This document shows positions 1 through 64,000 of a stretch of 64,000 nucleotides of DNA, in pieces. Each line of letters begins with the position of its first letter. Position 1 is the stretch's first letter. The stretch covers positions 889,207 through 953,206 of the forward strand of contig NZ_LT593746.1 of assembly GCF_900089075.1 (NCBI RefSeq). The letters are read 5' to 3'. This stretch comes from Vaginella massiliensis. GTDB lineage: Bacteria > Bacteroidota > Bacteroidia > Flavobacteriales > Weeksellaceae. Made by a program: the position numbers and the translations under genes. The notes under the pieces are model-generated. The model saw only the letters and a program-made list of their open reading frames with translations, searched no databases and was not told the origin of the DNA.

Positions 1-164
1 TTATTGTTCTTTAGTTTTAAAATTTTAATCGCTCTTTTTAATTGACTGACCTGCCCTAATTGCTCTGTGGCTTTCTTCATATTGTTCTGCATCAGGTTAT
101 TATCCCGAATATTTCTTTCGAGGTATTTCTTGTTTTCTTCCAATAATTCTATTACATACTCCAT
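1..164 (-). CDS. small coiled-coil protein, cut by the left window edge
   Basis: An open frame reads leftward from an ATG at 164 and is still open at base 1, so at least 54 residues are visible. It starts MEYVIELLEENKKYLERN and is rich in Glu, Lys, Asn and Leu with heptad-like spacing, which suggests a helical or coiled-coil protein. No domain is recognised. It lies left of the AraC gene and its terminator, so it is probably a separate ICE gene. The start is the only in-frame ATG with a plausible upstream AT-rich leader. Whether it is expressed is not shown by the sequence. Confidence 0.45.
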   Translation of the reverse strand, partial: MEYVIELLEENKKYLERNIRDNNLMQNNMKKATEQLGQVSQLKRAIKILKLKNN

Positions 165-290
165 ATCACTAATCTTGTTTTTGATTAAAATTAGATTAGC
201 AAAAATAATAAGTTAGAATGTACTAACAAAATAATTAGATGAATTATTTTGAATTTACCAAATCGCCTGTAAAAGCTATATTGCTAAAAT

Positions 291-324
291 AAAAAGCCAG
301 AGTCCTATTAGAACTCCGGCTTTT
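291..324 (-). terminator. terminator downstream of the AraC gene
   Basis: Arms AAAAGCCAGAGT and ACTCCGGCTTTT form a hairpin with one mismatch. Read on the minus strand it is followed by a T-rich stretch, so it fits as the terminator of the leftward AraC gene about 110 bp upstream. Confidence 0.6.
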
Positions 325-433
325 ACGAACTAAATTCAAAAAAATAATTATGAGAAAATTATTAGTCTTTTATCAATTTGATGGAATTGATTGTATATCA
401 TTTCAAAAATAAAATGTAACCAAAAAGATTGAT

Positions 434-1414
434 TTACTTCTTCAACTGACTCGGTAAAATTCCAAATTTTCGTTTGAAAGCTGCCGAAAAATGGCGTTGG
501 TTTTTGTAACCGATTAATTGTGAAACTTCGCCCACATTCATATCTTCTTCAGTCAGCAATTGTTTTGCCTGGTTCATTTTGGCATCGCTCCAAAATCCGA
601 AAACCGTGGTGCCGAACAGCTCTTTAAATCCTTTTTTCAGAATAAAGTCATTCGTACCAACAAGATGAGCCAAATCGATAAGTGTACACGCTGCATCCAG
701 ATGTTGCAGGATAAATTCTCTTACCGCATATATTTTATCTACATCCGATTTTTTGAGTGTAGAATGAGAAAAAGTATCATTTGAAAACTGTTCTAGCTGA
801 AGCAACAAAAGTTCAATGACCTTGGCTTCCAGAAACATCCGTTTAAAAATTCCCTGACGTTGGCAATTCATAATTTCGTCAACTATCTGGTACATTTTAT
901 GACTAACAGGGTGATGGTTTTGTGTCAGTAATGCTGATTTCCCTTTCTCCATAGCATTACGGAACGCATCAAAAAGGTGGTGATTTTGTGGTAGGAATTT
1001 TTTAAAAAAATCAGGAGAAAGATTGATTTCACAAAGTTGAAACTCTTCGCTTTCCCATTGCATTTTACCGCATATTTCATTTGCATAGATAATGTTGTGT
1101 TGGTGAGAGACGAAACCTATTGATTTATCTAAGCCCCCTGTACTAACTGTACTTTTCCCTTTTAGGGCAAAATGCATCTCAATCGTTTCAAAATCACTTT
1201 CAAAATCAAGGCGTATGGTATTGCGTAAAAAAGTATTACCAAAGCCGATATGAACTCCTTCAAATAAAATTTCTTTATAAAAACCTTTACCAAAATAGTG
1301 TTCTATAAAGGTTGTGTTTTCAATAATATCTTTGTCCGTAGATATATTCCAGTCCGGATATTCCTTTTCTATGAGTGTAATGTTTTCCTCATTGTCATAC
1401 AACCGTAAATTCAT
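434..1414 (-). CDS. AraC family transcriptional regulator
   Basis: A 326-residue protein. The last 100 or so residues form the AraC-type double helix-turn-helix domain: a first HTH around LIDLAHLVGTNDFILKKGFK and a second around VGEVSQLIGYKNQRHFSAAF, ending in the usual FGILPSQ motif. The N-terminal two thirds has no clear similarity beyond the sensor region of PchR/YbtA-like regulators. It is divergent from the ABC transporter/siderophore-interacting-protein operon that starts 80 bp away, with two palindromes between them. This is the layout of siderophore-responsive AraC activators, so the likely role is control of that operon in response to an iron chelate. The ligand is inferred, not seen. 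Confidence 0.88.
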   Translation of the reverse strand: MNLRLYDNEENITLIEKEYPDWNISTDKDIIENTTFIEHYFGKGFYKEILFEGVHIGFGNTFLRNTIRLDFESDFETIEMHFALKGKSTVSTGGLDKSIGFVSHQHNIIYANEICGKMQWESEEFQLCEINLSPDFFKKFLPQNHHLFDAFRNAMEKGKSALLTQNHHPVSHKMYQIVDEIMNCQRQGIFKRMFLEAKVIELLLLQLEQFSNDTFSHSTLKKSDVDKIYAVREFILQHLDAACTLIDLAHLVGTNDFILKKGFKELFGTTVFGFWSDAKMNQAKQLLTEEDMNVGEVSQLIGYKNQRHFSAAFKRKFGILPSQLKK

Positions 1415-1433
1415 TTGTATTTATATTAATTAA

Positions 1434-1446
1434 TCCGTACTACGGA
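1434..1446. promoter_or_regulatory. palindrome TCCGTA-C-TACGGA, candidate operator
   Basis: A perfect 6-bp inverted repeat with a 1-bp centre lies 20 bp upstream of the AraC start and 45 bp upstream of the transporter promoter -7 element. Its position between divergent genes makes it a candidate operator. Function is inferred. Confidence 0.45.
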
Positions 1447-1470
1447 CATTTTAATCCCTCTTACATACCT

Positions 1471-1486
1471 GTTAGAATAATCTAAC
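1471..1486. promoter_or_regulatory. palindrome GTTAGA-ATAA-TCTAAC, candidate operator
   Basis: A perfect 6-bp inverted repeat with a 4-bp spacer ends 5 bp before the -7 element of the transporter operon. A protein bound here would touch the polymerase, as expected for AraC activators. Function is inferred. Confidence 0.5.
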
Positions 1487-1490
1487 TTTT

Positions 1491-1498
1491 TATATTTG
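1491..1498 (+). promoter_or_regulatory. Bacteroidota-type -7 promoter element for the siderophore operon
   Basis: TATATTTG matches the TAnnTTTG -7 consensus of Bacteroidota primary sigma factor promoters. Transcription would start near 1505, which rules out the upstream in-frame TTG at 1496 and supports the ATG at 1553 as the first start. No convincing -33 TTTG was seen, which fits a promoter that needs an activator. Confidence 0.55.
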
Positions 1499-1552
1499 CA
1501 CAAAGTTATAAATTATTTAGAACCATTCTTAATAGAAAGTAATATTTTACCA

Positions 1553-3304
1553 ATGAATGAAAAAAAACGAAAAAAAACCGGAATAGCACGGCTGTTGGAA
1601 ATTGCCGGAAGACGGAGAGGATTACTATTTGTATCGGGATTTCTGGCGGTGGTTCACGCTGTGTTGAGCTTGGTTCCTTACATCCTGATGTTTTATATCA
1701 TCAGGGAACTGACGAAGGAAACGGTAGATTTTACGCTTACAAGAACATATATTGTATATGCAGTGATTGCAGCTATTATCAGTATGGCTTTGTTGTTTCT
1801 GTCTGGAATTTTATCGCATATTGCGGCTTTCAATATTCTGTACGAACTTCGGAAATTCATTGCAGAAAAAGTAGGGAAAATGCCGATGGGCTACCTGAAC
1901 AACCATAATTCGGGAGCATTGAAAAAAATCCTATCGGACGATGTGGAACGGATTGAAAGTTTCATTGCCCACCAGATTCCCGATTTCGTGAAAGGAATTG
2001 CGTTGCCCATCATTACCATTGTTTATTTGTTTTCACAAGATTGGCGTTTGGCAGCCATTAGTTTTGTACCGTTGCTGGTATTGGCGATTATGCTTCCCAA
2101 AATGTATGGTGGACGGAACAAGCAACTCATCAAAGACTATCATCAATCCTTGGAAGATATGAATGCAGGCATTGTGGAATACGTTCGGGCAATGCCGGTG
2201 ATGAAAATCTTCGGACAATCGGCAGAAACATTTGACAAATACGGTAACACGGTCAAATGTTTCAATAATTTCGTTGCTGAATGGGTCAAAAGCAGTACTC
2301 CTGGTTTTGCCGTATTTATGAGTTTTACAAGCAATGCAATGCTCCCCGTATTGGCTCTTGGTCTGTATCTGTACTTCCAAAATGGTGTTACGCTGGCTAC
2401 ATTGTTGCTCTTCTTGATTTTGGGAACGGGTTATATCAAACCCCTCTTTGTGCTGAGTAATATGGGAATGCAGCTTTCCATCATCAACCGTGGTGTGGAG
2501 CAAATTGATGAACTGTTAGGACAAAATGATTTAGAAGAAAATACAGTAATTCAAAAACCTGAAAACTATAACATCGAATTTCAGGATGTTTCTTTTGCTT
2601 ATCAGGATAAAAATTGGGTGTTAAACAATATCAATTTTGAAATCAAAGAGAAGACCATAACTGCATTAGTCGGACCTTCGGGAGCAGGAAAAAGTACGGT
2701 CGGTCAGTTGTTATCAAGATTCTGGGATGTGAATAATGGCGGAATTTATATTGGAGGAAAGGACATCAGGGAATATCCTACGGAACAATTAATGCAGATG
2801 GTATCGTTTGTTTTTCAGGACAGTTTTATGTTTCAGCAGAGTATGTATGATAATATAAAGATGGGAATGAATAAAACCCGTGAAGAGGTAGAAAAAGCAG
2901 CTAAGGCGGCACAAATCCACGATTTGATTTTGAGTCTGCCCAATGGTTACGATACCTTATTCGGGCAATCGGGTGTACATCTGAGTGGTGGCGAACAGCA
3001 ACGTTTTCAATTGGCAAGAGCCATTCTGAAAGATGCACCGATATTGATTCTGGACGAAGCCACAGCCTTTGCCGACCCCGAGAATGAATATAAGATACAA
3101 CAAGCATTCAGAGAATTGATAAAAGATAAAACAGTATTAATCATTGCACATAGATTGAGTACGATTACCGATGCCGACCAGATTTTGTTATTTGATAAAG
3201 GAAAATTATCTGCAAAAGGAAAACACAATGAACTGTTGGTGCAAAGTGAATTGTATCAACGGATGTGGAATGCCCATATCAGAGCCAAAGAATTTGTAAT
3301 TTAA
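1553..3304 (+). CDS. ABC transporter, fused permease/ATPase half (IrtA/YbtP-like)
   Basis: A 583-residue half transporter from the ATG at 1553. It has an N-terminal exporter-fold membrane domain of about six helices (residues 20-320), then a nucleotide-binding domain with Walker A GPSGAGKST (374-382), signature LSGGEQ (477-482) and Walker B ILILDEAT (497-504). It is first in an operon with a siderophore-interacting flavoprotein (15 bp downstream) and, three genes on, a second half transporter. Type IV exporter-fold importers such as mycobacterial IrtAB and yersinial YbtPQ take up ferric siderophores as heterodimers of this kind, and IrtA carries a SIP domain. Import of an iron chelate is therefore the best inference; lipid or drug export remains possible. 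Confidence 0.85.
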   Translation: MNEKKRKKTGIARLLEIAGRRRGLLFVSGFLAVVHAVLSLVPYILMFYIIRELTKETVDFTLTRTYIVYAVIAAIISMALLFLSGILSHIAAFNILYELRKFIAEKVGKMPMGYLNNHNSGALKKILSDDVERIESFIAHQIPDFVKGIALPIITIVYLFSQDWRLAAISFVPLLVLAIMLPKMYGGRNKQLIKDYHQSLEDMNAGIVEYVRAMPVMKIFGQSAETFDKYGNTVKCFNNFVAEWVKSSTPGFAVFMSFTSNAMLPVLALGLYLYFQNGVTLATLLLFLILGTGYIKPLFVLSNMGMQLSIINRGVEQIDELLGQNDLEENTVIQKPENYNIEFQDVSFAYQDKNWVLNNINFEIKEKTITALVGPSGAGKSTVGQLLSRFWDVNNGGIYIGGKDIREYPTEQLMQMVSFVFQDSFMFQQSMYDNIKMGMNKTREEVEKAAKAAQIHDLILSLPNGYDTLFGQSGVHLSGGEQQRFQLARAILKDAPILILDEATAFADPENEYKIQQAFRELIKDKTVLIIAHRLSTITDADQILLFDKGKLSAKGKHNELLVQSELYQRMWNAHIRAKEFVI

Positions 3305-3319
3305 TTGAAGAATATAAAA

Positions 3320-4132
3320 ATGAAAAATTTCAACCCCATACAAGCAGAACTCAACGTAAGTCGAAAAGAATACCTCACACCCCATTACATCCGTATCTAT
3401 CTGACTGGTGAAAAAGTACCGTTGTTTGACAACACGACCGTTGGAGTGAACAACAAAATTCTGATTCCGCCAAAAGGGGTACACAAAATCTACTTCCCTG
3501 AATTTGACTACGAAAAGAGACAATGGCTGCCAATGCCCGAAGATGTTCGCCCCGTTGTACGTACTTATACCCATAGAGGAATTGATTTGAAAACCAATGA
3601 AATCTGGATAGATTTTGTAGCTCACGGGGACGAAGGTCCCGCCTCTGCGTGGGCCATTGGGGCTAAAGAAGGCGATGTATTAGGCGTATTGATGAAAGAC
3701 GGCAAAACAGAGCTGTATGCCAAAGCTGAAAATTATTTGTTGGTAGCCGATCCCACGGGAATTCCTGTTGTGGCAGCCATATTGGAAGACCTGCCCGAAA
3801 CGGCAAAAGGCACTTGCATCATCGAAGTACACGGAAAAGAAGACGAGCAGGATTTGCAAACAGTAGCAAACATTGATTTTATCTGGGTACATAATGAGCA
3901 TCCTCAAAACGGAAGCCAATTGGCAGAAACGTTAAAACAACAAACTCTGCCCGAAGTTTCAAGGTCGGGATACATAGCTGCTGAATTTTCAACAGTAAAA
4001 GAAATACGTCAGTATCTACGGAAAGAAAAAGGTTGGAAACAGGAAGAACTGTATGCGTATTCGTATTGGAAAGCTGGCGTGTCCGAGGACAAATCAACTG
4101 ATGATCGGCATAAGGAGAAAGAAGAACATTAA
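3320..4132 (+). CDS. siderophore-interacting protein (SIP family flavin reductase)
   Basis: A 270-residue protein from the ATG at 3320 (an in-frame TTG at 3305 is less likely). It has the FAD-binding motif RTYTHR, the family motif AHGDEGPASAWA, a central NAD(P)H-binding segment and the typical C-terminal YAYSYWKAG. These are hallmarks of the SIP family (ViuB/YqjH-like), cytoplasmic enzymes that reduce ferric siderophores to release Fe(II). It sits between two half transporters of an importer-like type and was probably acquired with them. In mycobacterial IrtA the same function is fused to the transporter. Substrate is unknown. Confidence 0.87.
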   Translation: MKNFNPIQAELNVSRKEYLTPHYIRIYLTGEKVPLFDNTTVGVNNKILIPPKGVHKIYFPEFDYEKRQWLPMPEDVRPVVRTYTHRGIDLKTNEIWIDFVAHGDEGPASAWAIGAKEGDVLGVLMKDGKTELYAKAENYLLVADPTGIPVVAAILEDLPETAKGTCIIEVHGKEDEQDLQTVANIDFIWVHNEHPQNGSQLAETLKQQTLPEVSRSGYIAAEFSTVKEIRQYLRKEKGWKQEELYAYSYWKAGVSEDKSTDDRHKEKEEH

Positions 4133-4143
4133 TTCGTGTAAAA

Positions 4144-5121
4144 ATGAAAATACTCAATTTGAACTTTAAGTTTGGAATGTTTTTGCTGCTTGTATTCAGT
4201 ACAATTATTTTCTTCGGAAATAATGTTTTTGGACAGCAAGTCAGTAAATCGAATGAAATACTTCAAACATCTTTTCAGAATGAAAATCCGCTTTATTTGG
4301 TAAATATTGGGAGTGGAGATTTAGCGGTTCGCTATAAAAAGGGTAAAGGTACACCACTCGTTTTTGTACACGGTTCCTGGGATGACCACCATTCCTGGAT
4401 GCCTGTAGCGGTACAATTGACCAGAGAATTAAATAATCCTATTATCATTTATGACAGAAGAGGGCATGGTGCTTCTTCTCCAGATACACAACAAGGAACA
4501 ATTTCTCAGGATGTAAATGATGTTTTGTTACTCATAACAAAATTAGGATTTGAAAAAGCTCATTTTATTGGTCATTCTTATGGAGCTAATATTGTTGTGC
4601 AATTGGCTTCCCTTTATCCTGAAAAAGCGGAAAGCATTGTGTTGTATGAACCGCCAATATTTGGGTTATTGAAAGATAAACCCGAATACAAAACAGAGAT
4701 GCAAGCGGTCAAAAAAGCAATGACAACAGCAAAAACTTTATTAGAAAACGGGAGCGTTGAAGAGGGAACCATTCATTTCGTAGAAAAGGTTGCATTTGGA
4801 GAAAACAGTTGGCAAGACATCTTTGATGAACGTGCAAGAAGTACAATGACAGCCGATTTCAGAACCTGGTTAGACCAATCAAACGACCCCGAAAGACTTA
4901 ACATCCAACCTGAAAACCTGAATAATTTCAAAGGAAATATTACGGTCATTTCAGGAACGGCTTCTATTCCAGTTTATCCAGCTGTGGTGGAGGAATTAAA
5001 AAGAAAAGTGAGTAAAATACGCACAAAAACCATTCCTGATGCAGCTCACGGTGGGTTAGTTTCTCATCCTACCGAAACCAGTAATGTTATATTAGAACAT
5101 ATAAAAAAATCTGAAAAATGA
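4144..5121 (+). CDS. secreted alpha/beta hydrolase
   Basis: A 325-residue alpha/beta-fold hydrolase. The first 30 residues are a signal peptide or membrane anchor ending ...NNVFGQQ, so it is probably exported to the periplasm. The oxyanion-region motif HGSWDDHHSW follows the second core strand, the nucleophile elbow is GHSYG with Ser145, and the C-terminal catalytic His is in DAAHGG. It overlaps the next gene by 4 bp (ATGA), so translation is coupled. In the siderophore operon it might hydrolyse an ester siderophore or its breakdown product, but a general esterase role cannot be excluded. Confidence 0.75.
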   Translation: MKILNLNFKFGMFLLLVFSTIIFFGNNVFGQQVSKSNEILQTSFQNENPLYLVNIGSGDLAVRYKKGKGTPLVFVHGSWDDHHSWMPVAVQLTRELNNPIIIYDRRGHGASSPDTQQGTISQDVNDVLLLITKLGFEKAHFIGHSYGANIVVQLASLYPEKAESIVLYEPPIFGLLKDKPEYKTEMQAVKKAMTTAKTLLENGSVEEGTIHFVEKVAFGENSWQDIFDERARSTMTADFRTWLDQSNDPERLNIQPENLNNFKGNITVISGTASIPVYPAVVEELKRKVSKIRTKTIPDAAHGGLVSHPTETSNVILEHIKKSEK

Positions 5122-5867
5122 ACTATCAAACAAAAATAAAATGGGCATTTGCATCGGCAATAGTCGCCTCTATATGCTGGATTATCGGCGATATCTTTGT
5201 TGCCGGTTTTGAAGTTAATCCGACAGATTACCCCTTATTTTCAAAAGATTATGCCGATAAAGTAGATGTCGGTCTCGCTACTTTGATGTTGGAAGGATCG
5301 ACTAATCGATTGATATTCGGAGCTTTGATTGCTTCTATGACTGCTATACTGTTCTTACCCGGCGTTTGGCTGGCTTATCAATTTATAAAGGATAAATCCA
5401 AATGGTACGCTTGTGGAACTTATTGTCTTTTGGTGCTGAGTGTATTGCTGATGCCACTGGGGCACGCTGTTTTTTTCTTTACAGGGGAAATTCACAAAGC
5501 CATCTATCATACCGATAAAATTGCTCATCCATATCTGTTGGAAACGGCATCCGGATTTATGAAAGTGCATTACATTACGTGGGGAACTGCGATTATCGTA
5601 TTGCTGTTAAGCTGGCTTATTTTTTCAGTATTGGTATTCTCCGGAAAAACAATTTTACCCAAATGGGCTGGGCTAATCAGTCTGGTATTTATTACTATTT
5701 ATCAGATACCTTTCAATCTTTTGCTGCCTCCTTCGGATATCAAAGGATATCTCGGTTCAGCTGGTTTCAATATAGCGTATCTGATTTTCTTTGTTTTGTT
5801 GCTAATATTATTCAGACAAAAATTAATCACTTTCAATTCTCAAATTTCAACTAAACAAGATGATTAA
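5118..5867 (+). CDS. multi-pass membrane protein of unknown function
   Basis: A 249-residue protein with about six or seven hydrophobic helices (for example around residues 8-30, 65-87, 95-120, 150-175, 182-205, 215-235) and short polar loops. No catalytic motif is recognised. It overlaps the hydrolase upstream by 4 bp and the second ABC half transporter downstream by 8 bp, so it is co-translated with both. It may be an accessory membrane component of the uptake system or act on the released ligand. This is inference from position only. Confidence 0.6.
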   Translation: MNYQTKIKWAFASAIVASICWIIGDIFVAGFEVNPTDYPLFSKDYADKVDVGLATLMLEGSTNRLIFGALIASMTAILFLPGVWLAYQFIKDKSKWYACGTYCLLVLSVLLMPLGHAVFFFTGEIHKAIYHTDKIAHPYLLETASGFMKVHYITWGTAIIVLLLSWLIFSVLVFSGKTILPKWAGLISLVFITIYQIPFNLLLPPSDIKGYLGSAGFNIAYLIFFVLLLILFRQKLITFNSQISTKQDD

Positions 5868-7593
5868 AAACTTAAAATACGTTACTTCATTCAACAAAAA
5901 AGAAACCTGGCAGGTAGCTTTTTGGGAAATCATACACAGCATTTTTGTGGCTGCTCCATCAGGAATTTTGTTGGTTATTATATGGGAATTGTTCTCAGAA
6001 CATCCGAATATCCGGAAGATATGGACAGTCGTAGGCTTAATGGCAGTGATGCTCCTCATACAGTTTTTCATCGCTTCCAGATCAATGGTTAAATCCAATG
6101 TCTGGGTGTATGATTTATCTACCAAACTCCGAATTCATTTAGGCAATTGCATACAGAAATTCTCATTGGGATTTTTTAAGAAAAAAGATCCGGGCGAAAT
6201 TGCCTCCATTGTATTACAGGATGTAGCCAATTTTGAAGGAATATTTGGGCATAGTGTAGGCAATCTGGCATCGGCAGCTTTTGGAACAGTAGTACTTTCA
6301 GTATTCCTGTTTATATACGATTGGAGGCTGGCTCTCTGTCTGCTGGCAGCCTTGCCCTTGATCTTTCCGTTTTTGCAATTAGCAAATTATTTCGTGAGCA
6401 AATTAGGTAAAAAACAAATTGCCGCACGCAACACAATGGGTGCAAAATTTCTCGAATACGTACAAGGCATCCGTCATTTGAAATCCTACGGACAAACGGG
6501 CGAAAGGCATAAAGGATTAGAAAATGCTTTTGAAGATTTACGCAAAAAAAGCATCAAAATGGAAGCTATTCCGGGACCGTTTGTCATCACGGCAGGTGTG
6601 GTTTTTGAAATTGGTTTTCTGGCGATGGTGGCTTTGGGGCTGTATTATTTGAGCGGAAATTCCATTACTGTTCCCGTATTGATTACATTTTTAATAATGG
6701 GTTACAATCTATATAATCCACTCAAAGTGGTAATGGTGGATTATTTGGTTTTACGTTATATGAATGAAAGTCTGAACCGTGTAATCAACGTTTTGGAAGA
6801 ACCGACAATGGAAACCGACAAAAACGAAATTCCTACACGTTTTGATATTGCTTTTGAAAATGTGCGTTTTGGTTATCTGGATAAAACAACTGTTCAGGAT
6901 TTGAACTTTATCGTGCCCGAGAAGTCAATGACCGCTTTGGTCGGGCATTCCGGTTCGGGTAAAACAACCATTGCCTCACTCGTAGCCCGTTTCTGGGATG
7001 TCAATTCCGGCAGTATAAAAATCGGAGGTGTGGATATCAGGAACATCAATCAGGATAAATTCTACGGATTAATCAGTGAAGTATTTCAGGAAGTGTATCT
7101 GTTTGACGACACCATTTACAACAACATCAAAATCGGTAAGCCCAATGCTACAAAGGAAGAAATCATTGAAGCAGCCGACAAAGCACAGGTATTGAGCTTT
7201 GCCTGGGAATTTCCTGAAGGAATGGACACGATGGTCGGCGAAGGGGGCAGCAAACTTTCGGGCGGACAAAAGCAACGTATCAGTATTGCACGGGCTTTAC
7301 TGAAAGATGCACCTATTGTTCTATTAGACGAGGCTACTGCTTCACTCGATCCCGAAAACGAAATTTATATCCAAAAAGCTATTCAGGAATTGGTGAAATC
7401 TAAAACAGTATTGGTTATCGCTCACAAGCTGGCTACTATTCAAAAAGCCAATCAAATCATCGTTCTGAAAGAAGGAAGAATTGCCGAAAAGGGAGAACAT
7501 TCAGCATTACTATCCCAAGGAGGTATCTATCAAAAAATGTGGGATATACAGCAAAAAACAGGGGGTTGGAAAGTGAAGAAAATTGATTCATAA
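5860..7593 (+). CDS. ABC transporter, fused permease/ATPase half (IrtB/YbtQ-like)
   Basis: A 577-residue half transporter: membrane domain in residues 15-305, nucleotide-binding domain with Walker A GHSGSGKTT (362-370), signature LSGGQKQR and Walker B IVLLDEATASLDPE. It resembles the first half transporter in length and layout but is clearly diverged, as expected for the two partners of a heterodimer. It is last in the overlapping gene chain that starts at 1553. Together the two would form one exporter-fold transporter, probably importing a ferric siderophore. Confidence 0.85.
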   Translation: MIKNLKYVTSFNKKETWQVAFWEIIHSIFVAAPSGILLVIIWELFSEHPNIRKIWTVVGLMAVMLLIQFFIASRSMVKSNVWVYDLSTKLRIHLGNCIQKFSLGFFKKKDPGEIASIVLQDVANFEGIFGHSVGNLASAAFGTVVLSVFLFIYDWRLALCLLAALPLIFPFLQLANYFVSKLGKKQIAARNTMGAKFLEYVQGIRHLKSYGQTGERHKGLENAFEDLRKKSIKMEAIPGPFVITAGVVFEIGFLAMVALGLYYLSGNSITVPVLITFLIMGYNLYNPLKVVMVDYLVLRYMNESLNRVINVLEEPTMETDKNEIPTRFDIAFENVRFGYLDKTTVQDLNFIVPEKSMTALVGHSGSGKTTIASLVARFWDVNSGSIKIGGVDIRNINQDKFYGLISEVFQEVYLFDDTIYNNIKIGKPNATKEEIIEAADKAQVLSFAWEFPEGMDTMVGEGGSKLSGGQKQRISIARALLKDAPIVLLDEATASLDPENEIYIQKAIQELVKSKTVLVIAHKLATIQKANQIIVLKEGRIAEKGEHSALLSQGGIYQKMWDIQQKTGGWKVKKIDS

Positions 7594-7676
7594 ATGTGAC
7601 TTTGGTTACATTAAATCAATATTGTCATTCTTAAATTTACATAATAGTAATTGTTTAACTTTAATAAATAGTAAAT

Positions 7677-8438
7677 ATGGGAAAATTAGCAGATAAAGTA
7701 ACCATTATTACCGGAGGTTCCGGAGCAATTGGTTCAACAACAGCAAAGTTGTTTTTAAATGAAGGAGCAAAAGTGGTATTGGTAGATATCAATGAGGAAG
7801 CATTAAGTAAAGTAGCTTCAGAATTAAATAGTCCGAATGTAAGCTTTGTTGCCGCCGATGTTACAAAATCAGATGACGTACAGAAATACGTAAAACATAC
7901 TGTGGACACTTTTGGGAAAATAGACATATTCTTCAACAATGCGGGTATCGAAGGAGTTGTTAAACCAATCACAGAATATCCTGAAGAAGTTTTTGACAAA
8001 CTTATTGCCGTTAATGTAAAAGGCGTATGGTTGGGTATTAAATATGTATTACCACAGATGAATGATGGCGGAAGTATCATTAATACTTCTTCGGTTGCTG
8101 GGCTGGTAGGTTCACCAAATGTATCAGCTTATGTAACCAGTAAGCACGCTGTCATCGGGATTACCCGTACCGTTGCAAATGAAGCTGCATCAAGAAATAT
8201 ACGTGTTAATTCTATTCATCCTTCACCTGTTGATAATCGCATGATGCGTTCTTTGGAAGAGGGTTATGCACCAGGGGAAGCTGAAGCAGCAAAAAAAGGT
8301 TTTGAAGCTACTATTCCTTTAAAGAGATATGCTACTAATGAAGACATTGCAAATGGAGTTTTGTTTCTCGCTTCTGATGACAGTAAATTTATTACCGGAA
8401 TGAAATTGGTCATCGATGGCGGTATGACAATGGCTTAG
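7677..8438 (+). CDS. short-chain dehydrogenase/reductase (SDR)
   Basis: A 253-residue classical SDR. Visible motifs are the cofactor-binding TGGSGAIG (12-19), NNAG (87-90), catalytic Ser139, and Tyr152-x3-Lys156 in AYVTSK. Asp37 at the end of the second strand suggests NAD(H) preference. The C-terminus (GMKLVIDGGMTMA) is typical. It lies 83 bp after the ABC transporter and ends at a strong terminator, so it may be the last cargo gene or a separate unit. The substrate is unknown. Confidence 0.85.
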   Translation: MGKLADKVTIITGGSGAIGSTTAKLFLNEGAKVVLVDINEEALSKVASELNSPNVSFVAADVTKSDDVQKYVKHTVDTFGKIDIFFNNAGIEGVVKPITEYPEEVFDKLIAVNVKGVWLGIKYVLPQMNDGGSIINTSSVAGLVGSPNVSAYVTSKHAVIGITRTVANEAASRNIRVNSIHPSPVDNRMMRSLEEGYAPGEAEAAKKGFEATIPLKRYATNEDIANGVLFLASDDSKFITGMKLVIDGGMTMA

Positions 8439-8466
8439 TACTATAAAACTATAAATAAATCTTAGT

Positions 8467-8498
8467 AAAATGACGGTTAAAATTAACCGTCATTTTTT
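8467..8498. terminator. bidirectional terminator between SDR gene and mobC
   Basis: AAAATGACGGTTAA and TTAACCGTCATTTT form a near-perfect hairpin flanked by A and T runs. It separates the rightward cargo genes from the leftward mob genes and touches the stop codon of mobC. Confidence 0.85.
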
Positions 8499-10497
8499 AG
8501 ATTGAATTTACCAAATGCTGTAAGTTCGGGTCATTTTTAATCCGCTCCATTTCGCTATCCACAATATGTAGAATATCTGATTTTATCTGCCTGTAATTGG
8601 CTTCAATTTCCTGTTTCATATTGTCTTCTCCGTGTTCATCAACAAAGGATAAAATTTCGGGTATCTTCTGATAGGCTTTGGTTTCGGCAGTTACCTTTTC
8701 GTTATCTACCACGATTTCGGCGTGAAATGTCTTTTGCTCGATACGCTCGTCAAAGTTATCAGATACCGAACCAACAAACATACCCTGTGTAAGCGTACTG
8801 ATTTTTGAGGCTGGGATAAGGCTGTCTAATTGGGTTGAAATGGAAGTAGATTTGTCATTTCGGTTAATGGTCATACTTTGGCGTTTCTGTAATACCTTTC
8901 CGAAACGCTCCGAAAGACTTTTTGCCGTTTCGCCAACCACCTGACCACTGAAAATATTACCTACTGTATTCTGTATTACTTTGGCTTCCTTATCTCCATA
9001 ATCACGGATTAACTGCGAAAAGTCCTGAAAGCCCAGGCAAACCGCTACCTTATTACTTCTCGCTGTTGCTATAAGATTATCCAAGCCCCGAAAATAAATT
9101 GTTGGCAACTCGTCTATGATAACTGAACTCTTTAATTGCCCTTTCTTATTAATGAGTTTAACAATTCGGGAATTGTAAAGCCCCAAAGCTGCGGAGTAAA
9201 TATTTTGACGGTCGGGATTATTACCGACACACAAAATTTTCGGCTCTTTAGGATTGTTGATGTCCAGCGAAAAATCATCACCTGTCATTACCCAATAAAG
9301 ACTTGGAGAAATCATTCTTGACAAAGGAATTTTCGCTGATGCAATCTGCCCCTGTAACTGGTCTTGTGCTCCCCCTTGCCAGGCATCCATAAAGGGTGAT
9401 AAATAATTTTCCAAATCGGGATAGGAAGTTAAAATCGTGAATACATCCGAATATTTTTTGTTCAGCAATTCAATGGCGTGTGGGAAAGTGCAATATTTAC
9501 CATCCTCGTAGATTTTCAGATACCAAATAATGGCTGCCAATAATATAATTGGGCTTTCCACGAAAAAATCTCCTTGTTTCTGTATCCACGACCTATTAAG
9601 ATTTAGCATTATCGTATAAGCCGCTTCGTAAGCATCGGAAATATCCGTCATAAAGTCGGGATTAAGCGGATTACAACGGTGGCTCTTGCGTGGGTCGTCA
9701 AAGTTAATCACGTAGAATTTCGGTTGAACTTTATATTTATCCCTGTTCTTCAGCAAGTGGTTGTAGGCAATAGTAGATAGGTCGTCAAACTTAAAATCGT
9801 AGATATACATCGAAAAACCTTTCTCAATCTGCTGTTTGATATAATTGTTTACAATGGCATAAGATTTACCGGAACCGGGAGTTCCCAACACAATCGTTGC
9901 CCTGAAAGGATTTACAATGTTTATCCAACCGTTGTTCCATTTGCCTTTGTAGTAGAATTTGGTGGGTAGGTTGACAGAATATTCATTTTCCATCAGGTTA
10001 GTTTCCTGTTGGAAGCTCTCGTTTTCGTTATTGAAAACATCGTCCATCAGGTTGGTACGCAGCAATCGGCTCATCCATACGCCTGCCATCAGCAAGGCGA
10101 TATAGCCTAACGAGATAGTAAGGATATACAGGAAAGTGCCTGTTACCGGAGATAGCTTTAACAATGGTGTATTTAGGAAGAACAGCACAAAGCCAATGCC
10201 CAAAGCCACGTAAATTTTAGACCAGGTTATTTTTTCATTCTTTACGCCCTTAGTACCCAAACAGCTTAAAGCCAACAAAACCAAAGCAAATACTTTGGTA
10301 TATAGAGTATGCGAAAACAAACCCGCTGTTCTATCGAAATTGCCTAAAATTTTGTTGATGACTTCCAATGTCCAGCCACGTTCTAAAAAGAAACCGTAGC
10401 AGAACCAATAAAGGTGCATCAGCACCAATAGAATACTGACTGCCCGCATAAAAGCCATTATCTTGGCAAGCCCTCTTAAATCGTCTTCTCCCTGCAT
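8497..10497 (-). CDS. mobC: conjugal transfer coupling protein MobC (VirD4/TraG type)
   Basis: A 666-residue type IV coupling protein. The N-terminus has about four membrane helices (roughly 17-37, 60-82, 95-112, 120-142). The ATPase domain starts with Walker A GTPGSGKS (205-212) and continues with the family pattern VIIDELPTIYFRGLDNLIAT, a Walker B-like region. Such proteins dock the relaxase-DNA complex to the secretion channel and use ATP to drive export. It follows mobB by 102 bp in the same direction, as in CTnDOT-type elements (mobA-mobB-mobC). Confidence 0.9.
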   Translation of the reverse strand: MQGEDDLRGLAKIMAFMRAVSILLVLMHLYWFCYGFFLERGWTLEVINKILGNFDRTAGLFSHTLYTKVFALVLLALSCLGTKGVKNEKITWSKIYVALGIGFVLFFLNTPLLKLSPVTGTFLYILTISLGYIALLMAGVWMSRLLRTNLMDDVFNNENESFQQETNLMENEYSVNLPTKFYYKGKWNNGWINIVNPFRATIVLGTPGSGKSYAIVNNYIKQQIEKGFSMYIYDFKFDDLSTIAYNHLLKNRDKYKVQPKFYVINFDDPRKSHRCNPLNPDFMTDISDAYEAAYTIMLNLNRSWIQKQGDFFVESPIILLAAIIWYLKIYEDGKYCTFPHAIELLNKKYSDVFTILTSYPDLENYLSPFMDAWQGGAQDQLQGQIASAKIPLSRMISPSLYWVMTGDDFSLDINNPKEPKILCVGNNPDRQNIYSAALGLYNSRIVKLINKKGQLKSSVIIDELPTIYFRGLDNLIATARSNKVAVCLGFQDFSQLIRDYGDKEAKVIQNTVGNIFSGQVVGETAKSLSERFGKVLQKRQSMTINRNDKSTSISTQLDSLIPASKISTLTQGMFVGSVSDNFDERIEQKTFHAEIVVDNEKVTAETKAYQKIPEILSFVDEHGEDNMKQEIEANYRQIKSDILHIVDSEMERIKNDPNLQHLVNSI

Positions 10498-10563
10498 TTT
10501 ATAATTTTTTAAATGTTCGGGCGTGAATTTAGAGGCTCTGAAGAGTGGCTATAAGAATGTGGC

Positions 10564-10594
10564 AGTCATTGGCAGTGTGTGGCTGTGTTTGGCT
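10564..10594 (-). repeat. copy of a dispersed ICE motif (GCCAAACACAGCC form)
   Basis: Read on the minus strand, the mobB-mobC gap contains GCCAAACACAGCCACACA and CACTGCCAATGACTGCC. The core matches the GCCAAACACTGCC repeats at 12716-12752 in 12 of 13 positions. It lies upstream of mobC. Confidence 0.5.
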
Positions 10595-10599
10595 GAATA

Positions 10600-11892
10600 C
10601 TACTGCTGACCTCTTTTGCGTTTCCGCTTCTTCTTCATCTTATTTGCAAAGTCTTGTTCTTCGTAATCTTCTCCCTGTGTTTCGGGAATGAGTAAACCAC
10701 CAAAGGCTTCTATTAAACCGTCGTCTTTCTTATTGGTATTATCAAATTCAAACATAGGGTGCGGTTGCTCGGCTGGCAAATCTTCCTTGTCTTGTGAACG
10801 GGATATTTTTTCTTTTGGCTCGTCAGGCTCTTTAATGTCGGGTTTGACGTTATTATTCCAATAATCATTAAAGGTATTGGCAGAAAGTTCCTTGCTTAAA
10901 CGTGAACCATTCCAGATTGTTTTGGAATTGTGGTCTATGAACGTCATACCGTAGATACGTCCGGTGTCGTTTCTGCGAACTACCACATTAATACCTTGCT
11001 CTCCCAACTGCTTCTTAAAGCTCAATTCATTATCCGTAGATTGCAGGGCAATGGTTACGGTAGCTTTTAAAGTATTCCTGGTTGGGTGGTCTTTCAAAGA
11101 CGTTTTGCATTTCGCAAAATGCAATTCCAATGCTGGTAGCCCTGCATTCTTTCCGAATAAGGAAGCCTTAAACGGATGTCCTGCTTTTTCGCCTTTTTCA
11201 TTCAACGGAATATATAGCAAACCTTGCTGTGGTTTACCCTGCAATTCGCCCTCTATCTTTTCGGTGGTAATATTGAACAGGGAAAGCAAAGCATTGTATT
11301 CGCCCAAAGTCTGATATTGATAATAGTTCGGCAGGTGTCGTACTACTGAAGCAATCTGACTTTTCACATCTCCTTTACGGTAATCCACAGGGTGGAAAAT
11401 TTTATCGTTCTGGCTACGCTCTTTATCTGTTGCAGGTATCAATCCGTGTTGTTTTTCCAGTTCACGGCAGATGTTCATAGACCGCATTTTCTCGAATTTG
11501 TCCGAAATCTTTTTTCCGTTTTCGTCCACACAAACCGATACGATATGGATATGGGTACGGTCAATATCGGTATGTTTGAATACCACAAAAGGCTGTTCGC
11601 CATATCCCAACTCCCTCATATACTGCTGTGCCATTTCCCGAAACTTATCATCGCTAACGGTATCTTTCGGGTCGGGATTGAGCGAAATATGCAGGGTATG
11701 TTTCTCTGTATTTTGATTAGCCAACAGATATGGAACAAAAGATTGTGCCAATTGTGCCACGGAATACTGCCCGTTGGACGTTTCAATTATCTTATTTGCA
11801 AACAGGATTTGTCCGTTTTCTTTCTCAACTTTCAGATTATTATACGCCAATGCTCCGTATAAATTTGCACTTCTTCCGATTTTCGCTATCAT
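10600..11892 (-). CDS. mobB: relaxase MobB
   Basis: A 430-residue relaxase of the relaxase/mobilisation nuclease family. The N-terminal part has candidate nucleophile tyrosines in LYGALAYN (12 and 17) and the metal-binding three-His motif H107-T-D-x4-H114-I-H116. The C-terminus is rich in Glu and Lys and ends in a very basic stretch KKKRKRKR. It would nick oriT on one strand and pilot it into the recipient. It lies 62 bp downstream of the relaxosome accessory gene mobA and just left of the oriT-like region. Confidence 0.9.
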   Translation of the reverse strand: MIAKIGRSANLYGALAYNNLKVEKENGQILFANKIIETSNGQYSVAQLAQSFVPYLLANQNTEKHTLHISLNPDPKDTVSDDKFREMAQQYMRELGYGEQPFVVFKHTDIDRTHIHIVSVCVDENGKKISDKFEKMRSMNICRELEKQHGLIPATDKERSQNDKIFHPVDYRKGDVKSQIASVVRHLPNYYQYQTLGEYNALLSLFNITTEKIEGELQGKPQQGLLYIPLNEKGEKAGHPFKASLFGKNAGLPALELHFAKCKTSLKDHPTRNTLKATVTIALQSTDNELSFKKQLGEQGINVVVRRNDTGRIYGMTFIDHNSKTIWNGSRLSKELSANTFNDYWNNNVKPDIKEPDEPKEKISRSQDKEDLPAEQPHPMFEFDNTNKKDDGLIEAFGGLLIPETQGEDYEEQDFANKMKKKRKRKRGQQ

Positions 11893-11978
11893 TTTTCATT
11901 GATTTTTTTATTTTCTTGATGGTAATGAAGCTTGGATGAGCTATTGATTTTACCTTTTAATGGATAGCTCAACCAGGT

Positions 11979-12416
11979 CTAAGGCTGTTTTTTGAGGTAT
12001 TTTTTATTAAATTCCTCGGTTATCTCCACAACTTTTTTGAACAATTCGACCATTTCTGCCGTCTGTTTTTCCAACTTGTACAGGTAAGCCGATGCCTTTT
12101 TCTCGGAAAAACTCTTGTACAATAGCTTTACAATCTGATTATAATTGACACCAATAGAGCGGAATTGACTGTGAAACGAAGTCAGTCGCATATAGAAATC
12201 AACCGTTCCTTTGTCGATATGCAGCGATTTTATCGTCTTATTGAAGATACAAGACGTTATAAAATGTGCCTTTACCTGCATACCCGATTTATCAAAGAGG
12301 GCAAGAAAACGGGCGTGTTCCTCCTCGTTAAAGGAAATCGTGTAGCGTATTTTCGCAGGGTCGTTTTTAAGCGGTCGCCCCGTCTTTTTCAACTGTTTTT
12401 TGTTGTTCTCATTCAT
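11979..12416 (-). CDS. mobA: relaxosome accessory protein MobA
   Basis: A 145-residue basic protein from the ATG at 12416 (a GTG one codon upstream is in frame). It starts with Lys/Arg-rich KKTGRPLKNDPAKIRYTISF, the pattern of a ribbon-helix-helix strand, followed by helices; this fits the MobA family of CTnDOT-type elements, which bind oriT and help the relaxase. It is the first gene of the leftward mob operon, next to the oriT-like hairpin. Confidence 0.82.
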   Translation of the reverse strand: MNENNKKQLKKTGRPLKNDPAKIRYTISFNEEEHARFLALFDKSGMQVKAHFITSCIFNKTIKSLHIDKGTVDFYMRLTSFHSQFRSIGVNYNQIVKLLYKSFSEKKASAYLYKLEKQTAEMVELFKKVVEITEEFNKKYLKKQP

Positions 12417-12481
12417 CACTAATCCATTTTTAATTCACACAAAAACGCCGACTTCGGAGGACGTTTTCTGCCCCCTGCAAG

Positions 12482-12537
12482 GGCAAGTTGTTTTGAGCAT
12501 CCGAAAAGTTTTCGAGATGCTCAAAACACAACTTGCC
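12482..12537. repeat. long near-perfect hairpin, candidate oriT structure
   Basis: A 20-nt left arm (12482-12501, GGCAAGTTGTTTTGAGCATC) pairs with a 22-nt right arm (12516-12537) except for a 2-nt bulge. The loop itself is a palindrome, CGAAAA-G-TTTTCG (12502-12514). There is no T run, so it is not a typical terminator. It lies 66 bp upstream of mobA. Confidence 0.75.
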
Positions 12538-12715
12538 GTGTTCCGGTGAACACAAAAATCCACCCTGCGGGACGGATTGATTTTAACAGGGAAAAACGGC
12601 TCGATGCTGTTGCTGTTAAAGTCCGTTTTGTCCATTCGATTTTGCATAAATCCATTAATAAAATTCATTTTACAAAGTAAACCCCTCTTTCTGAAAGCAT
12701 TGCAGTGTAACAGAG

Positions 12716-12752
12716 TGCCAAACACTGCCTTTGAACGCCAAACACTGCCACC
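12716..12752 (+). repeat. tandem copies of a dispersed ICE motif (TGCCAAACACTGCC)
   Basis: TGCCAAACACTGCCTTTGAA (12716-12735) is followed at once by CGCCAAACACTGCCACC (12736-12752). The first copy matches the stretch at 29378-29397 in 18 of 20 positions, and a weaker copy lies at 19202-19220. Confidence 0.6.
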
Positions 12753-12779
12753 TGTGTACAACAAGGAAAATAACATTGG

Positions 12780-13150
12780 TTCTTTGTGTCAGATTTCAGG
12801 CAGGAACGCTATCAGACCATCATTCAGAGCGGATAGACAGCATTCAGAAATGCAGACTATTCTGCAAGCCGGATTGCAAGACTGCAAGATTGCAAGAAAG
12901 CAAACGTGATAGACTGACGGCAGGCAATCACACAAGACAGACTTCCTGAACGTATGCAGGTTTGCAGGAATGACGGCTCTCCTGAATGATAGCAAACAGG
13001 AACGGGTGCTGTCCTGCCGTATTGCAGAGAGGCAGACAGTCATAAGTTCAGTCAAGCAAGATGGCTGGCTATCCTGCAAGGAAGCCGGAATGAAATCAGG
13101 AATGATAGACAAACAGTCCGCAGGATGGAATGCCTGCAAGAAAGTAGAAA
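12780..13150 (+). repeat. field of short repeated words upstream of traA
   Basis: TGCAAG occurs at 12863, 12875, 12883, 12891, 13075 and 13135; GATAGAC at 12832, 12908 and 13104; GGAATG several times. Cytosine and thymine are under-represented on the plus strand. The words are irregularly spaced, so this is not a tandem array or CRISPR. Repeated short words fit protein-binding sites near a transfer origin, but this is inferred. Confidence 0.5.
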
Positions 13151-13167
13151 CTTTAAATTTTTAAGAT

Positions 13168-13935
13168 ATGGAAACAAAAAAGAAACCACTGTTCATTGCC
13201 TTTTCTTCGCAAAAAGGCGGTGTTGGCAAAAGCACATTTACTGCACTTGTAGCCAGCCTGCTCCATTACCGGATGGGCTACAATGTAGCCGTGTTGGATT
13301 GCGATTATCCGCAGTACAGTTTATTAAAAATGCGTGAAAGGGATTTGAAAGCCGTAAGGGAAAACGAACACTTTAAGCGGATTGCCCACAGGCAGTTTAT
13401 GACCATTAATAAGAAAGCCTACACGATAGAGCAATGCAAAGCGGAAACAGCTTTGAGTGAAGCCGATAATTTACTCCGTTCCTCAACAATTCCGTTTGAT
13501 GTAGTTTTCTTCGACCTGCCCGGAACGGTCAATTCTGCCGGAATACTTCATACCCTTATGGGAATGGATTACATTTTTTCGCCTATCACGGCTGACAGGG
13601 TTGTCGTGGAAAGTACACTGAGCTTTACACAGGCTCTTACTGATATTATAATGAAAAACGGGGGAAGCACCATTAAAGACATCCACCTGTTTTGGAACCA
13701 GGTGGACAGACGTGAAAAATCGGAACTCTATGATTTGTACGGCAAATTCATAGCGGATTTGGGTTTCTCCCTGATGAAGATTTATGTAACGGACAGCAAG
13801 CGTTTCAGGAAAGAAAGCGAAGCAATGGAAAAAACGCCTTTCCGTTCTTCGTTGCTGCCGCCCGACCAAAGGCTGATGACTGCCTGCCAGTTGGATTTAT
13901 TTATCCAGGAATTTTTAAGAACCATTGAACTGTAA
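13168..13935 (+). CDS. traA: ParA family ATPase, transfer operon protein TraA
   Basis: A 255-residue ParA/MinD-type ATPase. The deviant Walker A motif KGGVGKST is at residues 16-23, and the Walker B-like strand is VVFFDLPGTVNSAG. It is the first gene of the rightward tra operon, matching the ParA-like TraA of CTnDOT-type elements. It is probably used in positioning or regulating the transfer machinery rather than plasmid partition, because no parB follows directly. Confidence 0.85.
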   Translation: METKKKPLFIAFSSQKGGVGKSTFTALVASLLHYRMGYNVAVLDCDYPQYSLLKMRERDLKAVRENEHFKRIAHRQFMTINKKAYTIEQCKAETALSEADNLLRSSTIPFDVVFFDLPGTVNSAGILHTLMGMDYIFSPITADRVVVESTLSFTQALTDIIMKNGGSTIKDIHLFWNQVDRREKSELYDLYGKFIADLGFSLMKIYVTDSKRFRKESEAMEKTPFRSSLLPPDQRLMTACQLDLFIQEFLRTIEL

Positions 13936-13940
13936 CGATT

Positions 13941-14402
13941 ATGGAAAAAGGAAATAAAAAAAGAAACAGCCCTGAAATTGACGAGGAATATGTAATGTCA
14001 TTAATGGCTGGAGGTGTCCGCAAAGAGGGAATGAAACAGCCTCCTGCCGAAACGCCTGAAGAACCTCCCAAAGAGGAAATTAAAGAAGAAATCGTCAAAG
14101 AAGAAGTTAAGGAACCAGTACAGGATAAACCCGTACAAAGAGAACGGACAAGAGCCAGGAAAAATACCGACAGCACTTATGGCGAACGCTTCCTCAATAC
14201 GCACTCTATGGAAAAGCGAGGCGACAAGAGCATCTATATCCGGCAGGAATACCACGAACGTCTGTCCCGTATCGTACAGGTTATCGGGAAAGATAAGATA
14301 CCGCTGTATGCTTACCTCGACAATATTCTCGAACATCATTTTGAACTGTTTGAGAAAGCAATTACCGATGATTTCAATGAGAAGTTTAAACCCATTTTTT
14401 AA
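13941..14402 (+). CDS. DUF3408 protein, first of three paralogues (TraB-like)
   Basis: A 153-residue protein with a low-complexity charged N-terminal half (many Pro, Glu and Lys, residues 25-75) and a C-terminal DUF3408-type domain: SIYIRQEYHERLSRIV, then ILEHHFELF and a KPIF end. The domain resembles a ribbon-helix-helix fold, so DNA binding is plausible. It begins 5 bp after traA and is followed by two shorter relatives. Confidence 0.78.
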   Translation: MEKGNKKRNSPEIDEEYVMSLMAGGVRKEGMKQPPAETPEEPPKEEIKEEIVKEEVKEPVQDKPVQRERTRARKNTDSTYGERFLNTHSMEKRGDKSIYIRQEYHERLSRIVQVIGKDKIPLYAYLDNILEHHFELFEKAITDDFNEKFKPIF

Positions 14403-14413
14403 AGCAACAGATT

Positions 14414-14686
14414 ATGAAAAATACAAACAAAAAAACAGACAAAGCCTTACGCACGGCTCAATACAAATCCACATTCCTTACACCTACGGAATTTATGGCA
14501 AGGAAAGGGAAAACGGTATATATCAGCAAAGAGTTTCATCAGAAACTGAACCTGCTTGTATTTATGCTCGGTGGTGGCAAGCTGACCCTTGCCGATTATT
14601 TGCAGAATTTGCTTCAGCATCATTTTGATGATTTCGGAACGGAAATGAAAGAGCTTTATGGTAAAGCAGATAAACCAACTTTTTAA
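14414..14686 (+). CDS. DUF3408 protein, second paralogue
   Basis: A 90-residue protein with the same domain as its neighbours: TVYISKEFHQKLNLLV, LLQHHFDDF and the C-terminal KPTF. It lacks the long acidic/proline-rich N-terminal extension of the first copy. The gap to the gene before is 11 bp, so it is in the same operon. Function in transfer is unknown; DNA binding is inferred. Confidence 0.72.
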   Translation: MKNTNKKTDKALRTAQYKSTFLTPTEFMARKGKTVYISKEFHQKLNLLVFMLGGGKLTLADYLQNLLQHHFDDFGTEMKELYGKADKPTF

Positions 14687-14697
14687 AAATTATAGCG

Positions 14698-14970
14698 ATG
14701 AACAGCAATAGAAAAAATCAGAAAAATAAAGAGCGGAAAAACCCTTATCCCTCTATATTCCTCATCAACCGGTTTCCGTCAGGACGACACGGAAAAGTAG
14801 TGTATATACGTCCCGAATACCACGAACGGTTGCTTCGTATTGTACAGGTATCAAGAGAGGACAAAGCCACGCTTTACTCTTTAATAGACAACATTCTTGA
14901 ACATCACTTCAAAGAATTTGGCGAAGACATCATTGATTATTACAACAAACAGAACAAACCAATTTTTTAG
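14698..14970 (+). CDS. DUF3408 protein, third paralogue
   Basis: A 90-residue protein with VVYIRPEYHERLLRIVQV, ILEHHFKEF and the end KPIF. It is more similar to the C-terminal half of the first copy than to the second, which suggests that the triplet arose by two duplications. The gene begins 11 bp after the second paralogue and ends 2 bp before traD. Confidence 0.72.
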   Translation: MNSNRKNQKNKERKNPYPSIFLINRFPSGRHGKVVYIRPEYHERLLRIVQVSREDKATLYSLIDNILEHHFKEFGEDIIDYYNKQNKPIF

Positions 14971-14972
14971 CG

Positions 14973-15617
14973 ATGGAAATAGTAATTGTAATATGCCTGC
15001 TGATAGTCATTGCCCTGTTTTTACAGGACAAGATTGTTATTAAACGGAAGTCGGAACAAAAACCGAAACAGGAAAAAGTTAACCCAAATCTGCCCGATAT
15101 TATGGGGCAACCAAAGCCCGTAAGAAGCCAATCCCTGCCAAATCCTGCCAATCAACGCCAGATAGCGGAACCGGAGGTAGATATTGATAATTTAGATATC
15201 GAATACGACGCAAATGAAAACGTAGGTATTCAACAAATTCCGCAGGAAGAATTGGACGAGGTCTTCAGTAATAATGTACCCGATTTAGCAGAGGAAGAAG
15301 AAGATTTGAACAGGTACAGAACATCCGGTAGCGATGACGGTTTTGCCCAGGGGGTTACCTTTGAAGAACTAAACAGCGTGGGGGTGTTGCTCCAAAAAGA
15401 AACATTGGAACCAGCCCAAAAGGAAACAGCGATTGATATAGTTCAAAGATTACAGGGAACCGAATTATTTGCTCTACTCGAAAGTTCAATGCAAGGTGCT
15501 TCCAAAAAGATTGCCGAGCTTTTGGACAGCACACTTTCATCATCTGATACCGAAGCCGGTTCTTCCAATTTGCGGAAAAATGGTTTTGAGGATTTTGACA
15601 TTGGGGAGTTTGTGTGA
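14973..15617 (+). CDS. traD: conjugal transfer protein TraD (CTnDOT type)
   Basis: A 214-residue protein with one N-terminal membrane helix (residues 1-18, IVIVICLLIVIALFL) and a long polar, Pro/Glu/Asp-rich cytoplasmic region; the C-terminal part has predicted helices around QRLQGTELFALLESS. Position and composition fit the TraD of CTnDOT-type transfer operons (unrelated to F-plasmid TraD). It is the last gene before the inverted Hachiman insertion. Confidence 0.68.
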   Translation: MEIVIVICLLIVIALFLQDKIVIKRKSEQKPKQEKVNPNLPDIMGQPKPVRSQSLPNPANQRQIAEPEVDIDNLDIEYDANENVGIQQIPQEELDEVFSNNVPDLAEEEEDLNRYRTSGSDDGFAQGVTFEELNSVGVLLQKETLEPAQKETAIDIVQRLQGTELFALLESSMQGASKKIAELLDSTLSSSDTEAGSSNLRKNGFEDFDIGEFV

Positions 15618-15651
15618 GCGAATTCCTCAATATTTATAAATTTAAAAATAT

Positions 15652-18228
15652 CTATAATAATATTAAGTTAATTTCATCATATTCAATTGCTTCCTTGTCT
15701 AATTTTTGTTTCAACTTTTGTAAATTGATTTCAACCAACTTGTCACCTTCAATTTTTAAGCAATCTTTGAAATTTTTATAAAGATAATCAGCCGAATGTC
15801 GGGATAAACCATAATTCTGCAACGCAATTACAATAGAATTTTGAGTTCCATATTCAAGAAAAGTAGCCCAATTTACACCTGCATTTTCTTCGCCTAAAAT
15901 TTCAACCAACATTGCATAATAGTTGTTGAAATACTTTTCTAAAAGAAAACGTAAAACATATTCAATATCATCAATAATACTTCCAATAAGAATATTGATA
16001 TGTTGCTTGCTTCCATTAAAGTGTTCAAGTTTTATTCCACTTTCGTCATAGCCTGCCCGTATTTTTCCTTTTGAGGTTGAATAAAAGGCAATAGATTGCG
16101 TAATGATTTGATTTAATGAAACGCCATTTATCCATTGATTCATCAACATAGCATAATAATCAAGCTGAGCTTTTGATTTAAACTGCTTTTCTTCTGTTTG
16201 CCATTTGAATAAATCATAAAGTTTATGCAGCCATTCTTTGCAAACGTCATAATCAACTTTTGCAGGTAATTTTATAGTTGTTGGATTGTCTTTTTGCTTT
16301 TGTAATGCTATAAATACTTCATTTTGTATTTTTAGTTTAATTGAATTGTTTGTACTAAGCACCGATGATGGGACTTCAATTTTTCCATTTTTCTTTTTTG
16401 CTAAATCAATTATTTCTTGTTTATTCTCTTGAATTAACTTTTTGATAATTTCACTTTGATAATTTGACCTTTCAATTTCAAGCGTGTCAATGCTGATAAT
16501 ATTAGCAATATATTTTAAAATCTCCTTAATGGTTTCGCTCTCATTCTTTATGTCGGGATTTTCATTTAATAGTTCTTCTATTTTTTTTAATTTCTTGTCA
16601 ATGTAATTCTCAACAGTAGGATTAAGTAAAATCTCTGTTTTATTTTCTAAAAGGCTTTCGGGCTTTTTCCAAGCCTTTTCATTCTCTTTTAAACAAATTA
16701 TATTGCCTGACAATTCATATCTCAATCGACCTGCCCGACCTGCAAGATTCCAAAAGTCAATAGGTTGAAAATTATTCCGACCATTTTTATTATTGAGAAT
16801 GAAAACATTTTTTGCAGGCATATTTACACCCTCTAAAAGAGTGGAAGTGCAAAATACATATCCGATTTCTCTACCTTTAAACAGTGCTTCAACCTTATTT
16901 CTAATAATTTGAGGAAGATTACCAAAGTGATAAGCTATACCTTTGTTTAGAAAATCAGCCAAATAATAATCCTTATGAATATAACCTTTAATTTGTCTGA
17001 TTACCTTTTTGACATTATTGGATTTTGTTGGCTCATGCTGGTTAAAAAAGCTAAACATTTTTTCGGCTTTATCAACAGCCTCAAACTTTGAGCTACAATA
17101 CACAATATTGTTTGTGTTTTTTCCTAATGCAGAAAGAACATTATAAATATTGTCTGCATTTTGGATAATATCGGGTTCAAACTGATATTGTTCTGTTTCT
17201 AAATAATGAACAACTTTATTTTCTGTTAAATCGACAAAAAACAAGTTTTGTGATACAGGAGTTTCTTTGGTTTTGTAGTTAAGCGTTTCATCTTTTTTAA
17301 ATAGTTTTAAAAAGACTTCTGGATTAGAAACATTTGGGGAGGCAAAATATAGATTGAGATTTTTGTTTTGCTTCAATGATTTTGAAATGGCCGAATATGC
17401 AGTAACCGCTCTTGTATCTTTTTCGGCTGCTAATTTGTGAGCTTCATCAACAAACAAATAGGCAAAAGACGGATTACCTTTTTGCGATAAATAACTCAAT
17501 AACCTTTCTGGTGTTAATACAAAAATATATCGTTGTTGGCTTTCAGACGGCAATTCAGAAACACTACTATTTGTTACAACTTTGTAATTGTAATGTTCCA
17601 AAATTACTTTCAACTCTTTGTTTAAGTCAATAGAAAACTGATTTATCAAGGCTCTTGTCGGAACCATTATCACAATATTTTCAGGCGGTTTATTACCTAC
17701 AACCTTTCTGATAAAAGATTTGATAATAAATGATTTTCCCATTGAAGTTGGTCCCGAAAAGCTAAAATGTTTTGAATTACTGATTTTAGTATAAAGTTCA
17801 AATTGAGAATCTGTAAAAATTAAATCTTCGGTATCAGGAACTGCCTGAATAAACTCTTTGACTTTCTTTTCAACATCTCTTTCAAACGGCAATTCAGAGA
17901 TATTTTCATCTTCATTTTTCAGGTATTCAATCGCTGGAAAGTTCCCCAATTTGGCTAAAACTGAATGTGAAAAAGTTTTATAGTAAGGATTGGACTTGTG
18001 TTTTGGATTTAATAATGTGATTATGTGATAAGCCTTATTTCTTGACGCAGGATTTTTTGAGTTGGATAAAATATCAGCAAATCGAAGCAAGTCGCTTAAC
18101 TCTTTTTCGTTAAATTCATCTGATTCGGCTTCTGAAAAGAGTTTATTAGCAAACAGTTTCGCAGCTTTATTGTATAAAGCCGTGAAATATGTATCTTGTA
18201 AAACATCTGTTGCTAAACTTTCAATCAT
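15652..18228 (-). CDS. hamB: Hachiman defence helicase HamB
   Basis: An 858-residue superfamily 2 helicase. Motifs in order are Walker A GPTSMGKS (159-166), VPTRALINQ (motif Ia, 189-197), DEAH (261-264), the TSTLLEGVNMPAKNV segment (461-475) and NLAGRAGR (494-501), followed by a long alpha-helical C-terminal region. HamB of Hachiman is a DEAD/DEAH-box helicase that senses damaged or invading DNA and controls the HamA nuclease. It is translationally coupled to hamA (TAATG overlap at 18226-18230) and reads against the tra operon. It is visibly more AT-rich than the tra genes. Confidence 0.85.
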   Translation of the reverse strand: MIESLATDVLQDTYFTALYNKAAKLFANKLFSEAESDEFNEKELSDLLRFADILSNSKNPASRNKAYHIITLLNPKHKSNPYYKTFSHSVLAKLGNFPAIEYLKNEDENISELPFERDVEKKVKEFIQAVPDTEDLIFTDSQFELYTKISNSKHFSFSGPTSMGKSFIIKSFIRKVVGNKPPENIVIMVPTRALINQFSIDLNKELKVILEHYNYKVVTNSSVSELPSESQQRYIFVLTPERLLSYLSQKGNPSFAYLFVDEAHKLAAEKDTRAVTAYSAISKSLKQNKNLNLYFASPNVSNPEVFLKLFKKDETLNYKTKETPVSQNLFFVDLTENKVVHYLETEQYQFEPDIIQNADNIYNVLSALGKNTNNIVYCSSKFEAVDKAEKMFSFFNQHEPTKSNNVKKVIRQIKGYIHKDYYLADFLNKGIAYHFGNLPQIIRNKVEALFKGREIGYVFCTSTLLEGVNMPAKNVFILNNKNGRNNFQPIDFWNLAGRAGRLRYELSGNIICLKENEKAWKKPESLLENKTEILLNPTVENYIDKKLKKIEELLNENPDIKNESETIKEILKYIANIISIDTLEIERSNYQSEIIKKLIQENKQEIIDLAKKKNGKIEVPSSVLSTNNSIKLKIQNEVFIALQKQKDNPTTIKLPAKVDYDVCKEWLHKLYDLFKWQTEEKQFKSKAQLDYYAMLMNQWINGVSLNQIITQSIAFYSTSKGKIRAGYDESGIKLEHFNGSKQHINILIGSIIDDIEYVLRFLLEKYFNNYYAMLVEILGEENAGVNWATFLEYGTQNSIVIALQNYGLSRHSADYLYKNFKDCLKIEGDKLVEINLQKLKQKLDKEAIEYDEINLILL

Positions 18229-19136
18229 TATTCTGCCAATGTAATTTTCTTGATAATATCTTTTCTTGTTTCATCCAACCTCATAAATGGAAAAACATAC
18301 ACGTAAAAAGTATAACCGTGTAAGTTATATTCTTCAATTTTCTTTTTGATATGCTCCATTTTCCCTCTCACTTCTTCCTTTATCTGCTCTTTTATTGTTT
18401 TTAGAAAATCAGAATTGCTTAATCTTTTTTCCTCGTCTGTTGGATTGATTTCAAATCCTGCAAAAATTGCAAAAGCATTATTCTTAGTGATTGGTTGTTC
18501 CGAATTCGCTTTCGGCATTATAACAGATTTCAAAAACTGATAAAGGTCTTCATCAAATGCTTCTTTACATAGTTGTGAACTCAAAAGACCAATTTCATCA
18601 TTGATATTGCTTTTGTCTCTTGTTGTAAAATCGTGAATTGATTTAAAAGCGTTTGAAATTGAAGTTGTGAGTTTTTGTTCTAATTTAGATTCACCGAAAA
18701 TCAAATGATAGTCGTTGTTAGTAACTTTTAATAAATGAACTCCATCAGAAACTTTTGCATAGTCTTTTGATGAAAGTTTTATTTCTAACTTCGTTAGTAT
18801 TTTGGGAGCTTTTAAGTGAGATTCCAAAAAACAATAAAGCAGCAATTCCCCTGCTTCTCCATCATTTACATTATAATCTCGAAATTTTGAGGCAGCTTTT
18901 GTATAAAGCTCCCCATATCTTCTGTCTTTCTCAAAATCTTGTATTTCTTTTCTTGAAAGTGAAAAGGAAATAAAATGATTTCTTAAATGATTAACCAATT
19001 CGGGATAACAAAATTGATTGTTTTCAATTTTCAGAATATGCAAATTGAGCTTTGAGTGAGTATCTGGAATATCACATTCAATTTCGTTAGAAAAGAGTTC
19101 TAAAAAAGTTTCGTTTAAAGTAGATTTTAGTTCCAA
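18228..19136 (-). CDS. hamA: Hachiman defence nuclease HamA (DUF1837)
   Basis: A 302-residue protein of the DUF1837/HamA family. The family core is visible: EAGELLLYCFLESHLKAP (94-111), SDGVHLL (130-136) and FGESK (147-151), giving a PD-(D/E)xK-like set with Asp131, Glu149 and Lys151. HamA is the effector nuclease of Hachiman, held off by HamB and released on infection to degrade DNA. The frame has no ATG before residue 260 and an in-frame stop 2 codons upstream, so the start is the TTG at 19136. It directly precedes hamB, the standard Hachiman order. Confidence 0.85.
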   Translation of the reverse strand: MELKSTLNETFLELFSNEIECDIPDTHSKLNLHILKIENNQFCYPELVNHLRNHFISFSLSRKEIQDFEKDRRYGELYTKAASKFRDYNVNDGEAGELLLYCFLESHLKAPKILTKLEIKLSSKDYAKVSDGVHLLKVTNNDYHLIFGESKLEQKLTTSISNAFKSIHDFTTRDKSNINDEIGLLSSQLCKEAFDEDLYQFLKSVIMPKANSEQPITKNNAFAIFAGFEINPTDEEKRLSNSDFLKTIKEQIKEEVRGKMEHIKKKIEEYNLHGYTFYVYVFPFMRLDETRKDIIKKITLAE

Positions 19137-19201
19137 AATTCAGTCAGCTAATCAATTTGAGCTAAAGTAGTACTATTTTTTTGATATTAAAAGCCACTCA
19201 A

Positions 19202-19220
19202 CGCCAAATCATTCCTTTGA
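19202..19220 (+). repeat. degenerate copy of the dispersed ICE motif upstream of traE
   Basis: CGCCAAATCATTCCTTTGA agrees with the copy at 12716 in 14 of 19 positions. It lies 97 bp before traE, where a new promoter is needed if hamAB blocks read-through from traA. Confidence 0.35.
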
Positions 19221-19316
19221 CTGCCACTTTGTTATACCCCTTTGATTTCCGAAACACCTTTGTCCCGAAAGTCCGCAAGGTGCGGGATAACAATAACAAA
19301 TTAATGTGTTTCAATT

Positions 19317-19622
19317 ATGGAAAAACAGAGAAAAAAAGTTTTGCTGGCAGCCGTGGCAATGCTGTCAGGAATTGGTGCGTTCGCACAGGGAAACGGTTCG
19401 GCTGGTATCAACGAGGCTACCCAAATGGTAACGTCTTATTTCGACCCCGCAACCCAATTAATCTACGCCATCGGTGCGGTAGTTGGGCTCATCGGAGGCG
19501 TTAAGGTGTACAACAAATTCAGTTCGGGCGACCCCGACACGAGCAAGACTGCGGCAAGTTGGTTTGGTGCGTGTATTTTCTTAATCGTGGCGGCTACCAT
19601 ACTGCGTTCATTCTTCCTTTAA
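19317..19622 (+). CDS. traE: conjugal transfer protein TraE (DUF4134)
   Basis: A 101-residue protein with a signal peptide (residues 1-22, ending GIGAFAQ) and two hydrophobic helices (roughly 45-62 and 80-99). It matches the DUF4134/TraE family and has the layout of a VirB2-like pilin or channel subunit. It restarts the tra operon to the right of the Hachiman insertion. Confidence 0.8.
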   Translation: MEKQRKKVLLAAVAMLSGIGAFAQGNGSAGINEATQMVTSYFDPATQLIYAIGAVVGLIGGVKVYNKFSSGDPDTSKTAASWFGACIFLIVAATILRSFFL

Positions 19623-19633
19623 TCCTTTGCTTT

Positions 19634-19966
19634 ATGAACAGTTACAACATAAACAAAGGCATTGGCAGGACAGTGGAATTTAAGGGGCTGAAAGCACAAT
19701 ACCTGTTCATCTTCGCAGGCGGACTGCTCGGTACGCTCATCCTTGTGATGATACTGTATATGGCAGGCGTAAACTCTTACATCTGCCTGTTCCTCGGAGC
19801 AGGCGGTGCTTCGCTCATTGTGTGGCAGACCTTTTCACTGAACAAAAAGTATGGCGAACACGGACTAATGAAAATCGGGGCAAATAAAAGACATCCCCGA
19901 TACATCATCTGCCGCAAGCCTGTACACCGCTATTTAAAATTCACTCCTAAATCGAATGCCCTATGA
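19634..19966 (+). CDS. traF: conjugal transfer protein TraF (DUF4133)
   Basis: A 110-residue protein from the ATG at 19634; upstream in-frame codons overlap traE and are ignored. It has MNSYNINKGIGRTVEFKGLKAQYLF-type family features in the first 25 residues, then two membrane helices (about 23-45 and 50-68), like VirB3. The stop overlaps the traG start by 4 bp. Confidence 0.82.
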   Translation: MNSYNINKGIGRTVEFKGLKAQYLFIFAGGLLGTLILVMILYMAGVNSYICLFLGAGGASLIVWQTFSLNKKYGEHGLMKIGANKRHPRYIICRKPVHRYLKFTPKSNAL

Positions 19967-22467
19967 GAAACGTTGTAAAGACAACAACGCTGGAAAACAA
20001 ATTTCCTTTGCTGGCAGTAGAGAACAACTGCATCCTTTCCAAAGATGCGGACATTACCGCCTGCTTTGAGGTTCGTTTGCCGGAGCTGTTTACGGTAGCA
20101 TCGGCAGAATACGAAGCCATTCATTCCGCTTGGCACAAGGCAATCAAAACCTTGCCCGATTTTACGGTAATCCATAAGCAGGATTGGTACATCAAAGAAA
20201 ACTATGCTCCCGATTTAGCACAGGAAGACCAAAGTTTCCTGTCTAAAAGCTATCAAAGTCATTTCAACGAGCGACCATTCCTGAGCCACTATTGCTACCT
20301 GTTCCTGACCAAGACCACTAAGGAAAGAATGCGTATGCAAAGCAACTTCAGTTCGCTTTGCAAAGGTACGCTGATACCAAAGGAAATCAGGAACAAGGAA
20401 ACGATACACCGCTTTATGGAAGCGGTGGCACAGTTTGAGCGTATCGTGAACGATAGCGGTTTCATAATCCTGCAACGCCTTACCGAAGATGACATTATCG
20501 GCACTGATGAAAAGCAGGGATTGTTAGAACAATACCTTACGCTGTCAAGAGAAGCCGGAACCCCAATGCAGGACATCGCATTGGGGGCTGAAGAAGTCCG
20601 TATCGGAAATAAAAGGTTATCGCTGCATACCTTGTCCGATACGGACGACCTGCCCGGAACGGTATCGGCTGATACCCGTTTTGAAAAATTGTCCACCGAC
20701 CGGAGCGACTGCCGTTTATCGTTCGCTGCTCCTGTGGGATTACTCCTTAGCTGTAACCATATCTACAACCAATATTTGTTTTTGGATAACAGCGAAGACA
20801 ACCTGCAAAAGTTTGAGAAGTCCGCAAGGAATATGCACTCACTGGCTCGGTACAGCCGTGCCAACCAAATCAACAAAGAGTGGATAGAAAAATACTTGAA
20901 CGAAGCACATTCCTTCGGGCTATCTTCTATCAGGGCACACTTCAACATAATGGCGTGGTCTGATAACCCGTCAGAACTCAAACAATTGAAAAACGATTGT
21001 GGTAGTGCTTTGGCTTTAATGGAATGTAAGCCACGCCATAATACAACGGACGTAGCAACACTGTATTGGGCAGGGATGCCCGGAAATGCAGGCGACTTTC
21101 CGGCAGAGGAAAGTTTTTACACTTTTATCGAGCCAGCTCTATGCTTCTTTACAGAAGAAACCAACTACCACAATTCCCCCTCTCCGTTCGGTATCAAAAT
21201 GGCGGACAGGCTGACCGGGAAGCCTATTCATTTGGATATTTCTGACTTGCCAATGAAGAAAGGAATTATCACAAATCGAAATAAATTTATACTTGGTCCG
21301 TCAGGTTCGGGTAAATCTTTTTTTACCAATCATATGGTTCGCCAATATTTTGAACAGGGTGCTCACGTTCTGCTGGTAGATACGGGTAACTCTTATCAGG
21401 GATTGTGTGAACTGATTAAAGGAAAAACAAAAGGCGAAGACGGTGTATATTTTACATACACAGAGGACAATCCCATTGCCTTTAACCCTTTCTATACGGA
21501 TGATGGCGTTTTCGACATCGAAAAGCGTGAAAGTATCAAGACATTGATACTCACACTTTGGAAACGTGATGATGAACCGCCAACCCGTTCTGAAGAAGTG
21601 GCATTATCTAATGCTGTAAGCGGTTATATAGAACGTATCAAACAGGACGATGTTTATCCGTCATTCAACGGCTTCTATGAGTATGTGCAAGGCGACTACC
21701 GCAAGGTATTGGAAGAAAAACAGGTCAGGGAAAAAGACTTTGACATCGCCAATTTCCTGAACGTTCTCGAACCCTACTACAAAGGTGGCGAGTACGATTA
21801 TCTGTTGAACTCCGATAAGCAGTTAGACCTGCTTTCCAAACGCTTTATCGTGTTTGAAATTGATGCGATAAAAGACCACAAAATCCTCTTTCCCATAGTA
21901 ACCATCATCATTATGGAAGTCTTTATCAACAAGATGCGGAGGCTGAAAGGTATTCGCAAACTCATCTTAATTGAAGAGGCTTGGAAAGCGATTGCCAAAG
22001 AGGGAATGGCAGAATACATCAAGTATCTGTTTAAGACCGTCAGAAAATTTTTCGGAGAAGCGATTGTCGTAACGCAGGAGGTCGATGATATTATTCAGTC
22101 GCCCATCGTCAAAGAAAGTATCATCAATAATTCCGATTGCAAAATCCTCTTAGACCAACGCAAGTATATGAACAAGTTTGATGACATACAGGCGATGTTG
22201 GGGCTGACCGATAAGGAAAAAGGACAGGTACTTTCCATCAATATGAACAACGATGCAAGCCGACTGTACAAAGAGGTTTGGATTGGCTTAGGTGGTACAC
22301 ACTCGGCAGTCTATGCCACCGAAGTTAGTTTGGAGGAATATCTCGCATACACCACCGAAGAAACCGAAAAAATGGAAGTGATGCAGCTCGCATCGGAACT
22401 CGACGGTAACGTCGAACTCGCCATCAAGCATATCGCTATGCAACGGCGTGAACAGGTAAATCAATAA
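19963..22467 (+). CDS. traG: conjugation ATPase TraG (VirB4 type)
   Basis: An 834-residue VirB4-family ATPase. Walker A GPSGSGKS is at residues 445-452 and the Walker B strand is LILIEEAWK near residue 667. A late motif, VVTQEVDDI, follows. It powers assembly of the conjugation channel together with TraE and TraF. Start ATG overlaps the traF stop. Length and layout match CTnDOT TraG. Confidence 0.92.
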   Translation: MRNVVKTTTLENKFPLLAVENNCILSKDADITACFEVRLPELFTVASAEYEAIHSAWHKAIKTLPDFTVIHKQDWYIKENYAPDLAQEDQSFLSKSYQSHFNERPFLSHYCYLFLTKTTKERMRMQSNFSSLCKGTLIPKEIRNKETIHRFMEAVAQFERIVNDSGFIILQRLTEDDIIGTDEKQGLLEQYLTLSREAGTPMQDIALGAEEVRIGNKRLSLHTLSDTDDLPGTVSADTRFEKLSTDRSDCRLSFAAPVGLLLSCNHIYNQYLFLDNSEDNLQKFEKSARNMHSLARYSRANQINKEWIEKYLNEAHSFGLSSIRAHFNIMAWSDNPSELKQLKNDCGSALALMECKPRHNTTDVATLYWAGMPGNAGDFPAEESFYTFIEPALCFFTEETNYHNSPSPFGIKMADRLTGKPIHLDISDLPMKKGIITNRNKFILGPSGSGKSFFTNHMVRQYFEQGAHVLLVDTGNSYQGLCELIKGKTKGEDGVYFTYTEDNPIAFNPFYTDDGVFDIEKRESIKTLILTLWKRDDEPPTRSEEVALSNAVSGYIERIKQDDVYPSFNGFYEYVQGDYRKVLEEKQVREKDFDIANFLNVLEPYYKGGEYDYLLNSDKQLDLLSKRFIVFEIDAIKDHKILFPIVTIIIMEVFINKMRRLKGIRKLILIEEAWKAIAKEGMAEYIKYLFKTVRKFFGEAIVVTQEVDDIIQSPIVKESIINNSDCKILLDQRKYMNKFDDIQAMLGLTDKEKGQVLSINMNNDASRLYKEVWIGLGGTHSAVYATEVSLEEYLAYTTEETEKMEVMQLASELDGNVELAIKHIAMQRREQVNQ

Positions 22468-22494
22468 TTATTAACAATCAAAAATTTCAAGACA

Positions 22495-23127
22495 ATGAAA
22501 AAAATATTTTTAATGGCGTTTACGGCACTAATGCTTGCCGTTGCCCCAAGTGCGAAAGCTCAATTTGTAGTAACCGACCCTGCAAATCTGGCTTCAGGTA
22601 TTCTCAACTCTGCGAACGAAATCGTACAGACTTCTTCCACCGTGAGCAATGTGGTCAAGAACTTCAACGAAGTGAAGAAAGTATATGAGCAGGGCAAAGA
22701 GTATTACGACAAGCTAAAAGCAATCAATAACCTTGTGAAAGATGCCCGTAAGGTGCAGCAAACTGTTTTGCTGGTAGGCGATGTGTCTGAAATGTATGTG
22801 CAGAATTTCGGCAAGATGATGAACGACCCCAATTTTTCGCCACAGGAATTGGTAGCCATAGGTAACGGTTATTCGGCATTGCTGAATGAAAGTACCGAAC
22901 TGCTGAAAGAACTCAAACAGATTATAACAGCATCAAGCCTTTCACTGAACGACAAGGAGCGTATGGATATTATTGACCGTGTGTACAAAGAAGTTAAGGA
23001 CTACCACAGCCTTGTTCGCTACTACACCAATAAGAACATTTCTGTAAGCTACCTGAGAGCGAAAAAGAAAAACGATGCCAAAAGAGTGCTTGAACTCTAT
23101 GGAACTGCTAACCAAAAATACTGGTAA
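22495..23127 (+). CDS. traI: conjugal transfer protein TraI (DUF4141)
   Basis: A 210-residue exported protein with a signal peptide (residues 1-22, ending PSAKAQF) and a helical, coiled-coil-like body rich in Asn, Val and Lys, which fits the DUF4141/TraI family (VirB5-like position). This TraI is unrelated to the F-plasmid relaxase. It starts 27 bp after traG and ends 2 bp before traJ. Confidence 0.78.
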   Translation: MKKIFLMAFTALMLAVAPSAKAQFVVTDPANLASGILNSANEIVQTSSTVSNVVKNFNEVKKVYEQGKEYYDKLKAINNLVKDARKVQQTVLLVGDVSEMYVQNFGKMMNDPNFSPQELVAIGNGYSALLNESTELLKELKQIITASSLSLNDKERMDIIDRVYKEVKDYHSLVRYYTNKNISVSYLRAKKKNDAKRVLELYGTANQKYW

Positions 23128-23129
23128 AA

Positions 23130-24125
23130 ATGGAATGGGATAATCTTCACGAACTCCTGCGTTCGCTTTACGACGATATGATGCCTCTTGCAGGCGATAT
23201 GGCGGCAGTAGCTAAAGGATTGGCGGGATTAGGGGCTTTGTTCTATGTAGCATTAAAGGTTTGGCAGGCATTAAGCCGTGCCGAACCTATTGATATGTTC
23301 CCATTGTTGCGTCCGTTCGCTTTGGGGCTTTGTATTATGTTTTTTCCTACTATCGTATTGGGAACCATCAATGCGGTACTAAGCCCGGTGGTTACAGGGA
23401 CCCATCAGATACTCGAAGACCAGGTGCTCGACCTGAACCAGTTGCAGCAACAGAAAAACCAATTGGAATACGAGGCAATGGTCAGAAATCCCGAAACCGC
23501 CTATATGGTATCAGACGAAGAGTTTGATAAAAAGCTGGACGAATTGGGCTGGTCGCCCTTCGACATTGGCACAATGGCGGGAATGTATATGGACAGGCAA
23601 GCCTACAAGATTGAAAAAGCTATAAAGGATTGGTTCCGCAATCTACTGGAGATACTTTTTCAGGCGGCGGCTTTGGTTATTGATACCATACGAACATTTT
23701 TCCTGATAGTCCTCTCTATACTCGGACCGATAGCCTTTGCTATTTCCGTGTGGGACGGCTTTCAGTCCACGCTTACGCAATGGCTCACGAGGTACGTCAG
23801 TGTTTACCTGTGGCTTCCTGTTTCAGATTTGTTCAGCTCTATGCTGGCAAGAATACAATCCCTCATATTGGAAAGAGATATAGCAATGCTTGCAGATCCT
23901 ACCTACATCCCCGATACCAGTAATACGGTGTATATCATCTTTATGATTATTGGCATCATCGGGTACTTCACGATACCGACCGTAACAGGATGGGTAATCC
24001 AAGCCGGAGGTGCAGGAAACTTTACCCGCAACGTAAACCAAGCTGCAATGAAAACCGGAAACATTGCCGGAGCTGGTGCAGGCTCGGCGGCAGGTAATAT
24101 CGGTGGGAAATTAATGGGAAAATAA
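23130..24125 (+). CDS. traJ: conjugal transfer membrane protein TraJ (VirB6 type)
   Basis: A 331-residue polytopic membrane protein with around six hydrophobic helices (about residues 28-50, 58-80, 180-215, 270-290) and a Gly/Ala-rich C-terminal tail. It fits the TraJ family of CTnDOT-type elements, the inner-membrane channel analogue of VirB6. It follows traI after 2 bp. Confidence 0.83.
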   Translation: MEWDNLHELLRSLYDDMMPLAGDMAAVAKGLAGLGALFYVALKVWQALSRAEPIDMFPLLRPFALGLCIMFFPTIVLGTINAVLSPVVTGTHQILEDQVLDLNQLQQQKNQLEYEAMVRNPETAYMVSDEEFDKKLDELGWSPFDIGTMAGMYMDRQAYKIEKAIKDWFRNLLEILFQAAALVIDTIRTFFLIVLSILGPIAFAISVWDGFQSTLTQWLTRYVSVYLWLPVSDLFSSMLARIQSLILERDIAMLADPTYIPDTSNTVYIIFMIIGIIGYFTIPTVTGWVIQAGGAGNFTRNVNQAAMKTGNIAGAGAGSAAGNIGGKLMGK

Positions 24126-24146
24126 AAACAATCAAATCATTTAAAA

Positions 24147-24770
24147 ATGGAATTTAAAACGCTAAGAAATATAGAAAACAGCTTTAGGCAGATACGTTTG
24201 TATGCCATTGTGTTTGCCATTCTCTGCATTGGCGTGGTAGGATATGCCCTATGGCAGTCCTACCGCTTTGCAGACGAGCAACGTCAGAAAATCTATGTAC
24301 TGGATAATGGCAAATCACTGATGCTTGCCTTATCACAGGATGCAAGTATCAACCGACCTGTGGAAGCAAGGGAACACGTCAGACGTTTTCACGAACTCTT
24401 TTTTACGCTTGCTCCCGACAAGAACGCTATCGAAAGCAATATGAGCAGGGCATTCAACCTTGCCGATAAATCGGCTTTCGATTATTACAAAGACTTATCG
24501 GAAAAGGGCTATTACAGCCGGATTATTTCGGGAAACGTACAGCAACGCATAGAAGTAGATAGTGTCGTGTGCAACTTCGATACCTATCCGTATGCGGTGC
24601 GAACCTATGCCAAACAGTTCATTATCCGTTCGAGCAACGTAACCAGACGCAACCTGATTACTTCCTGCTATCTCGTAAACTCCGTTCGCTCCGACAACAA
24701 TCCCCAGGGCTTTAACATCGAAAAATTTTCGGTGGTAGAAAACCGGGATATAGAAGTCATCGAACGCTAA
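24147..24770 (+). CDS. traK: conjugal transfer protein TraK (VirB8-like)
   Basis: A 207-residue protein with one N-terminal membrane helix (about 17-37) and a periplasmic domain. It begins MEFKTLRNIENSFRQIR, a typical TraK start, and ends with VVENRDIEVIER. TraK is thought to be an inner-membrane core component of the channel. It starts 21 bp after traJ. Confidence 0.85.
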   Translation: MEFKTLRNIENSFRQIRLYAIVFAILCIGVVGYALWQSYRFADEQRQKIYVLDNGKSLMLALSQDASINRPVEAREHVRRFHELFFTLAPDKNAIESNMSRAFNLADKSAFDYYKDLSEKGYYSRIISGNVQQRIEVDSVVCNFDTYPYAVRTYAKQFIIRSSNVTRRNLITSCYLVNSVRSDNNPQGFNIEKFSVVENRDIEVIER

Positions 24771-24782
24771 AAAATAAGGGAT

Positions 24783-25214
24783 ATGAAACAATCACTTGAT
24801 TTAGACACATTCGCAAAAACCCTGACTGATAAAGGGTACGATGGTTATTTCCAAACGGAGGCAGCCTATGCCGACAAAATCAAAGACAGCATCAGCATGT
24901 TTTTGGAGGCTTGTAAAAACGGAATAGATAGACCGATGTTGCCCAATATCCTGATGCTGAAAACTTACCTGCAATGGAATGGTGACGATAAGCCAAAGGT
25001 TGAATGCAATATGTGGGTAAAGTATGAAAACGGTCTTTTTGATGTACAGAAAATGAATATTGAAAGAACAGACCGGTACGGGCAATTACTGAAGCAATCG
25101 AAATTGACAGACCTCTCAACAAGTTCGCTTCCGACAAGGAAAGAAGCCATTGCCCAGGTAAGCGAAAAGCCTAAAGAACAGCTTGCTTCCCGTAAAAGAG
25201 GGTTCAGAATGTAA
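24783..25214 (+). CDS. soluble protein of unknown function within the tra operon
   Basis: A 143-residue soluble protein between traK and traL. No membrane helix, signal or known motif is seen. It has a mixed charged sequence with a Lys/Arg-rich C-terminus (ASRKRGFRM). The operon spacing is tight on both sides (12 and 20 bp), so it is probably expressed with the channel genes. CTnDOT has traK followed by traL, so this gene is an extra in this element. Function unknown. Confidence 0.55.
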   Translation: MKQSLDLDTFAKTLTDKGYDGYFQTEAAYADKIKDSISMFLEACKNGIDRPMLPNILMLKTYLQWNGDDKPKVECNMWVKYENGLFDVQKMNIERTDRYGQLLKQSKLTDLSTSSLPTRKEAIAQVSEKPKEQLASRKRGFRM

Positions 25215-25234
25215 TAACCTCAAACAGTAATAGT

Positions 25235-25519
25235 ATGAAAAAATTAAGGGAAAATATGGACAGGTATTTTGACCAATTGGATGACCGTTGGCGGGCATTG
25301 CCCATAAGGAAACAGCACCAATACACGCTGTACTTTTTTGTGGGCTATCTGCTGCTTACCGCAGGGGTTGTTCTCAAAGTATGGTATGATGCCGGAAAGT
25401 CCGATGATATAGTCATTGAGCATATCGAAAACCCTGTCCTCAAAAAACGTGAAAGTCCGGCAGCCTTGCGGGACACAGTATCAACAATTTTTAAAAATCA
25501 GATTTATGAAAGAAAATGA
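25235..25519 (+). CDS. traL: conjugal transfer protein TraL (DUF3989)
   Basis: A 94-residue protein with one membrane helix (about residues 30-50, YTLYFFVGYLLLTAGVVLKV) and short polar ends. Fits the DUF3989/TraL family. The stop overlaps the traM start by 14 bp. Confidence 0.78.
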   Translation: MKKLRENMDRYFDQLDDRWRALPIRKQHQYTLYFFVGYLLLTAGVVLKVWYDAGKSDDIVIEHIENPVLKKRESPAALRDTVSTIFKNQIYERK

Positions 25520-26846
25520 GAACAAAAAGTCGGTTGTTCGGGTAACGGAAGGTAGCCCGAACGAAACCGCCGATGTGCTGCAAGACGGCACACAGAACAA
25601 AGCCGAAAAACTCAAAAAGCCGCTCATATTTGGCTTGATGGGAATTGTCTTCGTTGGTTGTATGTATTTAATTTTCAAACCGTCCGCAGACAAAAAGGAA
25701 ATCGAGAACATCGGATTGAACGATGCCGTACCACAAGCTACCGGAGCAGGAATGCCTGCTGACAAAGGCAAGGCTTACGAGTTGGAAATGCTCGAACGCA
25801 AAGAGCAGGAAAAACGCAATGCACTTGCAACACTTTCGGACTATTGGAATACCGAAGACAAAGATGAACCCATAGATGAGCTTCCCGAAGAAGACGAAAG
25901 CAATAGCTATGTTGGTAGCAGAGGTTCGGGAAGAAACGGCAATCCTGCATTGAGCAGTTACCGCAATATGCAAAGCACCTTGGGCAATTTCTACCAGGAC
26001 GACAATTCGGAAACAATGGAACTCCGCAGACAGTTGGACGAACTTAAAGAGCAATTGGCTGAACGGGATATACCTAAGCCTACAACCGTTGATGACCAGC
26101 TTGCACTAATGGAAAAATCCTACCAGATGGCGGCAAAGTATCTTCCACAAGGCACTACGAACACCGCAGAAGCCACTCCTGCCAATAGCAGCACAGCTTC
26201 AGGAACTTCGGGTGCTAATCAAAAAGAGCATTTTGTGGCGTTTACGCCTACAAGGAAAAGCACTGTATCAGCCTTGTACCGTGAGCCAAGTGATAGTGCT
26301 TTTTTAGCCGATTGGAGTGAAACCCGAAACAGAGGTTTTTATACCGCAGGTGCTGCCGAGCAAGTGGTGCAACCGAAAAACAGTATCAAAGCCTGTGTAC
26401 ACGATGTACAGACCGTAGTTGGCGAAACGGGCGTAAGATTACGACTGTTAGAACCTGCAAAAACGCCAATCCGTACAATCCCACAGGGAACGATTGTAAC
26501 GGCTAATGCCAAATTTCAGGGCGGACGTTTGCAACTCAAAATTACCAATATCGAATTGGAGGGTAATATTATCCCTGTGGATATTACCATTTACGATTTG
26601 GACGGACAGCAAGGCTTGTACGTTCCGTATTCGCCCGAAATGAATGCTCTTACCGAAATGGCAGGCAATATGAGCCAGACAGGAGGAACCAGTGTAATGC
26701 TCACGCAAAATGCCGGACAACAGGTCGCTGCTGATTTAAGCCGTGGCGTGGTGCAGGGTATTTCGGGCTATTTCGCCAAAAAGGTAAGAACACCCAAAGT
26801 TACCCTAAAGGCAGGTCATCAGGTCTTCCTCGTTTCCAAAAAATAA
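25506..26846 (+). CDS. traM: conjugal transfer protein TraM (VirB10-like)
   Basis: A 446-residue protein from the ATG at 25506. It has one membrane helix near residues 38-58 (LIFGLMGIVFVGCMYLIF), a long low-complexity linker, and a C-terminal conserved domain (from about 255) ending in VTLKAGHQVFLV. This is the layout of the VirB10-like TraM, which links inner and outer membranes. Codons before 25506 overlap traL and are ignored. Confidence 0.85.
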   Translation: MKENENKKSVVRVTEGSPNETADVLQDGTQNKAEKLKKPLIFGLMGIVFVGCMYLIFKPSADKKEIENIGLNDAVPQATGAGMPADKGKAYELEMLERKEQEKRNALATLSDYWNTEDKDEPIDELPEEDESNSYVGSRGSGRNGNPALSSYRNMQSTLGNFYQDDNSETMELRRQLDELKEQLAERDIPKPTTVDDQLALMEKSYQMAAKYLPQGTTNTAEATPANSSTASGTSGANQKEHFVAFTPTRKSTVSALYREPSDSAFLADWSETRNRGFYTAGAAEQVVQPKNSIKACVHDVQTVVGETGVRLRLLEPAKTPIRTIPQGTIVTANAKFQGGRLQLKITNIELEGNIIPVDITIYDLDGQQGLYVPYSPEMNALTEMAGNMSQTGGTSVMLTQNAGQQVAADLSRGVVQGISGYFAKKVRTPKVTLKAGHQVFLVSKK

Positions 26847-26870
26847 TGTTGAACTCAAATAAATAAAACA

Positions 26871-26936
26871 ATGAAACCTGTCCTGTGCAACAGGACAAGC
26901 TTCATCACCATTAAAATTAAATATTATAGACGATGA
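26871..26936 (+). CDS. possible 21-codon leader peptide before traN
   Basis: ATG at 26871 opens a frame (MKPVLCNRTSFIT...) whose stop TGA overlaps the traN ATG (26933-26936, ATGA). It contains a perfect hairpin. The overlap would couple its translation to traN. No independent evidence that it is translated. Confidence 0.25.
   Translation: MKPVLCNRTSFITIKIKYYRR
26879..26897 (+). promoter_or_regulatory. perfect 8-bp mRNA hairpin between traM and traN
   Basis: TGTCCTGT pairs with ACAGGACA around a GCA loop. No T run follows, so it is not an intrinsic terminator. It could set traN translation or mRNA stability. Confidence 0.45.
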
Positions 26937-27832
26937 AAAATCTTTTTAAAACCTTTTGGGCGATTGCCCTTACTATCGGCTTTGCCGTAACCTCCTTTGC
27001 ACAGGATAGTGCAAATGCAAAAACACCGCTTGCATTGGGCAAGATAGAACCATACAAAATGGAAGTAACCTACGACAAGACTTCGCATTTGATTTTCCCT
27101 ACCGCTATAAGGTACGTGGATTTGGGAAGTGAATACCTGATTGCCGGAAAAGCGGAAGATGCAGAAAACGTATTGCGTGTAAAGGCAACCGTTAGGGATT
27201 TTGAACCCGAAACAAACTTTTCCGTTATCACCAATGACGGACGTTTTTACAGCTTCAATGTATATTACAGTTCCTACCCGGAAGCATTGAGCTATGACCT
27301 GCTGACAATGCAAAAAGCAGTGGATAAAGCCAATGGAAACGATGTACTTTTTGAAGAACTGGGCAACAATTCTCCGTCATTATCAGGCTTGCTTTTGGAA
27401 ACCATTTACAAGAAAGATAAGCGTATTGTAAAGCATATTGGGGCTAAGAGTTTCGGAATACAGTTCATTCTGAAAGGCATTTACATCCACAACGGTAAAT
27501 ACTATTTCCATACGGAAGTAAGAAACCGTACCAACGTGCCTTTCCAAATTGATTTTGTGAATTTCAAAGTGGTAGACAAGAAAGTAGCCAAACGCACCGT
27601 AGTACAGGAACGCCCAATGATACCGCTACGCACTTACAAACCATTGGACGGCATTAGCGGAAAAACAACCGAACAAAATGTGTTCCTGCTTGACCAATTT
27701 ACCATTGCCGATGACAAGGTATTGCTGATTGAGATTTTTGAGAAGAATGGCGGCAGGCATCAAACACTCCAGATAGAAAACTCCGACTTAATCAAAGCCC
27801 GTTTGATTAACGATATGCACTTGAAATTTTAA
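26933..27832 (+). CDS. traN: conjugal transfer protein TraN (DUF4138)
   Basis: A 299-residue exported protein with signal peptide (about residues 1-23, TIGFAVTSFAQD) and a periplasmic beta-rich domain of the DUF4138/TraN family, similar in place to VirB9, part of the outer-membrane core of the channel. It starts 86 bp after traM, the largest gap in this part of the operon. Confidence 0.85.
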   Translation: MKNLFKTFWAIALTIGFAVTSFAQDSANAKTPLALGKIEPYKMEVTYDKTSHLIFPTAIRYVDLGSEYLIAGKAEDAENVLRVKATVRDFEPETNFSVITNDGRFYSFNVYYSSYPEALSYDLLTMQKAVDKANGNDVLFEELGNNSPSLSGLLLETIYKKDKRIVKHIGAKSFGIQFILKGIYIHNGKYYFHTEVRNRTNVPFQIDFVNFKVVDKKVAKRTVVQERPMIPLRTYKPLDGISGKTTEQNVFLLDQFTIADDKVLLIEIFEKNGGRHQTLQIENSDLIKARLINDMHLKF

Positions 27833-27852
27833 TAACCCTTTAAAGCAATAAT

Positions 27853-28413
27853 ATGAAAAAGTATATCTATACCGTGATGCTCATCTTTATGGCCATCACG
27901 GTTACACAGGCACAAAGAATGTTGCCAAAGCAAAAAGGATTGGAAGTTAGTACAGGTATTTTGTCCGATGACAAAATCGGCAATGACTATTATATCAATA
28001 TCGGAATGACCGTGAACGGCAGAAACGGGAATTATCAGCTTTGGGCGTTGGAGTACACGCACCAATACCACGATTATAAAGACCAACGAATACCACAGGA
28101 AACTTATACCGCAGAGGGCGGTTACAGTTTCTTCCTGCTGGGCGACAGCCGTAAGAATATCACCCTGAATGCAGGAATAACTGGTGTAGTTGGTTACGAA
28201 AGCATCAACCGTGGCGAAGCGATGTTGTATGACGGGGCGAAAATATTGAACGATGACAATTTCGTTTATGGTGCTGGTGGTCGGCTGACCTTTGAAACAT
28301 ATCTGTCAGACCGATTTGTGTTAGTCCTGCAAGGACGAACAAAAGTCCTTTGGGGTACAGACCTAGAGCAATTTCGACCATCCGCAGGAGTAGGATTAAG
28401 GTTTAACTTTTAA
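27853..28413 (+). CDS. traO: conjugal transfer protein TraO
   Basis: A 186-residue protein with signal peptide (MKKYIYTVMLIFMAITVTQAQ) and a body of alternating polar and hydrophobic residues ending in VGLRFNF, typical of a small outer-membrane beta-barrel. Family and position match TraO of CTnDOT-type systems. Confidence 0.82.
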   Translation: MKKYIYTVMLIFMAITVTQAQRMLPKQKGLEVSTGILSDDKIGNDYYINIGMTVNGRNGNYQLWALEYTHQYHDYKDQRIPQETYTAEGGYSFFLLGDSRKNITLNAGITGVVGYESINRGEAMLYDGAKILNDDNFVYGAGGRLTFETYLSDRFVLVLQGRTKVLWGTDLEQFRPSAGVGLRFNF

Positions 28414-28421
28414 AACGTAGA

Positions 28422-28874
28422 ATGATGATAGCAATATTCAAAAAATTTAGAATGGGGTTACTGCCTGTATATGTACTCTTGGCAATCCTCACAGCTTCGG
28501 TTTCGCTGGTATCTTGTAGCAAAGATGATGAACTCGAAATACAAAACGATTTTCCTTTTGAGGTAAAAGTGATGCCTGTTCCCAAAGATGTTGCCAATGG
28601 GCAAACCGTTGAGATACGCATTACCATACAGCGTACAGGCAATTACAGCAACACGCAGTATTTCCTCCGTTACTTCCAGTTTGACGGGCAAGGCACTTTG
28701 CGGTATTACGATGAACCGCCGTACCTGCCCAATGACCTGTACCAATTGCCAACGGAGCAATTCAGGTTGTATTATACATCAACTTCTGCCGTATCGCAAT
28801 CTTTTGATGTTTGGATTTCGGACAGCTTTGGGAACGAAAAGCAGCTCAATTTTCAGTTTAACAGTAGTGATTAG
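28422..28874 (+). CDS. traQ: conjugal transfer lipoprotein TraQ (DUF3872)
   Basis: A 150-residue predicted lipoprotein: N-terminal helix followed by lipobox VSLVSC (Cys at about 32), then a small beta domain. It matches the DUF3872/TraQ family. traP (the primase-like gene of CTnDOT) is missing between traO and traQ; the gap is 8 bp. It is the last gene of the tra operon before a terminator. Confidence 0.78.
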   Translation: MMIAIFKKFRMGLLPVYVLLAILTASVSLVSCSKDDELEIQNDFPFEVKVMPVPKDVANGQTVEIRITIQRTGNYSNTQYFLRYFQFDGQGTLRYYDEPPYLPNDLYQLPTEQFRLYYTSTSAVSQSFDVWISDSFGNEKQLNFQFNSSD

Positions 28875-28896
28875 GTCAATGTGTGTAATCAGAGCG

Positions 28897-28935
28897 AACG
28901 GCTTATTGTCTTTTCGATAAGCCGTTTTGGTTTTC
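28897..28935 (+). terminator. tra operon terminator
   Basis: AACGGCTTAT and ATAAGCCGTT form a perfect 10-bp stem, followed by TTGGTTTT. It closes the tra operon after traQ. Confidence 0.8.
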
Positions 28936-29016
28936 AGTGTATTCGCATAGGAATAATTTTAGTGGTTCATCAATATTTTTTAAATTTATCATCGGTAAAA
29001 ATTAAAAGTTAGGGCT

Positions 29017-29295
29017 ATGGTGGCATCGTTAGTTATAGGAATAATATTCTTGGTTTTGGGGTTGGGTCTTCGCTATTGGATTAACCGCCGGAAGTTTTAC
29101 AGGCGAAGCCCTATGGGAGCAGAGGGCTTTTCGTCTTACGAAAAGTCGGTTTTCATTAAATTTATAGAACGTGTAGGCAAATGGATAGCGTACGCGCTGA
29201 TTATATTCGGACTATTGTCGTTGTGGGTGTATTCCCGTGAGAAAAAGGAAAAACAACAGCAGGAAGTGAATACAGAACAACCTGCCCAACGCTGA
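29017..29295 (+). CDS. small two-helix membrane protein of unknown function
   Basis: A 92-residue protein with an N-terminal helix (residues 2-20), a basic region, and a second helix (about 52-70), then a charged Lys/Glu/Gln tail. No motif is known to me. It stands alone between two terminators, so it has its own transcript. It is probably an ICE accessory gene. Confidence 0.6.
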   Translation: MVASLVIGIIFLVLGLGLRYWINRRKFYRRSPMGAEGFSSYEKSVFIKFIERVGKWIAYALIIFGLLSLWVYSREKKEKQQQEVNTEQPAQR

Positions 29296-29324
29296 TACAT
29301 ATTATTCTGACAAGATTTAAAACA

Positions 29325-29360
29325 AAATCGGATAGCCCAAAAGGCTATCCGATTTGTTGT
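29325..29360 (+). terminator. terminator after the small membrane protein
   Basis: AAATCGGATAGCC and GGCTATCCGATTT form a perfect 13-bp stem with a 5-nt loop, followed by GTTGTTT. Confidence 0.85.
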
Positions 29361-29377
29361 TTATGGCAATAGTAAAC

Positions 29378-29397
29378 TGCCAAATACTGCCTTTCAA
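29378..29397 (+). repeat. copy of the dispersed ICE motif (TGCCAAATACTGCC)
   Basis: TGCCAAATACTGCCTTTCAA matches the copy at 12716-12735 in 18 of 20 positions. It lies 69 bp before the start of the HTH gene pair. Confidence 0.55.
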
Positions 29398-29465
29398 AGC
29401 CACAGGGTGCAACCTTTCCCAACCCTGCAAAAAGCCTTTATAAATTCGACTTCCACAGAAAAATA

Positions 29466-29786
29466 ATGCAAGCTATGGAAGTTATCGCAATACAAAAATC
29501 CGCTTTTGACGGAATGAAAAATGAGCTAAAAGCACTTTTGGAACTGACCGAAAATGCCACGCAGAAATACACGCCCATTTTTAAAGAAGAGCAATGGCTC
29601 GATAACCAGGAAGTGTGCCTGATGATGAACATTACCAAACGGACTTTACAGACCTATAAAGACAAAGGTTTGCTACCATACTCCAAACTGAACCGCAAGA
29701 ATTATTACAAACGCTCGGATGTGAAGGCTTTGCTACAAGCCGGACAACCGTACAATACAAATGACAATGGATTTACTGACGAATGA
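29466..29786 (+). CDS. helix-turn-helix protein (excisionase-like)
   Basis: A 106-residue protein: N-terminal helical linker (1-45), then a MerR/excisionase-like HTH with WLDNQEVCLMMNITKRTLQTYKD and wing KNYYKRSDVKALL. Proteins of this type in Bacteroidota ICEs act as small regulators or directionality factors (for example Xis2c/Xis2d of CTnDOT). Its stop overlaps the next gene by 26 bp. A second possible start is at 29475. Confidence 0.75.
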   Translation: MQAMEVIAIQKSAFDGMKNELKALLELTENATQKYTPIFKEEQWLDNQEVCLMMNITKRTLQTYKDKGLLPYSKLNRKNYYKRSDVKALLQAGQPYNTNDNGFTDE

Positions 29787-30066
29787 AGCCGAAGAAATCA
29801 TCGCTCATCAGGAGATGATATTACAGTTAAGAAACCGTATTGAAAGTATATTGAAAAACTACCGTCCTGTAATGAACGGAGAAATCTACTTGTCGGGCGA
29901 AGATGTGTGCGAATTGTTGCATATCAGCAAACGGACTTTACAGCAATACCGTGATGATAATATTCTGCCGTACATACAGATAGGAGGCAAGATTATCTAT
30001 AAGGAAAGCGACATTCTGACCATCTTGGAAAAGAATTATATATCCAACAACAAACATTGTCTGTAA
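29761..30066 (+). CDS. helix-turn-helix protein, second of pair
   Basis: A 101-residue protein with the same layout as the one before it: YLSGEDVCELLHISKRTLQQ as HTH and GGKIIYKESDILTIL as wing. The sequences are clearly related (shared CxLLxIxKRTLQxY), so the pair arose by duplication. It overlaps the upstream gene by 26 bp; a second ATG at 29767 is possible. Probably a regulator or recombination directionality factor. Confidence 0.72.
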   Translation: MTMDLLTNEAEEIIAHQEMILQLRNRIESILKNYRPVMNGEIYLSGEDVCELLHISKRTLQQYRDDNILPYIQIGGKIIYKESDILTILEKNYISNNKHCL

Positions 30067-30106
30067 TAAATTTTGTGTTACTATCTTCCTATCGAAATGA
30101 GTTTAG

Positions 30107-30114
30107 TATCTTTG
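30107..30114 (+). promoter_or_regulatory. -7 promoter element upstream of structured leader
   Basis: TATCTTTG fits the TAnnTTTG consensus exactly. Transcription from about 30121 would give a 5' leader of about 220 nt before the ATG at 30342. Confidence 0.5.
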
Positions 30115-30150
30115 TATTTGAAAATATAGAAAATACTTAAAGTGTTTTTG

Positions 30151-30320
30151 CTTTAGGTCTTGGTACTAAAAACTGGTAATTTTTGTAACCCCGAGGCAAT
30201 AAGTAAGAACGCTCACGTTATGGCGTGGGCGCTCGCTTATTCGGGGTTTGGGCGTACCAGTGCCTTAGTATCGGTAAGTGTGGTTGCCTACGCCTCTTTT
30301 TTTAGCAGGGTTCCACTTAC
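30151..30320 (+). ncRNA. structured 5' leader or small RNA
   Basis: Nested pairings cover 170 nt. Outer stem: TGGTAC (30161-30166) with GTACCA (30254-30259), extended across an internal loop by AGG and CCT. Central hairpin: AACCCCGA (30187-30194) with TCGGGGTT (30241-30248), ATAAG (30199-30203) with CTTAT (30236-30240), CGCTCACG (30210-30217) with CGTGGGCG (30224-30231, one G-U). A third stem joins GTAAGTG (30274-30280) and CACTTAC (30314-30320) around a run of seven or more T. It does not code for a protein and lies directly before the receiver-domain gene. Confidence 0.6.
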
Positions 30321-30341
30321 TAAACATTAAAAATTGGTATT

Positions 30342-30791
30342 ATGAACACTGTAAACAACCCTGAACAAATCAACATTGCCTTTATCAATGATAAAAGCCC
30401 GATTATAGATGTAATCTGCAACGACCTTGTTGCTTCAGGAGTTAATGTTTTATTCCGTTCGGAGAATATCGAGGACGGATTATCGCAACTATCAGTGTTA
30501 CAGCAACTCCCTAAAGCCTGTATTATTGACCTTGATTTTCACGACAGAAATGTGCTGGCACAGCTTCAGGAATTAAGGACAAAATATCCAAATATCAAAC
30601 TCATTGCCCATAGCGATATTGATACCGAAAAAGCTGTAATACCGCTTTTAGAAATTGGCTTTGATAGTTATTTGCTTATCGGTAGCGATGCTGACGATTT
30701 TAAAAAAGCCATCGAGGGAGTGTGCAATGGCAAAAGATATTTTAGTGTTGGAGTATCGAAAATTGCCCACGAATATTCCAGCAATAAATAA
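30342..30791 (+). CDS. stand-alone degenerate receiver-domain protein
   Basis: A 149-residue protein with the fold signature of a response-regulator receiver: acidic pocket residue Asp17, phospho-acceptor strand CIIDLDF with Asp63, a Ser91 after IAH, and an ending FDSYLLIGS where the usual invariant Lys (YLLK) is replaced by Ile. No DNA-binding domain follows. The missing Lys suggests that it is not switched by normal phosphotransfer. It lies behind a 220-nt structured leader. Its role is unknown; control of ICE genes is an inference. Confidence 0.65.
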   Translation: MNTVNNPEQINIAFINDKSPIIDVICNDLVASGVNVLFRSENIEDGLSQLSVLQQLPKACIIDLDFHDRNVLAQLQELRTKYPNIKLIAHSDIDTEKAVIPLLEIGFDSYLLIGSDADDFKKAIEGVCNGKRYFSVGVSKIAHEYSSNK

Positions 30792-30904
30792 CCGTCCAAC
30801 TTCAACAGTATTAAAATATCTGTCCTAATTGAGCGACGTTCTTTTGCTTCTTTTCTTTGGTTGCTTATGTGGAAAGAAAAGAAGTTATCATAAACTAATC
30901 GAGG

Positions 30905-31348
30905 TTAATAAAATTTTAGAATGGCATTCAATAAAATTGTAAGTAATAAACAGAACCCAATTATCACTATATTCATTGTTGCCCTATAAAGCCATTTCTT
31001 TCTTGATAAGTCATAGTTAATGTATTTTGTAACTACAACGGCAATTCCCATAAAGAAAAACCACACAGAAAAGAGCAAGGATAACTTACCCCTGAGTAAT
31101 GTTGTTACTAAATCGTGCACCATTCCGCAAAAAATAAATGTCAGAATTAAAGAGATGGCAATCGGAAAAATTCTTTTCAGAGGTTTGAATACTTTAGTTC
31201 CAAGGTAATATCCGAAAATCGGGTTCCAAAAATTCCAAAAGGCAGAAAAGTTTTTGGCTCCAAGTGACCTTTGCAAATTATATTGCAGTGACTTTGAATG
31301 CCCGATAGGAACTCCGTTTCTCTTTTTTACATACTCGGATAATTTCAT
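30905..31348 (-). CDS. small membrane protein, MBOAT-like fragment
   Basis: A 147-residue protein with three or four hydrophobic helices (about 60-78, 85-103, 125-143) preceded by a motif FSAFWNFWNP and followed by ILTFIFCGMVHDL. FW-x2-W before a conserved His in a membrane helix resembles the end of membrane-bound O-acyltransferases (MBOAT), but the protein is about a third of their length. It may be a reduced family member or a fragment. Nothing in its neighbourhood indicates a substrate. Confidence 0.5.
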   Translation of the reverse strand: MKLSEYVKKRNGVPIGHSKSLQYNLQRSLGAKNFSAFWNFWNPIFGYYLGTKVFKPLKRIFPIAISLILTFIFCGMVHDLVTTLLRGKLSLLFSVWFFFMGIAVVVTKYINYDLSRKKWLYRATMNIVIIGFCLLLTILLNAILKFY

Positions 31349-31374
31349 TTAGTCTTGTATTCAATTAGTAAAGA

Positions 31375-31593
31375 TTACAAATTTATTGAATTATCAAAAG
31401 CTATAACAATTAAAAGTCCGCCAAAAACAATAAATGGGATAACGAATATCCCACGCAAATAATGTCGCAACCTGTTCGGTAAAATGTGAAGTGAGGGCGG
31501 TGCGAAGTCCTGCATTTTGGCAAAGGGGTTGCACCTTTTAAAATGCAAAAAGACTGCCCGACCATCGGGAGGTGTGTCTTTTTGCCGCCCCAT
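31375..31593 (-). CDS. possible 72-residue membrane peptide
   Basis: A leftward frame starting MGRQKDTPPDGRAVF, with one C-terminal hydrophobic helix (about 48-66, LRGIFVIPFIVFGGLLIVIAF). It begins 10 bp downstream of the ThiF gene and spans a strong hairpin. Another frame in the same stretch is equally long, so the case is weak. Confidence 0.25.
   Translation of the reverse strand: MGRQKDTPPDGRAVFLHFKRCNPFAKMQDFAPPSLHILPNRLRHYLRGIFVIPFIVFGGLLIVIAFDNSINL
31512..31546. repeat. inverted repeat downstream of the PRTRC operon
   Basis: GCATTTT (31512-31518) pairs with AAAATGC (31540-31546), with AAAGG and CCTTT forming an inner stem. Poor T run, so a terminator role is uncertain. Confidence 0.4.
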
Positions 31594-31602
31594 TTTCGGG
31601 CT

Positions 31603-32409
31603 TTAACCAACCTTTATCGGTTGGGTGCGGTAGTCTTTCAGATTGTGGAAAAATCCCCTGTATTCGGTCATTCCATAACGAAACAAATCCCAAAGCAACC
31701 CACAACCCATTTGAGCCAATGAGCCATTGATAAATAAATCCTGCTTTTGCAAGGCTTCGGCAAGTGAGCAACTTGGTGTGTCGTCCTGTTCTTCGGACTG
31801 CTTCAGCAAATCTCCAAATTCTTCGGTAACAAATGGCAGGCTTGCCACCGTTTGGTACTTTTCTGAGTTGGGTTGTTTAATTTCCCCGATTGTAGATAAC
31901 AGCACTTGCCCTGTATGTTGGCTGTTCCCAAAATCCAACCAATATTTTGGGGTATCTCTGTAATTTTTACGGTTGCTAAATACGCTCAATATTTCAGCAA
32001 CACCAAACCTTGCCTGTACATTATCTACGCAAGTAATGGTAATGGTAGCGTGTGCTACTTCGGGTATTTGTCCGAAATTATCCTTTTCAAATTTTCGGTT
32101 CTCGGCTTTCCAATTTGTACCGATACAACGGTTTACACGATTGATTAAAGCAACGGATTTATACAATCCTGTTTCGCTTTCAAAAAAACGCTGTCTGCCT
32201 AAATTGGCAGTCGTGATAATATCATCATCCCACAACCTTACGGATAATCCTGCGTGTCCCAAAGCCGTCAGACTTTCGTTAATCTCTAACAAGGCGGTCA
32301 ATACTTTTGAGCCTGTGCCACCTGCTCCGATAAGGTTTACCGTAATCGGGTTGGTTGGGTTTAACAGATAGTTATCTGTGAAATGTATTTTTGTTTTCTC
32401 GGTATTCAT
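31603..32409 (-). CDS. PRTRC system ThiF family protein
   Basis: A 268-residue protein from the ATG at 32409, which overlaps the protein B stop (ATGA). It has a ThiF/E1-like nucleotide-binding start GAGGTGSKVLTALLE (28-42), an acidic strand LWDDDIITTANLGRQRF that binds ATP in this family, and a later CVDN motif. It belongs to the PRTRC (ParB-related, ThiF-related) cassette of plasmids and ICEs. ThiF relatives adenylate small protein or peptide C-termini; the partner here is unknown. Confidence 0.85.
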   Translation of the reverse strand: MNTEKTKIHFTDNYLLNPTNPITVNLIGAGGTGSKVLTALLEINESLTALGHAGLSVRLWDDDIITTANLGRQRFFESETGLYKSVALINRVNRCIGTNWKAENRKFEKDNFGQIPEVAHATITITCVDNVQARFGVAEILSVFSNRKNYRDTPKYWLDFGNSQHTGQVLLSTIGEIKQPNSEKYQTVASLPFVTEEFGDLLKQSEEQDDTPSCSLAEALQKQDLFINGSLAQMGCGLLWDLFRYGMTEYRGFFHNLKDYRTQPIKVG

Positions 32410-33131
32410 CACAATAGATTTTTAAGGGTTTTGCTGTTCTTTTTTAATGCTTCTTTCGGAAAGGGTTTGTTTGTATTAACAAGGTCTATCCAAAGGCTTA
32501 CAATGTTCTTTTTGGTCAGATTACTGCACAATGAATGGCTGAAATAGGAATTGAAAAAATAATGTTCCCAAGCCTGTATAAATTCTTCAACCGAAGCCGA
32601 ATTTTTAATATCAATGCTTACCGTTCCCATACATACATTGCCCTTTTCGTAGATGTTGAAAAACGGGGCGTAATGCAAAGGTGTTTTCTCGGTGGGTCTT
32701 CTGTCGTTTGCCAAAGCAAATACAGTCAGACTGCTTTTACTCGCTAACCAAAGCATTGCAGGTACTTGTGCCATTCCGTTGGGAATGCCCAGACAGTCCA
32801 CAAAATACAGTTGCCTTTGCTGTGCTTTGGTGTACCATAGCACAGTGCCTTTATCAAGGCTCGGATTGATATGCAGAACATTGTTAGGCAAAATTCCTTT
32901 TGGCTTTAAAAAAGCGGTGTTCTTTTCTTCATCGGTCTGTAAACACTTTGCCAAAACATTGGCTTCTTTTACGGTCAATGGGTGGGCGTTGATAGGGTTG
33001 CCGTCCTTGTCCATATCGAAATGCTCTACATAGGTTTCTTTGTTCGTGCTGTTGGTTTCGTAAAAAACCAATGCGGATTTAGGAAAATAAAGCGTTCCGA
33101 AATTTGCTGTTATGTCGGTTACGTTGTTCAT
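32409..33131 (-). CDS. PRTRC system protein B
   Basis: A 240-residue protein matching PRTRC protein B: N-terminal beta-rich part with NFGTLYFPKSALVFYE, central MAQVPAMLWLASKSSLTVFAL, and a C-terminal helical part. It overlaps protein F and the ThiF gene by 4 and 3 bp, so the three are translated together. No enzyme motif is seen; function unknown. Confidence 0.82.
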   Translation of the reverse strand: MNNVTDITANFGTLYFPKSALVFYETNSTNKETYVEHFDMDKDGNPINAHPLTVKEANVLAKCLQTDEEKNTAFLKPKGILPNNVLHINPSLDKGTVLWYTKAQQRQLYFVDCLGIPNGMAQVPAMLWLASKSSLTVFALANDRRPTEKTPLHYAPFFNIYEKGNVCMGTVSIDIKNSASVEEFIQAWEHYFFNSYFSHSLCSNLTKKNIVSLWIDLVNTNKPFPKEALKKNSKTLKNLL

Positions 33132-34297
33132 TTTTCAGTGGTTTTATAGTTATACAATAGGTAAGATAGGTCGTCCAATAACTCAAACAGGCGGTTCTCA
33201 AAATCAAGGTTTCCAACCGATATTTTACTTCCGTCAAAGACTTTGTTAATGGTCGGTTCTTCCATTACTCCGTATTGGTTAAACTCGTTGTTGATACTGT
33301 CTTTTATATTTTCGTATAACCAACCTTTGGTGTCTGCGATAAAAGAAATATACTTTTCCATTCCGATAACCTCGTTTTCGCAATCATCGTTATAGGGGTC
33401 TTGTTCGGACATTGGGGCATTTCTGAAAATACTTGCTGTCGGGTATTCCGTATAAAGGGCAAAGGCATTACAAGCCACGTTCCAACATTCTTTGTCGAAT
33501 GTATCACGGCTTTTAAAACGGCTTAAACGCTGTTCAAATACCGTTAGATTGATACGGTTGTATAACTTCTGCTCAATCCTGTCGCCTACGATTTCCGCTT
33601 TTCTCAATGCACTTTTATAACTTTCGGTATCTTCTGTTTCATCGTCATATTCTACCCAATCTTTGTGCGTTTCATACAGCCAATACAAATAGCTGTCTTC
33701 CTGTCTGTAATATGGTATTCGGGCAATATGGTACAGATAACTGCAAAACGAAATGAGTAAATGTGCGGTGTGCTTCCGCTGTTTGTCGTGCAACATTTCA
33801 AAGAGTGGAACAATGGGAATGTAAAACAGCGTTGTACCTGTGTTGTATCTTTCCTCACTCGTTAAAAAGGTTTTCTTACTGTCCTGTATCAATTTAAAAC
33901 CATCCCAATTTCTATGGCTTCGTTTCATTTTAGTATCCATATCCCACATAGCCAATACCATATTGTAGGGATAGCCGTAATCCTGTCGGGTTGGTATTGG
34001 TTCAATGCTGTAATGCTCGGTAAGATTGGAAAGGGAATTATAAAAATCCCTTTCCGTTTTCTGACAAGCCTGTACAGATTGTGCGGTTTTCAGTTTAGGC
34101 AGAAACGTACATTTTAAAAATCCATTGGTAGCATTGCTATCGGTACGGATTTCCGTTTGTCTTTCTGTACTTGGTCTGCGTCTTTTGGTCTTTGCATCCA
34201 TTGTGCGAACTCGCCCAACTGTCGGTGCAACTTCTGTTGCCTTTGCTGTTCGGGTATTTGGATTGTTCCCGATATTTTGTTGCGTTGCATAGTTCAT
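33128..34297 (-). CDS. PRTRC system protein F
   Basis: A 389-residue protein. Its N-terminus (1-60) is polar and basic; the rest is helical, with a conserved start of the body FYNSLSNLTEHYSI and a C-terminal SYLLYNYKTTEK. It corresponds to PRTRC protein F by position and length. It lies between protein C and protein B with a 4-bp overlap to B. No known activity. Confidence 0.72.
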   Translation of the reverse strand: MNYATQQNIGNNPNTRTAKATEVAPTVGRVRTMDAKTKRRRPSTERQTEIRTDSNATNGFLKCTFLPKLKTAQSVQACQKTERDFYNSLSNLTEHYSIEPIPTRQDYGYPYNMVLAMWDMDTKMKRSHRNWDGFKLIQDSKKTFLTSEERYNTGTTLFYIPIVPLFEMLHDKQRKHTAHLLISFCSYLYHIARIPYYRQEDSYLYWLYETHKDWVEYDDETEDTESYKSALRKAEIVGDRIEQKLYNRINLTVFEQRLSRFKSRDTFDKECWNVACNAFALYTEYPTASIFRNAPMSEQDPYNDDCENEVIGMEKYISFIADTKGWLYENIKDSINNEFNQYGVMEEPTINKVFDGSKISVGNLDFENRLFELLDDLSYLLYNYKTTEK

Positions 34298-34314
34298 TGC
34301 TTTACGGTTTTAAA

Positions 34315-34533
34315 TTATCCTTTTGTTCCCATTACACTCTCGAATTTGTATTCGACTGCATCGTCCTTAATCTGCGGTGCAGATACTTTTGCCGCTGTCA
34401 GTATCGGGTACATATTGGCGTAAAAATTCATTACTGCTTCCACACTCCAACGTGGTTCGGGGTCGGTCAGCCTTATATCCTGTCCTTTATCTTTGAGTAT
34501 AAAAACTCGTTGTAATTGCGTTGCTAATAACAT
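34315..34533 (-). CDS. PRTRC system protein C
   Basis: A 72-residue protein, MLLATQLQRVFILKDKGQDI at the start and PRWSVEAVMNFYANMYPIL in the middle, typical of the small PRTRC protein C. In PRTRC cassettes C always lies close to E and ThiF; a ubiquitin-like or substrate role for ThiF has been proposed by analogy but is not shown. It is 17 bp from protein F. Confidence 0.82.
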   Translation of the reverse strand: MLLATQLQRVFILKDKGQDIRLTDPEPRWSVEAVMNFYANMYPILTAAKVSAPQIKDDAVEYKFESVMGTKG

Positions 34534-34551
34534 AATGTTTCGTTTTAATGG

Positions 34552-35168
34552 TTAATACTCTGCTTCTTCCTCGTCTTCGTCAGTTTCATCAATGGGATAA
34601 TCGGCAGTAACTTCCGCTACCTGTGGCGGTTTAGGTGTCGCTTCTTCCATTGCACCGAAAAGGCTCGGTGTGGCAAACTTGTCCGACAATGATGTCTTAC
34701 GTTTGCGTATCTCGTCCGCTTTTCGGGGAACTCGGTTATATCGGGAACTTTAATCCACGCTTCACGGAATTTGCCCTCTTTTTCGAGTTCGTCCACTTTT
34801 GCCATACCGTCTTTGTATTTCTTGTCTTTGGCTTCTTTTTCCTTTTTGGCTTTCTCGGCTTTCTGCTTCTCCATTTCGGATTGCATTTTGACAACTTCCA
34901 TTTGCTTCATAAAGGCTTCCATATCCACCATTAATCCCGAAACGGTTTGTATAGGTGCGGTTATCTGCTGAAAAAATCCCTCGTCAAACTCTTGGGGCGT
35001 GGCGTTAAATGTCAATGGGGGAATGCCATTTTTGGCACTATCTCCGCATTGCTCGTTATTGAGCAATACCGATACAATAAGGTTATTTTCTGCTCCTTTG
35101 GAAATGTTCAGTTGCAATACTCCTGTAAAGTCCAACTTCTGTATTTGATTGAAAAAACTTGTGTTCAT
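34552..35168 (-). pseudogene. PRTRC system protein E, frameshifted
   Basis: The frame from the ATG at 35168 encodes a normal protein E start (MNTSFFNQIQKLDFTGVLQL) and a Lys/Glu-rich coiled region, then shifts at the run of four T at 34720-34723. The frame that ends at 34617 gives an unlikely Arg/His-rich tail. If one base is added to the run, reading continues as KADEIRKRKTSLSDKF and on to an acidic end EDEEEAEY and a TAA at 34552, giving about 205 residues as expected for the family. So either this copy is inactivated, or a base is missing in the assembly. Confidence 0.8.
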
Positions 35169-35194
35169 CGTTCTAAAATTTTAATTGTTGTTAC

Positions 35195-35374
35195 TTATTT
35201 TTTGATTGCTGTTAGTTTCTCGTATATATCCGTCCAATAGGCTTTTTGCCGTTTGTCGAACTCGGAAAAACTTTTGTCTTCGTGGCTATATCCTGTATTC
35301 CGCTTAGCTATTTTGATAGCCTCTTTAAGGTCGGTGATTTCAATTTCACAACCGTTTAAGTCTGTTATATACAT
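35195..35374 (-). CDS. small protein of unknown function
   Basis: A 59-residue soluble protein from the ATG at 35374 (MYITDLNGCEIEITDLKEAI). It is acidic-to-neutral, with probable two helices and no known motif. It is in line with PRTRC E and the gene upstream (20 bp), so probably co-transcribed. Confidence 0.55.
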   Translation of the reverse strand: MYITDLNGCEIEITDLKEAIKIAKRNTGYSHEDKSFSEFDKRQKAYWTDIYEKLTAIKK

Positions 35375-35394
35375 TTCTGTTAAGATTTTGATTT

Positions 35395-35586
35395 TTAAGC
35401 CGTGTAAACTCCATTTACATAGTAGCCGAATGACTTTTCCCAAAGGCGTATTAAGCCGTCCGTATCTACATAGAAATACTCTGTCCGATTGCAGTAAATA
35501 ATGAATATGCTCTCGTCCTTGTGCTTCTTTTCAAGGCTCTTGGCTCTCGCCAGACTTTTTGCTTCCTCGATTGTTGTCGCTTTCAT
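35395..35586 (-). CDS. small protein of unknown function
   Basis: A 63-residue soluble protein: basic N-terminal helix (EEAKSLARAKSLEKKHKDE) and a short beta-rich end with several aromatic residues (YFYVDTDGLIRLWEKSFGYY). It is in a chain of short genes between DUF932 and PRTRC genes. Confidence 0.55.
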   Translation of the reverse strand: MKATTIEEAKSLARAKSLEKKHKDESIFIIYCNRTEYFYVDTDGLIRLWEKSFGYYVNGVYTA

Positions 35587-35638
35587 ATCTCTTGTTTTTA
35601 GTAGGCTACCACCGATTAAGGCGGTAGCCTGTGGTTAT

Positions 35639-36712
35639 TTAATTAAGGTTTAGGATTTCCGCACCGTCCAAAGCAAAGGCGGTACACAATTCAAATGCTT
35701 TTTGCGATTTGAGTTGGGCAGTTCCACCCAATACAATACTCTGTAACTTGGCTTCATCGTCTTTGTAGTTCCTTACATTCTGATAGTAGCCTGTAACCGC
35801 ATTGTAAGCACCGAACAAAGTGCCTTTTGTCGTGTCCATTTTCTGCGTGTCGCTTATCATCGCATAGGTAAAAGCGTTATCAACCACGTTTTTAAACACG
35901 GTGGAAATTTCATCTTCCGCACCTTTTTTGATAAGGTCAAGCGTTTCCTTGTTCGGGCAAAGTGCCAATTGGATTAACTTTCTAACCTCACGGTCTGTTA
36001 CCTTGACTTTCGTCCACTCGTTGAAAATGCCCTCTAATTGGTTGCTCAAAGTGTTGGCAAGCCCCATAATCTTGTGGGCGTTCTCGATACGCTGTTTTGC
36101 TCCCGAAGTGTGTTTGATACGAACTACATTGGTCATATTCCGCAATGAAGCGTTTAAGGTGTTTTGGCAAACGATACGGATAGGTGTAAACGCTGCGGTA
36201 ATACTTCCGCTACCATCGTGCGAAGTGGTAAGGAAAATGTATTTTTCCGTTACATCATCGCCATTGCCTACACGGATATAGTCGGGCAATTTTGCTGTGA
36301 TAAAAATGCGTTCTCCGTTGCCCAATGCCCCTGCGGTTTCGTATAGAATACCCTCGCCACCGCCTACGATAGCATCAAAGAAATTAAAGGCTTCACGGTT
36401 TTGTACGATATGGTAATCTTTACCGACTACGCCCAATATTGCATTGTTATCGGTGCGTATGTTGGCGAAATAGTTAGGTACTTCCAATTCGTTACTGCCT
36501 ATCTCTATGCCGTTGGCTGTTTCGATAATGCCCGAACCTTTGGTAAACAATGGGGATTTCACGACCTCGTAATCTAACCCTGCGTGTTTTATAGCTTCCT
36601 CGCTTGTCGGGTATTGCTCTACGATTTGCCCCAAACCGTGCCACGCTTTTTGCTGTACTGAAAAGAAACTGTGCTTTCCTGTTTTCTCGTTGAAATTGAT
36701 ATTATGTGCCAT
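35639..36712 (-). CDS. DUF932 domain protein
   Basis: A 357-residue protein of the phage/plasmid-like DUF932 family. It starts MAHNINFNEKTGKHSFFSVQ, then the conserved AWHGLGQ segment near residue 23-29, and has repeated N-rich beta-strands with SHDGSGS further on. Such proteins are common on conjugative elements and phages; a role in protecting or processing DNA is suspected but not known. It lies between ssb and small genes. Confidence 0.8.
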   Translation of the reverse strand: MAHNINFNEKTGKHSFFSVQQKAWHGLGQIVEQYPTSEEAIKHAGLDYEVVKSPLFTKGSGIIETANGIEIGSNELEVPNYFANIRTDNNAILGVVGKDYHIVQNREAFNFFDAIVGGGEGILYETAGALGNGERIFITAKLPDYIRVGNGDDVTEKYIFLTTSHDGSGSITAAFTPIRIVCQNTLNASLRNMTNVVRIKHTSGAKQRIENAHKIMGLANTLSNQLEGIFNEWTKVKVTDREVRKLIQLALCPNKETLDLIKKGAEDEISTVFKNVVDNAFTYAMISDTQKMDTTKGTLFGAYNAVTGYYQNVRNYKDDEAKLQSIVLGGTAQLKSQKAFELCTAFALDGAEILNLN

Positions 36713-36755
36713 TTTGATAAAATTTTGATGTTAAAAAATTGATTGAATTGTTGTT

Positions 36756-37148
36756 TTAGAATGGTAGGTCGTCCTCTGTTCCCTCTGCTGTAAATCCTTT
36801 GCTTTCAGATTGTGCAGTAGCCTGTACGGTTTCGGCTCTGTTGCCACCTCCGTGCAGTTTGATATTCGAGGTATGAAAATTTAAACCTGCCCTTGCTTCT
36901 CCGTCCTTGTTTACCCACGCTCTCGGACTTACACGCCCTGTGAGTTCTACCAAAGTGCCTTTTGTCAGTAGCCTTGCCACGTTTGCACTTATCCAATAGG
37001 CACAATCGAAGTAGGTGGTTTGCTCTACTCGTTCGCCCTGCTTGTTCCGATAGCTGTCGTTTACCGCTACTGAAAAGTTTACTACCTGTTTTTCGTTCGA
37101 CAATGTGCGTACTTCCGCATTTCTTGTCAGTCTTCCTGTGATGTTCAT
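36756..37148 (-). CDS. ssb: single-stranded DNA-binding protein
   Basis: A 130-residue SSB: OB-fold starting MNITGRLTRNAEVRTL, with the middle strands FDCAYWISANVARLL and GTLVELTGRVSP, and the acidic C-terminal tip EDDLPF, which recruits partner proteins. ICE copies protect the transferred strand in the recipient. It is the first gene of the leftward block to the left of the integrase. Confidence 0.9.
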   Translation of the reverse strand: MNITGRLTRNAEVRTLSNEKQVVNFSVAVNDSYRNKQGERVEQTTYFDCAYWISANVARLLTKGTLVELTGRVSPRAWVNKDGEARAGLNFHTSNIKLHGGGNRAETVQATAQSESKGFTAEGTEDDLPF

Positions 37149-37550
37149 CTTCTTTGATTTTTAGTTATTGATTTCGATTTGATTTTTTTTGATTTATTTG
37201 GCAATGAGAGGAGGTGCTGTTTCGTTTCATTACCATTTTCAATGCTTTTAATCTTCGTATCTGACATTTTTTTTATTCGTCTAAAGAGCCGGAGTATGCT
37301 ATGTTTCGTTTCACGAGCATAAAAGGTTCGTGTTTAGCCGACACAAGGTTTTGGAAAACAAATACTACCCAACGGGTGGAGATTTTTTTCCAAACTTGCG
37401 TGACCTTTTGGCGGCGTTAAGAACACGGAAATACCTTTGCTCTTGAAATGGGACTAAAAAGCATACGGCACTTTGGATAAAAACTATTGTGGAAGCCTAA
37501 GAAGATGGCATTTGAAAATGGTTCGTAGTGATTTGAAATAACACTTCCAA

Positions 37551-37739
37551 TTAGCTGAATTGATAAATGTTTTTTTTAGTTTGTGTGGCTCTCAAAGCCA
37601 CATTGCCAGGAATTTTAAAAATGCTGTAAATGGTAGTAGCGTAGGTAGGGCATTTTTCAAATGGCTGTTTCAGAAGTAGCCGAAAAAGCTCTTTTACAGT
37701 GAGGGAATAGGAAAGCGGTAAATGTTCTTTGGCTATCAA
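37551..37739 (-). CDS. possible 62-residue hypothetical protein
   Basis: A leftward frame starting MIAKEHLPLSYSLTVKELF with no signal or motif. It is not in an operon and has no neighbour in line, so it may be chance. Confidence 0.2.
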   Translation of the reverse strand: MIAKEHLPLSYSLTVKELFRLLLKQPFEKCPTYATTIYSIFKIPGNVALRATQTKKNIYQFS

Positions 37740-37748
37740 AAAGTTTGG

Positions 37749-37778
37749 GCAAAAAAAACAGAGCCGTCAAGCTCTGTT
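37749..37778 (-). terminator. integrase gene terminator
   Basis: AACAGAGC and GCTCTGTT form an 8-bp stem with a 6-nt loop; on the minus strand it is followed by eight T. It lies 23 bp after the integrase stop. Confidence 0.8.
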
Positions 37779-37800
37779 CTATAAGTTCTGTTGGATTTAA

Positions 37801-39054
37801 TTAAATAGCTACCGTTAAAAATGCTTCTTCCATTGCCTTGAATTTCGGTGTTACCAAATCCATATCCTTGCTGATTTTCTGGCTGGTAATTTTTGCATAA
37901 ATCTGTGTAGTGGAAATGTTTTTATGCCCCATCATTTTACTTAAACTTTCAAGCGGTACACCCTCGGTCAAAAACATTGTTCCGAAAGTATGCCTTGCCG
38001 TGTGGAAAGTTACTTTTTGTTCCGTAATAATTTTTGCTTTCTCAATCAATTTACCTACGTGAGTATTGCAGGTCGCATTGGTCGGAACAGGAAAGATAAA
38101 TTCATTTCGGGTAGTACCCTGATATTTCTCAATGATGCGTTTCGGGATTTCCATTAACCGAACATTGGAAGCAACATCTGATTTCTTTCTCCTGCTGATA
38201 ATCCACTGATGACCGTCAAAGAAAGATTGAATATTGTTCCTTGTCAGTTTTTTAATATCCGCATAAGCAAGCCCGGTGAAACAACTGAAAATAAACAGGT
38301 CTTTTACAAGTTCGTACCGTGGGTGTGACGGCATACACATCATCAATTTTTCTACGTCTTCTTTTAGAATATAACCCCTGTCGGTTTCTTCCATACTAAT
38401 TTCGTAATCCTGAAACGGATTATCACGTATCAAGCCTTTCTTAATAGCTAACTCCACCAGACTTAATACAGGCATTGTGTAAACCCAAACCGTATTATGT
38501 GCACACTGTAAATCGTACCGGAGGTAAAAATCAAACTCACGGATAAAATCGGCAGTCAATTCTCGAAAAGCCATATCATCACGATGATAGCGTTCTTTTA
38601 TAAACGTGCTAAGATGGTTGTAAACTGTGATGTACTTATTATAGGTGCTTCCAGACCGTTCTTCTTTTTCGACCAATTTTTTAAAATCTTCATTTTGGTC
38701 GTTGAAGACTTTCAATATGGCATCATCCATTACACCCACACCCAAAAACGAAAGTTTTACTTTCTGTGCGGTTGCAAAACCCTCGTGCTTCAGCATATCT
38801 TCGTATATCTTGTCGATACGCCCACGTATGTTGTCCAGCTTTTTGTTAATGCTCAAAGCTGTGGCACTCTTGCCCTCAACTCGTCCATATTTTAAATCCC
38901 AATTGTTAGGGTCAATTTCTAACTTTGTTCCCAAAGTTTTAGCTGTTCCATCAATGGTAATACGTGCCATAATCGGGGCGTTACCATTCTTTTTCAGTTC
39001 TTTCTTTTTCAAATAGAAAAGCAGTTTGAACGTCGATTTTTTTGTCTGCTCCAT
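37801..39054 (-). CDS. int: tyrosine recombinase integrase of the ICE
   Basis: A 417-residue integrase: N-terminal arm-binding domain (1-105), SAM-like core-binding domain (110-225) and catalytic domain. Visible catalytic residues are Lys290 region (SRRKKSD), His351-x2-Arg354 (HTARHTFGT), His377 and the nucleophile Tyr386 (QIYAKI). The first Arg of the box I pattern is replaced in CFTGLAYADI (Ala263), as in IntDOT-family enzymes. It is the last ICE gene before the right junction. Confidence 0.92.
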   Translation of the reverse strand: MEQTKKSTFKLLFYLKKKELKKNGNAPIMARITIDGTAKTLGTKLEIDPNNWDLKYGRVEGKSATALSINKKLDNIRGRIDKIYEDMLKHEGFATAQKVKLSFLGVGVMDDAILKVFNDQNEDFKKLVEKEERSGSTYNKYITVYNHLSTFIKERYHRDDMAFRELTADFIREFDFYLRYDLQCAHNTVWVYTMPVLSLVELAIKKGLIRDNPFQDYEISMEETDRGYILKEDVEKLMMCMPSHPRYELVKDLFIFSCFTGLAYADIKKLTRNNIQSFFDGHQWIISRRKKSDVASNVRLMEIPKRIIEKYQGTTRNEFIFPVPTNATCNTHVGKLIEKAKIITEQKVTFHTARHTFGTMFLTEGVPLESLSKMMGHKNISTTQIYAKITSQKISKDMDLVTPKFKAMEEAFLTVAI

Positions 39055-39492
39055 AACTCAAATGTTTAATGTTTAAAATTAAATTACATTGAGTTACAAG
39101 GGAATATAAAAAAGGGTGCAAAATACTGAAATATAATCAGTTAAGATATGCTGTTACCTTTGTCAATCGGTAACGAATTAGTAACCTAACCTTGTCGTTT
39201 TAAGCCCAAAACCTATCAGACACCGAGTTCCAAACCAAGACTACTATTTTATAAAGCATTGTATAGCAACGGTTCTAACCGTTTTGCTTACTTTTGCTTT
39301 TTACTAATCTTTTTATTAAAAAATATACAGCATCGTTGTGAAAATATTCTAAAAGGCTAATTTTCAATCGATGAGGGTTTTAAAGTGATAAGGCGCATCG
39401 TTTTTTTGGTTTAGTATCGCGTCAGTTTATCATCGCTTTACAACATTCAGCATCAAACTACTTAAAAATTTTCGGATGAAAAGCTAAGGTAG
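39055..39492. other. right ICE end and host junction (attachment site not fixed)
   Basis: No gene or tRNA is seen. Inside it are GTTACC (39153-39158) and GGTAAC (39169-39174), an inverted repeat around TTTGTCAATC, then GTAACC again at 39181. Pairs of this kind may be arm- or core-type sites for the integrase. The junction must lie between the integrase start and the terminator of the S9 peptidase gene. The left end needed to define a direct repeat is outside the window. Confidence 0.4.
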
Positions 39493-39525
39493 AAAAAATC
39501 CGACTCAGCCGAATCGGATTTTTTT
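39493..39525. terminator. terminator of the DPP-IV-like gene
   Basis: AAAAAATCCGA and TCGGATTTTTT form a stem with A and T runs. It works in both directions. Confidence 0.82.
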
Positions 39526-39527
39526 GA

Positions 39528-41657
39528 TTATGGATTTTCGGGTTTCAAATACAAATCGAAATAATCGGTGATTTTTTGCATCAAATGTACTCGTTCTACA
39601 CCGCGAACATTATGCTCGTGATTTGGATAAACATAATAAACAATTTGCTTTTCATTTTTTACCGATTCTCGTAACAAATCCATCGAATGTTGCCAAACCA
39701 CAACTGGATCCAAAGCACCGTGAATGATTAATAATTTCCCCTGCAAGTTGTTGGTTTTCGTAAGCAAACTGTTGTCCTCATAACCCTTGAGGTTTTCTTG
39801 TGGCGAACCCATATAACGTTCGGTGTACATGATTTCGTATTGTCGCCAATCGATGACTGGACCGCCCGCAACCCCAACTTTGAAAACATCGGGTTTGCGC
39901 AACATGAAAGAAGTGGTCATAAATCCTCCATAGCTCCAACCATGGATTCCCATGCGCTCTGCATCGACATAAGGTAAAGATTTCAGATACTCAACTCCTT
40001 TCATTTGATCGTTCATTTCTACCGTTGCCAATCGACCGTGAATGGCTTGTTCGAATTTCAGTCCTCGGTTTGCAGAACCTCTGCCGTCCATACTGAAAAC
40101 GATGTATCCTTTAGCCGTCAGTACATCGTACCATAGATTTCCACTCGCCGGAAAACGATTGGTAATGAGTTGAGCGTGAGGACCATTGTATAAATACACA
40201 ATCACGGGATATTTTTTTGACGAATCAAAATTTTTTGGATACATGATTTTACCGTACAAATCGGTTCCGTCATCAGCTTTTAGGGTTATATTTTCCACCT
40301 TTGCCAATGCGTAGTCTGCCAACGGATTTTGAGCCGTAAGCAGGCTGGTTGATTTGTTTTTGGCAACGTCTAGCAAGTCGATTTTGCGCGGAGTGGTTTC
40401 ATTCGACCAATTGTCCAAAATATAGTTTCCGCTCGTAGAGGCTTGCACCGAATGCATTCCAGAATCAGTGGTTAATTTTCGCATTTTTCCATTTTCCCAA
40501 TTCACGGCATACGCATGAATTTCTTTTGGCGATTCTTTGGTTGCGGTAATGAGCAATTCTTTTTGTTTATCGTTTTTACCAACGATATCCGTTACAATCC
40601 AATTGCCTTTGGTGATTTGGTTCAACAATTTTCCGTTTTGGTTGTAGCGGTAAAGATGCATAAATCCATCGCGTTGCGACCACCAAACAAATTCGTTTTT
40701 GTTGCCCGGCAAGAAATACAATTCGTGTTGTGGTTCTACATATTTCTCGTCTTTTTCATCGAACAAAGTTTTCACCAATCGACCCGTTGACGCATCGTAC
40801 AGATTGAGTTGTAGGTGTCGTTGATTGCGACTCAAAATTCCGATATAGATATAACGCTCATCTGGCGACCAAGTTACCGAGGTCAAGTACTGATCTTTTT
40901 CGGGTTCTGTTGCCAAGAAATGCGTTTGTTTGGTTTTGGGATTGTACACGCCCAATGTTACCGTGTGGTTTTTGGTTCCTGCAAACGGATATTTGATATT
41001 TTTATTCACGGCTGGTTGCACCGACCAATCGATGATTGGATAATCGGTTACCACGGTTTGATCCATTCTATAAAAAGCCACGAAATTGCCTTTGGGCGAA
41101 ATGAAAATTCCTTTATGAATTCCAAACTCTTGCTGATGCACCGATTTACCGTTTACTATTTCATAGCTGCCATCGTTGGTGATGCGATGCTGTGTACCTT
41201 GCGAATCGATGAAATACAAATCGTTGTCGATGGTGAAAGCTACCTGATTGTTTTTTGCGTCCCACTCGTGGTTTTCGGCGTTTTTCGGTACAGCAACCCA
41301 AGGCTGAAACTGTCCGTTGAGCGAAATAGTATTGAATTTTCCGTTTTGCACGAAAAACGCTTTTTGGTGATCGATCCAAGTGAGATTAGGAATTCTATCG
41401 TCTCCAAATTGAGTCGAACGGTAAAGCGTGTCAACCTTCAGATTAGGTGCAGATTTCTTGATTAGAGCTTCTCCGTAGTTGGTTTTTACTTTTTGCGTAA
41501 ATGCTTCTTCGTTTGGTATCCACTGCAACTGACTCAAGTTTTCGACTCTCAGGTTGGTGCTCAAACCCAAAACAGCGTCTTTCATGCTGAGTTGTTTTTG
41601 TTGGGCTTGTGTCAAGCTACTCATCAAAATAGCGGATAATAGTATGGTATTTCTCAT
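39528..41657 (-). CDS. S9 family peptidase, dipeptidyl peptidase IV-like
   Basis: A 709-residue secreted serine peptidase. Signal peptide ends SSLTQAQ (about residue 20); a beta-propeller (30-450) is followed by an alpha/beta-hydrolase domain with nucleophile motif GWSYGG, Asp in HGALDPVV and His in PNHEHN. It would remove dipeptides from peptide N-termini in the periplasm. It overlaps the arsC-like gene (TAATG), so the two are translated together. Confidence 0.88.
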   Translation of the reverse strand: MRNTILLSAILMSSLTQAQQKQLSMKDAVLGLSTNLRVENLSQLQWIPNEEAFTQKVKTNYGEALIKKSAPNLKVDTLYRSTQFGDDRIPNLTWIDHQKAFFVQNGKFNTISLNGQFQPWVAVPKNAENHEWDAKNNQVAFTIDNDLYFIDSQGTQHRITNDGSYEIVNGKSVHQQEFGIHKGIFISPKGNFVAFYRMDQTVVTDYPIIDWSVQPAVNKNIKYPFAGTKNHTVTLGVYNPKTKQTHFLATEPEKDQYLTSVTWSPDERYIYIGILSRNQRHLQLNLYDASTGRLVKTLFDEKDEKYVEPQHELYFLPGNKNEFVWWSQRDGFMHLYRYNQNGKLLNQITKGNWIVTDIVGKNDKQKELLITATKESPKEIHAYAVNWENGKMRKLTTDSGMHSVQASTSGNYILDNWSNETTPRKIDLLDVAKNKSTSLLTAQNPLADYALAKVENITLKADDGTDLYGKIMYPKNFDSSKKYPVIVYLYNGPHAQLITNRFPASGNLWYDVLTAKGYIVFSMDGRGSANRGLKFEQAIHGRLATVEMNDQMKGVEYLKSLPYVDAERMGIHGWSYGGFMTTSFMLRKPDVFKVGVAGGPVIDWRQYEIMYTERYMGSPQENLKGYEDNSLLTKTNNLQGKLLIIHGALDPVVVWQHSMDLLRESVKNEKQIVYYVYPNHEHNVRGVERVHLMQKITDYFDLYLKPENP

Positions 41658-42010
41658 TATTTGTTGTTTAAATGATTTGCTAATGCTACTAAATTTTTCT
41701 TTTCACTTCCGATAAAAATCATTTTTCCATCGAGGATTACAGGTCGTTTTAGAAAGGTATAATCGTCCAAAATATAGTGTTTGATTTGTTCTTCGGATAG
41801 GGTTTGATTTTTCAAACCTAATTGTTTATACTTCTTCGCTCGTCTCGAAAAAAGCGCTTCGTACGAGCCCGCAAGTTTTTTCATTTCCTCGAGCTGATTT
41901 GCTGTAATCGGCTCCGATTTGATGTCTTGCAACTCAAAATCAGAAAAATCATGAACGCTCAAAATGCGTTTGCAAGTGTCGCAGGTTTTCAGATAAAATA
42001 TTTTTTTCAT
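41657..42010 (-). CDS. ArsC/Spx family thioredoxin-fold protein
   Basis: A 117-residue ArsC-like protein with CDTCKR (residues 10-15), the catalytic CxxC-type motif, and FLKRPVI with the conserved Arg/Pro pair. True arsenate reductases share this fold, but many members act otherwise. It is upstream of the S9 gene; the pairing gives no arsenic context, so the substrate is unknown. Confidence 0.75.
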   Translation of the reverse strand: MKKIFYLKTCDTCKRILSVHDFSDFELQDIKSEPITANQLEEMKKLAGSYEALFSRRAKKYKQLGLKNQTLSEEQIKHYILDDYTFLKRPVILDGKMIFIGSEKKNLVALANHLNNK

Positions 42011-42098
42011 GTATGCTTTTCTAAATAGGGTAAAGATAATGAGGTTTCGGCTAATTTTTAGTTAGACCGCTAAATTCCGAAAATAAATTCAAAAAAAT

Positions 42099-42106
42099 TA
42101 TCTTTG
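42099..42106 (+). promoter_or_regulatory. -7 promoter element of the rluF-like gene
   Basis: TATCTTTG fits TAnnTTTG. The ATG at 42111 lies only 5 bp away, so the mRNA would be almost leaderless. Confidence 0.5.
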
Positions 42107-42110
42107 TTAA

Positions 42111-42992
42111 ATGGAAGAAAACAATAAAATCCGATTGAATAAATTCATTAGCGATAGTGGATTTTGTTCGCGAAGAGAAGCCGATCAATACATCGAAAAT
42201 CGCCAAGTTTTTGTAAACGGACGAGTAGCAAAGGTTGGCGAATTGGTCAGTATTCGCGATCAGGTTGTGGTGAATGATATCGAAATCGAACCCAAAGACA
42301 AAGCCATGGCAGCCTACATAATGCTCAACAAACCCGTTGGCATTACGTGTACTACAGACACTTCCGATCCCGATAATATCATCGATTTTCTTGCTTTTGG
42401 GCAGCGCGTTTTTCCCGTAGGTCGCTTGGATAAAGATTCGCAAGGTCTCATTTTGCTCACCAGCGATGGTGATATTGTGAACAAAATTTTGCGCGCAGGA
42501 AACCATCACGAAAAAGAATACATCGTAACTGTAGACAAACCCATAACAGAAGATTTTTGCACCCGTATGCAAAATGGTGTGCCGATTCTTGGGGTAAATA
42601 CCAAAAAATGCAAAGTAGAGAAAATCAGTTCTCATGTTTTCCGCATTATTTTGGTGCAAGGTCTCAATCGGCAAATTCGTCGCATGTGCGACTATTTCGG
42701 TTATACCGTGAAAAAATTAGAACGTGTACGAATCATGAATCTGAGTTTGAATATTCCAGTAGGACAATATCGCGACCTGACGCCCGAAGAGTTGAGCGAA
42801 CTGAAACGTTTGACAGCCAATTCTGAAAAGAACTTGAAGACAACGCAAGTTAAAAAACCAAAATCTAAAAAGCCTAAAAAAGAGGCAGTAAAGGAAATTG
42901 GCATAAAAAAAATATATAAAAAGCCTGCCTCAAAACCGAGGATAGGAAAATCGAATCCGAACAAAAAACAAGGCGGAAAGAGGAGAAGGTAA
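42111..42992 (+). CDS. 23S rRNA pseudouridine synthase, RluF/RsuA family
   Basis: A 293-residue protein with an S4 domain (residues 8-55, [20 protein letters not shown]), then the catalytic domain with motif [10 protein letters not shown] (Asp in LDKD) and [10 protein letters not shown]. The last 60 residues are extremely Lys/Arg-rich ([19 protein letters not shown]), an extension that may bind rRNA. RluF is the closest named family ([15 protein letters not shown]). Confidence 0.85.
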
Positions 42993-43161
42993 AGACAATA
43001 ATTTTTTAGGATTAATTTTCTTCATCGGAAGATGATTCGAAAATTACTGGGTTTAATGAGCGTAAAATCTTAGAAAAAAATTAACAAATCTGCTCGCTTC
43101 ATTCGCTCAAAAGCTTCAAATATTTTAAAATAATTATCTTTAGGCAAATTAAAAAAAGAGT

Positions 43162-45606
43162 ATGAAGCGGATTTTATTATCATTGTTGATCGTTGGTTTG
43201 AGTTTTCAGACCATCCAAGCACAAGAAAACTTAGGCTATCAATTACCACATGAGGCAATTCTAAATATGGCAGACGCCAATTTGCCGCCAAGTGTTGTGG
43301 TGGATAAAAAAGGAGAAAATGCCTTCTTTTTTTACCGAAGCCGATACAAATCAATAGCCGAGTTATCTGAAACCGAAATGCGTTTGGGCGGATTGCGAAT
43401 CAATCCGATTACTAATATCAATAGCCGACAGGCGTATGCCGAAAAAGTTACGTTTTTCGACCTGAAAAAAGGAAAAGAACGTGAAATTTCAAATCTTCCA
43501 GCACAAGGAAAGTTTGCCAATGCCGTTTGGAATCGATCGCAAACCAAAATGGCATTTACCAATACCACGACCAAAGGCGTAGAATTGTGGGTGGTAGATG
43601 TGAAAACTGCCACAGCCAAAAAAATAACAGAAGATCACCTCAACGCCAATTTGGGACAACCGTTTACTTGGTTGGGAGATGGCGAACAATTGTTGGTGAA
43701 TGTCTTGCCAAAGGATAAGAAAGCTTTGATCGATGTCAAAGAAGCCGTTCCGTCTGGTCCTACCGTTTCGGTAAGCGATGGGAAAGAAGCACAAAACAGA
43801 ACTTATCAAGATTTATTACAAAACACCAATGATGAGTTCAATTTCGAGCAGTTGACCCGATCAGAATTATACCTTGTACAATTAGACGGGACGGCTACCA
43901 AATGGAAAGAGGCTGGAATGTACACCAATATAAGCGTTTCGCCAGATGGTCGTTATGTGAGTGTAAATCAGATGAAAAAACCATTTTCTTACATCGTACC
44001 GTACAGCCGTTTTCCGAATACCACAACCGTTTACAATATAGCTGGTAAAGCAATAAAGCAAATCGCCGATCGACCATTGGAAGAAGACCGTCCTAAAGGA
44101 TTTATGTCTACCGCTAAAGGCATAAGAAATGTTTCTTGGCGTGCAGATAAACCCGCAACTTTGGTTTGGGTAGAAGCTTTGGATGAAGGAAATGCAGAAA
44201 TGAAAGTTGATTTTCGTGATGCGGTATACGAATTGAAAGCACCATTTGATGGAGAAAAACACCTGTTGCTGAAAACAGTCGATCGATTCTCTGGCATCAC
44301 TTGGGGTAATGATGAGGTTGCCATTGCCTACGATAATTGGTGGAACGATCGAAATACGAGTAATTACCTCTTCAATCCGTCGGATGCGACGCAAGAGCCA
44401 AAAAGATTTTTCAGTCGCAATTACCAAGATGCCTACAACGATCCTGGAAGTTTTGTAACCACCGATAACGAGTACGGTCGATCTGTTTTGTACCTTGCCA
44501 ATGGCAAAATGATGTTGGAAGGTGACGGTATTTCTGCCGAAGGAATTATGCCTTTTGTAGATGAGTTGGATATCAAAACACTCCAAACAAAAAGAGTTTG
44601 GCGAGCAGCAAAAAGCGATAATTTAGAAACCATCATCAATGTATTAGATCCAAAAAAAGGACTTGTTTTAGAACGTATCGAATCCAAAACTTCGTATCCT
44701 AATTTATACGTTCGCAATATCTTCAAACCAAAAGAAAAACCAAAGCAAGTCACTTTTCATCAAAATCCGTTCGAGGCGATGAAAGGCGTTTCTAAAGAAG
44801 TGATAACCTACAAGCGCGCCGATGGCGTAGAACTCTCGGCAACGCTCTATTTACCACCACATTACGATAAGAAGAAAAAAGAAAAATTACCTATGCTGAT
44901 GTGGGCCTATCCAAGAGAGTACAAAGACCCTACAACGGCTGGGCAAGTGACGACTTCGCCAAACCAATTCATTTATCCGTCTTATGGTACACCAATCTTT
45001 TGGGCCTTACGAGGCTATGTAGTGTTGGACGATGCAGCATTCCCAATCATTGGCGAGGGCGAAGCAGAACCAAATGATACTTTTATAGAACAATTGGTAG
45101 CAAGTGCCAAAGCTGGAATAGATGCGGTGGATGCTTTAGGCTATGTAGACCGAAGCAGGGTTGCGGTTGGAGGACATTCTTACGGAGCCTTCATGACGGC
45201 TAATCTATTGACCCATTCCGATTTATTTGCCGCAGGAATTGCCCGCTCTGGTGCTTACAACAGAACATTGACGCCATTTGGTTTTCAGTCGGAAGAGCGA
45301 AATTACTGGGAAGCTCCAGAGGTGTACAATGCGATGTCGCCTTTTCAAAATGCAGATAAGATGAAAACGCCTTTGTTGTTGATTCACGGTGAAGCAGACA
45401 ACAATTCGGGAACATTCCCGATGCAATCTGAGCGCTACTTCAATGCGTTGAAAGGTTTAGGAGCAATTGCTCGATACGTTGTTTTACCAAAAGAATCGCA
45501 TGGGTATAGTGCAAGAGAATCGGTGTTGCATATGTTGTGGGAGCAAGATCAATGGCTCGAGCAATATGTGAAAAATAAAGGCAAAGAAACTAAGTCAAAT
45601 CAATAA
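43162..45606 (+). CDS. S9 family prolyl oligopeptidase-like secreted peptidase
   Basis: An 814-residue secreted protein: signal peptide ends FQTIQAQ (about 20), an N-terminal beta-propeller (to about 540) and a hydrolase domain with GHSYGAF, LIHGEADNN (Asp) and KESHGY (His). The catalytic region differs from the DPP-IV-like gene at 39528, so it is a different S9 subfamily, probably of the glutamyl or acyl-peptide type. It is monocistronic. Confidence 0.85.
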   Translation: MKRILLSLLIVGLSFQTIQAQENLGYQLPHEAILNMADANLPPSVVVDKKGENAFFFYRSRYKSIAELSETEMRLGGLRINPITNINSRQAYAEKVTFFDLKKGKEREISNLPAQGKFANAVWNRSQTKMAFTNTTTKGVELWVVDVKTATAKKITEDHLNANLGQPFTWLGDGEQLLVNVLPKDKKALIDVKEAVPSGPTVSVSDGKEAQNRTYQDLLQNTNDEFNFEQLTRSELYLVQLDGTATKWKEAGMYTNISVSPDGRYVSVNQMKKPFSYIVPYSRFPNTTTVYNIAGKAIKQIADRPLEEDRPKGFMSTAKGIRNVSWRADKPATLVWVEALDEGNAEMKVDFRDAVYELKAPFDGEKHLLLKTVDRFSGITWGNDEVAIAYDNWWNDRNTSNYLFNPSDATQEPKRFFSRNYQDAYNDPGSFVTTDNEYGRSVLYLANGKMMLEGDGISAEGIMPFVDELDIKTLQTKRVWRAAKSDNLETIINVLDPKKGLVLERIESKTSYPNLYVRNIFKPKEKPKQVTFHQNPFEAMKGVSKEVITYKRADGVELSATLYLPPHYDKKKKEKLPMLMWAYPREYKDPTTAGQVTTSPNQFIYPSYGTPIFWALRGYVVLDDAAFPIIGEGEAEPNDTFIEQLVASAKAGIDAVDALGYVDRSRVAVGGHSYGAFMTANLLTHSDLFAAGIARSGAYNRTLTPFGFQSEERNYWEAPEVYNAMSPFQNADKMKTPLLLIHGEADNNSGTFPMQSERYFNALKGLGAIARYVVLPKESHGYSARESVLHMLWEQDQWLEQYVKNKGKETKSNQ

Positions 45607-45611
45607 AGTTG

Positions 45612-45645
45612 AAAAGCTACTTCGGTCCGAAGTAGCTTTTTAAAT
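45612..45645. terminator. bidirectional terminator
   Basis: AAAAGCTACTTCGG and CCGAAGTAGCTTTT are perfect 14-bp arms. It serves the S9 gene and the convergent CoA hydrolase gene. Confidence 0.88.
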
Positions 45646-45649
45646 TTTT

Positions 45650-46924
45650 TTATCCTTTAAACCTTGAAAAACTTTCTCGTTCTAGCATTTCTCGGTCGTC
45701 TGGATGGGCAATCTCGATAAGCGCGTGTGCGCGCTGACGAAGATTTTTACCGTACAAATACGCTACCCCATATTCGCTTACCACATAATGAATATGTCCA
45801 CGCGTGGTCACCACTCCGGCGCCCTGATTGAGGTAGGGCACTATACGTGGCACCCCTTTTTTGGTACGAGACGTAATCGCTATGATGGGTTTTCCGCCCT
45901 CGCTCAATGCCGCACCACGCATGAAGTCCATCTGTCCACCAATACCCGAAAATTGATAACGACCAATAGAATCGGCACAAACTTGTCCTGTGATATCGAT
46001 TTCGATTGCCGAGTTGATGGCGGTCATTTTTTTATTTTTCATAATGTTGATCGGGTAATTTACGTGTTCTACATTCATAAAAGCGATAGACGGATTGTCG
46101 TCTACAAAATCATACAATCGTCTGGTACCGAAGCAAAAACTCGTAATGGTTTTGTTGGTATGCGTGCCTTTGTATTTGTTGTTGATCACCCCTTTTTGGA
46201 TGAGGTCGATCACGCCATCGCTCAGCATTTCGGTGTGGATACCCAAATCTTTATGGTGGTGTAGGCTTTGGAGTACGGCATCGGGTATGGTGCCAATGCC
46301 CATTTGTATCGTAGCACGATCCTCGATGAGGTTGGCAACATGTTCGCCAATCATCAATTCTTCTTGCGCAACTTTTGCACCGTAATCTATCGTAGGCAAT
46401 TCGGTTTCGTGGTAAACCATCTTGTCGAATTGCGAGATATGCACCATGGCATCGCCAAGAGTTCTCGGCATTCTAGGGTTTACCTGGGCTACGATTTTCT
46501 TTGCCGTATCGACCGCACTGCGAGCAATATCGACCGATGTGCCCAACGAACAGAATCCGTGGGCATCGGGTGGCGAAACCGATACCAGAGCTACGTCTAA
46601 TGGTAAAATGTCTTTTTTGAACAAGGTGGGAATTTCACTCAAAAATATGGGAACAAAATCGCCACGATCACTATTTACAGCCTCGCGAACAGGCGTAGAA
46701 ACAAACAGCGAATTGATGAAGAAACTATCTTTGTACTCGGGTTGAGCAATTTTTACATCACCTTGCAAGGTGATGGATACGATTTCGCAATCGCGTAACC
46801 GATGCGATTGATTTGCCATTTCGTCGAGCAGATAATTTGGTGTACAAGCACTACCGTGAACAAAGATTCGATCATCGCTTTCTATGATACTTATCGCCTC
46901 TTCTACGCTTACATAGTCTCTCAT
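45650..46924 (-). CDS. acetyl-CoA hydrolase/transferase family protein
   Basis: A 424-residue protein from the ATG at 46924, which gives MRDYVSVEEAISIIES; an in-frame start further upstream would add an unlikely tail. It has the family motif MGIGTIPDAV and the later GQVCADSIGRYQFSGIGGQMDF, the Glu/Gly-rich CoA-transferase region. It would transfer or hydrolyse CoA from short acyl groups such as acetate, propionate or 4-hydroxybutyrate. Confidence 0.85.
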   Translation of the reverse strand: MRDYVSVEEAISIIESDDRIFVHGSACTPNYLLDEMANQSHRLRDCEIVSITLQGDVKIAQPEYKDSFFINSLFVSTPVREAVNSDRGDFVPIFLSEIPTLFKKDILPLDVALVSVSPPDAHGFCSLGTSVDIARSAVDTAKKIVAQVNPRMPRTLGDAMVHISQFDKMVYHETELPTIDYGAKVAQEELMIGEHVANLIEDRATIQMGIGTIPDAVLQSLHHHKDLGIHTEMLSDGVIDLIQKGVINNKYKGTHTNKTITSFCFGTRRLYDFVDDNPSIAFMNVEHVNYPINIMKNKKMTAINSAIEIDITGQVCADSIGRYQFSGIGGQMDFMRGAALSEGGKPIIAITSRTKKGVPRIVPYLNQGAGVVTTRGHIHYVVSEYGVAYLYGKNLRQRAHALIEIAHPDDREMLERESFSRFKG

Positions 46925-47404
46925 TTTTTCTAATTTCTTTATGTTATTTGATTGACGTAAAGATACAAAAATCAGCAATTTATAAGATGTAGATTATCCT
47001 TGGCTATCGTTTTTATCATTAAAATAATGTTGAAAAATAAGATTTTGAACATAACGCATACCGATTGTAAAATCTTGTTTTGGAGATATTGATTGATTTT
47101 CATGGTGATATAAATTGAGATATTTTTTTTGAAAAGAAGAAAATGAGGTGTGTTGCAGGCTGATAGAAAGTTGATAAAAGTTTGAAACTAATCGTATATA
47201 GAATAGAGTATTATAAATTTAAGCCAAAAAAGAATGAGAATTACCAAATCTAACTGCCTTACGTTTTTTTTCTAGCATAGTGGTGCTATACCATTTAGCT
47301 GAATTTGCCAAAAAACAGAGGTTTCTTTTCATGCCAATCAGAAAAATCTTCTAAACAGCGCATCATCAAAAAATTCGCTTAACTTTACAAGAAATATTCA
47401 ACTC
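46925..47404. other. 480-bp non-coding gap
   Basis: No gene, repeat or RNA is recognised. A weak -7-like TAACTTTA (47380-47387) lies 17 bp before the downstream start. Confidence 0.4.
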
Positions 47405-48556
47405 ATGAAATTCAATACAAAAGCAATACACGGTGGTCAGCAACACGATCCATCTACTGGCGCAGTGAATCCACCGATCTATCAAACCTCAACCTTTGCC
47501 CAACAAAGCCCAGGTAAGCACCAAGGCTACGAATATGCACGCGGCGAAAATCCAACGCGATCGGCATTAGAAAACGCATTGGCATCCATCGAAAGCGGTG
47601 TCGCTGGCTTTGCCTTTTGCTCTGGTTTGGCAGCGATTGATGGCATTTTGAAACTCTTCAAACCTGGTGATGAAATCATTGCCATGGACGATTTGTATGG
47701 CGGTTCTTATCGCTTGTTTACGCGTGTTTATAGCAATTACGGACTGAAATTTCATTTCGTAGACATGACCAAAGTAGACGATGTTGTAGCTTTGATGAAC
47801 GACAAAACCCAGATGATTTGGATCGAAACGCCTACCAATCCGCTGATGAAGGTGGTCGACATCGAAGCCGTTACAAAGGCGACAAAAGCTAAAAATTCAG
47901 ACGTTCTAGTGGCAGTCGACAACACTTTTGCCTCGCCTTATTTGCAGCGTCCGATAGAGTTGGGGGCAGATATCGTGATGCATTCGGCAACCAAATATTT
48001 AGGCGGACACTCAGATTTGGTAGCGGGTGCGGTAATTGTAAACTCCGAAGAATTGGCCGAGAAAGTCCATTTCAATCTTTTTGCCACTGGTGGAATCCTT
48101 GGACCACAAGATTCGTATTTGGTATTACGAGGCATCAAAACCTTGGCTGTTCGTATGGATCGCCACTGCGAAAACGGCATGAAAGTAGCGACCTTCTTAG
48201 CCAATCATCCGAAAATCGAGCAGGTTTATTACCCAGGTTTGACCAATCATCCTCAACATGAAATTGCCAAAAAACAAATGAAAGCTTTTGGTGGAATGGT
48301 GTCCTTTACCTTGAAATCGGGTTCTAAAGAAGATGCTTTCAAAATATTAGAAAACCTGAAAGTCTTTACCTTGGCAGAATCTTTAGGTGGCGTAGAATCG
48401 TTGGCGAATCACCCAACAACCATGACCCACGCATCGATACCAGCCGAAAAACGCGCAGAAATCGGTATCACCGACGACCTTATTCGGTTGAGTGTTGGGA
48501 TAGAAGACATCGACGATTTGCTCGATGATTTGAATCAAGTTTTAGATTTGATTTAA
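47405..48556 (+). CDS. PLP-dependent trans-sulfuration enzyme (cystathionine gamma-synthase/lyase type)
   Basis: A 383-residue Cys/Met metabolism PLP enzyme. It starts MKFNTKAIHGGQQHD, has YEYARGENPTR (cofactor/active-site loop), YGGSYRLF, and the PLP-binding lysine Lys197 in SATKYLGGHSD. Synthase versus lyase cannot be decided from the sequence alone. It ends in a terminator at 48576. Confidence 0.87.
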   Translation: MKFNTKAIHGGQQHDPSTGAVNPPIYQTSTFAQQSPGKHQGYEYARGENPTRSALENALASIESGVAGFAFCSGLAAIDGILKLFKPGDEIIAMDDLYGGSYRLFTRVYSNYGLKFHFVDMTKVDDVVALMNDKTQMIWIETPTNPLMKVVDIEAVTKATKAKNSDVLVAVDNTFASPYLQRPIELGADIVMHSATKYLGGHSDLVAGAVIVNSEELAEKVHFNLFATGGILGPQDSYLVLRGIKTLAVRMDRHCENGMKVATFLANHPKIEQVYYPGLTNHPQHEIAKKQMKAFGGMVSFTLKSGSKEDAFKILENLKVFTLAESLGGVESLANHPTTMTHASIPAEKRAEIGITDDLIRLSVGIEDIDDLLDDLNQVLDLI

Positions 48557-48575
48557 AACAAAGTTTATGAATACT

Positions 48576-48610
48576 AATCCCTTTCAGATTTTTTTGAAAG
48601 GGATTTTTTT
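48576..48610. terminator. terminator after the trans-sulfuration gene
   Basis: AATCCCTTTCA and TGAAAGGGATT form an 11-bp stem followed by a run of T. Confidence 0.82.
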
Positions 48611-48638
48611 ACAGATTATCGCCTCGGCTTGCCGATCA

Positions 48639-49427
48639 CTATTTCCATTCTTTGGGAATCTCACACATCGGGATCGGAACCATTTTGTGTTGATTGATGC
48701 GGTTGAGTCTGATGTAAATTTGCAACACCTCTTTTTCTCTACCGTCGAAGTCGTCAACGGTTTTGCCTTCTTCTACTTTGTTCATCGCCCATTCCAGTTC
48801 ATCGTACGAGGCTCCCAATTGGTCTTCATCAGAGCGATTGTCACCAAATAAACCATCGGTAGGTTTGGCTTTTTGTATATCATGGTCGATGCCCAAATAG
48901 GCTGCAATTTCGTAAACTTCTGATTTCATAAGATCGGCGATCGGACTTATATCAACGCCACCATCGCCATATTTGGTAAAAAATCCTACACCAAAATCTT
49001 CTATTCTGTTTCCCGTGCCTGCCACCAAATAATTGTGCAAACCAGCAAAATAATACAAAGTCGTCATGCGCAATCTCGCTCTGGTGTTTGCCAATGCCAG
49101 ATTTACCTTGTCTGGATCATCGATTTTTGGAACAACAGCTTCAAAAGAATCAAATGTTTGACTCAAATCGACCTCCAACGAATCGATAAGATCGAATTTA
49201 GCTTTCAACCATTCGATATGCTTTCGAGCTCTTTCGGCTTGTTTTTTTTCTTGATGAATCGGCATCTCGAGATTCAATAACGGATAGCCCGTCATGGCAC
49301 AAAGCGTTGAGGTTACCGCAGAATCTATTCCTCCCGAAATTCCAATAACAAATCCTTTCTGATGCGCGTTTTCTAAATACGTTTTCAGCCAATTTACGAT
49401 ATGTTCTACTACTTTTTGCGTTTGCAT
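48639..49427 (-). CDS. nadE: NAD+ synthase, NH3-dependent
   Basis: A 262-residue protein from the ATG at 49427 (upstream in-frame codons are unlikely). The PP-loop motif SGGIDSAVTS starts at residue 31. Short length without a glutaminase domain marks the ammonia-dependent form. It converts nicotinic acid adenine dinucleotide to NAD+. Its place next to gldB is common in flavobacteria. Confidence 0.88.
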   Translation of the reverse strand: MQTQKVVEHIVNWLKTYLENAHQKGFVIGISGGIDSAVTSTLCAMTGYPLLNLEMPIHQEKKQAERARKHIEWLKAKFDLIDSLEVDLSQTFDSFEAVVPKIDDPDKVNLALANTRARLRMTTLYYFAGLHNYLVAGTGNRIEDFGVGFFTKYGDGGVDISPIADLMKSEVYEIAAYLGIDHDIQKAKPTDGLFGDNRSDEDQLGASYDELEWAMNKVEEGKTVDDFDGREKEVLQIYIRLNRINQHKMVPIPMCEIPKEWK

Positions 49428-49525
49428 AATTCGAATATTTATCCAAATATAAGAAAAGAGCCAAGGGCGAAATAACTTACACAATTGATTATTTGAAAAA
49501 ATAGGCGTATATTCAGCAAAATATA

Positions 49526-49936
49526 ATGACGAAAATGAAAATTTATAAAAGTTTATTGCTTGCCTGCATCGTTGGACTTTTCTTTGCTTGCGATTCAAAA
49601 AAAGAAAGTTCGAATGCTGTTGATCTCACCGAAAGCCAAGCTTCTGCAGTAGAAACCGTAGAATCGCCTCAGGAAGATGCTGTCTCACAAGAAAAATCTA
49701 CCGCCGAAACAGTAGCGTTGAATCCAGAACATGGGAAGCCAGGACATCGTTGCGATATTCCGGTAGGAGCACCTTTAGATTCGCCACCATCTACTGGTCA
49801 GGTTCAACCACAAGCGGTGCCACAACAAAGCAATCCTTTTATGCAATATGGCGGTGAAAATGCTGCAAATGTAAATCCGCCTCATGGCGAACCAGGACAT
49901 CGTTGCGATATTCCAGTGGGAGCACCTTTACCCTAA
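49526..49936 (+). CDS. lipoprotein with duplicated HGxPGHRCDIPVGAPL motif
   Basis: A 136-residue lipoprotein (a second start at 49535 is possible): signal helix, lipobox LFFAC (Cys about 22), a Ser/Glu/Gln-rich linker and two copies of NPxHGxPGHRCDIPVGAPL (about residues 71-88 and 117-135). Each copy has one Cys and two His, so it may bind metal. Related motifs are found in flavobacterial hypothetical proteins. It lies between nadE and gldB. Confidence 0.7.
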   Translation: MTKMKIYKSLLLACIVGLFFACDSKKESSNAVDLTESQASAVETVESPQEDAVSQEKSTAETVALNPEHGKPGHRCDIPVGAPLDSPPSTGQVQPQAVPQQSNPFMQYGGENAANVNPPHGEPGHRCDIPVGAPLP

Positions 49937-49945
49937 AAAAAGTAG

Positions 49946-49973
49946 AACTTGAACCACGATTCAAGTTATTTTT
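49946..49973 (+). terminator. terminator after the motif-repeat lipoprotein
   Basis: AACTTGAA and TTCAAGTT form an 8-bp stem followed by ATTTTT. Confidence 0.75.
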
Positions 49974-49999
49974 GCTCGTTTTCGAATGAGTAAATTATG

Positions 50000-50007
50000 T
50001 ATTTTTG
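50000..50007 (+). promoter_or_regulatory. -7 promoter element of gldB
   Basis: TATTTTTG fits TAnnTTTG; the gldB ATG at 50025 lies 17 bp downstream. Confidence 0.5.
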
Positions 50008-50024
50008 TACTTTAAAATTCATTG

Positions 50025-51068
50025 ATGAAAACGAATTTATTGTTAAGTGTTTTGGTCGTGTTCTTGTTGTGGTCATGTAAAAAGGAACGCAACTGGAATT
50101 CAGAAAACTTCGATACGGTAGATCTTGTTGTGCATGATATCAGCAAAAATTTTTTCAGCGATTCGATTCCCTTATCAAAACTCAAAACCGATTATCCTTT
50201 CTTTTTCGACGAAAATTCTGATTCAATTTGGGAATCGCAACGAAAAGATGAAAAGGAAATAAAAATTTACCAGGAAGGAAAACGTGCAATGGGCGATTTG
50301 GTGAAGCTCAAAACCGAATTAGAACCAATTTTTTCTCGTTACAAACATTATTTCCCAACTTTCGAGACTCCTACTGTTTTTGTTTATTCTTCGGGTTTGC
50401 AAAATATAGAAGACCCGGTGTTGTATAGCGCGCGAGATAAAATGATGTTTATCGCTTTGGATGGTTTTTTGGGACAACAACATCCGTTGTACGACAGTGT
50501 AAAAGTTTACAGCTACCTGCGAACGTCGATGAATCGCGATCACTTGAAAGCTCAAATTGTAAAAGCAATAGCCCACGATATCGTACCCTTTAACCCAAAA
50601 GGACAAGCGTTTTTGGATCTCATGTTGTACGAAGGGAAAAAGTTGATCTTGGCCGATGCTTTAATTCCGAACAATCCAGACGAATTCAAAATTGGGTATA
50701 CACCCGAGCAATTGGAATGGGCAATACAAAACGAAGGAAATATTTGGAATTTTTTTGTAGAACAAAATTATATTTTCAAAGCCGACCGCAGTTTACCCGA
50801 ACGTTTTTTGCAAGTGGGACCATTCTCTAAATTCAACAACGAAATAGAACAAGACTCGCCCGGCAGAATTGGCGCTTGGATTGGTTGGCAGATTGCCAGA
50901 GAATACCTCAAACACCATCCAGAAGTGTCGCTTTCCGATTTTATAAACGATTTGGATAGTCAGAAAATATTCAAAGAATCGAAGTATAAACCCTCGAAAA
51001 GTTCGGTTACAAAATATAGAACAGCAAAACGTGAAGGAGTCGACGAACTCTATCATTATGCAGAATAA
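50025..51068 (+). CDS. gldB: gliding motility lipoprotein GldB
   Basis: A 347-residue lipoprotein from the ATG at 50025 (a TTG one codon before it is less likely). Signal helix and lipobox LLWSC (Cys18). The body is helical with the family motif AKAIAHDIVPFNP-like (residue 187 on) and LSDFINDLDSQKIFKESKYKPSK at the end. GldB is needed for gliding and type IX secretion in Flavobacterium, and homologues occur in non-gliding relatives. gldC follows after 10 bp. Confidence 0.86.
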   Translation: MKTNLLLSVLVVFLLWSCKKERNWNSENFDTVDLVVHDISKNFFSDSIPLSKLKTDYPFFFDENSDSIWESQRKDEKEIKIYQEGKRAMGDLVKLKTELEPIFSRYKHYFPTFETPTVFVYSSGLQNIEDPVLYSARDKMMFIALDGFLGQQHPLYDSVKVYSYLRTSMNRDHLKAQIVKAIAHDIVPFNPKGQAFLDLMLYEGKKLILADALIPNNPDEFKIGYTPEQLEWAIQNEGNIWNFFVEQNYIFKADRSLPERFLQVGPFSKFNNEIEQDSPGRIGAWIGWQIAREYLKHHPEVSLSDFINDLDSQKIFKESKYKPSKSSVTKYRTAKREGVDELYHYAE

Positions 51069-51078
51069 ATAAAAGATT

Positions 51079-51405
51079 ATGAGAAAGACAAACATTAGCA
51101 TTGATATTGAATTGGATGAGAATCACATTCCAGAAAAGTTGAATTGGAGCGCGCCCGACGGAGGAATCTCTAACGAGGAAACCAAAGCCGTTTTGCTTTC
51201 GGTTTGGGACGATAAGGCAAAAGAAGCCTTGCGTATCGATTTGTGGTCCAAAGACATGACACAAGATGATATGAAGCGATTTTTTCATCAAATTTTCATC
51301 TCGATGGCGAGTTCTTACGAACGGGCTACAAGTGACCAAGAGGTGTCAAATGCCATCGTCGAATTTGCTGAAAATTTTGCTCATTTATCAAAAATTAAAG
51401 GCTAA
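51079..51405 (+). CDS. gldC: gliding motility protein GldC
   Basis: A 108-residue protein with start MRKTNISIDIELDENHIPEK and WSAPDGGISNEETKAVLLSVWD in the middle, the GldC pattern. It has no signal or membrane helix, and functions with GldB. It is 10 bp after gldB. Confidence 0.86.
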   Translation: MRKTNISIDIELDENHIPEKLNWSAPDGGISNEETKAVLLSVWDDKAKEALRIDLWSKDMTQDDMKRFFHQIFISMASSYERATSDQEVSNAIVEFAENFAHLSKIKG

Positions 51406-51499
51406 TTGCGATTGTATACCCGATAATCATTAGAACTTTTAAGGGATTTGACTGTGAGTCTTACCTCTTTTTGTTGCCTAAAAAAAATGGATAAAACCG

Positions 51500-51507
51500 T
51501 ATATTTG
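51500..51507 (+). promoter_or_regulatory. -7 promoter element of tsaB
   Basis: TATATTTG fits TAnnTTTG, with a TTG 23 bp upstream (51474-51476). The ATG at 51512 is only 5 bp downstream. Confidence 0.5.
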
Positions 51508-51511
51508 TAGC

Positions 51512-52186
51512 ATGTCATTAATTTTACATCTCGAGACATCGACCAAGAATTGTTCGGTTTCTGTTGCCGAAAATGGCGAACTGTTAGCACTGACAGAAGA
51601 ATATGAAGATGGTTATGCCCACGGCGAAAAATTGCATCAGTTTGTACAATGGGCAATGGAAGGAGCCAACAAAAACCTGCAAGAACTCGATGCGGTTTGC
51701 GTTTCCAAAGGACCAGGTTCTTATACTGGTTTGCGAATTGGCGTTTCGGCAGCCAAAGGCTTTGCCTACGCTTTGGGAATCCCGATGACGGCGATCAATT
51801 CTTTAGAAGTAATTGCAGCCAAACATGCTCATTCGAACTACGATTACATCATTCCCATGATCGACGCTCGAAGAATGGAAGTGTATACTGCCGTGTTCGA
51901 CAATCAACTGAATTGGATTTCAGACACAACGGCAAAAGTGATCGATGAAAATTCGTATGCAGATTATGCTGGTAAAAAGCTACTATTTGTAGGAGATGGA
52001 GCGATGAAGACGCAAGAATTTTTAGCTCATTTAGACGCAGATTTTTTGGCACAATTTCCTTCGGCGGAAGAGATGTGTAAATTGGCTCACGAACGATTTG
52101 TAGCCAAAGATTTTGTAGATGTGGCTTATTTCGAGCCTTTCTACCTCAAAGATTTTGTTGCAGGCAAAAAGAAAACAGAAAAATAA
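51512..52186 (+). CDS. tsaB: tRNA threonylcarbamoyladenosine biosynthesis protein TsaB
   Basis: A 224-residue TsaB: ILHLETSTKNCSVSV start and KGPGSYTGLRIGVSAAKGFA in the middle. It partners TsaD and TsaE in the t6A37 modification of tRNAs that read ANN codons. It lacks the metal-binding His pair of TsaD, as expected. A DUF423 gene follows after 5 bp. Confidence 0.88.
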   Translation: MSLILHLETSTKNCSVSVAENGELLALTEEYEDGYAHGEKLHQFVQWAMEGANKNLQELDAVCVSKGPGSYTGLRIGVSAAKGFAYALGIPMTAINSLEVIAAKHAHSNYDYIIPMIDARRMEVYTAVFDNQLNWISDTTAKVIDENSYADYAGKKLLFVGDGAMKTQEFLAHLDADFLAQFPSAEEMCKLAHERFVAKDFVDVAYFEPFYLKDFVAGKKKTEK

Positions 52187-52191
52187 ATAAG

Positions 52192-52578
52192 ATGAAACAG
52201 GTTGTTTTGATAATGGCGTCTTTTTATGGATTGACGTCGGTAATATTAGGAGCTTTTGGAGCACACGCCTTCAAGAAATTATTAGCTGCCGATAAACTTA
52301 CAAGTTTCGAAGTAGGAGTAAAATACCAAATGTATCATGCTTTGGCATTGTTGGCTGTGGGCTTATACATGCAGTTCAACTCTGGAATAGAAAAAGCTAT
52401 TGGTTGGAGTTGGATCATCGGAACATTTCTTTTTTCTGTGAGCATCTATTTCCTGTCGTTTACTGACTATTGGGGCGTAAACCTAAAATGGTTAGGCCCA
52501 ATTACGCCACTGGGTGGTTTGTTTATGATCGTTGGATGGGCTGCTTTGATGTGGTATTTCATCAAACTGAAATATTAA
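52192..52578 (+). CDS. DUF423 membrane protein
   Basis: A 128-residue membrane protein with four helices (about 3-20, 45-62, 70-88, 100-120) and the family start FYGLTSVILGAFGAHAF. Function is unknown. It is in an operon with tsaB. Confidence 0.8.
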   Translation: MKQVVLIMASFYGLTSVILGAFGAHAFKKLLAADKLTSFEVGVKYQMYHALALLAVGLYMQFNSGIEKAIGWSWIIGTFLFSVSIYFLSFTDYWGVNLKWLGPITPLGGLFMIVGWAALMWYFIKLKY

Positions 52579-52607
52579 TAAAAAAACGTACTCATCACGC
52601 TCTGAAG

Positions 52608-52662
52608 CGGCACAAGGTTCTACCCTCGACGAGTTTGCCGAAGTGTATTTTGTGCCGTTTTA
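52608..52662 (+). terminator. possible terminator with a long loop
   Basis: CGGCACAA and TTGTGCCG are perfect arms with a 34-nt loop between them, then TTTTA. It lies after the tsaB-DUF423 pair and before a convergent lipoprotein gene. Confidence 0.45.
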
Positions 52663-52669
52663 CTTTAGA

Positions 52670-53074
52670 TCATAACAAAACAAGCTTTCCATTTTTACAG
52701 CTTATTTGTGGGGGCACTTTCAGCATGCAATCCGAAATAATTCCGTTCAGCTGATTGAATTTTGCCATGGCTTGGTTGTAGATTTTTATTTCGTGCAGCA
52801 ATTGTTTTTCATCGCTGTCTTTATGGTAGGCAATATATTCTGTGGGACCGCCACAGGCTTTTGACCCAATCCCGATAATTTTCCAATCGCTGCTATGGTG
52901 ACATACGGTGTCCATCTTTGCGAGTTTCAATAGCTTAGCTCTTTGTTTTTGCAGACTTTCTCGCGTGGGCTGTGTTTCGATGTTCGAAGATAAAATTGCT
53001 TTAGAGCTTTGGCAATTCCAGGTAATTCCCATCAAAATCAAAATTCCAATTGTATAGATTTTTTCTTTTAGCAT
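52670..53074 (-). CDS. small lipoprotein of unknown function
   Basis: A 134-residue lipoprotein: signal helix, lipobox ITWNC (Cys about 21), then a helical body with six further Cys-containing spots, notably MDTVCHHSSDW, KACGG, IISDCML and ISCKNG. The Cys pairs suggest disulfide bonds in the periplasm. No family is recognised. Confidence 0.6.
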   Translation of the reverse strand: MLKEKIYTIGILILMGITWNCQSSKAILSSNIETQPTRESLQKQRAKLLKLAKMDTVCHHSSDWKIIGIGSKACGGPTEYIAYHKDSDEKQLLHEIKIYNQAMAKFNQLNGIISDCMLKVPPQISCKNGKLVLL

Positions 53075-53116
53075 GGCGTAAAAAAAATAGTTTTAGTTTT
53101 ATTCGATAAAGATACT

Positions 53117-53124
53117 TATTTTTG
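53117..53124 (+). promoter_or_regulatory. -7 promoter element of the TPP-controlled operon
   Basis: TATTTTTG fits TAnnTTTG and lies about 15 bp before the riboswitch aptamer. Confidence 0.5.
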
Positions 53125-53135
53125 TGCGAAAATCG

Positions 53136-53264
53136 AAAGGGGTGCTATTTTTTATAATGGCTGAGATTATACCCATAGAACCTGGGCAGATAATGCTGCC
53201 AAGGGATGGATTCTTCACACGTACAACTGCGCGCGTAATTTTAAATAGTTCAACGTGTCCCTTT
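53136..53264 (+). promoter_or_regulatory. TPP (thiamine pyrophosphate) riboswitch
   Basis: The thi-box consensus is visible in order: GGGGTGC (53139-53145), GGCTGAGAT (53159-53167), ACCC (53171-53174), GAACCTG (53178-53184) and GATAATGC...GGGA (53189-53206). After it, ACACGT (53217-53222) can pair with ACGTGT (53253-53258), and AAGGGA of the aptamer end can pair with TCCCTT (53258-53263), a plausible expression switch. TPP would reduce expression of the TonB receptor gene that starts at 53289. Confidence 0.9.
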
Positions 53265-53288
53265 CATATTATAATTTAATTTTTTATT

Positions 53289-55415
53289 ATGAAAAGGTCG
53301 ATTATTTTAGTGTCTTTATTAGCACACGCTTTGCTTCAGGCTCAAGAACAAGACAGCATTGAAGCGGATTCTATTCAACTCGAAACGGTGAGTATCATCG
53401 AAAAACTACCAATTTCGGTCGAAAAAATTTCTAAATCAAAACTCAACGAACGTAATCTCGGGCAAGACATTCCGTCGTTATTGGGAAATGCGACATCGGT
53501 TTTGCATTCGTCTGATACGGGTAATGGAATCGGGTATTCTACCATTCGCGTAAGAGGTCTTGGCGAGTCTTCGATCAACGTTACACTCAATGGTGTGCAG
53601 CTGAATAATAGCGAATCGCAAGGCGTTTTTTGGGTCAATTTGCCAGATTTGGCTTCGTCTACTAGTGCCATTTACATTCAACGAGGTGTAGGAACCTCGA
53701 CTAATGGTATGGCGACTTTTGGTGCGAGTGTCAACATCGAAACACAAAATCCATCCCCAACTGCTTACGGAGATTTGGCTTTGTCGTATGGGAGCTTCAA
53801 TACTCAAAAATATACCCTACAAGGCGGAACTGGTAAAATTCTCGACAATCGTTTGCAACTAGATCTTCGTTTGTCGCATTTGGCTTCAGACGGATACATC
53901 GATCGCGCTTGGAGTGATCTTTGGTCTTATGATGTGAATGCGTTATACGAGCTGAACTCCAAAACATCTTTCCGTTTCCAGAATATGTTTGGTAAAGAAA
54001 AAACCTACCAAGCATGGTATGGGATAGACCGTGAAACTTATGAAAAGGATAGAAGATACAACCCTGCGGGAGCAATTTATCACGAGGATGGTCGAATTAC
54101 GTTCTACGATAACCAGACCGATAATTATCAGCAAAATCATTACTTTTTGATTTGGAATCAGAAGTATAACAACGATTGGAAATCTCGTTTTACGCTTCAT
54201 TATACCAAAGGAAAAGGATATTATGAAGATTACCGTCAAAATGATCGCTTGTCGAAATATAAATTGGAACATTTGGGAAGCCGAGCAGATTTAATTCGGC
54301 AGAAACACCTCGATAATGATTTTTATGGTGTGAATATCGATGTGGAGAATCAGCGATTAGGTCTATTTAAATTTTTTGCAGGATTATCTGTAAATCAGTA
54401 CGTTGGAGATCATTTTGGAAGAGTTAAGTGGATTCAGAATATAGACTGGAACGATCTTAAATATAATTACTATTTGAATAGAGCAACCAAAAATCAGCTT
54501 TCGTCTTATGTGAAATTGATGTATACGGTTGATCAATGGGAGTTTTTTGGAGATGTACAATATCGAATGGTAGACTACAAGACGAAATATTTACCAAATG
54601 GCGAAAACGACAGTGATGATTTCAGACCTTTCGAAGCGCAACATCATTTTGTAAATCCTAAAGTCGGAATCAATTTCAATATCGACCCTTACCAACAATT
54701 GTATGCGTTTTATGGGATTTCGCAACGCGAACCTAAGCGAGTAGATTACGAAGGAATTACCGATGAAAAAGACAATCCGAAGGTAGAAAAATTGAACAAC
54801 GTAGAATTGGGATACAAGCGCATAGGCGATTGGAATTTCACAGCAAATGCTTTCTACATGGGATACAAAAATCAGTTGGTTGCCACTGGACAATTGAACG
54901 ATGTGGGAACAGCATTGAGAAAAAATATTGGTGAAAGTTACCGTACAGGTGTCGAACTCGATTTGCAAGTGCCAATCATCCATCAACGATTGAACGCTTT
55001 CGGAAATGTAACGTGGAGCAAAAACATCAATCAAAATTATCGATTCGAAAACGAGCAAGGCGAGTTGGTAACTAAAGATACCCAAACGGCATATTCGCCC
55101 GAATGGATCAGTGCTGTTGGCTTGTCGGTAATGCCGTTCAAAAACTTCAATATCGTGTTGAACAACAAATTTGTGTCTGAACAATACCTATCGAACGAGG
55201 AGCCAGCAGACGGGCTATTGGATTCGTATTGGGTAACCGATGCCATGTTGAAGTATAGCGTATCAACAAAATGGCTCAAAAATCTAGAATTTACATTGCT
55301 CTTGCAGAATCTTTTCGACAAAGAATATGTGTCATACGGTTCGTACTACGGAGAACCTTATTATTTTCCGCAAGCTGGATTCAATTTTATTGGTGGGATG
55401 AATTTTAGATTCTAA
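53289..55415 (+). CDS. TonB-dependent outer-membrane receptor, probably for thiamine
   Basis: A 708-residue receptor with signal peptide (about 1-19), plug domain (50-160, RVRGLGESSINVTLNGVQLNN) and a beta-barrel ending NFIGGMNFRF with a terminal Phe. It lacks the SusC carboxypeptidase-like domain. A TPP riboswitch precedes it, so thiamine or a derivative is the expected substrate, as in other Bacteroidota with thi-box-controlled receptors. By sequence alone it could be taken for a siderophore receptor. Confidence 0.85.
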   Translation: MKRSIILVSLLAHALLQAQEQDSIEADSIQLETVSIIEKLPISVEKISKSKLNERNLGQDIPSLLGNATSVLHSSDTGNGIGYSTIRVRGLGESSINVTLNGVQLNNSESQGVFWVNLPDLASSTSAIYIQRGVGTSTNGMATFGASVNIETQNPSPTAYGDLALSYGSFNTQKYTLQGGTGKILDNRLQLDLRLSHLASDGYIDRAWSDLWSYDVNALYELNSKTSFRFQNMFGKEKTYQAWYGIDRETYEKDRRYNPAGAIYHEDGRITFYDNQTDNYQQNHYFLIWNQKYNNDWKSRFTLHYTKGKGYYEDYRQNDRLSKYKLEHLGSRADLIRQKHLDNDFYGVNIDVENQRLGLFKFFAGLSVNQYVGDHFGRVKWIQNIDWNDLKYNYYLNRATKNQLSSYVKLMYTVDQWEFFGDVQYRMVDYKTKYLPNGENDSDDFRPFEAQHHFVNPKVGINFNIDPYQQLYAFYGISQREPKRVDYEGITDEKDNPKVEKLNNVELGYKRIGDWNFTANAFYMGYKNQLVATGQLNDVGTALRKNIGESYRTGVELDLQVPIIHQRLNAFGNVTWSKNINQNYRFENEQGELVTKDTQTAYSPEWISAVGLSVMPFKNFNIVLNNKFVSEQYLSNEEPADGLLDSYWVTDAMLKYSVSTKWLKNLEFTLLLQNLFDKEYVSYGSYYGEPYYFPQAGFNFIGGMNFRF

Positions 55416-55436
55416 TCAGAAAATTGAAAAATAATG

Positions 55437-55469
55437 AAAAAATGCCGCTCCTTTGAGTGGCATTTTTTT
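55437..55469 (+). terminator. terminator of the TonB receptor gene
   Basis: AAAAAATGCCGCTC and GAGTGGCATTTTTTT pair with one G-U and are followed by T. Confidence 0.82.
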
Positions 55470-55532
55470 AGAAATTTTTTTCAATCATTTATAACTATGA
55501 ATACAAAAAATGAAAGTCGATTTAATGCATTT

Positions 55533-55566
55533 AAAAAGCGACTACCTTATTTGGAGTCGCTTTTTT
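55533..55566. terminator. terminator facing alaS
   Basis: AAAAAGCGACT and AGTCGCTTTTTT form a stem with T runs on both strands, serving the leftward alaS gene. Confidence 0.8.
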
Positions 55567-55588
55567 ACTTATTATTCTATAAAATAGA

Positions 55589-58198
55589 TTATTTCACAAA
55601 ATCTTCCACTTGCTTCAATGCTGCATCCAATCCGTTTGCATCTTTTCCGCCCGCAGTCGCCAAGAATGGTTGTCCGCCACCGCCACCGTTGATGTGTTTG
55701 GCGATTTCTTTCACGATATTGCCGGCGTGCAAACCTCTTTCTGTCGCCAAATTTTTGGCAATAGCAATGGTAAGAGATGGTTTTACCGCGTCATTAGTTC
55801 CGACCACGATGAATGCGTTTTGGATTTCGTTGCTCAGATCAATTGCGTTTTGTTTCGCAGTGTTGGTGTCTAAATTTGTTTTGATTGCTAAGAAATTTAT
55901 ACCGTTGATTTCTCTGATCGCTGCTTTCCAAGTTGCTTTTTCTGCGGCTGCTTGTTGCGCCAAGAATTTTTCGACTTGTTTCTTCAATGCTGCATTTTCG
56001 TCTAGTAGCGATTGAACCGCTTTTACTGCGTCGTTTTTGGTTTTCAAGGCAACTAAAACTTCGTGGTAATTTTGTTCAGCTTTTTTCAACACATCAATTG
56101 CTTTGTTAGCAGTAATGGCTTCTATACGACGAATTCCAGCGGCAGTCGAAGATTCGGATAAAATCTTGAACAAACGGATATCGGCCGTATTTTTTACATG
56201 TGTACCACCACATAATTCAACAGACGAACCGAAGCGGATCACCCGAACTTTGTCACCATATTTCTCTCCAAACAACGCCATAGCACCTTCGGCCAAAGCC
56301 TCGTCCATGTTGCAGTCTCTTTTTTCGATCAATGGTAGTGCTTCCACAATTTTTTCGTTTACCTTTTGTTCAACAGTTGCAATTTCTTCTTCGGTCATTT
56401 TAGCAAAATGTGAGAAGTCGAAACGCAGGTAATCATCGCCTACATACGAACCTTTTTGTTCAACATGTGGACCCAAAACTTCGCGTAAAGCCTCGTGCAA
56501 CAAGTGCGTTGCCGAGTGGTTTTTGGTTGTCGCGTTGCGTTTGGCAACATCTACTTTGGCTTGAAAACTACCTTCGATGTTTTCTGGTAAAGTTTCAACG
56601 AAGTGAATGATGAGGTTGTTTTCTTTTTTGGTATCAACAACTTCGATTGTTTCGTTTGGCGAAATCATCACACCTCGATCACCGATTTGTCCTCCAGACT
56701 CGGCATAGAAAGGCGTTTGATCGAAAACCAGTTGGTAGAATTCACCTTTTTTATTTTTTACTTTACGGTAACGCGTCACTTTTACTTCGGCCTCGGTATT
56801 ATCGTAAGCAATTGATTTTTCGTTTCCAGAATCGTCCAAAATTACCCAATCGTCGGTCACCAATTCGGTAGCTTTTTTTGAGCGTTCTTTTTGTTTAGCC
56901 ATTTCGGTTTCGAAACCAGCTTCGTCAATGGTAAATCCGTGGTCTTCTACCACAATGCGCGACAAATCGGCTGGGAAACCGTAGGTGTCGTATAGTTCGA
57001 AAACAACATCGCCCGGAACCACTTTAGAATCGCCCAATTGTTCGATGATTTGGTTCAGTCGGTTCAATCCTTGTTCGATTGTTCTCAAGAAAGAAGCCTC
57101 TTCTTCACGAATTACTCCCGTTACAATTGCTTCTTGTTTTATCAATTCTGGAAAGAAATCACCCATTTCAGCTTTCAAGATTGGATACAATTGATAGATA
57201 AACGGTTCGTCTAGTCCCAAAAAGCGGTATCCGTAAGAAATTGCTCGACGCAAAATGCGACGAATGACATAGCCTGCGCCAGTGTTCGACGGTAGTTGCC
57301 CATCTGCAATAGCAAAAGCTACAGCACGCAAGTGGTCTACCACAACACGAATGGCGATATCTGTTTTTTCTGATGCACCGTATTTTACACCAGAAATTTC
57401 TTCTAATTTATGGATGATCGGTTGGAAAACATCGGTATCGTAGTTCGATGTTTTGCCTTGTAATACCATTGCCAAACGTTCGAATCCCATACCCGTATCG
57501 ATATGTTTTGCGGGTAATTGTACCAATGTGCCGTCGGCTTTGCGTTGGTATTGCATAAATACCAGATTCCAAATCTCGACCACTTGCGGATGGTCCATAT
57601 TGACCAATGTTTTGCCATCAATTTTGGTGCGTTCTTCGGCAGGGCGAATGTCTACATGAATCTCAGAACATGGACCGCAAGGTCCGATATCACCCATTTC
57701 CCAGAAATTGTCTTTTTTGTTTCCGAATAAGATATGATCTTCATCTACATGTTCTTTCCATAAATCTAAAGCCTCTTGATCCAACTCGGTTCCGTCTTCT
57801 CTGTCGCCTTCGAAAACCGTTACATAGAGCTGATCTTTGGGAATTCCATAAACAACGGTGAGCAATTCCCATGCCCAAGCAATGGCTTCTTTCTTGAAGT
57901 AATCGCCAAAAGACCAGTTGCCCAGCATTTCGAACATCGTATGGTGGTAAGTGTCTTTCCCTACATCGTCTAAATCGTTATGTTTTCCAGAGACACGCAA
58001 ACATTTTTGAGTATCGGCTATGCGTTTACTCTTGGGAGTTCCATTGCCCAAAAAGAATTCTTTGAACTGCGCCATACCCGAATTGTTGAACATCAGCGTT
58101 GGATCATCTTTAAGTACAATGGGTGCAGAATCAACAATCAAATGCGCTCTCTGTTGAAAAAAATCTAGGAATTCTTTTCTTATCTGTTTGGACTTCAT
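55589..58198 (-). CDS. alaS: alanyl-tRNA synthetase
   Basis: An 869-residue enzyme: class II catalytic core (1-250, [16 protein letters not shown] near the start), editing domain with [11 protein letters not shown] and the zinc ligands of [10 protein letters not shown], and a C-terminal DHHA1-type domain with [14 protein letters not shown]. Length is standard. Confidence 0.95.
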
Positions 58199-58308
58199 TA
58201 TAGTTTATAATATTTTTATCGTTTGATTAACATATTCGCAAACACAATATTCTTTACTTTGCAAACGTTTACAAAGATAGAGAAAACTAAGAAATTAGAT
58301 AAAACGAA

Positions 58309-59310
58309 ATGGAAAATAAACAGATAGATTTAGAACCGACAAATCAAACCTATACTCAGAAAAAGTCCATCTTCAAACAACCCAAATACAAAGCTTTAGT
58401 CTATGGTTTGGCTTTTATTCTTACAGCAGTCTTATCGGGTAGTTTTACGTCTTATATTTATACCAAAAATATTTCTTTGCCCTCTGAACAACAAATGTTG
58501 ACTGAGCTGAATCAAAACAAAAAAGATTTCAAAAAATTAGAAAAAGAATACAAAAATTTAGTTTCTAAAATGGCTGAAGCTCAACACGCTTTAGAAGCTT
58601 TGGTAGAGAAAGACGAAGAAATTTACCGCTCGGTTTATGGTTTAGAATCTTTGCCAAGCGAAGTGCGATTGGCAGGATTTGGAGGTAGTGATCGATATAG
58701 TGATTTACGAAAATTACCAAACGGAAAATTTGTCGCAGAAGTGGCTCAGAATATGGATGTTTTACTGAAAAAATTAGAATTCCAAGCCAAGTCGATGGCC
58801 GATATCAAAGCAGTAGCCGATGGGAAGGAAAAAGAGTATGCGAGCATTCCTGCGATACAGCCAATTGCAGACAAATCGATGTCGCGCGTAGCCTCTGGTT
58901 TTGGCGTTCGTTTTCATCCGATTCTGAAAATTCATAAAATGCACAACGGATTGGATTTTGCCGCGCCCGTTGGTACTCCAATTTATGCGACAGCAGACGG
59001 CGTAGTCAGCATGGCAGGATCTGGAAATGGCTATGGGAATATGGTAAAATTGAACCATGGCAACGGCTACGAAACTTTGTATGCACACATGAGTAAAATA
59101 AAAGTTCGCAACGGACAACGAATAAAACGCGGCGATGTGATTGGGAATGTCGGCAATACAGGAATGTCTACCGGTGCGCATCTGCATTACGAGATTCATC
59201 ATCACGGAAAAGTAATCAATCCGATTGACTTTTTTTACAAAGATTTGAGTCCAGACGAGTTTGTAAAAATGTACGAAGAAACTCAAAAAACTGTCGTATC
59301 TTTGGACTAA
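58309..59310 (+). CDS. M23 family metallopeptidase
   Basis: A 333-residue protein with one membrane helix (about 30-52), a coiled coil (65-110) and a LytM/M23 domain with HNGLDFAAPVG and HLHYEIHHHG zinc-binding motifs. It would cut peptidoglycan cross-links. It is followed by a MerR gene that shares a stop/start overlap (TAATG). Confidence 0.88.
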   Translation: MENKQIDLEPTNQTYTQKKSIFKQPKYKALVYGLAFILTAVLSGSFTSYIYTKNISLPSEQQMLTELNQNKKDFKKLEKEYKNLVSKMAEAQHALEALVEKDEEIYRSVYGLESLPSEVRLAGFGGSDRYSDLRKLPNGKFVAEVAQNMDVLLKKLEFQAKSMADIKAVADGKEKEYASIPAIQPIADKSMSRVASGFGVRFHPILKIHKMHNGLDFAAPVGTPIYATADGVVSMAGSGNGYGNMVKLNHGNGYETLYAHMSKIKVRNGQRIKRGDVIGNVGNTGMSTGAHLHYEIHHHGKVINPIDFFYKDLSPDEFVKMYEETQKTVVSLD

Positions 59311-59654
59311 TGCATATCGAATTACCAGATAAATTATACTATTCTATTGGCGAAGTTTCACGAGCCTTTCAGGTGAATCCTTCGCTTATTCGCTTTTGGG
59401 AAAAAGAATTTGATGTGATTCAACCCAAAAAAAACAAGAAGGGAAACCGTTTTTTCACTCCAAAAGATATCAAGAATCTGAAGCTGATTTATCATTTGGT
59501 TAAAGAAAGAGGCTACACGCTAGAAGGAGCCAAAATCGCCTTGAAAGAACAAGAAGGAATTGTTGAAGAAATAGAAATCATTGCACGCTTAGAAAACATT
59601 CGAGCCGAATTGCTGAAGATAAAATCGAGTTTAGACGATACAGAAGATGAGTAG
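59310..59654 (+). CDS. MerR family transcriptional regulator
   Basis: A 114-residue protein with MerR HTH YYSIGEVSRAFQVNPSLIRF and the wing FFTPKDIKNLKLIYHL, and a C-terminal helix for dimerisation. It has no effector-binding domain. Overlaps the M23 peptidase gene, so the two are translated together. Confidence 0.83.
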   Translation: MHIELPDKLYYSIGEVSRAFQVNPSLIRFWEKEFDVIQPKKNKKGNRFFTPKDIKNLKLIYHLVKERGYTLEGAKIALKEQEGIVEEIEIIARLENIRAELLKIKSSLDDTEDE

Positions 59655-59670
59655 TAACTCATCTTTTTTT
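59645..59670 (+). terminator. terminator after the MerR gene
   Basis: AGATGAGT and ACTCATCT pair around AGTA and are followed by seven T; the stem includes the gene's stop codon. Confidence 0.8.
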
Positions 59671-59718
59671 ATGCAAAAAAAATCGTAAATTTAGACTTCC
59701 AAAAAACAAAAAAACTCC

Positions 59719-62700
59719 ATGTACTTAATCTTTGATACAGAGACAACTGGTCTTCCAAAAGACTACAACGCACCCATTACAGACACCGACAATTGGCCGC
59801 GATGCATACAAATCGCTTGGCAATTGCACGACGAAATGGGACGATTGATCGATCATCAAGATTATTTGATAAAACCAGACGGTTTCGACATCCCGTATGA
59901 TTCGGAGCGGATTCATGGAATCTCAACAGCTTTGGCAACCGAAAAAGGAATTGCACTGCAAGAAGTGCTCGAAAAATTCAATCACGCTTTGACTCAAACC
60001 AAATTTGTAGTTGGGCAAAACGTAGGATTCGATTTGAAGATTATGGGAGCAGAATTCTATCGGAATAAGGTTGAAAATCAGTTACATGAAATGCCTGTTT
60101 TGGATACCTGTACAGAGGTTACTGCCGAATTGCTGAAGTTGCCAGGCGGACGTGGAGGTCGATACAAATTGCCAACCCTTACCGAGTTACACGAATATTT
60201 ATTTGGTGTGCCGTTTTCCGAAGCACACAATGCAACAGCCGATGTAGAGGCGACGACGCGTTGTTTTTTCGAGCTTGTTCGCCAAGGTGTTTTCACCCGA
60301 GAAGAATTGCAGGTAGAAGAAGATTATTTTGATCGATTCGAACAAGAAAATCCAACGCAGATCAGCTCGCTTGGGCTGAATCATGTCAACCTGAAGCAAG
60401 CCTCGCAAGCCATTGCAGAGCAACAAGCGAAAGATTCGCCCGCTACCGATGTACCCGAAATTTCTCAAGAAGTTGTTATTCAGTTTCAACAAGCAAAATT
60501 TGCTCATTTGCACAACCATTCGCAATTTTCTGTATTACAATCAACCATATCTGTAAAAAATTTAGTGGCAGCTGCTGCTAAAAACAAAATGCCTGCTGTG
60601 GCGCTTACCGATCATGGAAATATGATGGGCGCATTCTTGTTCAATGCAGAGGTGCAGAATTACAATAAAGTAGTTAAAGCAAAAAATGAAAGCTTGGTCG
60701 CAGAAGGCAAAACACCAACCGAAGTTCCGATCAAGCCCATTATTGGAGCCGAATTTTTTGTGTGTGAAGATCATTTAGACAAAACCAAAAAAGACAACGG
60801 TTATCAAATCGTTTTTTTGGCAAAGAACAAAAACGGTTACCACAATCTCGCCAAAATGGCTTCTATCGCCTATACCGAAGGCTTTTATTATGTACCACGA
60901 ATCGATAGGCAATTGGTCGAAAAATATAAAGATGACCTCATCGTTTTGTCGGGAAATCTGCAAGGCGAAGTGCCAAACAAGATTCTCAACCTCGGAGAAA
61001 AACAAGCAGAAGAAGCCTTGCTTTGGTGGAAAGAAATGTTTGCCGATGATTTTTATATCGAACTGATGCGGCATCAACAAGAAGATGAAAACAGAGTCAA
61101 CCAAACGCTAATAGAATTTTCTCGAAAACATCAGATTAAAACCATTGCAACCAATAATACCTACTATGTAGACCAAGAAGATTCCAACGCACACGATATT
61201 TTGTTATGCGTGCGCGACGCCGAAAAACAATCGACACCCATCGGGCGAGGTCGAGGTTATCGTTTTGGTTTGCCAAATCAAGAATATTATTTCAAGTCGG
61301 AAGATCAGATGAAAGACTTGTTCAAAGATCTTCCAGATGCCATCATCAATATACAAGAAATCATAGACAAGGTAGAAGAGTATACTTTGTATCGAGATGT
61401 ACTGTTGCCAAAATTCGATATTCCGACAGAATTTATCAATCACGAAGACGATTTAGACGGCGGAAAAAGGGGCGAAAACGCCTATTTGAGATACCTCACT
61501 TACGAAGGTGCAAAAAAACGGTATGATGAATTGACAGACGAAATTCGAGAACGCCTCGATTTTGAATTGGCAACGATCGAGAAGACAGGTTATCCAGGTT
61601 ATTTTTTGATTGTGCAAGACTTTATTGCAGAAGCCAGAAGACGCGGTGTTTCAGTTGGTCCAGGTCGAGGTTCAGCGGCGGGTTCTGCCGTTGCCTATTG
61701 TTTAGGAATTACCAATTTAGACCCTATTCAGTACGATTTGCTTTTCGAGCGCTTTCTGAATCCAGACCGAGTTTCCATGCCCGATATCGACATCGATTTT
61801 GATGATGAAGGCCGTTCTTTGGTCATGGATTATGTAATCGATAAATATGGAGCCAATCAGGTAGCGCAAATCATTACATACGGAACGATGGCTGCAAAGT
61901 CTTCGATAAAAGATACAGCTCGTGTACTCGATTTGCCGTTGTACGAAGCCAATCGTATTGCAGGTCTTATTCCGAATATGAAACTTTCTAAAATCTTCTC
62001 TTTGGATGACCAAGCCTTGAAAGGAGCGCTCCGAACAGAAGAATTAGAAGCGGTTCAAGAACTGAAACGCTTAGCCAGTGGTTCGGATCTTGCCTCACAG
62101 ACCATTCGCCAAGCTCAAGTGCTAGAAGGCTCGGTTCGTAATACTGGAATTCACGCTTGTGGGGTAATCATCACACCAGACGATATTACGAATTTTGTAC
62201 CCGTCACCACAGCAAAAGATTCGGATTTGTATGTGACACAATTCGACAACTCTGTTGCAGAAAGTGCAGGTTTACTGAAAATGGACTTCTTAGGGTTGAA
62301 GACGTTGACTTTGATTAAAGACACCGTGAAATTGGTGAAAATGCGTCATGGTATTGATTTAGACCCAGACAACTTCCCGATAGATGATGTCAAAACCTAC
62401 GAACTCTTCCAAAGGGGCGAAACCATCGGCGTCTTCCAATACGAATCTCCTGGCATGCAAAAATACATGCGCGAACTGAAACCAACGGTATTTGCCGACC
62501 TCATTGCCATGAATGCGCTGTATAGACCAGGACCATTGGAATATATCCCGTCTTTTATCCGTAGAAAAAATGGAGAGGAAGAAATTACCTACGATCTCGA
62601 GGCAATGGAAGAATATTTGGCAGAAACTTACGGTATCACGGTCTACCAAGAACAGGTGATGTTGTTGTCGCAAAAACTAGCAGATTTCTCTAAAGGCGAT

Positions 62701-64000
62701 GCCGATGTATTGCGAAAAGCAATGGGTAAAAAACAAAAAGATGTTTTGGACAAGATGAAACCAAAATTTGTTGATCAAGCAGCAGCAAAAGGTCATGATC
62801 CCAAAATTTTAGAGAAAATCTGGACCGATTGGGAAGCCTTTGCATCCTACGCCTTCAACAAATCGCACTCGACTTGTTATGCTTGGGTAGCCTATCAGAC
62901 GGCCTACCTCAAAGCTCATTATCCAGCAGAATACATGGCAGCAGTATTGTCGAATAATATGAACGATATCAAGCAAGTGACTTTCTTTATGGAAGAATGC
63001 AAACGCATGGGCTTGAAAGTGTTGGGTCCAGATGTAAACGAATCGATTGTGAAATTCAATGTGAACGAAGATAATGCCATACGATTTGGTATGGGAGCGA
63101 TAAAAGGTGTAGGAACAGCTGCCGTAAATTCCATCATATCAGAACGAGCAGAAAACGGCGCATTCCAATCCATTTTCGATTTTGTAAAGCGAGTTGATCT
63201 TCGAACAGTGAATAAAAAAACAATAGAAAATCTGATTCTTGCTGGCGGTTTCGATCAGTTCCCTTTTCATAGAGGACGCTATTTTTATATAGAAGACGGA
63301 ACCAGCAGTTTGGAGAAAATTATAAAATACGGAGCAAATTATCAGGCTCAAAAAGGCAGTGCGCAGACCTCTTTGTTTGGCGATGCACTAGGCGAAGTAG
63401 AAGATGTTGTTCCTCATCTGCCAGATTGCGAAAAATGGAACATGGTACAGCAATTGGCAAAAGAAAAAGAAGTGGTCGGGATGTATATTTCGTCGCATCC
63501 GTTAGATGATTTCAAAAACGAGTTGGCTTTGGTGACCAATATGAGCCTTCAAAAATTGAAGGGGAACGAAGAAAACTTGTTGGATCGAGAGCTTTCGATT
63601 GGTGGAATTATGAGCAATGTACAACACCGAATTGCCAAAAGCGGAAACGAATACGGTAGTTTTACCTTTAGCGATTATACCGATCAATACGAATTTACCT
63701 TGTTTGGCGAAGACTACCTCAAATTCAAACATTTCTTGAGCGAAAACCGATTTCTCAACATTCGGTTGAGTTTCTCACAACGCATCTACAAAGACAAAGA
63801 AGGAAACATAAACAGCAGCCGAATGTTTACCAAAATCATCAAAATGCAACTGTTGAGTGAGATTTTAACCCAAAACACCGACAGCCTTACACTCACCGTG
63901 AAATTAGACGATCTTTCTGAAGAATTGATCGAACGTCTGATGGAGCTGATTATGAAGTATCAAGGAGACAAGAAACTGAACTTCTATATCATTGATAAAG
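59719..64000 (+). CDS. dnaE: DNA polymerase III alpha subunit with fused exonuclease domain, cut by right edge
   Basis: A frame open from the ATG at 59719 to base 64000, at least 1,427 residues. The first 200 or so form a DnaQ-like 3'-5' exonuclease: FDTETTGLP at the start and HNATADVEATTR near residue 173. Then come a PHP domain (AHLHNHSQFSVLQ, about 262), the polymerase core with PDIDIDFDD (about 687) and RPGPLEYIP, and an OB-fold region near the end. One polypeptide would thus both copy and proofread DNA. The stop is outside the window. Confidence 0.93.
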   Translation, partial: MYLIFDTETTGLPKDYNAPITDTDNWPRCIQIAWQLHDEMGRLIDHQDYLIKPDGFDIPYDSERIHGISTALATEKGIALQEVLEKFNHALTQTKFVVGQNVGFDLKIMGAEFYRNKVENQLHEMPVLDTCTEVTAELLKLPGGRGGRYKLPTLTELHEYLFGVPFSEAHNATADVEATTRCFFELVRQGVFTREELQVEEDYFDRFEQENPTQISSLGLNHVNLKQASQAIAEQQAKDSPATDVPEISQEVVIQFQQAKFAHLHNHSQFSVLQSTISVKNLVAAAAKNKMPAVALTDHGNMMGAFLFNAEVQNYNKVVKAKNESLVAEGKTPTEVPIKPIIGAEFFVCEDHLDKTKKDNGYQIVFLAKNKNGYHNLAKMASIAYTEGFYYVPRIDRQLVEKYKDDLIVLSGNLQGEVPNKILNLGEKQAEEALLWWKEMFADDFYIELMRHQQEDENRVNQTLIEFSRKHQIKTIATNNTYYVDQEDSNAHDILLCVRDAEKQSTPIGRGRGYRFGLPNQEYYFKSEDQMKDLFKDLPDAIINIQEIIDKVEEYTLYRDVLLPKFDIPTEFINHEDDLDGGKRGENAYLRYLTYEGAKKRYDELTDEIRERLDFELATIEKTGYPGYFLIVQDFIAEARRRGVSVGPGRGSAAGSAVAYCLGITNLDPIQYDLLFERFLNPDRVSMPDIDIDFDDEGRSLVMDYVIDKYGANQVAQIITYGTMAAKSSIKDTARVLDLPLYEANRIAGLIPNMKLSKIFSLDDQALKGALRTEELEAVQELKRLASGSDLASQTIRQAQVLEGSVRNTGIHACGVIITPDDITNFVPVTTAKDSDLYVTQFDNSVAESAGLLKMDFLGLKTLTLIKDTVKLVKMRHGIDLDPDNFPIDDVKTYELFQRGETIGVFQYESPGMQKYMRELKPTVFADLIAMNALYRPGPLEYIPSFIRRKNGEEEITYDLEAMEEYLAETYGITVYQEQVMLLSQKLADFSKGDADVLRKAMGKKQKDVLDKMKPKFVDQAAAKGHDPKILEKIWTDWEAFASYAFNKSHSTCYAWVAYQTAYLKAHYPAEYMAAVLSNNMNDIKQVTFFMEECKRMGLKVLGPDVNESIVKFNVNEDNAIRFGMGAIKGVGTAAVNSIISERAENGAFQSIFDFVKRVDLRTVNKKTIENLILAGGFDQFPFHRGRYFYIEDGTSSLEKIIKYGANYQAQKGSAQTSLFGDALGEVEDVVPHLPDCEKWNMVQQLAKEKEVVGMYISSHPLDDFKNELALVTNMSLQKLKGNEENLLDRELSIGGIMSNVQHRIAKSGNEYGSFTFSDYTDQYEFTLFGEDYLKFKHFLSENRFLNIRLSFSQRIYKDKEGNINSSRMFTKIIKMQLLSEILTQNTDSLTLTVKLDDLSEELIERLMELIMKYQGDKKLNFYIIDK

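What the first reader, a model, noticed from the sequence alone, without database searches (positions are those of the whole stretch)
15652..19136. Inverted Hachiman antiphage system inside the tra operon
hamA (DUF1837 core with Asp131, Glu149, Lys151) and hamB (DEAH helicase) are adjacent and overlap (TAATG). They sit between traD and traE in reverse orientation and are visibly more AT-rich than the tra genes, so they were acquired later. The insertion splits an operon that is otherwise continuous in CTnDOT-type elements and needs traE to have its own promoter.
Basis: partly seen in the sequence, partly recalled or inferred. Interest (0 to 1): 0.75.

Follow-up and report, generated by a model that had tools for sequence, protein, structure and literature searches.

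The report
Anti-phage genes in conjugation cargo slot
Two genes of a known anti-phage system, Hachiman, sit in a slot between two conjugation genes where related mobile elements each carry different cargo, often anti-phage systems, so the slot looks like a place where these bacteria trade immunity genes.

Summary
18228-19136(-) is HamA1 (PADLOC E 2e-117) and 15652-18228(-) is HamB1 (E 0), sharing one base, GC 0.30 against 0.42-0.44 in the tra genes. Asp131, Glu149 and Lys151 are invariant in 7 of 7 aligned HamA. The traD-traE gap is a cargo hotspot: in 130 loci (103 non-identical) it spans 207 bp to 12.8 kb, median 4.3 kb; the traE-traF gap is 6-15 bp in 126 of 126. Of 59 annotated gaps, 32 hold a named defence system and 8 only a candidate. 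Near-identical backbones hold unrelated cargo and identical cargo sits on divergent backbones, pointing to swaps by homologous recombination. The insertion does not split a continuous operon: cargo-free sites have a terminator, then a conserved 124-bp traE leader with a promoter-like box. Cargo ending away from traE lacks that terminator (0 of 75 have it); cargo facing traE usually has it (21 of 24). In Bacteroidales-type elements the gap is 130-202 bp without cargo (13 of 13). Hachiman is a new member of a known kind; my searches found no report of this hotspot, in an incomplete library.

The parts
18228..19136 (-). hamA: HamA1 (DUF1837) effector nuclease, 302 aa, TTG start, D131/E149/K151
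15652..18228 (-). hamB: HamB1 helicase, 858 aa, DEAH box; start overlaps the hamA stop (TAATG)
14973..15617 (+). traD, left border of the cargo slot
   Evidence: homologues in 134 of 320 family genomes; position
15597..15636 (+). T1: terminator-like hairpin with one arm in the 3' end of traD (imperfect in the window)
   Evidence: 75 of 103 loci against 48 of 614 random segments
19193..19316 (+). conserved traE leader; conservation begins abruptly at 19193
19193..19226 (+). GCCA at 19193, 19203 and 19223 (10-bp phase)
19255..19262 (+). nAnnTTTG box, candidate -7 element of the traE promoter
   Evidence: 101 of 103 loci; function inferred
19272..19286 (+). five-pair hairpin in the leader, 4 of 5 pairs with a change on both sides in some sequence
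   Evidence: 33 of 80 distinct leaders
19317..19622 (+). traE (DUF4134), right border of the cargo slot

Best explanation
The genes are a type 1 Hachiman system carried as exchangeable cargo in a hotspot of CTnDOT-related integrative and conjugative elements found mostly in Flavobacteriales and Sphingobacteriales. The slot lies at a transcription boundary: traA-D end in a terminator-like hairpin at the traD stop codon, and traE onward has its own conserved leader, so DNA placed between them interrupts neither unit. Cargo is replaced in blocks by homologous recombination between elements through the shared tra sequence on both sides. Most cargo ends facing away from traE and has no further terminator; cargo facing traE usually keeps a second terminator in front of the leader. 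[quoted passage not shown] Shown here: identity of the genes, motifs, hotspot, cargo swaps, conserved leader, terminator pattern. Inferred: promoter activity, the recombination route, anti-phage function.
For: HamA1/HamB1 profiles; catalytic residues invariant and matching the D-E(X)K motif of PMC12278908 (passages). Gap 207 bp to 12.8 kb, median 4.3 kb, in 130 loci, against 6-15 bp for traE-traF in 126 and 5-70 bp for traC-traD in 121. 32 of 59 gaps with a named defence system (scans). 22 pairs with backbone at least 95% alike and different cargo, 22 pairs with cargo at least 90% alike on a backbone at least 8 points more divergent; breakpoints at varying places. Conserved leader. T2 terminator in 21 of 24 traE-facing, 0 of 75 away-facing and 2 of 2 cargo-free sites; random 11 of 465. 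Same-genus element with Avs3a in the slot (L016).
Against: No transcription, transfer or phage data. The -7 box has its first T in only 2 of 103 loci and no -33 element was placed; a sigma-70 scan is at chance. T1 is missing by my search in 28 of 103 loci, including both cargo-free sites among the 130. The window's own hamAB shows no recent swap. Pairs and loci are related, so counts are not independent; no background rate of defence genes was measured, so enrichment is not shown. Breakpoints near cargo edges (L043/L052) also fit other mechanisms.
Confidence: 0.75

Rival explanations
1. One reading: a one-off late insertion that split a continuous tra operon and forced traE to have its own promoter.
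For: Low GC; Bacteroidales-type elements have no cargo here.
Against: 128 of 130 measured loci have a gap over 700 bp, mostly with other cargo; cargo-free sites already have a terminator and the leader.
Confidence: 0.05
2. Cargo enters by a site-specific or transposition route, with the GCCA repeats or the cargo edges as the target, and not by homologous recombination.
For: The right edge of conservation starts exactly at a GCCA repeat; in-phase GCCA repeats also lie in traD, on the other side of the cargo; identity changes at both cargo edges in L043/L052.
Against: No recombinase or transposase was recognised among the scanned cargo proteins (not all were scanned; L038 has transposase-like genes by my reading); breakpoints fall at different places in other pairs.
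Confidence: 0.15
3. hamAB is an old, integral part of this element with a role in transfer or in excluding rival elements, and is not passing cargo.
For: Window and L013 copies have diverged together with traD and backbone (84.3, 83.5 and 86.8%).
Against: 128 of 130 loci lack HamA there; the same-genus element has Avs3a instead; composition is unlike the tra genes. A role against rival mobile elements, in addition to phages, is not excluded.
Confidence: 0.05

Closest known systems
Hachiman, HamAB of E. coli ECOR31 (PMC12278908, passages; PDB 8VX9)
   Same: Two adjacent genes, DUF1837 nuclease with D-E(X)K and an SF2 helicase
   Different: HamB here is 858 aa with DEAH; the ECOR31 chain in the PDB is 1174 aa with DEGH and a weak match (E 1e-7; DEGH). 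The closest solved HamB is 9wh1 (E 1.4e-172)
SXT/R391-type ICE hotspots (PMC12409358, passages)
   Same: Works like it: intergenic cargo sites among conserved transfer genes, defence systems as cargo, exchange by inter-ICE homologous recombination
   Different: Unrelated host group; the element here has Bacteroidota-type MobB and MobC; one site studied, between traD and traE, with a terminator-orientation pattern
CTnDOT-type elements of Bacteroidales (L148-L152, L154, L155)
   Same: Gene order mobC-mobB-mobA / ParA-DUF3408-TraD-DUF4134-DUF4133-TraG ATPase in the annotated ones
   Different: traD-traE gap 130-202 bp without cargo. L153 has minus-strand genes in place of traD

Membership tests
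Hachiman | HamA with DUF1837/HamA domain | tested here: met
Hachiman | HamB helicase beside hamA | tested here: met
Hachiman | D-E(X)K nuclease motif in HamA | tested here: met
   motif from PMC12278908
Hachiman | N-terminal helical domain of HamB that binds HamA | not tested
   no structure predicted; full-length match to the HamB1 profile only
Hachiman | protection against phage, loss with nuclease or helicase mutants | not testable with these tools
   needs a bench assay
CTnDOT-related ICE | mobB/mobC and traA-F gene order of Bacteroidota elements | tested here: met
   MobC and MobB above NCBIfam cut-offs; DUF3408, DUF4134, DUF4133 and ParA; same order in named elements
CTnDOT-related ICE | IntDOT-type integrase and rte regulators | tested here: inconclusive
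   a tyrosine recombinase at 37801-39054 matches generic models below their cut-offs; rte genes not searched
ICE cargo hotspot (works like SXT hotspots) | same intergenic site filled with different cargo in related elements | tested here: met
SXT/R391 ICE family | SXT core genes | not tested
   not claimed as a member; the only sign is a weak SXT_TraD match of MobC far below cut-off

The most novel reading that the evidence does not exclude
After parting from the Bacteroidales CTnDOT line, these elements evolved a dedicated, transcriptionally insulated dock for immunity genes: a terminator at traD, a second terminator kept for cargo that faces traE, and an independently started traE unit. Defence cassettes are swapped into it in blocks across genera and orders, so the unidentified cargo in the same slot is rich in undescribed defence systems.
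Probability: 0.45. Interest if true: 0.7.

Novelty: new member of a known kind. Interest (0 to 1): 0.5.

Why it matters
Hachiman here is ordinary, but the slot is a portable address (after traD, before the GCCA leader of traE) that can be read in elements across Flavobacteriales and Sphingobacteriales. In 59 gaps it carried 17 labels of named defence system, three of them loose, plus unnamed cargo, so it offers a list of candidate immune systems. The terminator-orientation pattern is a testable rule for how conjugation genes tolerate foreign cargo.

Tried and rejected
Rejected: a split of a continuous operon in this kind of element; plasmid copies of this DNA (one match only, 168 bases of the helicase in a Vibrio plasmid). 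Promoter and terminator consensus scans of the region were at chance (18 against 16.5 and 3 against 2.7) and were not used. No structure was predicted, because the profile matches were decisive. The plus-strand gene family in the gap of 19 of 58 loci (cluster 0, probably two families joined by single linkage) gave no match where I tried members: PADLOC and Pfam for one, NCBIfam for three.

Limits of the counts. From the matches listed (a cut list) I fetched 60 places: all those of about 70% identity or more, and the next four (54-57%); 58 had both genes. Identical copies were removed only when letter for letter the same (130 to 103). PADLOC was run on 49 proteins for 49 of 93 cargo clusters; labels pass from a representative to its cluster. 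Among the 17 labels, the kinase (L019), the methylase/helicase (L028) and the Mokosh-like protein (L055) are loose. Of the 8 gaps with only candidate systems, two rest on weak or partial matches (L038, L061). The metal label of L044 rests on my reading of its sequence and not on a call. Two loci (L119, L147) lacked a leader by my search and were dropped from the orientation counts. The right-hand plus gene of L014, and so perhaps of L089, is probably a spurious small ORF, which would make two of the three exceptions away-facing. L145, a Dysgonomonas MAG (Bacteroidales by recall), has the other kind of element, with 4.9 kb in the gap.

In print? I looked (listings) and at passages of PMC6491836 and PMC5458099; a term search of PMC8694125 found none of traD, traE, accessory, restriction or hot. 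The library lacks many journals. PMC6491836 lists traABD and traEFG... as separate clusters in a Riemerella ICE (passage); PMC5458099 reports cation-efflux cargo and a lone methylase in ICEEa1, place not seen.

Full report
What is there. Two overlapping genes on the minus strand, 15652-18228 and 18228-19136, lie between traD and traE. Profiles name them HamB1 and HamA1, and Pfam agrees. The genes have 30% GC against 42-44% for the tra genes and 40% for the chromosome beyond the element. HamA was found in 7 of 320 genomes of the family at E up to 1e-20, this one included. One of them, G053 of another genus, has hamAB in the same slot (L013).

The slot. I measured the distance from the traD stop to the traE start in 130 loci: the window, 58 of 60 fetched from the family, and 71 of 80 named loci from Chryseobacterium, Flavobacterium, Sphingobacterium, Pedobacter, Empedobacter, Paenimyroides, a Dysgonomonas MAG and others. 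It ranges from 207 bp to 12.8 kb, median 4.3 kb; two are under 300 bp (L041, L069). The neighbouring gaps hardly vary: traE-traF 6-15 bp in 126 loci, traC-traD 5-70 bp in 121. In Bacteroidales-type elements the gap is 130-202 bp without cargo in 13 of 13 loci with both genes found, and 85 bp in a Hymenobacter plasmid; L153 and L161 had no traD match. The hotspot therefore seems to belong to the branch of elements in which the window lies and not to CTnDOT-type elements in general. A Flavobacteriales locus outside the 130 (L165, traD 57%) has a cargo-free gap of 279 bp, and L164 one of 3.6 kb.

The cargo. Of 59 annotated gaps (the window and 58 loci), 32 hold a named defence system: Gabija in 11, type II restriction-modification in 6, Kiwa in 5, SIR2-HerA in 4, type I restriction-modification in 4, CBASS in 3, Hachiman, Septu and class II Argonaute in 2 each, and single cases of SIR2-Argonaute, Avs3a, IetAS, PD-Lambda-3, a type IIG enzyme and three looser labels. 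A further 8 hold only candidate systems, two of them on weak matches, 8 metal-handling genes, 10 other genes, 1 nothing (scans). A gap can hold several systems. No background rate was measured, so I do not claim enrichment as shown. A species of the same genus has Avs3a in the slot, with a neighbour that matches Avs3b just under NCBIfam's cut-off (L016).

How cargo moves. L043 and L051 are 99.6% identical over 3.1 kb from traE and share no detectable cargo; L043 and L052 have identical cargo on backbones 87.6% alike. There are 22 pairs of each sort at my thresholds (pairs are not independent). Identity changes at different points in different pairs: at both cargo edges (L043/L052), after traE (L045/L106), or with traD included on the left (L043/L045). 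Varying breakpoints fit homologous recombination through the shared flanks. The hamAB pair itself shows no recent move: the window and L013 differ by about as much in cargo (84.3%) as in backbone (86.8%) and traD (83.5%).

The transcription boundary. Conservation upstream of traE begins abruptly at 19193 and runs for 124 bp (59 loci). This leader holds GCCA at 19193, 19203 and 19223, a box nAnnTTTG in 101 of 103 loci, and a five-pair hairpin in which 4 pairs show a change on both sides in at least one of 33 sequences. The box resembles the -7 element TAnnTTTG of Bacteroidota (recalled), but its first T is present in only 2 of 103 and I placed no -33 element; promoter function is inferred. Two cargo-free sites (L041, L069) have an intrinsic terminator T2 in front of the leader, and L165 shows one by eye. 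In loci with cargo T2 is present in 21 of 24 whose last gene faces traE and in 0 of 75 whose last gene faces away; random segments give 11 of 465 and 11 of 618. Grouped by similarity of the cargo end (31 groups, one counted twice), this is 9 groups with T2 and 2 without for traE-facing cargo, and 21 without for the rest. A second hairpin, T1, with one arm in the end of traD, is found in 75 of 103 loci against 48 of 614 random segments; in the window it is imperfect, and the two cargo-free sites lack it by my search.

Function. HamAB of E. coli is a nuclease-helicase pair in which HamB surveys DNA and, on meeting damage, activates HamA to degrade phage and host DNA (PMC12278908, passages). The sequence features tested agree. 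Anti-phage action of this copy is an inference. The best solved match for both proteins is 9wh1 (E 1.8e-12 for HamA, 1.4e-172 for HamB). In the phmmer alignment the HamA chain of that entry does not keep the E and K of the motif, so it is a relative and not a model of this active site.

Place in what is known. Hachiman is known, and ICE hotspots that carry defence genes are known from the SXT family (PMC12409358, passages). I found no report of the traD-traE slot in Bacteroidota (listings; passages; term search), in a library that lacks many journals. I rate it a new member of a known kind.

Noticed in passing
window 10560-10593(-), 12717-12750(+), 15127-15160(+), 19193-19226(+), 29379-29412(+): GCCA repeats in 10-bp phase, upstream of mobC, inside the traD coding sequence (out of step with codons) and in the traE leader. 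Three exact units in phase occur in the whole genome only at the first and third of these places (4 overlapping matches, reversed control 0); relaxed scan of the window 12 against a mean of 0.37 in simulated sequence and 12 against 2.59 in shuffles. Function unknown; perhaps sites of an element-encoded regulator.
   Followed up: partly
L066:1186-2016, L024:1197-1997, L049:11317-12966 and others: Plus-strand genes in the traD-traE gap of 19 of 58 loci, mostly right after traD (cluster 0), without a match in the libraries tried; in several loci they are the only cargo.
   Followed up: partly
L015, L017, L020, L023, L032, L048, L050 (traD-traE gap): A recurring block of five ORFs around a PDC-M68B candidate ATPase, twice next to Gabija (L020, L023); two of its other proteins matched nothing in Pfam or NCBIfam. 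A candidate defence operon.
   Followed up: partly
L046:3549-12967: IetAS, a PDC-S51 candidate and a protein with weak E1-like matches in one gap; the same cargo is about 97% identical in Paenimyroides (L119), Pedobacter (L105) and Pelobium (L108).
   Followed up: no
window 31603-33131(-): PRTRC cassette: ThiF-family protein above cut-off and protein B just under it.
   Followed up: no
window 434-8438: Other cargo near the left of the window: an AraC-like regulator, two MsbA-like ABC exporters (below curated cut-offs) and further genes named by my reading; perhaps iron uptake.
   Followed up: no
G000:C8:758148-758438 (outside the window): A second, distant DUF4134/TraE-like stretch in the same genome (E 5.6e-20), perhaps a second element.
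   Followed up: no
PDB 9wh1 chain A against window hamA: The solved 528-residue HamA relative lacks the E and K of the nuclease motif in the phmmer alignment, and its HamA-like part starts near residue 241, which suggests another effector in its N-terminal half.
   Followed up: no

Follow-up and report, generated by a model that had tools for sequence, protein, structure and literature searches.

A structured leader RNA with two conserved, mutually exclusive folds upstream of a receiver-like gene in Vaginella massiliensis, and its relatives across Bacteroidota

A structured RNA that precedes a receiver-like gene in the 64,000-nt stretch of Vaginella massiliensis DNA analysed here (the window) is, judging from comparison with its relatives, probably an orphan ON riboswitch. 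Covariation and complementarity among the aligned sequences showed two conserved folds, a pseudoknotted sensor (state A) and an intrinsic terminator (state B), and showed that the two exclude each other. By sequence, the same RNA precedes many unrelated genes across Bacteroidota and has the appearance of a new genetic switch class; attenuators and riboswitches are an established kind of element, and this class is absent from Rfam 15. The features of the leader are listed below.

30107-30114, + strand: -7 promoter box TATCTTTG, of the Bacteroidota type TAnnTTTG; predicted start near 30120
30120-30303, + strand: structured leader RNA, ending with the U run; placed by folding, covariation and identity
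30135-30142/30151-30158, + strand: hairpin P0, of the ICE type, overlapping the pseudoknot strand at its 3′ end
30157-30162, + strand: pseudoknot 5′ strand GUCUUG; covarying partner at 30192-30197
30163-30169, + strand: P1 5′ arm; partner at 30265-30271
30172-30178, + strand: P2 5′ arm ACUGGUA; partner at 30255-30261
30187-30194, + strand: P3 5′ arm; covarying partner at 30241-30248
30192-30197, + strand: pseudoknot 3′ strand CGAGGC; first bases shared with P3
30199-30240, + strand: P4 arm, antiterminator (P4a, 30199-30203/30236-30240; P4b, 30210-30217/30224-30231)
30222-30231, + strand: terminator 5′ arm GGCGUGGGCG; overlaps the P4b 3′ arm and corresponds to the stretch that the dCas12f guide matches in relatives
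30250-30265, + strand: hairpin P5alt, GGGCG-UACCAG-UGCCU; lies within the terminator and recruits the P2 3′ strand
30285-30294, + strand: terminator 3′ arm UGCCUACGCC; complementary to the P4 arm
30297-30303, + strand: terminator U run (U7)

Two exclusive folds of the leader

The promoter motif and the distances to the downstream gene predicted a 5′ leader position behind a promoter. The consensus -7 element described in the earlier note was indeed present as TATCTTTG, and TAnnTTTG was found upstream of the leader in 94 of 105 relatives, compared with a mean of 10.1 in shuffles. The folding energy of the leader was -71.4 kcal/mol (z -3.4 versus shuffles), and among 528 pairs the leader was more conserved than the gene behind it in 394 (98.4% and 85.6% identity, respectively, in the comparison with locus L036). 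A search elsewhere in the window for a target of the 3′ segment of the leader returned one match with three mismatches, which is chance level.

The sensor fold was scored, with the pseudoknot included, on alignment A3 (30 distinct leaders, plain MAFFT). Alignments fitted to a covariance model are biased towards their own structure; A3 and A8 were not so fitted. In A3, 98.2% of cells were paired, compared with 30-42% in slid controls, and 78 cells were changed on both sides, compared with 26 in shuffles. Compensating base changes, whose absence from relatives was to count against the proposal of a structured leader, were present in 33 of the 34 pairs of a phylum-wide alignment of 70 members, in which the covariation score was 0.594 (0.177 when shuffled and at most 0.066 when slid). 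P1 had both-side changes at four pairs in A3 and six in A6 and was exchanged as GUACUAA/UUAGUAU, ACAUUGA/UCAAUGU and GCAUUAG/UUAAUGC; P3 occurred as CCCCG and CAACG, each with a changed partner; and P2, invariant in the ICE set, covaried in the distant relatives of the phylum-wide alignment. The pseudoknot, which had been overlooked in the earlier note, was exchanged as GUCUUG/CGAGGC, GUCUUG/CAAGAC, GUCCC/GGGAC and GUUCC/GGAAC, with phylum-wide variants up to UAUUCUGU/ACAGAAUA and CACUUCCU/GGGGAGUG, and none of 2000 permutations of its partners was as good as the true pairing. The central hairpin of 8+5+8 bp proposed earlier corresponded to P3, P4a and P4b, and the proposed outer stem to P1 and P2. 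These comparative data show that the leader with its covarying fold of P1-P4 and pseudoknot is real, and that its sensor is conserved with compensatory changes, as in riboswitches.

The second fold rests on two complementary strands: GGCGUGGGC, at 30222-30230 and lying mostly within the P4 3′ arm, and GCCUACGCC, at 30286-30294, after which come UC and the seven U residues. Folded alone, 30218-30306 formed, at -36 kcal/mol (z -3.1), a single long hairpin with the U run at its end. The terminator partner lay directly 5′ of the U run, in an unbroken helix, in about 100 of 109 members, in which the distance from the P4 arm to the partner and U run was mostly 63-78 nt; the search used found no clear terminator in a few members (for example L119, L207, L212, L226 and L227). 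The arms co-varied (GGACGCG/UGCGUCC, GCGCGGG/CCCGCGC, GGCGUGAG/UUCACGCC and AGCGUGGGCUUGC/GUGAGUUCACGCU), and own partners outperformed permuted ones in all 2000 trials, an effect due mainly to divergent members (20.5 for own and 18.7 for crossed arms) because in most members the arms hardly vary; of the 53 distinct arms, 15 were no better than crossed ones. RNAalifold, given 57 members and no structure, recovered the terminator base, the middle helix and P5alt with compensatory changes. The conserved partner of the sequence preceding the T run is the P4 3′ arm. The 3′ stem that the earlier note drew around the T run (GUAAGUG..CACUUAC) appeared in single-sequence folds, lost its 3′ half in relatives and was dropped.

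P5alt excludes P2 because its loop uses the P2 3′ strand, and with the terminator taking the P4 3′ arm, states A and B are mutually exclusive; the expression platform excludes the sensor, as expected of a riboswitch. The energies calculated for the window were -65.4 kcal/mol for state A and -61.5 kcal/mol for enforced state B, a gap of about 4 kcal/mol in which the pseudoknot is not counted.

Distribution and neighbouring genes

Covariance model R1 found full-length matches in 95 of the 396 genomes sampled from the order, with up to eight per genome, and model R2 gave matches in 44 of the 390 sampled from the phylum, distant families included. Neither leader relatives nor protein relatives were found on viral contigs and plasmids. 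Against Rfam 15, the window gave no gathering match (only one chance-level match, to BsrG, at E up to 10) and 12 relatives gave only chance mir-5856 matches; a literature search, within whose scope the dCas12f-sigma papers did not fall, found nothing on this RNA. The genes adjoining the leader in the window are as follows.

29466-29786, + strand: HTH_17 protein 1, the neighbour on the upstream side, kept together with the leader in 41 of 49 loci
29761-30066, + strand: HTH_17 protein 2, excisionase-like
30342-30791, + strand: receiver-like protein of 149 aa, phosphorelay-degenerate and without output domain; its ATG is about 45 nt past the U run

The window carries a CTnDOT-type conjugative element, with TraG, TraJ, TraK, TraM and TraN above cut-off, and a tyrosine integrase with Phage_integrase, Arm-DNA-bind_5 and SAM-like domains above cut-off. 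The product of the downstream gene matched Response_reg weakly. As the earlier note had observed, it is a receiver domain without an output domain in which the invariant Lys is missing, Ile standing in its place; in the ICE family the first acidic residue is Asn and the phospho-Asp position is kept, so that the acidic pair, phospho-Asp and Lys of a functional receiver are not all present. The more distantly related receivers L091, L094 and L095, which are also encoded behind this leader, keep Lys and the first acidic residue. Loss of both residues throughout the ICE family, and their retention in these relatives, suggests that the ICE-family protein is independent of phosphorylation. Its relatives comprised 49 loci from Flavobacteriia, Sphingobacteriia, Chitinophagia and one Dysgonomonas, and the leader was at the same place in 44 of them; in three of the five leaderless loci (L050, L058 and L059) the HTH neighbours were missing too. 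Downstream of the receiver gene, PRTRC ThiF-family and PRTRC protein B genes lie on the minus strand (31603-33131), and ThiF was near the leader in 22 of the 49 relatives.

The leader is not an ICE-specific device, because the same RNA precedes many genes unrelated to conjugation, and rather than defining this phylum-wide class of switch, the ICE receiver is one of its passengers. The median distance from the U run to the next same-strand gene was 232 nt; in 89 of 100 loci such a gene followed within 500 nt, and in 57 within 250 nt. These genes encode TonB-dependent receptors, FecR, receiver proteins, membrane or secreted proteins, RibD_C proteins in CTnDOT-like elements, a 174-aa family, and an ECF sigma factor with a 364-aa protein. 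In the CTnDOT-like loci L215, L217 and L228, the RNA is followed by the RibD_C (reductase-like) gene, with HTH and primase-like genes 5′ and topoisomerase III nearby. The 174-190 aa family (L098, L105 and L115-L130) had no match in Pfam, NCBIfam or PADLOC. In the contexts of the 174-aa family the gene starts 200-400 nt past the U run, and because of this gap some copies could be free-standing RNAs.

In Chryseobacterium-like genomes (the genus being read from gene content), a small XRE gene in divergent orientation and anti-phage genes that vary were often found upstream. Genomes of L115-L130 and similar loci carried several RNA copies, each adjoining different defence genes (D12 and type IIG methylases, UG5 reverse transcriptase, HamA, TIR and AbiEii), and the family of the XRE gene, about 130 nt upstream, differed between loci. 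Chryseobacterium-type copies (L115-L134) had an extra closing helix (GCUUAGA/UCUAAGC or GCUUUGA/UCAAAGC), which the ICE type lacks, and about 100 nt of further conserved sequence, and for these reasons the RNA may be about 300 nt long there. A palindrome upstream, first read as an operator, may as well be the first hairpin of the RNA.

The dCas12f operons of relatives

The 364-aa protein encoded behind the ECF sigma factor matched PDB 9n9c, "Nuclease-deactivated Cas12f" (E 5e-162). All 22 dCas12f genomes of the order sample contained the RNA, which was the leader of the sigma-dCas12f operon in 15 of 20 dCas12f loci. Conversely, dCas12f was found in 22 of the 95 genomes carrying the RNA; most are without it. 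Neither dCas12f nor any Cas12f-TNB protein was found in the genome of the window, and the link is therefore limited to relatives.

Directly 3′ of dCas12f, a second conserved RNA, GAGGGUGCUUGUACACCC...UAUACAAC, occurred in one to four tandem copies with distinct 3′ sequences and is a putative guide RNA, with a scaffold of about 66-73 nt (GAGGGTGCTTGTACACCC...TATACAAC; L165-L184, for example L182, L184 and L170). In 13 of the 14 parsed loci, the parsing having overlooked some leaders, the guide, (G)GCGTGGGYTC.., had its best match in the leader's P4 3′ arm, with agreement at 10-15 of 16 bases; this match fell on the terminator 5′ arm, 66-70 nt 5′ of the U run. Some putative guides of L165-L184 did not match the leader. 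By these matches, the leader is the site matched by the putative dCas12f guides and not a guide RNA. Complexes of dCas12f and sigma factor start transcription some 46 bp downstream of their target. A start at this distance from the guide site would skip the terminator 5′ arm, and since the guide sits on that arm, RNA-guided transcription by dCas12f-sigma would presumably bypass the attenuator.

Proposed mechanism and competing explanations

Transcription is predicted to start near 30120, and the first 160 nt would fold into the pseudoknotted sensor (pseudoknot and P1-P4). With a stable sensor, P4 would retain the GGCGUGGGC strand and RNA polymerase would read into the receiver gene; with an unstable one, this strand would pair with GCCUACGCC, P5alt would form inside, and transcription would stop at about 30303. 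Termination near 30303 would be the default, with read-through when a signal holds P4. A signal that stabilises the sensor would make the leader an ON switch, a direction expected because P4 belongs to the conserved sensor and also serves as antiterminator. The likeliest signal would be a small molecule because a conserved core with a pseudoknot stands before diverse downstream genes, as in second-messenger riboswitches. Promoter use, termination, switch direction and ligand are predictions. The explanation as a whole, a cis-acting transcription attenuator with two exclusive folds that acts as an ON switch on a small-molecule signal, is one in which we place considerable confidence. The riboswitch-like attenuator suggested in the earlier note received strong comparative support from the two exclusive conserved folds, one of them an intrinsic terminator; the overall reading of that note, which included control of an ICE switch, was supported in part. 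More tentatively, and with some doubt, the leader may belong to a Bacteroidota-wide riboswitch class with a common signal that switches nutrient receptors, defence-adjacent genes and conjugative-element genes, and that is bypassed in some genomes by a dCas12f/sigma complex, guided to the terminator 5′ arm and starting transcription past it.

An attenuator that responds to a protein or to an RNA in trans, rather than to a small molecule, is a rather unlikely alternative. The downstream product itself (the receiver or the 174-aa protein) might be sensed, or an antisense RNA might act on the terminator 3′ arm; different downstream families do recur behind the leader, and the dCas12f guide GGCGUGGGCUC is complementary to the terminator 3′ arm and could pair with it as RNA. 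No protein family is common to all loci, however, and the scarcity of dCas12f among RNA-carrying genomes, including its absence from that of the window, speaks against the guide as the general signal. It is improbable that the product is a small RNA acting freely in trans, made by termination after about 185 nt, to which the downstream gene is incidental. Such an RNA would account for the promoter, the terminator, the several copies per genome and the gap of the 174-aa contexts, but it needs no competing antiterminator, whereas exclusive conserved folds mark a switch, and a same-strand gene is close by in more than half of the loci and about 45 nt away in the ICE set.

The dCas12f operons gave rise to two further readings. 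An omega-RNA-like guide RNA of a Cas12f or TnpB relative was suggested by the adjacency of a pseudoknotted RNA to these operons and its presence in every dCas12f genome. This is very improbable and was rejected: dCas12f is immediately followed by a different scaffold that carries variable guides, no variable guide follows the last helix of the leader, and most genomes with the RNA lack such a protein. Least credible is a DNA element only, either a protospacer or a protein-binding site, with an incidental RNA fold. The guide matches to the P4 arm fit such a site, but compensatory changes that include G-U pairs, and the pseudoknot, occur also in genomes without dCas12f, and for the element as a whole this reading was ruled out by covariation.

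If true, the attenuator explanation would add a frequent, multi-copy, uncatalogued switch class, present in about one quarter of the sampled genomes of the window's order, to a phylum in which few riboswitches are known. It would offer a testable common control for TonB receptors, genes of conjugative elements and the 174-aa family found next to defence loci, and dCas12f-sigma systems would gain a defined native site.

With transcription-terminating riboswitches the leader shares a conserved pseudoknotted 5′ domain, an exclusive intrinsic terminator and diverse downstream genes; it differs in matching no class in Rfam 15, and it was searched for in one phylum. The Flavo-1 RNA motif, reportedly described by Weinberg in 2010 (cited in PMC9723704), is presumably covered by Rfam, in which the leader found no match. 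Flavo-1 is, like the leader, a computationally found RNA that is widespread in Flavobacteriaceae. Its matches lie on either strand of transcripts, and many lie outside transcripts (PMC9723704); in this it differs from the leader, which is promoter-linked. In dCas12f-sigmaE RNA-guided transcription (PDB 9n9c and related), the leader stands 5′ of sigma-dCas12f operons with its P4 arm matched by the guide; it is the matched site, not the guide, and occurs mostly in genomes without that system. The window shares its Tra proteins and tyrosine integrase with CTnDOT-type elements. To our knowledge, no attenuator of this fold has been described for these elements; RteR of CTnDOT is a separate small RNA. 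Related leaders are carried by other CTnDOT-type elements with topoisomerase III (L215, L217 and L228).
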